Below are positions 1 to 22,577 of a DNA stretch of 22,577 nucleotides, piece after piece; positions within the stretch are counted from its first letter, which is position 1; each line of letters starts with the position of its first letter. The stretch comes from a virus, in IMG/VR virus record IMGVR_UViG_3300026533_000019, positions 1 through 22,577 of that record, one strand, 5' to 3'. Made by a program: the position numbers and the translations under genes. The notes below the pieces were generated by a model. It saw only the letters and a program-made list of their open reading frames with translations. It was not told where the DNA came from and ran no database searches.

Positions 1-50
1 TACAACTTAAAAAATTAATTTTTCAAAAAAAATATTTAAAAAAGAAACTA

Positions 51-90
51 AAAAAAGTTTTATATTTGAAAAAAAAGTTTTATATTTGAA
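51..90. repeat. Two tandem copies of a 20-bp operator-like repeat
   Basis: The 20-bp unit AAAAAAGTTTTATATTTGAA occurs twice head to tail (51-70 and 71-90) with no mismatch. The pair ends 11 bp before a TATAAT box at 102-107, so it covers the -35 region of the promoter for the repressor-like gene at 114. A third copy, 17 of 20 bases identical, lies just after that gene (434-453). This placement fits binding sites for the adjacent small protein (autoregulation), which is inference. Confidence 0.6.
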
Positions 91-101
91 AAAAATTAAG
101 A

Positions 102-107
102 TATAAT
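102..107 (+). promoter_or_regulatory. Candidate -10 box of the repressor-like gene
   Basis: A perfect TATAAT lies exactly six bases before the ATG at 114, which would put the transcription start at or next to the A of the start codon. No Shine-Dalgarno sequence is visible before this ATG. A leaderless mRNA, as for lambda cI made from pRM, is the simplest reading. In such an AT-rich region a chance TATAAT is possible. Confidence 0.5.
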
Positions 108-113
108 TCAATT

Positions 114-437
114 ATGAATAATAATAATGAGGAAATAATAAACGAACTTAACAGAATGGAATTATCAATAAAGCAAATAAAAGAATTTGTTGGTACAACA
201 GAAAATACAAAAATAATAAAAACAATAGGGGAGTTTGAAGAATCAATAAATAAAACTGCTTCCTTCTTATCTTCTAGTCAAAATCCAAATACTTTAAAAT
301 CTACAAAACATAGATTATTAAAAAAAGGTTCTTCACCAAGTGTAAATGAAGCATATCAAATTCAAGAAAAATTTGGCATACCAATCTATGCATGGAAAGA
401 TATAAATTGGTTTAAAAAATCTTTGCTACCTAAATAA
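114..437 (+). CDS. Small repressor-like protein with a diverged XRE-type C-terminal part
   Basis: A 107-residue protein, rich in Asn, Lys and Ile. The last 45 residues (TKHRLLKKGSSPSVNEAYQI, then a QEKFGIPIYAW segment) resemble helices 3-5 of Cro/CI (XRE) helix-turn-helix proteins, where a pattern like G-x-x-x-P-S-x-x-x-A-x-x-I precedes a GIP-W tail. The first half does not show a clear helix-turn-helix, so the domain is diverged or partial. It is the first gene of the window, has no visible ribosome-binding site, and is flanked on both sides by the 20-bp repeat. A phage repressor or Cro-like role is the best guess. The start at 114 rests on the TATAAT-N6-ATG arrangement; an internal ATG at 156 also lacks a ribosome-binding site. 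Confidence 0.6.
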   Translation: MNNNNEEIINELNRMELSIKQIKEFVGTTENTKIIKTIGEFEESINKTASFLSSSQNPNTLKSTKHRLLKKGSSPSVNEAYQIQEKFGIPIYAWKDINWFKKSLLPK

Positions 438-453
438 AAGTTTTAAAATTGAA
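434..453. repeat. Third, imperfect copy of the 20-bp repeat
   Basis: Positions 434-453 match the tandem unit at 51-90 in 17 of 20 bases and in the same orientation; the core AAAAGTTTTA and the final TTGAA are kept. It overlaps the last codons of the repressor-like gene. With the upstream pair it brackets that gene, as operators often do in lysogeny control regions. Confidence 0.45.
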
Positions 454-773
454 ACAATTTTATTTTATTTTAAGAAATATTACACTAAACTACAACTACA
501 AAAACATTTTCAAAACAAAATAAATAAAAATAATTTTTAAAAACATAATCTTTATTATTATTTTTCACACACAAAATGTGATGTTAGTTATATTTTAATC
601 TCACATTTGGAGCTTTTGACAAAAAAATCCAACCTAAAAGCTAGGGAATCTTAAAAAAAATGGTAGGATTTACAGTAAGAAAGTGAAGCTAAACACCTAA
701 ACTTAGTATACTAAGTTTAGAAAATCATTTATTTGAGCCATGTTAGCATGGTTCAAATAGCTAATTACAGCTA
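454..773. other. Gene-free stretch with a cluster of inverted repeats
   Basis: No credible reading frame occupies this interval. From 574 onward it holds inverted repeats: 574-581 with 601-608 (8 bp), 611-617 with 636-642 (7 bp), 625-634 with 662-671 (9 of 10 bp), the perfect 24-bp palindrome 697-720, a 12-bp stem 731-742 with 747-758 around a TTAG loop (one G.T pair), and 758-762 with 769-773. The AT-rich 454-573 part shows nothing I can name. Candidates are a structured non-coding RNA, a regulatory region for the integrase, or a site acted on as single-stranded DNA. The structure is seen; the function is unknown. Confidence 0.5.
697..720. repeat. Perfect 24-bp palindrome containing the recurrent AGTATACTAAGT word
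   Basis: Positions 697-708 are the exact reverse complement of 709-720. The word AGTATACTAAGT (705-716) inside it recurs at four more places in the early region. It lies about 125 bp before the likely integrase start and is followed by a strong hairpin at 731-758. It is a good candidate for a dimeric regulator site. Confidence 0.65.
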
Positions 774-796
774 GTGATATTTAAAAATAGAAATAG
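774..796. repeat. Left copy of a perfect 23-bp inverted repeat
   Basis: This 23-mer (begins GTGATATTTAAA, ends AGAAATAG) is the exact reverse complement of 2190-2212. The two copies enclose the integrase and the tRNA-derived att core, about 1.4 kb. It lies just upstream of the integrase promoter region, so it could be a regulator site used at both promoters, or one end of an invertible or mobile segment. Confidence 0.7.
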
Positions 797-832
797 TAAT
801 ATTTCTTTATGTTGTTATGTGTTAAAAATATT

Positions 833-838
833 TATAAT
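833..838 (+). promoter_or_regulatory. Candidate -10 box of the integrase gene
   Basis: TATAAT lies six bases before the ATG at 845, the same TATAAT-N6-ATG spacing as the repressor-like gene. A weak -35-like TTGTTA is at 812-817 with a short 15-bp spacer. There is no Shine-Dalgarno sequence before 845, so a leaderless transcript is plausible. Confidence 0.45.
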
Positions 839-844
839 ATCTTT

Positions 845-1945
845 ATGATGAAATCAAAAGATGGAATAACAATATATTTAGAAAAAGAGCGAAGTGGTAC
901 AACGTACATTAAGCTTAGGGCTTCTGTGGAGATTAGCGGTATAAAGAAAAATAAGCGAATAAGTACAGGCTTAATTTATACTCCAGAAAACCTGGAAACT
1001 ATAAAAGAAGAGGCTAGACCAATCTTTTATAAGAAACTCGGAATTCAGCTCCATGATAGCGTTAAGTTTGAAGACTTTTATCTTGATGCCTTGCAATATA
1101 TAAACATTAACTGTAATGCTGAGACAGCAAGAGACAGATTAGCAAAAGTAGAAAAATATATTTTACCATTCCTAAAAGAGCAAGATATAAAAAAGATAGA
1201 AGCTGGAGCAATTGAGCGTTGGCAATTAGACTTACTGAAAGTTATCTCTCCTGATCTAATGCGAAGAGTGAAGAGAATTTTAAAACGCCTCTTCACTCAC
1301 AGCATACTACTTGGATATAGGAGAGACAATCCAGTCGATGCTACTTCTAATATACGAAGCAGGAGTAGGAAGCCACATGAAATCTACACAAGGGACGAAG
1401 TTGTAAAAATGGTTAGCTATGCTGAACCGTGGTTAAGCGTTTGGATTTTGATTCAGTCAACACTTTGGCTTCGCTCTGGTGAGATGGTTGTTCTAAAATG
1501 GAACGATATAGATTTCGCTACAAGCATACTCTACGTGAACCGTGCTATACGACGTGGTGAGTTTAGAGAGCCAAAAACTGGTAAGCGTAAAGTAGAGATA
1601 CCTTCAACATTACTAAGTATACTAAGTTCCTACAAGTTGGAGGCAAAAGAGAGTAGTTGGCTTTTCCCTAATCCAAGAGGAGGGGAGAACTATTCTGATG
1701 CAAAGTTCGTCAATCAGAACTACTTTCAACCTCTACTTAAAAAGATAGGCATAAAATACAAAGGAATGTATGAGCTGAAACATACAGGAATAAGCCTGGT
1801 ATACTCTGCAAGTATTAAACCTGACTTTATAAGTCATCAAGCTGGACATAAAGATAAAGCTACATTTTTAAAATACTATGCTCAATTCATAAAAGATGAA
1901 GAAAGCATTAAAAAAGTTAATGAGATATTGAATTTTAACACATAA
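845..1945 (+). CDS. int: Tyrosine recombinase (phage integrase)
   Basis: The protein cuts and rejoins the phage att site with the host tRNA gene. From the ATG at 845 it is 366 residues: an N-terminal arm-binding-like part (to about 85), a SAM-like core-binding part (about 90-180), then the catalytic domain. Box I Arg is in TLWLRSGEMVVLKWNDID (Arg210). A Lys-rich beta-hairpin segment PKTGKRKVEIP follows. Box II reads YELKHTG, so the usual H-x-x-R positions carry Tyr309 and Lys312. GH (His335) and the nucleophile Tyr345 in FLKYYAQF are present. A longer frame opens at 809, but the first 12 codons lie over the promoter, so 845 (or 848) is preferred. The 3' end points at the att core about 85 bp downstream, the usual int-att layout. 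Confidence 0.93.
   Translation: MMKSKDGITIYLEKERSGTTYIKLRASVEISGIKKNKRISTGLIYTPENLETIKEEARPIFYKKLGIQLHDSVKFEDFYLDALQYININCNAETARDRLAKVEKYILPFLKEQDIKKIEAGAIERWQLDLLKVISPDLMRRVKRILKRLFTHSILLGYRRDNPVDATSNIRSRSRKPHEIYTRDEVVKMVSYAEPWLSVWILIQSTLWLRSGEMVVLKWNDIDFATSILYVNRAIRRGEFREPKTGKRKVEIPSTLLSILSSYKLEAKESSWLFPNPRGGENYSDAKFVNQNYFQPLLKKIGIKYKGMYELKHTGISLVYSASIKPDFISHQAGHKDKATFLKYYAQFIKDEESIKKVNEILNFNT
1616..1627. repeat. AGTATACTAAGT motif, copy 2 (inside int)
   Basis: An exact copy of the 12-bp word, read here as codons for Ser-Ile-Leu-Ser. The surrounding CTAAGTATACTAAG is a near-perfect dyad. Confidence 0.55.
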
Positions 1946-1946
1946 T

Positions 1947-1962
1947 TGACGTGCAAACGTCA
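1947..1962. other. Small inverted repeat after int
   Basis: TGACGT and ACGTCA form a six-base-pair stem around a GCAA loop directly after the integrase stop. There is no T-tract, so a terminator is not convincing. The overlapping GTGCAAACGTCATGC (1951-1965) resembles GTGCCAACGCATG at 2171-2183 on the other side of the att core, so these may be arm sites bound by the integrase or an excisionase. Confidence 0.35.
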
Positions 1963-1978
1963 TGCTTTAATAAAAGTT

Positions 1979-1990
1979 AGTATACTAAGT
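1979..1990. repeat. AGTATACTAAGT motif, copy 3 (between int and att)
   Basis: An exact copy of the 12-bp word in the 84-bp gap between the integrase stop and the tRNA-derived core. With the palindrome at 697-720 it places one non-coding copy on each side of int. Confidence 0.6.
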
Positions 1991-2028
1991 AGTGTTTTTA
2001 TGGTATTTAAGCGATGCCTCATCCACGT

Positions 2029-2074
2029 CCTCATAAGCCGGAGGTCGAGGGTTCGAGTCCCTCTCTTACTACCA
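2029..2074 (+). other. 3' half of a tRNA with CAT anticodon: attachment (att) core
   Basis: The segment reads as a tRNA from the anticodon loop (CTCATAA, anticodon CAT) through the 3' anticodon stem, variable loop, a perfect T arm (GAGGG / TTCGAGT / CCCTC at 2047-2063), the 3' acceptor strand TCTTACT, discriminator A and CCA (2072-2074). The 5' half is missing. No AGTAAGA acceptor strand lies upstream, and ACGTC before the loop does not pair with GCCGG after it. This is what an integrase that targets a tRNA 3' end leaves as its att core. Phage-type genes lie on both sides, so it may be attP of a circular or unintegrated genome, or the joint between two tandem elements. A 10-bp inverted repeat (1996-2005 with 2070-2079) brackets it. 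Confidence 0.75.
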
Positions 2075-2189
2075 TAAAATAACACTTCTTAACATACAAT
2101 CAAACAACATAAAAAAACATACTACAAAATAAACATCATGCGTCTGTCATGCAGTTTAAATATCTTTGATGTGCCAACGCATGGGGCTT

Positions 2190-2212
2190 CTATTTCTATT
2201 TTTAAATATCAC
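2190..2212. repeat. Right copy of the perfect 23-bp inverted repeat
   Basis: Exact reverse complement of 774-796. It lies 33 bp before the ATG of the next gene. Part of it can also pair locally with TTAAAAAATAGAAA at 2218-2231, which overlaps the AAAGGA ribosome-binding site of that gene and could limit its translation. Confidence 0.7.
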
Positions 2213-2244
2213 AAAAATTAAAAAATAGAAAGGAATACAACATA

Positions 2245-2604
2245 ATGTATCAACTATCGACTTCAACATCAACTCCTTTTTCTAAATTGTCCAGAACAGA
2301 TGATGTGTCATCTTGCACTCTTGACTATTCTCTCCCTTTTGAGGACTTTTTTAAGAGTGTGCGAAATATTAAGACAAATCGTAAAATTATTAAGCATAGC
2401 CATCGCTACTGGGTGCTTAGAGCGTTGTATAACGGCAACGTGATAGATGACTACGACAACAAACCTACAAATTTACAAAATCAAAATTTTATTAACAATG
2501 TTGTTCAGCGATGCAATGAGCTAATGAATAATTATGGGATTCCAGTTAAGAGTAGAAGGATGGATGGTATGAAATATCATGAATATTATTTAGAGAGGGA
2601 TTAG
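2245..2604 (+). CDS. Small phage protein with a winged-helix-like C-terminal half
   Basis: A 119-residue protein of unknown function. Residues 1-50 are polar with a Ser/Thr-rich start. Residues 52-117 (from HRYWVLRALYNG, through FINNVVQRCNELMNNYGIPV, to KYHEYYL) read like a compact winged-helix fold: two helices, a recognition helix and a basic hairpin SRRMDGMKYHEYY. This suggests DNA binding, perhaps an early regulator or excisionase-type role given its place just after att. The AAAGGA ribosome-binding site at 2229-2234 is 10 bases from the ATG and lies inside an AT-rich inverted repeat. I do not recognise a named family. Confidence 0.65.
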   Translation: MYQLSTSTSTPFSKLSRTDDVSSCTLDYSLPFEDFFKSVRNIKTNRKIIKHSHRYWVLRALYNGNVIDDYDNKPTNLQNQNFINNVVQRCNELMNNYGIPVKSRRMDGMKYHEYYLERD

Positions 2605-2608
2605 AATG

Positions 2609-2678
2609 ACCTTATGCAAGTTTCTTTAGAGGGACTTGCATAAGGTTAGTATGTGTTGAGAAGAGACACATTCTAACC
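2609..2678 (+). promoter_or_regulatory. Two overlapping, mutually exclusive hairpins
   Basis: Hairpin 1 is a perfect 13-bp stem (2609-2621 with 2634-2646) with a 12-base loop. Hairpin 2 (2644-2656 with 2666-2678) pairs 12 of 13 bases. They share bases 2644-2646, so both cannot form fully at once. Neither is followed by a T-tract. They fill the gap between the gene ending at 2604 and the gene starting at 2704, which suggests attenuation, RNA processing or a protein-binding RNA rather than a simple terminator. Confidence 0.55.
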
Positions 2679-2703
2679 AAATTTAACTTAAGAAGGATTT
2701 GGC

Positions 2704-2970
2704 ATGAAGAAATTTTATGTTTTTTATCAGACTTTTATTTTTACAAATGTTGGAGAAGTGGCACTTAAGGTAGTGCAGGGTGTACCAGATGGACACTCTT
2801 TGCTGGCTTCTAAATTTAATGGTGTTTATACTACTTGGAACCTAGTGTGTGAGACCAGACACTTAAAGAATGTAATGGAACGCAGTGTAAATTTTGACTT
2901 CATACTGCTTAATGTTTTCAAAACTGCTCCAATCACAGCTCGTCGCGATGATGTTATGGAGGTATTATAA
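2704..2970 (+). CDS. Hypothetical small early protein
   Basis: An 88-residue protein with no family I recognise. It is aromatic-rich at the N terminus (KKFYVFYQTFIFTN) with beta-like hydrophobic alternation, and has a short acidic C-terminal end. No signal peptide or clear membrane helix. The ribosome-binding site AAGGA at 2693-2697 is well spaced. Its stop overlaps the next ATG by one base (TAATG), so it heads a run of four small translationally coupled genes that leads into dnaB. Confidence 0.7.
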   Translation: MKKFYVFYQTFIFTNVGEVALKVVQGVPDGHSLLASKFNGVYTTWNLVCETRHLKNVMERSVNFDFILLNVFKTAPITARRDDVMEVL

Positions 2971-3248
2971 TGAACCGTTCAAAAAAACAAAAGCTTCACT
3001 CTAAAAAAATCAAAAACTTAATACTACTATGCGTTGAAAAAAACCTTACAACAATCAATCATACAATATGCTTTGAGTTTCACGGGAATGTAAACAAGAT
3101 AGAAATCTTGTTTTTTAGACATGGATGGAGAGAGGACAGATTTGCGACAGTACGTTTCGTTTTCTCTTTAGATGTGAAAGTTCTTGGGTTTGACCACTCT
3201 ATAAATAATATTGACAGAGCTTTATTGTTTGTGGGAGGTTTGAGATAA
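2970..3248 (+). CDS. Hypothetical small early protein
   Basis: A 92-residue protein, basic in its first 17 residues (RSKKQKLHSKKIKN), then alternating beta-like stretches (ICFEFHGNVNKIEILFFRHGW, ATVRFVFSLDVKVLGF). Function unknown. It overlaps both neighbours by one base. Its last codons and the junction GGGAGGTTTGAGATAATG are nearly the same as the junction after the next gene, so the same ribosome-binding block is reused down this cassette. Confidence 0.7.
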   Translation: MNRSKKQKLHSKKIKNLILLCVEKNLTTINHTICFEFHGNVNKIEILFFRHGWREDRFATVRFVFSLDVKVLGFDHSINNIDRALLFVGGLR

Positions 3249-3517
3249 TGGCCAACTTACTAACTTCTACAGACGTAGCAAAGAGAGCAGGGCTATCTGC
3301 TGTTAAATTAAACGCAATTCTTTACAGTAAAGGCATTTTAAATAAGAGGGGGCGACCTTCTAAAAAAGACCCAAAAGTTTTTAAGCCTTTTTGGGAGATA
3401 TTGGAATTTAAATTTGGAAAAAACATTCCGAGTCATCATGGTGGTGGGGTTGTTAAATTTTACCCTCATATGGTTGATGAGCTTCTGGTTGAAGCTGGAT
3501 TGGGAGGGTTAAGATAA
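3248..3517 (+). CDS. Small putative DNA-binding (helix-turn-helix) protein
   Basis: An 89-residue protein. Residues 5-30 (LTSTDVAKRAGLSAVKLNAI, then LYSKGILNKRGRPSKK) look like a helix-turn-helix followed by a basic loop, as in the C-terminal part of phage antirepressors (KilA-C / ANT type) and in MerR-like DNA-binding segments. The rest (FWEILEFKFGKNIP...HHGGGVVKFYPHMVDELL) resembles the wing and last helix of such domains. A stand-alone regulator is likely; its target is unknown. It is coupled to both neighbours by one-base overlaps. The SD-like GGGAGG at its 5' junction is strong. Confidence 0.65.
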   Translation: MANLLTSTDVAKRAGLSAVKLNAILYSKGILNKRGRPSKKDPKVFKPFWEILEFKFGKNIPSHHGGGVVKFYPHMVDELLVEAGLGGLR

Positions 3518-3795
3518 TGAATCTACCAACAAAACTAGACATGATAGAGTATGCTAAGGAGCTAACCGAAGCTTCTATAGTTAACCAGGACGGGTGGAGT
3601 GTTTCTGTTTTTACAGATTTAGATGTAATTACAGTAAGCGTAAATAGAAAGAGTTTTTATGTTTTTATTCGCTCCGATGAAGATGTCAGAAAAGCAGATG
3701 CCTACTATGAACTTGCTCTAGAAGCTATTGTAAACGAGATAAGTGAAGCTGTTGCGATAGAGAGAGCTGTTGATATAAGGAGAGAGTATGCATAA
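3517..3795 (+). CDS. Hypothetical small early protein
   Basis: A 92-residue acidic protein of unknown function. It has N-terminal helix-like residues 5-18, two or three beta-like strands (WSVSVFTDLDVITVSVN, SFYVFIRS), and a long C-terminal amphipathic helix (about 50-88, rich in Ala, Glu and Ile). No nucleic-acid-binding or catalytic motif is visible. It follows an SD block GGGAGG, and its last three codons overlap the first codons of dnaB by 8 bases, so the two are probably translated together. Confidence 0.7.
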   Translation: MNLPTKLDMIEYAKELTEASIVNQDGWSVSVFTDLDVITVSVNRKSFYVFIRSDEDVRKADAYYELALEAIVNEISEAVAIERAVDIRREYA

Positions 3796-5170
3796 TCCTC
3801 CTACAGATATTCAACTTTATAATCTAAATATAGAGAGATCCATTCTCTCTGCTGTTCTTTTTGAACCAGAGAGTTTAGAAGAGATATCTTTTAAATTAAA
3901 GTCTGAGGATTTCTTTCTTCCCTTCCATCGCCATCTTTTTGATGCGATGCTTAAGCTTGAGGGAGAGCGAAAACCGATAGATGAAACTTTTCTACAAAGT
4001 ATACTAAGTAAGAGCAAGAACTATGATGAACTTGCTTTTCTTGATGTTCTTAGTGCTAACCCTGTAAGCAACTATAATTCATATATAGATGAGATTATAG
4101 AATACAGCAAGAGTAGAAAAATATTTTCACTTGGAATAAATCTTAAAAAAATGATTATCGAAGATGATAAAAGCTCTGATGAAGCTATTGCTACTGCTTC
4201 GAGTACTCTTGATGCTATTGATGCACATACTACAGAGGGTGAGCAGAGCATAGAAGAGACATGTAATAATTTTATGGATTATCTTGAGAAGGCTAAAGAG
4301 CATAATGGTATAGTGGGTATCAGTACAGGTATCAGCTCACTTGATAAGTTAGACGTAATACTTAATCCTGGTGACTTATGTATCATCGGTGCTAGACCGA
4401 GTGTTGGTAAGACGGCTCTTGCTACGAGCATGATAGCGAATATGATTTTAGATGGAGAGAAGATACTTTTCTCATCTTTAGATATGGATAGCAATATACT
4501 TATTATGCGTTTAGTTGCAACTATAAGTGGAGAGACCATTTGGAGCTTAAAAAAGGGTAGACCAAACGATACTAAGGCTGTCACTCATGCTCTTGAGCTT
4601 ATTAAGAAATCACTTATCATTCATAACAAAAAAAATGTTAGCTGGAATGAGCTTAGATCTAAAGCTAAAAGAGTTTTTAGAAAAAATCCAGATGTTACCG
4701 TTTGGTTTGTAGATCATATCGGGAAGATTAAATACAAAGAGCCTATGTTTCGTCGATTTGAGATAGGAGAGGTTACATCTGGAATGAAAGCCATCGGTGA
4801 AGAGATGGGTGTGGTTCCTATTGCTTTGACTCAGCTCAATAGAGACTCAGTTAGCAGAGTAGGGAACAAGCCAAATCTAGGAGACCTAAAAGAGAGTGGA
4901 GCCATAGAAGAGGATGCGACTCATGTTATTTTACCTCATAGAGAAGCCTATCATCAGAAGGGGCAAAATGAACGTGAACCAGATGTGACTGATGCAGAGT
5001 TAATTGTTGCTAAAAATCAGACTGGTCCAACAGGTGTTGCTAAGTGTAAGTTCTATGCTAAGTATACTAAGTTTACTGATGAGAGTCATTTTGAGATTGA
5101 GTATGAGGATGATGGGTCGTCGTTGAATGATGCTGATAATACTATAGATATGCCAAGGGTTTTAGGATGA
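3788..5170 (+). CDS. dnaB: Replicative DNA helicase, DnaB family
   Basis: Hexameric 5'-3' helicase that unwinds DNA at the phage replication fork. It has 460 residues, typical of the family. The N-terminal DnaB domain (about 6-105) includes NIERSILSAVL and the HRHLFDAML helix. The RecA-like motor has Walker A GARPSVGKT (201-209), Walker B VWFVDH (Asp309), H3 LTQLNR (Gln349) and the DnaB-specific NLGDLKESGAIEEDA (363-377). The usual FSLEM motif, whose Glu is catalytic in the family, reads FSSLDM, an Asp in place of Glu (Asp232). Carrying its own helicase frees the phage from host DnaB recruitment. SD AAGGAG at 3778-3783. The next gene overlaps by 4 bases (ATGA) and encodes the likely initiator. 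Two copies of the 12-bp AGTATACTAAGT word lie inside the gene. Confidence 0.95.
   Translation: MHNPPTDIQLYNLNIERSILSAVLFEPESLEEISFKLKSEDFFLPFHRHLFDAMLKLEGERKPIDETFLQSILSKSKNYDELAFLDVLSANPVSNYNSYIDEIIEYSKSRKIFSLGINLKKMIIEDDKSSDEAIATASSTLDAIDAHTTEGEQSIEETCNNFMDYLEKAKEHNGIVGISTGISSLDKLDVILNPGDLCIIGARPSVGKTALATSMIANMILDGEKILFSSLDMDSNILIMRLVATISGETIWSLKKGRPNDTKAVTHALELIKKSLIIHNKKNVSWNELRSKAKRVFRKNPDVTVWFVDHIGKIKYKEPMFRRFEIGEVTSGMKAIGEEMGVVPIALTQLNRDSVSRVGNKPNLGDLKESGAIEEDATHVILPHREAYHQKGQNEREPDVTDAELIVAKNQTGPTGVAKCKFYAKYTKFTDESHFEIEYEDDGSSLNDADNTIDMPRVLG
3998..4009. repeat. AGTATACTAAGT motif, copy 4 (inside dnaB)
   Basis: An exact copy of the 12-bp word, read here as Ser-Ile-Leu-Ser in the N-terminal domain of DnaB. 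Confidence 0.55.
5061..5072. repeat. AGTATACTAAGT motif, copy 5 (inside dnaB)
   Basis: An exact copy of the word near the 3' end of dnaB. It is read in a different codon phase from copies 2 and 4 (Lys-Tyr-Thr-Lys), which argues that the DNA word rather than the peptide is conserved. Flanking bases extend the dyad to CTAAGTATACTAAG. Confidence 0.55.
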
Positions 5171-6024
5171 AAATACATTACATACAGTTACCGACTGATT
5201 ACATCGGGGAGTTAAAGCGAAATGGAGAGTCTGAAAAGGCTCGTGCTTTTATGGAGTATTTCTATGATTTGCAGATTATTGCACTTGAGGAGCGTGAGCC
5301 TAACAGTATTAGATACTATGCTAAGAGTTGGGGTAACTGGGAGCGTGGTAAGAGTATAAAGCCTAAGAGCAACAGTGTCGTAGTTAAATGGATAGATGAG
5401 TTTACATTGCAGATTGAGAAGTATTATGCTTCATGGAGCTTAGTTAATTCACGCAACAGTGCCAGGGTTAAAAATAGCTCTGGTTCAAAACCAAAAGAAC
5501 GCTTAAAGAACGAAGAAAGAACGCTTAAAACGTCTACAGAGTCCGAAAACAAGGAGTTTACAGAAACTAAAAGAACGCTTAAAGAACAGCAAAAGAACGA
5601 AGAATATAATTTTAATGATGATGATAAGACGCTTCGCAGAGATTATGAAAATATGTATTTTATATTTAGAGCTTTCAATGGTTCTTATGCTGGTAATAAA
5701 GAAGATGGATTTATTGCTTATAAAGAGCTGGTTAACAGATTGCCTTACAGAGAGATGAGCAAAGCTATTAAACTTTACTTCTCCGATAACAGTGTGGTTA
5801 AAAAGTGTGGTATAGAAAAATTCTTTAAGAACTCTGTTTACTTAGATTATACGACTAAAAGAGTATCTGTGTTTATAGATGGCAACTGGGTAGATGGTTC
5901 TTACCTTGGCGAATCATTCTTGGCTGATAATGGTGAAGAGATGGTATTGAGTGCTGAAGGCTTTGCAAAGTTCTTTGCAGAGGATAAAGTTCGATTGTTG
6001 GACTTAGATGAGAGTGTGGCTTAG
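5167..6024 (+). CDS. Putative phage replication initiator (lambda O-like layout)
   Basis: A 285-residue protein in three parts. Residues 1-95 look like a winged-helix DNA-binding domain (KARAFMEYFYDLQII, SIRYYAKSWG, NSVVVKWIDEFTLQIEKYYASW). Residues 100-155 are a polar, Lys/Glu/Arg-rich linker with repeated KNEE and RTLK words. Residues 160-285 form a second folded part (YENMYFIFRAFNG, EKFFKNSVYLDY). The linker codons contain iteron-like DNA repeats and are followed by an AT-rich patch. That is the architecture of lambda gpO, where the origin lies within the initiator gene. The gene follows dnaB with a 4-base ATGA overlap. It probably binds the origin and loads the phage helicase. A helicase-loader or primosome protein without initiator activity is the alternative. 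Confidence 0.65.
   Translation: MKIHYIQLPTDYIGELKRNGESEKARAFMEYFYDLQIIALEEREPNSIRYYAKSWGNWERGKSIKPKSNSVVVKWIDEFTLQIEKYYASWSLVNSRNSARVKNSSGSKPKERLKNEERTLKTSTESENKEFTETKRTLKEQQKNEEYNFNDDDKTLRRDYENMYFIFRAFNGSYAGNKEDGFIAYKELVNRLPYREMSKAIKLYFSDNSVVKKCGIEKFFKNSVYLDYTTKRVSVFIDGNWVDGSYLGESFLADNGEEMVLSAEGFAKFFAEDKVRLLDLDESVA
5493..5628. other. Iteron-like repeats plus AT-rich patch: candidate replication origin
   Basis: A 19-bp word AAAAGAACGCTTAAAGAAC occurs exactly at 5493-5511 and 5569-5587. The shorter GAACGCTTAAA also occurs at 5519-5529. AAAGAACGAAGAA follows the first copy (5505-5517) and recurs at 5591-5603. The first copy is read in one codon phase and the other two in another, so selection on the peptide does not explain the match. 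Directly after comes an AT-rich stretch (about 5603-5628) suitable for melting. By analogy with lambda ori this is the best origin candidate in the window. Confidence 0.6.
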
Positions 6025-6025
6025 G

Positions 6026-6160
6026 ATGATGGGAATATATATTAATTTACATAACTGGGTTTATAGTAATTTTAGCAGGAACGTAACTGTTTCTATGCAA
6101 AGCGTATACATCCTATGCAACACTATATCGATGAGATTAAAAATAAACCTGCTGGGATGA
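6026..6160 (+). CDS. Very small ORF after the initiator gene (doubtful)
   Basis: A possible 44-residue product starting MMGIYINLHNWVYSNFS. The ATG lies one base after the initiator stop codon and has no clear ribosome-binding site. It overlaps the better small ORF at 6115-6252 in another phase. The early part of this frame and the later part of the other frame could once have formed one protein, since the second frame is open from 6076. I cannot decide between a real gene, a frameshifted remnant and chance. Confidence 0.25.
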   Translation: MMGIYINLHNWVYSNFSRNVTVSMQSVYILCNTISMRLKINLLG

Positions 6161-6252
6161 TAATGCTATGTATGTTAACCAGGGGAGTAGTAGGTGAAGA
6201 GTTTGATGTGTGTGAGGAGTTTAAATCTTTTATTTGGTGGGCTTATAGATGA
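6115..6252 (+). CDS. Small unknown ORF ahead of the tail protein gene
   Basis: A 45-residue frame from the ATG at 6115 (begins MQHYIDEIKNKPAGMIMLCM, ends EEFKSFIWWAYR). The composition looks protein-like, and its stop codon overlaps the next gene's ATG in an ATGA, the usual coupling in this genome. The same frame is open back to 6076 (residues QERNCFYAKRIHP), so the N terminus may be longer, or the gene may carry a frameshift relative to the 6026 frame. No family recognised. Confidence 0.45.
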   Translation: MQHYIDEIKNKPAGMIMLCMLTRGVVGEEFDVCEEFKSFIWWAYR

Positions 6253-6800
6253 TGAATTTTACATTCAATCCAAAAGGCTTTGACACTCTAGCAGAACAGC
6301 TTGACACAGCAGTAGCACTTAAAGCAACGGTGCGAACATTAAACGAAGAGGGTAGACGTTTTGGAACTCAAACCGTCAAGTACGTTCGAGAAGAGTACAA
6401 CATCAAGGCTTCTACACTTAAGAGCTACATTAAGCAGAACAGAGCGAATAAAAATGAATTAGAATTTACTATTGTTATTCGCTCTTCACCACTTTCTCTC
6501 TCTCGTTTCGGTCTACGTTCCAAGAACGTTAGAACAAAGAGAGGAATGAGAAAGGGCGTGACGGTTAAAGTGTTTCGTAAGAAGAAGCGAAAGATAGTTA
6601 AACATGCGTTTAGTCCAACGGGTAAGCAGATATTTAAGAGAGAAGGGAGTCAGCGACTACCAATCTCTAAGCTAACCACGCTCTCTGCACCACAGATGTT
6701 TAAGAGTGATACCATAGAGGATGGGTACGAGACAGTAGAACAACATCTACCTAAAACATTTGAAAGAAATTATAATTTTTATCTTTCAAAAATAAAATAG
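6249..6800 (+). CDS. Z: Minor tail protein, lambda GpZ family
   Basis: A 183-residue basic protein. It matches the GpZ (prophage minor tail protein Z) pattern: an N-terminal helix with RTLNEEGRRFGTQTVKYVRE, then YNIKASTLKSYIKQNRANKN, IRSSPLSLSRFGLRS, a basic KGVTVKVFRKKKRKI hairpin, a HAFSPTGKQIFKREG segment and the closing LPISKLTTLSAPQMF. GpZ-type proteins act in tail completion and joining. Lambda Z (192 residues) is of similar size. Its position before the terminase genes is unusual, since in lambda it follows the head genes. The start may be 6249 or the adjacent ATG at 6252. Confidence 0.8.
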   Translation: MMNFTFNPKGFDTLAEQLDTAVALKATVRTLNEEGRRFGTQTVKYVREEYNIKASTLKSYIKQNRANKNELEFTIVIRSSPLSLSRFGLRSKNVRTKRGMRKGVTVKVFRKKKRKIVKHAFSPTGKQIFKREGSQRLPISKLTTLSAPQMFKSDTIEDGYETVEQHLPKTFERNYNFYLSKIK

Positions 6801-6805
6801 GTTCT

Positions 6806-6925
6806 TTGGGGAAAGTTTCGCCTATACGGTCACTTGTGAGCGTGGAAAACGCACGGTTTTGGGCGTTTGAAACTCCTTGACAAAATTAAAATAACACTTG
6901 ACACTTGACAGAAAGGAGAATTATT
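6806..6925. promoter_or_regulatory. Structured gap before the small terminase: candidate packaging (cos-type) region
   Basis: The gap between the GpZ-like gene and the small terminase is locally richer in G and C than its surroundings. It holds nested short inverted repeats (GCGT/ACGC around 6840-6853, AAAAC/GTTTT around 6847-6860, GTTTC/GAAAC as outer arms) followed by three TTGAC words (6877, 6898, 6905), two of them in tandem ACTTGAC. Lambda cos lies in the same place relative to the small terminase gene, and GpA-family terminases cut cos. The position supports cos; no cut site can be read from sequence alone. A TTGACA-type promoter for the packaging genes is the alternative. Confidence 0.35.
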
Positions 6926-7549
6926 ATGTTACTTACTCAAAGTAAATTTGCAGAGTTGATTGGCACGACTAGACAGACTGTTGGGAACCTTGTGAAGAAT
7001 GGTACGCTTCATCTTACTAATAAAAAAATAAAAACAGATGATGCATTTAAAATTTTAAAAAGTACAGGACAACTTTCTGCTGATAATAAGTTTATCCCAA
7101 AAAAAAGTTCTCCTGTTATTCATAGCTCTCCAAGTATCTTCGATGTTGACCCTGCCTCTTACCCAACACTTTCTGCAGATGAAAAAAACAAACAAGAGAA
7201 GCAGTTACTTGAGAGAGCGATGGAGCAACAAGCCAAAGAGCTTGGGCTGTCTCTTTCAGATATTCAGACTCCAGAGATAGAAGCGATGGAAAAGTGGGAA
7301 GTAGAAAGATTTAAAATCTTTTACCAAGGTATGCTGGAGAGAGCGAAGTATTTTAAAGAGATTGGTCGGCTTGTAGATGTGGAGGAGGTAAAAGAAGAGC
7401 AGTTTGGTATTTCTCGAACTGTTCGTGATGCTGTTATGAGCATAAGCAACAGGATAGCTCACAAGCTTATTAATAAAACAGAGATTCATGAGATTAAGCT
7501 GATCCTTGATGCTGAAGCTTTGAAAGTTATGGAGAATTTGAGTTTATGA
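6926..7549 (+). CDS. Small terminase subunit, Nu1-like
   Basis: A 207-residue protein. Its first 55 residues (SKFAELIGTTRQTVGNLVKN, then a beta wing and TDDAFKILK) form the winged helix-turn-helix typical of lambda Nu1, which binds the packaging site and positions the large subunit. The middle is helical and charged (about 85-150), fit for oligomerisation and contact with the large terminase. The ATG at 6926 has AAAGGAG upstream with good spacing; an in-frame TTG at 6905 lies before the SD and is not used. The next gene overlaps by 4 bases. Unlike in lambda, about 2.4 kb with a methyltransferase separates it from the large subunit. Confidence 0.75.
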   Translation: MLLTQSKFAELIGTTRQTVGNLVKNGTLHLTNKKIKTDDAFKILKSTGQLSADNKFIPKKSSPVIHSSPSIFDVDPASYPTLSADEKNKQEKQLLERAMEQQAKELGLSLSDIQTPEIEAMEKWEVERFKIFYQGMLERAKYFKEIGRLVDVEEVKEEQFGISRTVRDAVMSISNRIAHKLINKTEIHEIKLILDAEALKVMENLSL

Positions 7550-7818
7550 TATTTGAAAAAGAACTAAAAGAAGAACTAATAAAAACAGAAGTAGAGCTTA
7601 TAAAATTAAGTTTTACCATAAGCGATAAGCTTGGAGAGACTGCTGTAGAGTCAGCTCTAAATAATTTTTATGATTATTTATGTAGAGGTTTAGGTAAAGA
7701 GAGGTTTCTCTCTTTTATGAATATGGAATATAGAGAGTATGTGATTAATTTAACTCAAGCAATTCCTGAAGAGTTGTTACCGAAGGCTATGCCTGTAATT
7801 TTAGGAGTGAAGAGATGA
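7546..7818 (+). CDS. Hypothetical phage protein
   Basis: A 90-residue acidic, mostly helical protein (KELKEELIKTEVELIKLSF, ETAVESALNNFYDYLCRG, LTQAIPEELLPKAMPVIL). No recognised family or motif. It starts in an ATGA overlap with the small terminase and ends in an ATGA overlap with the next membrane-protein gene, so it belongs to the packaging transcription unit. Confidence 0.65.
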   Translation: MIFEKELKEELIKTEVELIKLSFTISDKLGETAVESALNNFYDYLCRGLGKERFLSFMNMEYREYVINLTQAIPEELLPKAMPVILGVKR

Positions 7819-8036
7819 GAAAAATATATAATTTCGTAATAAAAATAACAGAAAGAAAGTTTGAAAGAGTTCTTACTTTTTGGTTTATTATATTTGCCAT
7901 AATGGCTCTTTTGGTGTGGGTTATTGAAGCAGTATTAGGAGTTTCTCACGACCCACAATGGTATGATATTGTTTATATGGTTGGTTGTGTTTATGGTTAT
8001 TTTGGAACGCTTAAGCGATTATCGGAGGTTATCTAA
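7815..8036 (+). CDS. Small membrane protein
   Basis: A 73-residue protein with a basic N terminus (RKIYNFVIKITERKFER), one long hydrophobic helix (VLTFWFIIFAIMALLVWVIE, about 19-38) and a shorter second one (YDIVYMVGCVYGYFG, about 51-65). It would sit in the inner membrane with both ends probably cytoplasmic. Function unknown; a superinfection-exclusion or lysis role would be guesswork. It overlaps its neighbours by 4 and 1 bases. Confidence 0.65.
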   Translation: MRKIYNFVIKITERKFERVLTFWFIIFAIMALLVWVIEAVLGVSHDPQWYDIVYMVGCVYGYFGTLKRLSEVI

Positions 8037-9349
8037 TGCAAATAGTCTACAAAAACCCAAAAGACCTAAAAAAATACCCTCAAAATGCCAAAGAGCATCC
8101 ACCAGAGCAGATACAACAGATAGCAGACAGTATAAAAAAATACAAGTTTAATGACCCAATAGCACTTGATGAGAACAACATCATTATCGAGGGGCATGGT
8201 CGGCTTGATGCTGCACTATTGCTTGAGATGGATGAAGTGCCAACCATTGTTCTTTCACATCTTAGTGAAGACGAGAAGAGAGCCTACATCATCGCACACA
8301 ACAAACTAACACTTAATACAGGGTTTGATATGGACGTGCTACTAAAAGAGCTTACAAGCCTTTATGAGAACGGTTTTGACCTGCTTCTAACTGGGTTTGA
8401 TGATATGGAGCTTGAAGAGTTGAAAATAGGCTTCACTCCACCCGTTATAGACTATGATAAAGCAGATGATGTGCCAACGGTTGAAGAGGAGCAGGTGGTT
8501 ATTAAAGAGGGTGCCCACATCATCTTAAATGACCACGTCCTCTATTGTGGTGATGCAACAAAAAAGGAGGATGTGCTTTATCTGTTAGAGGGTACAGCTC
8601 CTAAGCAAAATACCATTCACTTCTTAAGTGACCCACCATACGGCATATCGTATGACCCAAAACTTCCTAAATATGGCATGATAAAAAATGATGATAAGTT
8701 TTTAAACTTCATACCACTAGCCAAACGCTACACCAATGGCTTTTTTATGATTTGGACTTCTTACCAAGTGGTCGATGAGTGGATTAAGCGTACCAAAAAA
8801 TCATTTGAGAAGATTACCAATATGATAATTTGGCACAAAGGTGGTGGTGGCATGGGTGACTGTGCCAAAACTTTAGCCACAGACTACGAAATAGCCTTGG
8901 TCGTGAACCGTGGTAATCAGCTCCAAAGTGGGCGTGGTTCTTCTGTGTGGCAGTACCAAAACGATGCTAAGAAAGACTTTGTAAAAAAGGCAAAGAAAGC
9001 AGAACTACAGAGCATATTAGATCACATGATAGACGGTGAGACGCTCTGGAGAGTCAAAAAGGACAACACAGCTACCTACCTGCACCCAACGCAGAAGCCA
9101 GTAGAGATAAATGAGAGAGCATTACTTAACTTTACCAAGAAAGGAGATTTTGTCTGTGACTTTTTTACAGGAAGTGGTAGCAACCTCATAGCGTGTGAAA
9201 ACATGGGTCGAAAGTTTAGAGGCATGGAGCTTGATATCAAATATATGCAAGTGATAGTGGAGAGGTGGTGTGAATATACCTCGGTCGATACGATTGTGAT
9301 TAATGGTCAAGAAGTTTCTTGGTCGGAGTATAAGGAGGGTAATATATGA
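8036..9349 (+). CDS. DNA methyltransferase with N-terminal ParB-like domain
   Basis: A 437-residue protein. Residues 1-95 are a ParB/sulfiredoxin-type domain (LKKYPQNAKEHPPEQIQQIA, EGHGRLDAALLL at 52-63). Residues 155-437 are an amino-methyltransferase: DPPYGISY (199-206, catalytic motif IV) comes before DFFTGSGS (375-382, SAM-binding motif I), the order of beta-class enzymes. DPPY points to adenine-N6 or cytosine-N4 methylation. Phage enzymes of this ParB-MTase type are usually orphans without a restriction partner, and none is seen here. Likely uses are protection from host restriction or marking of phage DNA around packaging, given its place between the two terminase genes. A one-base overlap with the gene before and an ATGA overlap with the gene after place it in the same unit. 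Confidence 0.92.
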   Translation: MQIVYKNPKDLKKYPQNAKEHPPEQIQQIADSIKKYKFNDPIALDENNIIIEGHGRLDAALLLEMDEVPTIVLSHLSEDEKRAYIIAHNKLTLNTGFDMDVLLKELTSLYENGFDLLLTGFDDMELEELKIGFTPPVIDYDKADDVPTVEEEQVVIKEGAHIILNDHVLYCGDATKKEDVLYLLEGTAPKQNTIHFLSDPPYGISYDPKLPKYGMIKNDDKFLNFIPLAKRYTNGFFMIWTSYQVVDEWIKRTKKSFEKITNMIIWHKGGGGMGDCAKTLATDYEIALVVNRGNQLQSGRGSSVWQYQNDAKKDFVKKAKKAELQSILDHMIDGETLWRVKKDNTATYLHPTQKPVEINERALLNFTKKGDFVCDFFTGSGSNLIACENMGRKFRGMELDIKYMQVIVERWCEYTSVDTIVINGQEVSWSEYKEGNI

Positions 9350-9516
9350 CAACAGCACATGATATAGTTTTGATAATTGATAGCAAAACAGGTAAAGAAG
9401 AAATAGAAAAAAGTCACAAAGAATTAAAAAATAAACTTAAAGAACTAGATAGAGATGAGCTTGAAGATATAGCTTTAAAGTTGGCTTATTCTTTAAGTAT
9501 TTTAAGAGAGGAGTAG
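9346..9516 (+). CDS. Small hypothetical protein
   Basis: A 56-residue protein (begins MTTAHDIVLIIDSKTGKEE, ends SLSILREE). It has a strong ribosome-binding site AAGGAGGG 5 bases before the ATG and an ATGA overlap with the methyltransferase stop. The beta-strand then TGKEE start followed by a charged helix resembles the next small protein (VVINVWTGKEYFVGIEK), so the two may be related. Function unknown. Confidence 0.65.
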   Translation: MTTAHDIVLIIDSKTGKEEIEKSHKELKNKLKELDRDELEDIALKLAYSLSILREE

Positions 9517-9523
9517 AGAGCTA

Positions 9524-9673
9524 ATGGAGTATGTTGTTATTAATGTTTGGACAGGTAAAGAATATTTTGTAGGAATAGAAAAACAGTGCAAGGAATACAT
9601 GAAGAAAGAGGGATTGATTGTTGATAATATTTTTAAATGCCTAACAAGAGAAGAGATAAAAAAGTATATTTAA
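9524..9673 (+). CDS. Small hypothetical protein
   Basis: A 49-residue protein (begins MEYVVINVWTGKEYFVGIEK, ends LTREEIKKYI). GAGGAG lies upstream at 9509-9514, and the stop is immediately followed by the ATG of the next gene. Its start resembles the preceding 56-residue protein in layout (strand, TGKE turn, strand or helix). No known family recognised. Confidence 0.6.
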   Translation: MEYVVINVWTGKEYFVGIEKQCKEYMKKEGLIVDNIFKCLTREEIKKYI

Positions 9674-9931
9674 ATGACCCACAACGCTCAAAAAGTACAG
9701 CTTCTCGCCATGCTCTTGTTTCGAGCTGATGAGATAGAGCGATACTTTGAGCTTGAATCTCCAAATTTAAGCTTTGAGGAGGTGGTCGAAAAGGGTAGGC
9801 TTGGTCAGCAGGTAGAGACTAGAAAAGCTCTTTTTGAAAGAGTAAAAAGAGGTGAGGTATTTGCCATCAAAGAGTGGCATCGACTTGAAGAGAAGATTGA
9901 ATTTGAGATTAGGAAGAGGGAGTTAAAATGA
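9674..9931 (+). CDS. Hypothetical protein directly upstream of the large terminase
   Basis: An 85-residue helical, charged protein (KVQLLAMLLFRADEIERYFE, ETRKALFERVKRGEVFAIKEW, then a Glu/Lys-rich helix). The R-x-A-L-x-x-x-x-x-x-G-x-x-x-A-I-x-x-W pattern is reminiscent of C-terminal segments of small terminase subunits. With the Nu1-like gene present, a second terminase accessory is only one option. It overlaps the large terminase by 4 bases (ATGA). Confidence 0.6.
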   Translation: MTHNAQKVQLLAMLLFRADEIERYFELESPNLSFEEVVEKGRLGQQVETRKALFERVKRGEVFAIKEWHRLEEKIEFEIRKRELK

Positions 9932-11778
9932 GTGTAGTCTTACAAGCATGGAAAGACGGCTTAAGACCAGACCCACAAATCGGAGTCGATGAGTGGCGTA
10001 ACAAATACCGTTATCTTTCAGAGTCTGGTGCAAGTGAACATGGTAAGCTAGATAGCAACCGAACACCTTACACCATAGAGATAGCAGAGCATCTCTCACC
10101 ACAGAGTCCTACACAGCAGGTGTTTGTCTGCAAAGGGGTACAGGTAGCCATTACAGAGCTGGGTAACGACTTCTTATTTACCTATGCACACTTGTATAGT
10201 AGACCGATGATGGGAGTACTCCCCACTAAGCCACTTCTTGAAGACCATGTCAAGAGTAAAGTTTGGTCAGGGGTAAACGCATCACCTGTACTTAAAAATG
10301 AGGTTTTTTATCCCATTAAACAAGGCTCTACCAAAACTTCATCGACGCTCAAAATGGTTATGAGAAAGAGTGGTACAACACTCAACTGGCGTTGGGCAGA
10401 ATCTAAGTCTACTTACGCTTCAGTGACTTATGGGGCAATATTAGCATCAGATGTAGACAGATGGCCCGATGATGTAGAGGGGGAGGGAGACCCTATCTCC
10501 CTGCTACAGAAAAGGCTTGATACCTTTGGGATTAGAAAGAAATTTTTTTGTGAATCTTCACCGACAAAGCGTAGAAACTCTAAGATTTACGCTGAGTCGA
10601 TGTACGGTGACAGAAACTACTACAACATGAAGTGTCCAACCTGTGCCGAGTACATAAAATTTTCAGAAGAGAATTTTGTCTATGAGTATGACAAAGAGAG
10701 CTATGAGCTTCTCTCTGATGTGATTTATAGATGCCCTCACAATGACTGCATCATCAAAGAGTATGAGAAAACAGAGATGATGGCTCTTGAAAATGGGGCT
10801 AAGTGGATTCCTGAAAATCCAAATTTTAGGAATCCACTTAGAAAAACTTACTTTTTGCCCTCTTACTACTCTCCTTGGAAGAGTTGGTTTGATGTATTTA
10901 CAGAATATTTGATTGCTCTTGGTGAAAAAGAGAAGTATGGGAAAACAAAAAAAATAAAAGTTTGGTACAACACCATTGACGGCTCCGTCTATGACGACGA
11001 ATCCGAAAAAGAAGTACAAACAACCCTTGACCAGCTCCTACAAAGAAGAGAGGAATATACAAAGGTTCCTGAAGATGTTGTGCTACTAAGTGCAGGAGTA
11101 GATACACAAGGAAATAGATTTGAAGTGAGCGTCTATGGTTGGGTAAACGATAGAGAGCGATATCTAATCGCACACTACATCGTTACAGGTGACCCAAAAG
11201 ATCCAACAACTCAAAAACTTTTAGATGACCTGTTGTTTAAAAAGCTTTTTGAGTGTGAAAATGGTGGAGCTATGAAAATATTTACATCTGCCATCGACAC
11301 AGGAGGAGACAAAACCCAGCATGTATACAATTACGTGCTTAGACGTTATAAAAATCATAGATTATTCGCAGTAAAAGGAGGTAAAAGTATAGATGACCCA
11401 ATAGTAAAAGACTTTAGCATTATAAAAACAAAGAAAAATAGACCGTTAAAGCTCTATATCTTGGGTGTAAACTCTGCAAAAGATGACATTATATCCGATG
11501 TAGAAGAGCAGTTTGGAACACGTTATATACACTTTCCACATAATATTCAAAAATTTTATGAAGGTGTTGTAATGGAGCATGATATGAGTGACGAGGCATT
11601 TTTGAACCAGTTCCTGCAAGAGACCAAAGATGAAGAGGGGAGATGGAAAAACGAACTGAAAAGACGAAATGAAGCCCTAGACTGTGCCGTGTATGCCTCG
11701 GCAGCAGTCAAGTGTGTAAAAGGGTTAGACTTGGACAAATTGGCGAAGCTGGGTAAACGAGCTTTTTATAAAAGATAA
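9928..11778 (+). CDS. A: Large terminase subunit, lambda GpA family
   Basis: The ATP-driven motor and nuclease that cuts concatemeric DNA and pumps it into proheads. It has 616 residues (lambda A 641). Family signposts are DEWRNKYRYLSESGASEHGK (21-40), the ATP-binding segment CKGVQVAITE (68-77), a Walker B-like ASDVDRWPDD (173-182), a Cys4 zinc-type cluster CPTC (236-239) with CPHNDC (269-274), and nuclease acidic sites AGVDTQGNRFEVSVYGW (Asp392), SAIDTGGD (Asp457) and NEALDCAVYA (Asp585). The usual family segment reads like KG-x-Q-x-G-x-TE; here the third glycine is Ala74. The protein is otherwise complete. It sits after the ParB-MTase block, separated from the Nu1-like gene. The family implies cos-type packaging. 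Confidence 0.93.
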   Translation: MSVVLQAWKDGLRPDPQIGVDEWRNKYRYLSESGASEHGKLDSNRTPYTIEIAEHLSPQSPTQQVFVCKGVQVAITELGNDFLFTYAHLYSRPMMGVLPTKPLLEDHVKSKVWSGVNASPVLKNEVFYPIKQGSTKTSSTLKMVMRKSGTTLNWRWAESKSTYASVTYGAILASDVDRWPDDVEGEGDPISLLQKRLDTFGIRKKFFCESSPTKRRNSKIYAESMYGDRNYYNMKCPTCAEYIKFSEENFVYEYDKESYELLSDVIYRCPHNDCIIKEYEKTEMMALENGAKWIPENPNFRNPLRKTYFLPSYYSPWKSWFDVFTEYLIALGEKEKYGKTKKIKVWYNTIDGSVYDDESEKEVQTTLDQLLQRREEYTKVPEDVVLLSAGVDTQGNRFEVSVYGWVNDRERYLIAHYIVTGDPKDPTTQKLLDDLLFKKLFECENGGAMKIFTSAIDTGGDKTQHVYNYVLRRYKNHRLFAVKGGKSIDDPIVKDFSIIKTKKNRPLKLYILGVNSAKDDIISDVEEQFGTRYIHFPHNIQKFYEGVVMEHDMSDEAFLNQFLQETKDEEGRWKNELKRRNEALDCAVYASAAVKCVKGLDLDKLAKLGKRAFYKR

Positions 11779-11795
11779 TAGAATAGGGGAAAATT

Positions 11796-11993
11796 ATATC
11801 AAAGAAAGAGAAAGATACTTTAGAGAAGAGAACGCTTGTAAGAATTTACTTACCGATAAAGCTAGAACTTGCTATAGATAGATTTATGGCTAAAAAAGGC
11901 ATTAATAAAGGGGAAGCGATAGAAAAGTTCCTTATGGGGTCAGATACGCTGCAAGAGGAAGTAAGAGAAGTTGAAAGGATTTATACGTTTTAA
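11796..11993 (+). CDS. Ribbon-helix-helix protein with no ordinary start codon
   Basis: A 65-codon frame. Residues 11-50 (KRTLVRIYLPIKLELAIDRF, then MAKKGINKGEAIEKFLMG) fit the ribbon-helix-helix fold of Arc/CopG-type repressors: a strand, a helix, a GI turn and a second helix. The frame is open only from 11787 (TAG at 11784-11786) and contains no ATG, GTG or TTG before the domain. An AGGGGA ribosome-binding site (11785-11790) sits 2 bases from ATT (11793) and 5 bases from ATA (11796), so initiation at ATA or ATT is possible; otherwise the gene has lost its start. The ATG at 11889 would begin inside the domain. It could regulate the late genes that follow. Confidence 0.5.
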   Translation: MSKKEKDTLEKRTLVRIYLPIKLELAIDRFMAKKGINKGEAIEKFLMGSDTLQEEVREVERIYTF

Positions 11994-12003
11994 CAGACGA
12001 TAA

Positions 12004-12025
12004 CTGACACCTTTTTTTAGTGCAT
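12004..12025. repeat. 22-bp late-region element, copy 1
   Basis: CTGACACC followed by seven T, then A and GTGCAT. The same element with one base changed (G for A) is at 15841-15862, and a partial copy is at 15825-15840. Each full copy lies 55-75 bp before the first gene of a head block (adaptor/portal here, protease/capsid there). It is likely a shared regulator or promoter element. The following 12026-12079 is very A-rich with no gene. Confidence 0.55.
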
Positions 12026-12079
12026 ATCTAAAAAAAATAAAATAAGGCAAAATAAGACAAAACTACAAAGAGGTCTGTT

Positions 12080-12343
12080 TTGTCTATATATACCGTCGAA
12101 GATGCCCAAAAGTATCATAAAGAAGCACTGGACGCTCGTTCTTCTGTGCTTAAATCACAACGCTATAAAATTGCAGGTAGGGAACAACAAAGAGCAATGC
12201 TCTCTGAAGTTACTGCCGATTTAGAAAAATGGGAAGCTGAACTAAAAGAGATCTACGCAGCCAATTCTGAACTAAATCCAAACAACACATCTCTAAAAAT
12301 TCGTAGAGGCCCAACTGTTAAAACGTTGGGGTATAGAGCATGA
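12080..12343 (+). CDS. Head-tail adaptor-like small protein (DUF6148/gpW-like)
   Basis: An 87-residue protein. The segment IAGREQQRAMLSEVTADLEKW plus the preceding helix (YHKEALDARSSVLKSQRYK) follows the pattern of small gpW/DUF6148-type phage proteins encoded just before lambda-type portals (Y-x-I-x-x-R-x-x-x-R-x-x-L-x-x-I-x-x-x-x-x-x-W). They bind at the portal to complete the head. The start is a TTG at 12080, with AAAGAGG at 12066-12072; the next in-frame ATG would remove most of the domain. The C-terminal tail is Pro/Gly/Arg-rich. It overlaps the portal gene by 4 bases (ATGA). Confidence 0.7.
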   Translation: MSIYTVEDAQKYHKEALDARSSVLKSQRYKIAGREQQRAMLSEVTADLEKWEAELKEIYAANSELNPNNTSLKIRRGPTVKTLGYRA

Positions 12344-13836
12344 GTTACGCTTCGCAAAAATATAACAGACCCAAAACACAATACAGTGGAGCCAAACGTT
12401 CACGTCAGCTTGGACGATGGGCGATGCGTAAACCAGCACCCGATGTTTCCATAAAAGACTTACCTACGCTCAGAGGGCGTTCGGATGCCCTTTATAAAAA
12501 TAACTCTTTAGCAAGAAGTGCTGTCAACAAAAACCTAGATAATATCGTCGGTTCTGGTCTACGTCCACACCCAACGTTAGACCACAAAGCATTAGGAATA
12601 AAAAAGAAAAAAGCTAAAAAAATAGCCAAAGCGATGCTAAGAGAGTTTAACTTTCATGCTGAATCGGTAAACATAGATGCAGAACGTTCGCAGAACTTCT
12701 ATGAACTACAGATACCAAAACTTTATATGATGCTTATAGGTGGAGACTCTTTCTCCTTACTTCCACGTATCGAAAGACCAAGTACACCTTATACTACAAC
12801 AGTTGCCAACATAGGAGCCGATCAGGTATCAAACCCAAATATGGCAACCAATACAGCAACTTTTGCAGGGGGGATTGAAGTAGATGGCAACAATGCCCCA
12901 ATCTTCTATCATATTTTAAAAGAGCATCCAAATGGACTTAGCTACAAAAAAGAGTGGCAAAAAGTTCGAGCTTTTGATGACGAGGGTCGCCCCCTGGTCC
13001 TTCACCTTTTTCAGAAACTTGAAGCAGGACAAAAGAGGGGAGTTCCTTACCTATCACCAATTATTCAACTTGTAAAAACTCTTGGAGACTACACCGATGC
13101 AGAGGTAACAGCCTCTTTGGTCTCTGCTCTGTTTACTGTGTTCGTAAAATCTGAAAGTGGAGAAGGTCTAAGCTTTGATTTCGATGAGGAAAAAAGTGAA
13201 GAAACAGCTGACTACAGCATGAGTGCTGGTTCTGTCGTGAACTTAAAAGAGGGTGAGAGTATAGAAATGGCAGACCCGAAGCGACCAAATAAAAATTATG
13301 ATGTTTTTCATAAGGCAATTATAAAAGAACTTGCTGTTGGTTTGAATCTCTCCTATGAAGTGCTTATGACCGAATTTAATAACTCATTTACATCGAGCAG
13401 AGCAGTACTACTTCAAGTGTGGAAATACTTTAAAAGAATGCGTACGCTTATTGTTAACCGTTGGTGTCAACCTATCTACGAAAGAGTAATAGAAGAGGCT
13501 GTTTTACTCGGACGTTTAGAGTTAAAAGGATTTTTAGAAGACCCGTTCACTCGTGCCTCATGGCTAAAATGTACCTGGACGGGTGAACTTGCAGGTGCTA
13601 TCGACGAGATAAAAGAGGTTAAAGCAGCGAAGATGAGAGTCGAAGCTGGATTTAGCACAAGGAAGCGTGAATCTTCCATGATGAATGGTACTTCCTATGA
13701 TGACAATATTAATGTTGCAGAAGATGAGAGTAGAAAGATGATATCTGCAAATTTGATGGACAAAAAGATAAAGCCTGAAAAATTAAAAAATAAAACTAAA
13801 AAATCTAACAATAAGGTGAAAAACAATGAAGAATGA
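12340..13836 (+). CDS. B: Portal protein, lambda GpB family
   Basis: A 498-residue protein forming the dodecameric portal ring through which DNA enters the head. Lambda-type features are RSRQLGRWAMRKPAPDVSIK near the N terminus, LPTLRGRSDALYKNNSLARS then VNKNLDNIVGSGLRPHP (about 42-80), GDSFSLLPRI (about 135-144), the hinge HLFQKLEAGQKRGVPYLSPI (about 223-242), VVNLKEGESIEMADPKRPN and the C-terminal LNLSYEVLMTEFNNSFTSSR stem region. The last 30 residues are an unusual Lys/Asn-rich tail (KLKNKTKKSNNKVKNNEE). It overlaps the adaptor gene by 4 bases and the following membrane-protein gene by 11. Confidence 0.95.
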   Translation: MSYASQKYNRPKTQYSGAKRSRQLGRWAMRKPAPDVSIKDLPTLRGRSDALYKNNSLARSAVNKNLDNIVGSGLRPHPTLDHKALGIKKKKAKKIAKAMLREFNFHAESVNIDAERSQNFYELQIPKLYMMLIGGDSFSLLPRIERPSTPYTTTVANIGADQVSNPNMATNTATFAGGIEVDGNNAPIFYHILKEHPNGLSYKKEWQKVRAFDDEGRPLVLHLFQKLEAGQKRGVPYLSPIIQLVKTLGDYTDAEVTASLVSALFTVFVKSESGEGLSFDFDEEKSEETADYSMSAGSVVNLKEGESIEMADPKRPNKNYDVFHKAIIKELAVGLNLSYEVLMTEFNNSFTSSRAVLLQVWKYFKRMRTLIVNRWCQPIYERVIEEAVLLGRLELKGFLEDPFTRASWLKCTWTGELAGAIDEIKEVKAAKMRVEAGFSTRKRESSMMNGTSYDDNINVAEDESRKMISANLMDKKIKPEKLKNKTKKSNNKVKNNEE

Positions 13837-14179
13837 AAATGAATTTGAAAAGAGACCCTTTATCTCTGCACTGTTGATATTTGTAGCATTTATGATGATG
13901 AGCGTAATCTGGTTTGTACTTATCATTGCAGGAATAGTTATCTATTGGTTCCGTGATGAGCTTACTACTTATCTCTATAGAATAGGTGTTGCTATAGACC
14001 AGCTCTTAGCAACAATGATATGGAATACAGAAGACCATACCATATCTGCAATAGCTTTTAAGAACAAGTATGAACGACTTGTAAATTTTATAAATTGGTT
14101 GTTTCGAGATGAATCACACTGTAGAGAGTCCTATGTGAAAGAGTATATTATGAGAGAGGAGTTTGAAAATGAACTTTAA
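13826..14179 (+). CDS. Membrane protein of the lysis cassette
   Basis: A 117-residue protein. It has one long or two short membrane segments (FISALLIFVAFMMMSVIWFV and LIIAGIVIYWF, about 12-42), then a soluble part with GVAIDQLLATMIWNTEDHTIS and the closing DESHCRESYVKEY. This pattern (IDQLLN...G..DETIS...HC..S) recurs in small phage membrane proteins found beside holin and endolysin genes; their function is not established. It starts 11 bases inside the portal gene and is followed by a holin-like gene overlapping by 11 bases. Confidence 0.65.
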   Translation: MKNENEFEKRPFISALLIFVAFMMMSVIWFVLIIAGIVIYWFRDELTTYLYRIGVAIDQLLATMIWNTEDHTISAIAFKNKYERLVNFINWLFRDESHCRESYVKEYIMREEFENEL

Positions 14180-14486
14180 TGAAGATTTCCCACTTTGGCT
14201 CTTTGTGATTGTGCTATTTTTTGTATCTTTTATATTCTCTTTTATTGGATATTTAGAGAAAAATATTTCAGAACTTACAAAAGATAACTCTTTTAAAATG
14301 TACGTGCGAGGTGCATTGCATTCGGCTATTGGAGCATTGGTATCTGTTGTCGTCTATGCAATACAGCTTGAGTATTGGGAAGAGAGTAATTTTTTACTAA
14401 AAATAACACTTTCAGTCCTCGCATCAGTGTTGAGCGACACAATACTGATGAGAGCGAGAAGAGAAATAGGAGAGAGAGATGTCTAA
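14169..14486 (+). CDS. Putative holin
   Basis: A 105-residue protein with about three membrane segments: FPLWLFVIVLFFVSFIFSFI (5-26), ALHSAIGALVSVVVYAIQL (49-67) and a third, shorter one, LLKITLSVLASVLSDTILM (79-97). It ends in a charged C-terminal tail, RARREIGERDV. This resembles the phage holins that form holes in the inner membrane to release endolysin. The ATG at 14169 is preceded by GAGGAG with good spacing; an in-frame TTG at 14163 is too close to the SD. The endolysin is two genes downstream. The exact holin family is not certain. Confidence 0.65.
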   Translation: MNFNEDFPLWLFVIVLFFVSFIFSFIGYLEKNISELTKDNSFKMYVRGALHSAIGALVSVVVYAIQLEYWEESNFLLKITLSVLASVLSDTILMRARREIGERDV

Positions 14487-14736
14487 CGAGATGGAGTTTT
14501 TTATAGCATATATGATTATAGTTATTTGCTATGGTTTTTATTACAAGATATGGGAGCAGAGCAGAACAACCCTGCTTGTGATTTGTGCCACAATGGCTGT
14601 GGCTCTACTGTCACAGCATGTGGAGGAGTGGGTTACCTTGCTGGTATCTGCTTTGCTTATATTTTTACTGTTTATTCGAGCAGTCTTTAGAAAAAATATT
14701 AAAAAATCAAAATATAAGGATATTTTTTATGCATAG
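14479..14736 (+). CDS. Second small membrane protein of the lysis cassette
   Basis: An 85-residue protein with two or three hydrophobic segments (EFFIAYMIIVICYGFYYKIW, TLLVICATMAVALLSQHV, WVTLLVSALLIFLLFIRAVF) and a basic C-terminal tail KNIKKSKYKD. It overlaps the holin-like gene by 8 bases and the endolysin gene by 8. It could be a second holin, an antiholin or a pinholin partner; sequence alone does not tell which. Confidence 0.65.
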   Translation: MSNEMEFFIAYMIIVICYGFYYKIWEQSRTTLLVICATMAVALLSQHVEEWVTLLVSALLIFLLFIRAVFRKNIKKSKYKDIFYA

Positions 14737-15211
14737 AGCAATAAGTAGAACAAAGAGGCTAATTATAGAGGAGTGCATTAAGCAGGGTATTATAAAAACA
14801 GAGCAAATCCAATATGTTCTAGCTACTGTCGAGCATGAGACCATGGGAACCTTTAGACCAGTAGAGGAGGCTTTTTGGTTGACCGACTCTTGGAGAAGAG
14901 ACAATCTGGAGTACTACCCATATTACGGTAGAGGCTTCATTCAGATTACCCATAAGGAAAATTATGAGAAATTTGGAAAATTGCTTGATGCAGATTTGGT
15001 TAAACATCCAGAATTTGCACTTGCTTTTGATAATGCTGTTTTTATTCTAGTTTATGGCATGAAGCATGGTCTATTTACAGGTAAAAAGCTGAATGATTAT
15101 TTTAATAAGAACGGATCTAACTTCATAGGAGCCAGACGTATCGTAAATGGGAGAGATAGAGCCAATAAAATAGCTAAGATGGCACAGAAAACAAAGGTTT
15201 TTTATGCCTAA
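14729..15211 (+). CDS. Endolysin, glycoside hydrolase 19-like (chitinase/muramidase fold)
   Basis: A 160-residue enzyme predicted to cleave the glycan strands of peptidoglycan at lysis. GH19-type marks are YVLATVEHETMGTFRPVEEA (29-48, catalytic Glu probably Glu37 of the HET motif), YYPYYGRGFIQITHKENYEK (62-81), HPEFALAFDNAVFILVYGM (about 95-113) and the C-terminal FIGARRIVNGRDRANKIA. There is no signal peptide, so release depends on a holin. The ATG at 14729 has AAGGA at 14716-14720. Longer upstream sequence in the same frame is only the shadow of the membrane-protein gene. It overlaps the inner spanin gene by 8 bases. Confidence 0.88.
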   Translation: MHRAISRTKRLIIEECIKQGIIKTEQIQYVLATVEHETMGTFRPVEEAFWLTDSWRRDNLEYYPYYGRGFIQITHKENYEKFGKLLDADLVKHPEFALAFDNAVFILVYGMKHGLFTGKKLNDYFNKNGSNFIGARRIVNGRDRANKIAKMAQKTKVFYA

Positions 15212-15545
15212 TTTTCTACTTTCCCTTTTAAGTAATCTAAATTTTTTTGGTAAAAAAAATAGATTGTGGGTTGCTGTTTTTTTTATTGTAGCTTTAGTCC
15301 TCTTTCTTATTTGCATATTTAAAAAGCAGAGCAATACCATAAATAAACGGCAGGAGACCATCTCAAAGCTAGAGCAAAATGTAGCTGTAGAAAATGCCAT
15401 AACAGCAGAGAAGAGAGAGCAGAGAGCCAAGGAGATAAATGAACTTGTAGAGGAGGTTGAGCAATATGAAGAGAAGAATGCAACAGTATATACTACTGAG
15501 CATGATGATGCTATTTTTAATAGGGTGTTCATCTACTCAAATTAA
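15204..15545 (+). CDS. Inner-membrane spanin (Rz-like)
   Basis: A 113-residue protein with an N-terminal basic stretch, one membrane helix (LWVAVFFIVALVLFLICIF, about 20-38) and a long charged coiled-coil segment (about 41-90, e.g. NTINKRQETISKLEQNVAVE). This is the layout of Rz-type i-spanins, whose periplasmic coil fuses the inner and outer membranes together with a lipoprotein partner. It follows the endolysin directly, and the lipoprotein gene is nested in its 3' end in another frame, as in lambda Rz/Rz1. Confidence 0.8.
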   Translation: MPNFLLSLLSNLNFFGKKNRLWVAVFFIVALVLFLICIFKKQSNTINKRQETISKLEQNVAVENAITAEKREQRAKEINELVEEVEQYEEKNATVYTTEHDDAIFNRVFIYSN

Positions 15546-15828
15546 ATACTATGAGCCAAACTATTATGAGTTTGCTATCGCAGAGGTCGATTTATCTCCT
15601 ATTCCAGAGCTGGAACCAAAGTACCATGTCTCTTTTTTGGAAAACAACAGCTCCATGGTAGTTATGCCAACTTGGTTCTATGTAAAAATGCTCGATGTTA
15701 ACGACTTAAGAAAAAAACATTTGAAAATTTATAAAAAATTTTATGGCTGGGCGTTAGAAGATGTCCAGCGATATAATAATTTCGTAAAAGAACAGAAAAT
15801 TAAGTTTAAAGAACTTTCAAGCAACTGA
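15466..15828 (+). CDS. Outer-membrane spanin lipoprotein (Rz1-like)
   Basis: A 120-residue lipoprotein. A short basic start (MKRRMQQY) and hydrophobic signal (ILLSMMMLFLIG) end in the lipobox LIGC with lipid-bearing Cys21, followed by SSTQ. Ser at +2 favours outer-membrane sorting by the E. coli rule. The mature part has a Pro/Tyr-rich segment, SPIPELEPKYHV. The gene starts inside the Rz-like gene (80-base overlap, different frame), with GAGGAGG at 15450-15456 before the ATG; an earlier in-frame TTG at 15457 sits directly on the SD. It is longer than lambda Rz1 and extends well past the partner gene. Confidence 0.78.
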   Translation: MKRRMQQYILLSMMMLFLIGCSSTQIKYYEPNYYEFAIAEVDLSPIPELEPKYHVSFLENNSSMVVMPTWFYVKMLDVNDLRKKHLKIYKKFYGWALEDVQRYNNFVKEQKIKFKELSSN

Positions 15829-15862
15829 CACATTTTTTTACTGACACCTTTTTTTGGTGCAT
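15825..15862. repeat. 22-bp late-region element, copy 2, with an adjacent partial copy
   Basis: 15841-15862 matches 12004-12025 in 21 of 22 bases. Directly before it, 15825-15840 repeats the first part (CTGACACA plus seven T and A). CACC-T7-GGTG in the full copy can form a small stem. It stands about 58 bp before the GTG start of the protease gene; a TATGAT at 15885-15890 may be the -10 box of a promoter for the capsid genes. Confidence 0.55.
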
Positions 15863-15919
15863 GTTTTAAAAAATCAAAAACAGCTATGATTTGAATAATT
15901 AAAAAATAAAGGAGAGCAG

Positions 15920-17206
15920 GTGTATAGACGACTATTTTTAAAGTATGCCAACACACCATTACTCGCAACTGATACACTTGTGTCAAATGCTGTCTCTTTA
16001 CTTCTTTCTGAACAAAAACAAAATCAATTTGTAGAACCAAAACCATTGAGTATTAACACTAAACCAGAAGATGATGCTTTTAGTAGCTTTCAATATTTTG
16101 GCATGGTTGAAATTCGTGAAAACATTGGAATAGTAAATATAACAGGTCCAATATTTCGCTATGGGCAAGTTGAAGCGTGTTCAACGGTTTATGGTACACA
16201 GCATTTTGCTGAAGCCATAGCACGGCTTGAAGAGAAAGACTATATAGAAGAGATAGTGCTTAATTTTGATACTGGTGGAGGTGAAGCCTCGGGTATCTCT
16301 GAACTTTCAGAGCAGATACGAGCATTAACTAAGCCAACAACGGCTTATATAGATGGAATCGGTGCAAGTGCTGGTTACTGGTTGGCATCAGCTTGTAATA
16401 GAGTAGTTGCTAACAAAACAGCATTGATTGGCTCCATAGGTGTTGTTTTTGCCTTTTTAGATACTTCTAAAATGCAAGAGGATTTAGGTGTTGAGACTAT
16501 AGAAATAGTTTCTGCTGTATCTCCCTCTAAAAGAGTTGACCTGAAAAGTGACGATGGTCGAGCTAAAATTCAAGTTTTGGCTGACGATTTGGCTGATATC
16601 TTTGTGAGTAGCATTGCAACATATAGGGATGTAACAGTTGGATATGTAAAAGAGAATTTTGGGAAAGGTGATGTAATGATTGCCTCTAAAGCTCTTGACG
16701 CAAAGATGATAGACGAATTAGGCACTTTTGAAGCCTTAATTACAAAATTACAAGGAGATTCCATGCCAGACCCAAAATTAAAAGGAGCAGGTGCATCGAC
16801 ACCAGCAACAGAGACAAAAACAACAGAGACTCAAGCTGTGACAGCTGAAGAGTTTAAAACAATGAATCCAACAGCGTACCAAGAAATTTTAACAGCAGGT
16901 GCTACAGCAGAGCGTGAGCGTATTCAGGCTATTGCAAATATTGATGCACCTCATTATCAAGCTGTAATTCAAGAGCATATGTTTAACGGTACTTCTACTG
17001 TGAAAGATGTCAAAGTAGCGTTATTTGATGCAAAAGAGGACAAGCTAACCAACGCTCAAATTTCTTTTGCTAAGGGTGGAGCTGAAGCTGCTGCTGCGTT
17101 GAAGAATATTTCTACTGCTCATACTGATGGTGGTGGTCAAGTTGGAACAGCAGAAGCTTCAGTAACTGCATCGGTAAAAAAAGCAACAAAAAAGAGAGGT
17201 AAATAA
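15920..17206 (+). CDS. C: Capsid maturation protease, S49 family (lambda GpC-like), with C-terminal scaffold
   Basis: A 428-residue protein. Residues 60-275 form an S49 (SppA-like) serine protease: IVNITGPIF, IVLNFDTGGGEASGI (112-126), the nucleophile Ser150 in IDGIGASAGYWLASA, LIGSIGVVF, and the likely base Lys204 in SPSKRVD (54 residues on, as in GpC). Residues 282-428 are low-complexity at first, then helical (TAGATAERERIQAIANIDAP), fitting a scaffold. The protease acts in the prohead and is removed by self-cleavage. GTG start with AGGAGA upstream. It is close to lambda C in length (439). Confidence 0.93.
   Translation: MYRRLFLKYANTPLLATDTLVSNAVSLLLSEQKQNQFVEPKPLSINTKPEDDAFSSFQYFGMVEIRENIGIVNITGPIFRYGQVEACSTVYGTQHFAEAIARLEEKDYIEEIVLNFDTGGGEASGISELSEQIRALTKPTTAYIDGIGASAGYWLASACNRVVANKTALIGSIGVVFAFLDTSKMQEDLGVETIEIVSAVSPSKRVDLKSDDGRAKIQVLADDLADIFVSSIATYRDVTVGYVKENFGKGDVMIASKALDAKMIDELGTFEALITKLQGDSMPDPKLKGAGASTPATETKTTETQAVTAEEFKTMNPTAYQEILTAGATAERERIQAIANIDAPHYQAVIQEHMFNGTSTVKDVKVALFDAKEDKLTNAQISFAKGGAEAAAALKNISTAHTDGGGQVGTAEASVTASVKKATKKRGK
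16763..17206 (+). CDS. Internal in-frame start: separate scaffold protein (lambda Nu3-like)
   Basis: Within the protease gene and in the same frame, an ATG at 16763 is preceded by AAGGAG (16752-16757) at ideal 5-base spacing. It would give a 147-residue protein starting MPDPKLKGAGASTPATETKT, identical to the C-terminal scaffold part. Lambda makes Nu3 from the 3' end of gene C in just this way, so that scaffold outnumbers protease. The SD and position support it; expression is inferred. Confidence 0.65.
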   Translation: MPDPKLKGAGASTPATETKTTETQAVTAEEFKTMNPTAYQEILTAGATAERERIQAIANIDAPHYQAVIQEHMFNGTSTVKDVKVALFDAKEDKLTNAQISFAKGGAEAAAALKNISTAHTDGGGQVGTAEASVTASVKKATKKRGK

Positions 17207-17207
17207 G

Positions 17208-17504
17208 ATGGTTGTAACAAATAGAATAACAGATGGGGCAACGGTAACAGGTACAACAGCTCTTAAGGCTGGAACTGTTCTTGAAAAAGATGGTGCTACT
17301 AATTACAAGGTATTAGCCGTTGCAGAGAATGCCGATGCAATTTTAATGCAAGATGTTACACCTACAGCTGAGGGTGTGGTAACAGTTGCACTTTTTGGTG
17401 GTGTTGTAGAACTGGCTGACCAAGTTATTGTGCCTAGTGGCATTACTGTAGCTGAAATCAAACCTGTCCTTAGAACTAAGGGCATTTACATTAAAGGAGC
17501 ATAA
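17208..17504 (+). CDS. D: Head decoration protein, lambda GpD family
   Basis: A 98-residue protein that trimerises on the expanded capsid surface and stabilises it. It is beta-rich with the family's layout: TNRITDGATVTGTTALKAGT, VLEKDGATNYKVLAV, AILMQDVTPTAEG, VTVALFGGVVELADQVIVP and a final strand GIYIKGA. Lambda D is 110 residues. It lies between protease/scaffold and major capsid, as in lambda. SD GAGAGG is upstream, with 1 bp between the preceding stop and its ATG. Confidence 0.88.
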   Translation: MVVTNRITDGATVTGTTALKAGTVLEKDGATNYKVLAVAENADAILMQDVTPTAEGVVTVALFGGVVELADQVIVPSGITVAEIKPVLRTKGIYIKGA

Positions 17505-17505
17505 C

Positions 17506-18537
17506 ATGACACCTGAAGAGTTAGAAGTATTATTTCAAACAAGATTACTCATTTCCATGGGAGTAGAAGTTTTTCCTACGAGTGGATTTCTACAGAGAAC
17601 ATTCTTTTCCCATGTAATTGAAGATGATTCTGAACACATTGACATTATTTTAAAAAGTGGTTCTAAAACTTTAGCTCCATTTGTTTCACCAAGAATCGGT
17701 GGAAAAGTGATGTCTGGAATCAAGAAGAGTACGCAGACTTATAAACCTGCGTATATTAAACAGAAATTCCCCACAGATGCTACTGATGTGCTTAGTCAAA
17801 CCAATCGACCGATTTACGCAAACGATGAAACTGTGCTTGACCGTGTCGCTGAAAAACTTTCAGATGAGATTGCCGAGGGTGATGCAAACATTGATAGAAG
17901 AGTTGAATGGATGGCATCGGAAGTTTTACAGACAGGCAAGTGTCCTGTAAAAGGGGATGGAGTAGATGAAGTGATTGACTGTCTCTTCTCTGAATCTCAG
18001 GTTAAAACCCTCTCTGGTACAGGTCTATGGAATGACCCTGCATCGTCTCCTATGAAGACGTTTAGAGATATTAGAAAAGAGCGTACAGACGCTGGTGGAA
18101 AAGCTCCAAATGTTATTGTGATGGGTGTCGATGCGTATCAAGCTTATATCTCCCATCCTGAAACACTAGATATGTTTGATAAACGTAGAATTGACCGTGG
18201 TTCACTTAAGCCTGAGCTTATTGAAGAGAATGTCATTATGGTTGGGTATATTCCTGAAATTGCAACAACAATCTATGTTTATGATGAAACGTACACAGAT
18301 GAGAATGATGATACTCAATACTATGTTAACCCAACAGGGTTTATTTATGCTTCAACAAAAGCTGAAGGTAAAGTGGTTTATGGAGCGATAAAAGATTTGA
18401 AAGCTCTTTATGCAACTAAAGTGTTTATTAAGTCTTGGGAAGAAGAAGACCCCTCTGTGCGTTGGTTGCTTATGCAGTCAGCACCTGTTGTAATCCCTAC
18501 TTACAAAGATAGCTTTGCTTACTGTGAGGTTCTATAA
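17506..18537 (+). CDS. E: Major capsid protein, lambda GpE family
   Basis: A 343-residue protein that builds the icosahedral shell with an HK97 fold; lambda E is 341. Family features are FLQRTFFSHVIEDDSEHIDI near the start, GGKVMSGIKKSTQTYKPAYI then KQKFPTDATDVLSQTNRPIY (about 63-105), RRVEWMASEVLQTGKCPVKG, a middle APNVIVMGVDAYQAYISHP, and the C-terminal VFIKSWEEEDPSVRWLLMQS then APVVIPT. Strong SD AAAGGAG. Order C-D-E matches lambda. The last base of its stop overlaps the next ATG. Confidence 0.95.
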   Translation: MTPEELEVLFQTRLLISMGVEVFPTSGFLQRTFFSHVIEDDSEHIDIILKSGSKTLAPFVSPRIGGKVMSGIKKSTQTYKPAYIKQKFPTDATDVLSQTNRPIYANDETVLDRVAEKLSDEIAEGDANIDRRVEWMASEVLQTGKCPVKGDGVDEVIDCLFSESQVKTLSGTGLWNDPASSPMKTFRDIRKERTDAGGKAPNVIVMGVDAYQAYISHPETLDMFDKRRIDRGSLKPELIEENVIMVGYIPEIATTIYVYDETYTDENDDTQYYVNPTGFIYASTKAEGKVVYGAIKDLKALYATKVFIKSWEEEDPSVRWLLMQSAPVVIPTYKDSFAYCEVL

Positions 18538-18839
18538 TGAAAGTAGTTGTGGTTAGTGGAACTGTAGAACACAGTGATGAAAAGTATGAAGTTAATGAAG
18601 AGTTTACTTGCAATAAGAAAGATGGTGACAGACTTATTGGACTAAATAAAGTCGAAGAGGTTAAAGGTAAGTCAGCTTCTTCAGCAAGAAGCACCAATCC
18701 TCCTAAAAAAAGCCAAGCAGAGCAAATGGAAGAGGGTATGCTTGAACAGCTACAAGAAGAAGCAAAAGCTTTAGCTATAGAGACAGAGGGTAAAGACTTT
18801 GAGACGCTAAAAGCCGAGGTTGAGGGCTTTGGAGAATAG
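18537..18839 (+). CDS. Small head-associated protein of unknown function
   Basis: A 100-residue protein in two parts. Residues 1-45 (MKVVVVSGTVEHSDEKYEVN, FTCNKKDGDRLIGLNKVEEV) form a small beta domain seen in short phage proteins encoded after capsid genes. Residues 46-100 are a Ser/Lys linker followed by an acidic helix (AEQMEEGMLEQLQEEAKALA). The place matches lambda FI, which helps the packaging motor use proheads, but I see no sequence match that proves this. It is the last gene of the head block, before a strong hairpin. Confidence 0.65.
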   Translation: MKVVVVSGTVEHSDEKYEVNEEFTCNKKDGDRLIGLNKVEEVKGKSASSARSTNPPKKSQAEQMEEGMLEQLQEEAKALAIETEGKDFETLKAEVEGFGE

Positions 18840-18844
18840 GGCTT

Positions 18845-18901
18845 AAAATAAGCGTGTTTTGTAGTGCTAGAGACTCTAGCCTATGTAAAACGGCTTATTT
18901 T
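18845..18901. terminator. Long imperfect hairpin between head and tail genes
   Basis: AAAATAAGC (18845-18853) pairs with GCTTATTTT (18893-18901), GTTTT (18856-18860) with AAAAC (18887-18891), and the centre GCTAGAGACTCTAGC (18866-18880) is a perfect dyad. The 3' arm ends in TTATTTT, so a bidirectional terminator or an RNA-processing stem is likely. It separates the capsid block from the joining and tail block. Confidence 0.65.
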
Positions 18902-18920
18902 GCTTATATGAAAGGCAAAA

Positions 18921-19244
18921 ATGAAAGAGTTGATGACCAATGACCTCGATGATGTCTTTTATGATGAAAATGAGTTCGCTATAGAGATAGAGCATACAAA
19001 TGAAGAGAAGATGGCTCTTGAAAAGTTTGTTGTTATTTTTGATGAAAAGACAGAGATTATTTTGGACAACTCTTCGGAGTATGGAGACTCTATAGCCTAT
19101 GTTCCCTCTTTTTTAGTACAAGTTAAAAAAGCAGGAAACATCGACAGTCGTTCCACGTTTTTAATAGATAGAACCAAATATGCACTAAGCACTAAAGAGA
19201 AAGAGAACATAGACGAGTACAGAGTCTACTTGGAGATTGCATGA
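18921..19244 (+). CDS. Putative head-tail joining protein (lambda FII-like position)
   Basis: A 107-residue acidic protein. It opens with an Asp/Glu-rich helix (NDLDDVFYDENEFAIEIEHT) and then reads as a beta barrel-like series of strands (KFVVIFDEKTEIIL, YVPSFLVQVKKAG, STFLIDRTKYAL, EYRVYLEIA). The pattern of an N-terminal DD-x-F segment, a D/E-T strand and RSTFLIDRTKY-x-L followed by a final strand fits small attachment proteins of the lambda FII class, which cap the filled head. The similarity is weak and leans on position. ATGA overlap with the next gene. Confidence 0.55.
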   Translation: MKELMTNDLDDVFYDENEFAIEIEHTNEEKMALEKFVVIFDEKTEIILDNSSEYGDSIAYVPSFLVQVKKAGNIDSRSTFLIDRTKYALSTKEKENIDEYRVYLEIA

Positions 19245-19660
19245 GAGAAGAGATACTAAGAGTAATAGAAGAGCATTTTAAAGCCATTCGCGTTTTTAAT
19301 GATGCTCCCTTTGATTTGGGAAAGAACTGTTTCGAGTGGAGAGACAAACCACTAAACGACGATGAGTTCCCAGCACTCTTTTGGAATGATACTTCAAATA
19401 TTTATGACAGCGACTCTGGTCACACCCTTTCTCTTGTTGCTGTAGTAGTTCTGCGTGATACAGTTTCTGCTGAAGTTGCAAAAGATACCCGTGTAGCGAT
19501 GCAAAGCGTGGCACACGCGTTTAGAGATGCCACAGCAGAGCTTGGCTACTTTGGAAAAATGAATAAAACAGAAATGATAGGTGAAGATAAAGACTACCGT
19601 TATATAGCAGGTAGACTCTCTTTTGAAATACGATATACAGACGATGAATGGAGTGTATAG
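19241..19660 (+). CDS. Putative tail terminator / minor tail protein
   Basis: A 139-residue protein (FKAIRVFNDAPFDLGKNCFE, FPALFWNDTSNIYDSDSGHT, LSLVAVVVLRDTVSAEVAKD, GRLSFEIRYTDDEWSV). A short N-terminal helix, a conserved-looking P-A-L-x-W strand, a hydrophobic strand and a final strand ending FEIRYTDDEW match the general fold of tail terminator proteins (lambda U and its myophage equivalents), which seal the tail where it meets the head. Position between the joining protein and baseplate V supports this; the family call is tentative. Confidence 0.55.
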   Translation: MREEILRVIEEHFKAIRVFNDAPFDLGKNCFEWRDKPLNDDEFPALFWNDTSNIYDSDSGHTLSLVAVVVLRDTVSAEVAKDTRVAMQSVAHAFRDATAELGYFGKMNKTEMIGEDKDYRYIAGRLSFEIRYTDDEWSV

Positions 19661-20191
19661 ATGTTTGATTTAGCAGATTTAAAACGAAAATTAAAAAACA
19701 TTGTTTACATTGCGTCGATTGTCTCTACTAAGAGTAGCGAGGGTAAAGCATTGGCTACTGTGAGTGTTGGAGAAGATGAGGAGTCAGAGTTTTTCCCTGT
19801 ACTCTCTTTTTCAAGTACTTTTAAAAAACATTGGATTCCTATAAGAAAAGATGAGCAGGTTATTGTTCTTCATCCCTTTGGCAATGCCAACAAAGGGTAT
19901 TTGATAAGAGGAATCTTCTTTAAAAGCTCTAGAGAACCAGCAGGAGCTAACGACACTACTGAAGTGATAGAGTTTGAAGATGGAGCCATTTTTAAATATG
20001 ATACTTCTACTTCTACTTTAGAAGTATCTGGAATCAAAAAAACTCTTTTAAAAAGTGAAAGCATCACGCTTGACGGAGAAGTAACAGTTACAAAGAATCT
20101 TGATGTGAAAATGAAAATATCAGATAAGCTTGGAACTGTTACCGACCACAAGCATAATGTGCAAGACCATGCCGTGGCAGTACCGAGATGA
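19661..20191 (+). CDS. V: Baseplate assembly protein V (P2 gpV-like tail spike)
   Basis: A 176-residue protein forming the central spike under the contractile tail. It has an N-terminal linker helix (LADLKRKLKNIVYIASIVST), then an OB-like barrel (ATVSVGEDEESEFFPVLSF, WIPIRKDEQVIVLHPFGNAN, GYLIRGIF), then a beta-helix-like stalk of short repeats (VIEFEDGAIFKYDTSTSTLE, KTLLKSESITLDGEVTVTKN). It ends in DHKHNVQDHAV, whose histidines fit the metal-binding apex of gpV-type spikes. It is immediately adjacent to the previous gene and overlaps W by 4 bases. Confidence 0.88.
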   Translation: MFDLADLKRKLKNIVYIASIVSTKSSEGKALATVSVGEDEESEFFPVLSFSSTFKKHWIPIRKDEQVIVLHPFGNANKGYLIRGIFFKSSREPAGANDTTEVIEFEDGAIFKYDTSTSTLEVSGIKKTLLKSESITLDGEVTVTKNLDVKMKISDKLGTVTDHKHNVQDHAVAVPR

Positions 20192-20484
20192 CAGAAGAGC
20201 AACTAGAACGCTTTGAGCGAATTATTAAGACACCATTGGGAAGTCGTGTAATGCTTCCTGAGTTTGGCAGCCAACTGCATGAGCTTATCGACAAAACCAT
20301 TAACGATGGGTGGATAATGCTTCTTCGCCGTTATCTTTTTGAAGCTTTTTTTAACCCAGCTGGTGGTCTATGGGATGCTGACTTTGAACCAAAAGAGATA
20401 AAAGCTGAAAATGGGTCCAACTTGAACGAAGTGGAGATTTATATGAGTTTTACAAATGGATTGGAGTTAGAATATGCCCTTTAA
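20188..20484 (+). CDS. W: Baseplate assembly protein W (gp25/lysozyme-like fold)
   Basis: A 98-residue protein of the P2 gpW / T4 gp25 family, which joins sheath to baseplate. The conserved core is present: IIKTPLGSRVMLPEFGSQLH (13-32), ELIDKTIND, LLRRYLFEAF and a final strand EVEIYMSFTNG. The family's EFGS motif is intact. ATGA overlap with V; it overlaps J by 11 bases. Confidence 0.92.
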   Translation: MTEEQLERFERIIKTPLGSRVMLPEFGSQLHELIDKTINDGWIMLLRRYLFEAFFNPAGGLWDADFEPKEIKAENGSNLNEVEIYMSFTNGLELEYAL

Positions 20485-21343
20485 TTTTAATATCTACTCT
20501 TTACCCGAGCTGAACATTATAGAGCCGTTGTCGTTTGGGGAGCAGAAAGAGCGACTTGTAAATATACGAAAAGAGACAGACCCTGACTTTATAGCGTATG
20601 AGAGCAGTAGAGAGATGCTAGAGCTTGAAGCCTTTGCTTATGCTCTAAACTATCAAGATGCAAAGTTTAATCAGCAGTTTAGAAATATGTTACCTCTCTA
20701 TGCAAAAGGTGAGAATCTTGATGATTCATGTATGAACTTTTATGGCACAACTCGACTAGAAGGGGAGAACGATGAAGCCTTTTTAGAACGTTCACTATTG
20801 AGCTTACAGCAAAGTAGTACAGCAGGGGCAGAGTGGAGTTATATCTATCATGTTAAATCTGTAGATAGTCGCATAGTTGACGTTCTACCGTGGCGACCAG
20901 AGGCTGGTGAAGTGAATGTTACTTGGTTCGCTAATGAGAAAGATGCAACAGAGTTGGATTTGCTTGAGATAAAGATAATAGATAAATTGACAGATATAAA
21001 GATAAAACCAATGGGTGACCAAACCCACTATGTGGGCGATGAAGTGCTTAGAATAAACAGAGCTATAGAAGTAGAGTTTAGTTTAAACGCTACGCTACGG
21101 CTTAAACTTGGTGTTGATGGTGATGCCGTAAGAGCTGAGGCACTTAAACGTTTAAATGAGTTCATCTTAACGTTAAAAATCGGTCAAGATGTGAAGCTCT
21201 CTAAGCTTATAGCACTATTGGATGGTGATGGAGTAGATGAAGTGATAGTTACAGAACCAGCAGCCAATGTTGCCATAGATAAAAACTCTATTGCAACTCT
21301 ATTTGAGTATGAAATATTTTTGGAAGGATTGGTCGATGAGTGA
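20474..21343 (+). CDS. J: Baseplate assembly protein J (gp47/JayE family)
   Basis: A 289-residue baseplate wedge protein, close in size to P2 J (302). Conserved features are DPDFIAYESSREMLELEAFA (about 36-55), YALNYQDAKFNQQFRNMLPLY, EGENDEAFLERSLLSLQQSS (about 97-116), STAGAEWSYIYHVKSVDSRI, and the C-terminal ALKRLNEFILTLKIGQDVKL then SKLIALLDGDGVDEV. It works with W and I to build the wedge ring. It overlaps W by 11 bases and I by 8. Confidence 0.93.
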   Translation: MPFNFNIYSLPELNIIEPLSFGEQKERLVNIRKETDPDFIAYESSREMLELEAFAYALNYQDAKFNQQFRNMLPLYAKGENLDDSCMNFYGTTRLEGENDEAFLERSLLSLQQSSTAGAEWSYIYHVKSVDSRIVDVLPWRPEAGEVNVTWFANEKDATELDLLEIKIIDKLTDIKIKPMGDQTHYVGDEVLRINRAIEVEFSLNATLRLKLGVDGDAVRAEALKRLNEFILTLKIGQDVKLSKLIALLDGDGVDEVIVTEPAANVAIDKNSIATLFEYEIFLEGLVDE

Positions 21344-21872
21344 CTTAACTATTTTACCAATTAATGAGAGTTCTTACTTGAAAAATAAGGAGATGGCTTA
21401 TCGCTTGGCTGTTCCTGACCGTTCTGTAGCTGTAGACCTGAATCCCCTGACCTGCGAGGAGAAGCTTTTGCCATATTTGGCACAGTGTTGGCAAGTACTC
21501 TACTGGGATGAACTCTGGACAGTAGAGCAGAAACGAAAGTTTGTAGCCGATGCACGAGAGGTGCATAGACATATAGGGACACCATACGCTCTTACTAAAA
21601 TGTTTGAAGCCCTCGATATAGATGCAGCACTTATAGAGTGGTATGAGTACCAGGGGGAGCCGTACCATTTTAAATTGGATTTGTCGCTGGAAGCCAAAGC
21701 AATTACTCCAGATATATTGGAGCGACTTATTAGATATGTAAAAGTTTACAAAAATGTAAGAACCGTGTTGGATGAGATTTTTATAAATGAAAAATCAGAA
21801 CTGTTTCTAAACTTCCACATGGCTCTGCTAAGTGAAGTTTATGACACAGCGATAACAGTAAAGGAGTCGTAA
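21336..21872 (+). CDS. I: Baseplate/tail protein I (P2 gpI family)
   Basis: A 178-residue protein (P2 I is 176). It has the family's LLPYLAQCWQVLYWDELWTV (about 43-62), EQKRKFVADAREVHRHIGTP (63-82), YALTKMFEALDIDAALIEWY (83-102) and a C-terminal half with KNVRTVLDEIFI. It links the baseplate to tail fibres. The ATG at 21336 has GGAAGGA upstream; the same frame is open earlier but only through gene J. It overlaps J by 8 bases and the next gene by 1. Confidence 0.92.
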   Translation: MSDLTILPINESSYLKNKEMAYRLAVPDRSVAVDLNPLTCEEKLLPYLAQCWQVLYWDELWTVEQKRKFVADAREVHRHIGTPYALTKMFEALDIDAALIEWYEYQGEPYHFKLDLSLEAKAITPDILERLIRYVKVYKNVRTVLDEIFINEKSELFLNFHMALLSEVYDTAITVKES

Positions 21873-22360
21873 TGGGAAAGATACTTTTAACCATAGCAGG
21901 AGCAAATGCCCTTGCAAATGCCCATGCAAATGGCGAACGCATAAAAGTAATAAGCTATAAGCAAAGCTCACAAGATATTGCTCTAAGCTCTGCTTTAACC
22001 TCGGCTGATATTACAGCATGGAGAGAAAAGCCAGTGGATGAGATACAGATGGTCAATGCTGAGTCAGTACAGTTTAAAGTGGACTGTCCAGCAGACCAAG
22101 CCACGGACTATACACGCATACTCGGTCTGTATTTAGAAGATGGAACCCTCTACGCAGTGGCTCAACCTTCTTTCCCTTTGCCACCAAATGTACGACAAGT
22201 TTTTACACCTGTACTTAGCGTAAATGGTCAAACTGCTCTGCTTGATGTGAGCATATTTACAACAGAGGAGAGTGATAGATTTTTGCGTTGGTTTCTAACC
22301 GATATGGTGAACTTCATTCAGATAACAAAGAACAGTACAAACTTAAAGGAGGTAAATTAG
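21872..22360 (+). CDS. Tail-fibre (tail-collar type) protein
   Basis: A 162-residue protein. Its N terminus KILLTIAGANALANAHANGE resembles the start of phage tail-collar fibre proteins (T-x-x-G-x-x-x-x-A-x-A-x-x-x-G), and the body (YTRILGLYLEDGTLYAVAQP, FPLPPNVRQVFTPVLSVNGQ) fits their N-terminal baseplate-anchoring domain. It is short for a full fibre and has no receptor-binding C-terminal part, so it may be only the anchor, with the fibre shaft encoded next. Position after gene I matches gene H of P2. Confidence 0.72.
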   Translation: MGKILLTIAGANALANAHANGERIKVISYKQSSQDIALSSALTSADITAWREKPVDEIQMVNAESVQFKVDCPADQATDYTRILGLYLEDGTLYAVAQPSFPLPPNVRQVFTPVLSVNGQTALLDVSIFTTEESDRFLRWFLTDMVNFIQITKNSTNLKEVN

Positions 22361-22577
22361 TGGATTATGAGTTAATAATGAATACGTTTAATCGTATGAA
22401 AGCCAATCTTTGGAATTTTTTAACATTTATTCCAAAGTGGACAGCAACTACTCCAGCAGACATAGAACTGGTCTATGTCGATGATGCAGGTGTAGAGAGT
22501 AGGGAGATGGTTCCCAATGCTCTAAAACTTATAGAGAACCAAGGTGGAACCGAGGATGAGTTTATAGAGACTCTTAC
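22360..22577 (+). CDS. Tail-fibre region protein, 5' part only (runs off the window)
   Basis: An open frame of 72 codons reaching the right edge. GTG start with strong AAAGGAGG at 22345-22352, overlapping the previous stop by one base; an ATG lies six codons in. The visible part includes FNRMKANLWNFLTFIPKWTA then TTPADIELVYVDDAG. It probably belongs to the tail-fibre set, but I do not recognise a family from this fragment. Confidence 0.65.
   Translation, partial: MDYELIMNTFNRMKANLWNFLTFIPKWTATTPADIELVYVDDAGVESREMVPNALKLIENQGGTEDEFIETL

Follow-up and report, generated by a model that had tools for sequence, protein, structure and literature searches.

A five-copy near-palindromic word confined to the int-att-replication module of a phage: candidate dispersed operators

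Why does a single 12-bp word recur five times at one end of a phage sequence? In the window, i.e. the whole stretch of 22,577 nucleotides that we analysed (IMG/VR record IMGVR_UViG_3300026533_000019), an exact search places AGTATACTAAGT on the + strand at 705, 1616, 1979, 3998 and 5061, confirming all five positions of the original prediction. The only other copy in the window is the reverse reading on the - strand at 701, which exists because a perfect 24-bp palindrome encloses the first site. The octamer AGTATACT likewise occurs five times in the window, always at these sites, and right of 5077 the window holds no match to AGTATACTAAGT with up to two mismatches. The sites spread over 4.4 kb, all of them within the int-att-replication module, where the gene order is integrase, att core, early genes and DnaB helicase. 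The landmarks of this region are:

114..437, + strand, gene for a small helical protein with homologues in G400, G001 and G401 (see below); the ‘repressor-like’ gene of the original prediction
845..1945, + strand, tyrosine-recombinase integrase (int), reading frame open from 809
2029..2074, + strand, att core, taken as such because it is a 46-bp 3' tRNA fragment that follows int and is identical in the relative G001 (L099)
3788..5170, + strand, DnaB-like replicative helicase, carrying sites 4 and 5

No complete tRNA was found in the window. The region holds further structures. A perfect 23-bp inverted repeat, GTGATATTTAAAAATAGAAATAG, stands upstream of int (774-796) and, reversed, upstream of the first early gene (2190-2212), possibly as a shared operator or as the end of an invertible segment. 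After the first early gene there is a 19-pair hairpin (2607-2648) that the scan calls terminator-like. The protein of that gene (2245-2604) gave a poor folding model (pLDDT 44), and the protein at 3248-3517, 49% identical in G001, weakly resembles a KilAC/antirepressor domain.

The window appears to continue into a second contig, IMGVR_UViG_3300026533_000022 (G400; L226/L241), which we take as adjoining because of exact matches at both ends: the last 127 bp of the window (22451-22577) are the first 127 bp of G400, and the last 105 bp of G400 are window 483-587. Together they would imply a circle of ~38.8 kb, although one not exactly closed. Tail genes and leftward genes are found on G400, together with a second allele of gene 114-437. 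The shared stretch 483-587 is noncoding and identical in G400, against only 49% identity for the product of the gene next to it; this DNA may be strongly conserved or may have been exchanged recently. AGTATACT is absent from G400, so that the claimed restriction of the word to the early region holds across both contigs.

Could the copies have accumulated by chance? Markov models of orders 1-4 give 0.004-0.007 expected exact copies in the window, which bears out the earlier estimate of well under one, and by log-likelihood AGTATACTAAGT ranks first among all 12-mers of the window. In 300 simulated windows, counting 12-mers with at least three G/C and copies at least 100 bp apart, no 12-mer exceeded three copies and five were never reached. 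The same holds for the wider form of the sites, with five near-palindromes clustered in the window against a shuffled maximum of two. Every copy of AGTATACTAAGT is embedded in a 16-bp near-palindrome, ACTWAGT-AT-ACTAAGT, made of two abutting ACTWAGT boxes that are each palindromic and have their centres 9 bp apart. The right box is invariant across the five sites and the left one varies. ACTWAGT occurs nine times in the ~39 kb of window plus G400, seven times inside the five sites. The sites are:

697..720, no strand, site 1, palindrome CTAAACTTAGTATACTAAGTTTAG (the longest perfect palindrome of the window, 24 bp; as a 16-mer ACTTAGTATACTAAGT), holding the word at 705-716 on the + strand and at 701-712 on the - strand, in the intergenic DNA upstream of int
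1612..1627, + strand, site 2, ACTAAGTATACTAAGT, within int, codons AGT ATA CTA AGT (SILS)
1975..1990, + strand, site 3, AGTTAGTATACTAAGT, in the intergenic DNA that separates int from the att core
3994..4009, + strand, site 4, ACAAAGTATACTAAGT, within dnaB, SILS codons AGT-ATA-CTA-AGT
5057..5072, + strand, site 5, GCTAAGTATACTAAGT, within the 3' part of dnaB, KYTKF codons

As a terminator, 697-720 was considered and dropped: the scan finds one on the - strand only, and all genes here are on the + strand.

Three of the five sites are genic (site 2 in int, sites 4 and 5 in dnaB), and it might therefore be asked whether protein coding keeps them. They do occupy two codon phases, as had been noted (phase 0 at sites 2 and 4, phase 1 at site 5). 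Among 35 genes that we picked from the ORF table, the protein sequence allows AGTATACTAAGT at four coding-strand places, and three of the four carry it, the chance per permitted place being 0.4% or 2.3% with the codon usage of the window. Synonymous recoding yielded a mean of 0.05 copies and three copies in none of 3000 trials, so the earlier view that coding does not explain the copies is upheld: the five-site word is under selection on the DNA, not on the protein alone. One observation points the other way. The relative G401 (L228), which has DnaB and integrase homologues, contains a single AGTATACT, and its position corresponds by homology to site 5. The protein retains its KYT motif at this position, and it may be the protein sequence that has preserved the octamer. 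For the set as a whole, chance or coding constraint is contradicted by the enrichment and codon-aware tests, and we regard it as ruled out for all practical purposes.

A different origin of the word would be a motif of the host chromosome. The closest GenBank terminase relative is that of Sulfurimonas phage SNW-1 (36.5%), and the integrase relatives include Nitratiruptor phages; for these reasons the host is probably a member of the Campylobacterota. When the density of the word was checked in this presumed host phylum, only six exact copies of AGTATACTAAGT appeared in 150 Campylobacterota genomes in total, and when one mismatch was allowed the 16-mer was present in 6 of 397 genomes, in unrelated contexts. 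A host-wide chromosomal motif is thereby rejected for this presumed host phylum. Being nearly absent from these genomes, the word is the phage's own.

The relatives that have most of the layout in common, G001 (L099; terminase 86%), G401 and SNW-1, show no comparable dispersed array, and exact AGTATACTAAGT is absent from both G001 and SNW-1. Nor did the same array turn up elsewhere in viral contigs: a 14-mer palindrome search returned 91 stretches with at most three octamers each and a 15-mer search 86 stretches with at most two words each, in both cases mostly from unrelated phages. The DnaB or the integrase on its own led to no close relative in viral contigs, and a plasmid megablast with window 1-12000 gave no match. 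Another high-ranking repeated word, AACACCTGTACC in G401, was dismissed for its inconsistent context.

In the unrelated phages the same 14-15-mers lie in intergenic, promoter-like places, and the TATACT within the word resembles a -10 hexamer on both strands. Might the sites then be promoter elements? We consider this very improbable, since a sigma-70-type scan of 430-2700 found no promoter-like match at the sites, and those in dnaB and int head no gene.

Altogether the five copies are almost certainly landing sites of a phage-specific DNA-binding protein, either a silencer or a segregation protein. Two abutting ACTWAGT boxes per site make a dimer the most likely binder. Starting from the observed non-randomness, DNA-level selection, phage specificity and confinement of the word, we infer a regulator that would act on the int-att-replication module. 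The best single reading, to which we give a probability of about 0.4, is that the sites are dispersed operators of such a phage regulator, with a partition site as the main rival. From 697-720 and 1975-1990 the predicted regulator would govern the promoter of int and the intergenic DNA that surrounds the att core ahead of the early genes. Within int and dnaB it would stop an elongating polymerase or loop distant sites together. The proposed net outcome is that integration and replication genes stay silent in the lysogen.

This dispersed-operator reading is supported by the near-palindromic form of the sites, as in dimer operators, and by the two intergenic sites that flank int, one on each side. 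Operators of the lambda CI type are normally clustered at promoters. The window sites share with them the near-palindromic, dimer-type form but are spread over 4.4 kb, three of them genic, rather than clustered at lytic and lysogenic promoters. Tight clusters of three near-palindromes within ~110 bp do occur in two other phages of the group (L101, 4395-4520; L108, 7748-7844) and are probably their CI-type operators, and the contrast between these compact arrangements and the wide, partly genic one counts against our reading. So does the lack of a comparable array in G001, G401 and SNW-1. Moreover, the early operon has no site directly at its start (the nearest is 266 bp upstream of ATG 2245), and the 114-437 gene has none upstream. 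It could also be that the 23-bp repeat GTGATATTTAAAAATAGAAATAG, placed ahead of both int and the early operon, is the real operator instead.

Which protein might bind? The original prediction nominated the product of 114-437. This protein has no match in Pfam or NCBIfam and a single PHROG match that is weak and irrelevant. Its AlphaFold model is all-helical (pLDDT 82) and has no PDB match at E<=0.001; a second structural look, limited to 16 chains (VIA), gave a best Z of 2.1. The homologues in G001 and G401 occur without exact AGTATACTAAGT, and the G400 version has 49% amino acid identity. The gene is flanked by repeats of its own, AT-rich, AAAAGTTTTATATTTGA-like and spaced by 20 bp (30-114 and 413-477), possibly its auto-operators. 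With neither family nor PDB match, with homologues that lack the word and with different repeats around the gene, its nomination as the binder is not borne out in detail.

The suggested likeness to stoperators needs closer comparison. In cluster A mycobacteriophages such as L5 and Bxb1, as here, one word runs in one direction along the phage genome (PMC9283540, PMC6550527). In L5 a monomer binds asymmetric 13-mers, of which a genome has more than twenty, placed in promoters and in short gaps between genes (PMC9283540); for cluster A as a group the number is 20-30 per genome. Those of the window, in contrast, are 16-bp near-palindromes, one a perfect 24-bp palindrome; there are only five of them in 4.4 kb and none in G400, and three lie well inside int and dnaB. 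True L5-type stoperators, directional sites at which a repressor halts elongation, would agree with five copies that all run in the direction of transcription, dispersed through the early region. However, the shared direction of the words, correct in that all five 12-mers are on the + strand, carries little weight because the ACTWAGT box is palindromic, and with four informative sites the agreement has a chance of 1/8. Strict identity with the L5 system is not supported, and we judge it improbable; the likeness drawn here to L5, and equally to pMF1, N15 and RK2, is one of form.

Accessory sites for the action of the integrase or an excisionase were considered as well. Three of the five sites are at or near int and att, one of them between the candidate left arm and the core, but the two in dnaB are 2-3 kb off, and GACGTGCAAACGTCATGC (1948) and GATGTGCCAACGCATGG (2168), which flank the core, look more like arm sites. 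This makes an accessory role quite unlikely. Short related words at 1948-1965, 2137-2154 and 2168-2184, on both sides of the att core, are candidate integrase arm sites; in G001 the core is flanked by a different word pair, containing CGTCACTAT.

The main rival, a dispersed parS-like centromere of the kind described for N15, RK2 and pMF1, which would stabilise an extrachromosomal form of the phage, gains from a comparison with a further relative, IMGVR_UViG_3300004241_000321 (G402; L112, L246, L247), whose terminase is related. A near-palindrome scan of the relatives found one clear dispersed array, in G402; the remaining dispersed sets were GC-rich words in GC-rich loci or had three copies only. 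G402 carries six near-copies of the 16-bp palindrome TTTTCCCGCGGGAAAA (control 0); one of them lies in parB and another near parA, and the remainder are spread. Its ParB (ParB_N + HTH_ParB) and ParA were confirmed, ParA being found in G402 only among the 41 records tested; an integrase and an S24-type repressor are encoded as well. G402 is thus probably an integrating phage with a partition system, and the dispersed palindrome array seen in this terminase group is probably a partition array, despite the S24-type repressor that G402 encodes too. Like the array in the window, it consists of a 16-bp palindrome in copies scattered across kilobases, most of them to the left of the terminase genes, in a phage with an integrase; unlike it, it uses a different word, most of its sites are intergenic, and ParA and ParB are present.

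Published centromeres provide a second parallel: in prophage N15 and in plasmids RK2 and pMF1 a few sites are dispersed around replication or control genes, and some of those of pMF1 lie inside ORFs (PMC3235114). Repeated self-complementary sites dispersed in the replicon are what we find in the window, too. Those three replicons, however, have ParA and ParB, and no ParA was found in the window and G400. The ParA profile PF13614, positive in 14 of 14 control genomes, had no hit in these two contigs, outside of which the window strain's own left arm lies. The sole ParB-like gene recognised, in a gene-by-gene scan that stopped short of the tail region of G400, is at 8036-9349 and encodes a fusion of a ParB-like domain and an N6/N4 DNA methyltransferase, 91% identical at the DNA level in G001, which does not have the word; and the phage has int and att. 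The partition idea of the original prediction thus gains a precedent in G402 but is weakened for the window by the absence of ParA from these two contigs, and we consider it possible but rather unlikely.

Two functions might also be combined. In a phage that lacks ParA, a dispersed dimer site in int and dnaB could silence as well as organise the prophage DNA, with one protein that would block elongation in the integration-replication module and also bridge the sites. Such a system would be the palindromic equivalent, in an unrelated group of phages, of the stoperators of mycobacteriophages. We offer this as a speculative and doubtful reading. Few phages are known to have dispersed sites of the repressor or centromere kind, and a clean case from this phage group, with such sites kept inside int and dnaB, would be a natural setting in which to weigh partition against repression by roadblock or looping. 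The comparison with G402 furthermore suggests that partition and immunity systems of metagenomic phages can be found by scans for dispersed palindromes, with no prior knowledge of the protein.
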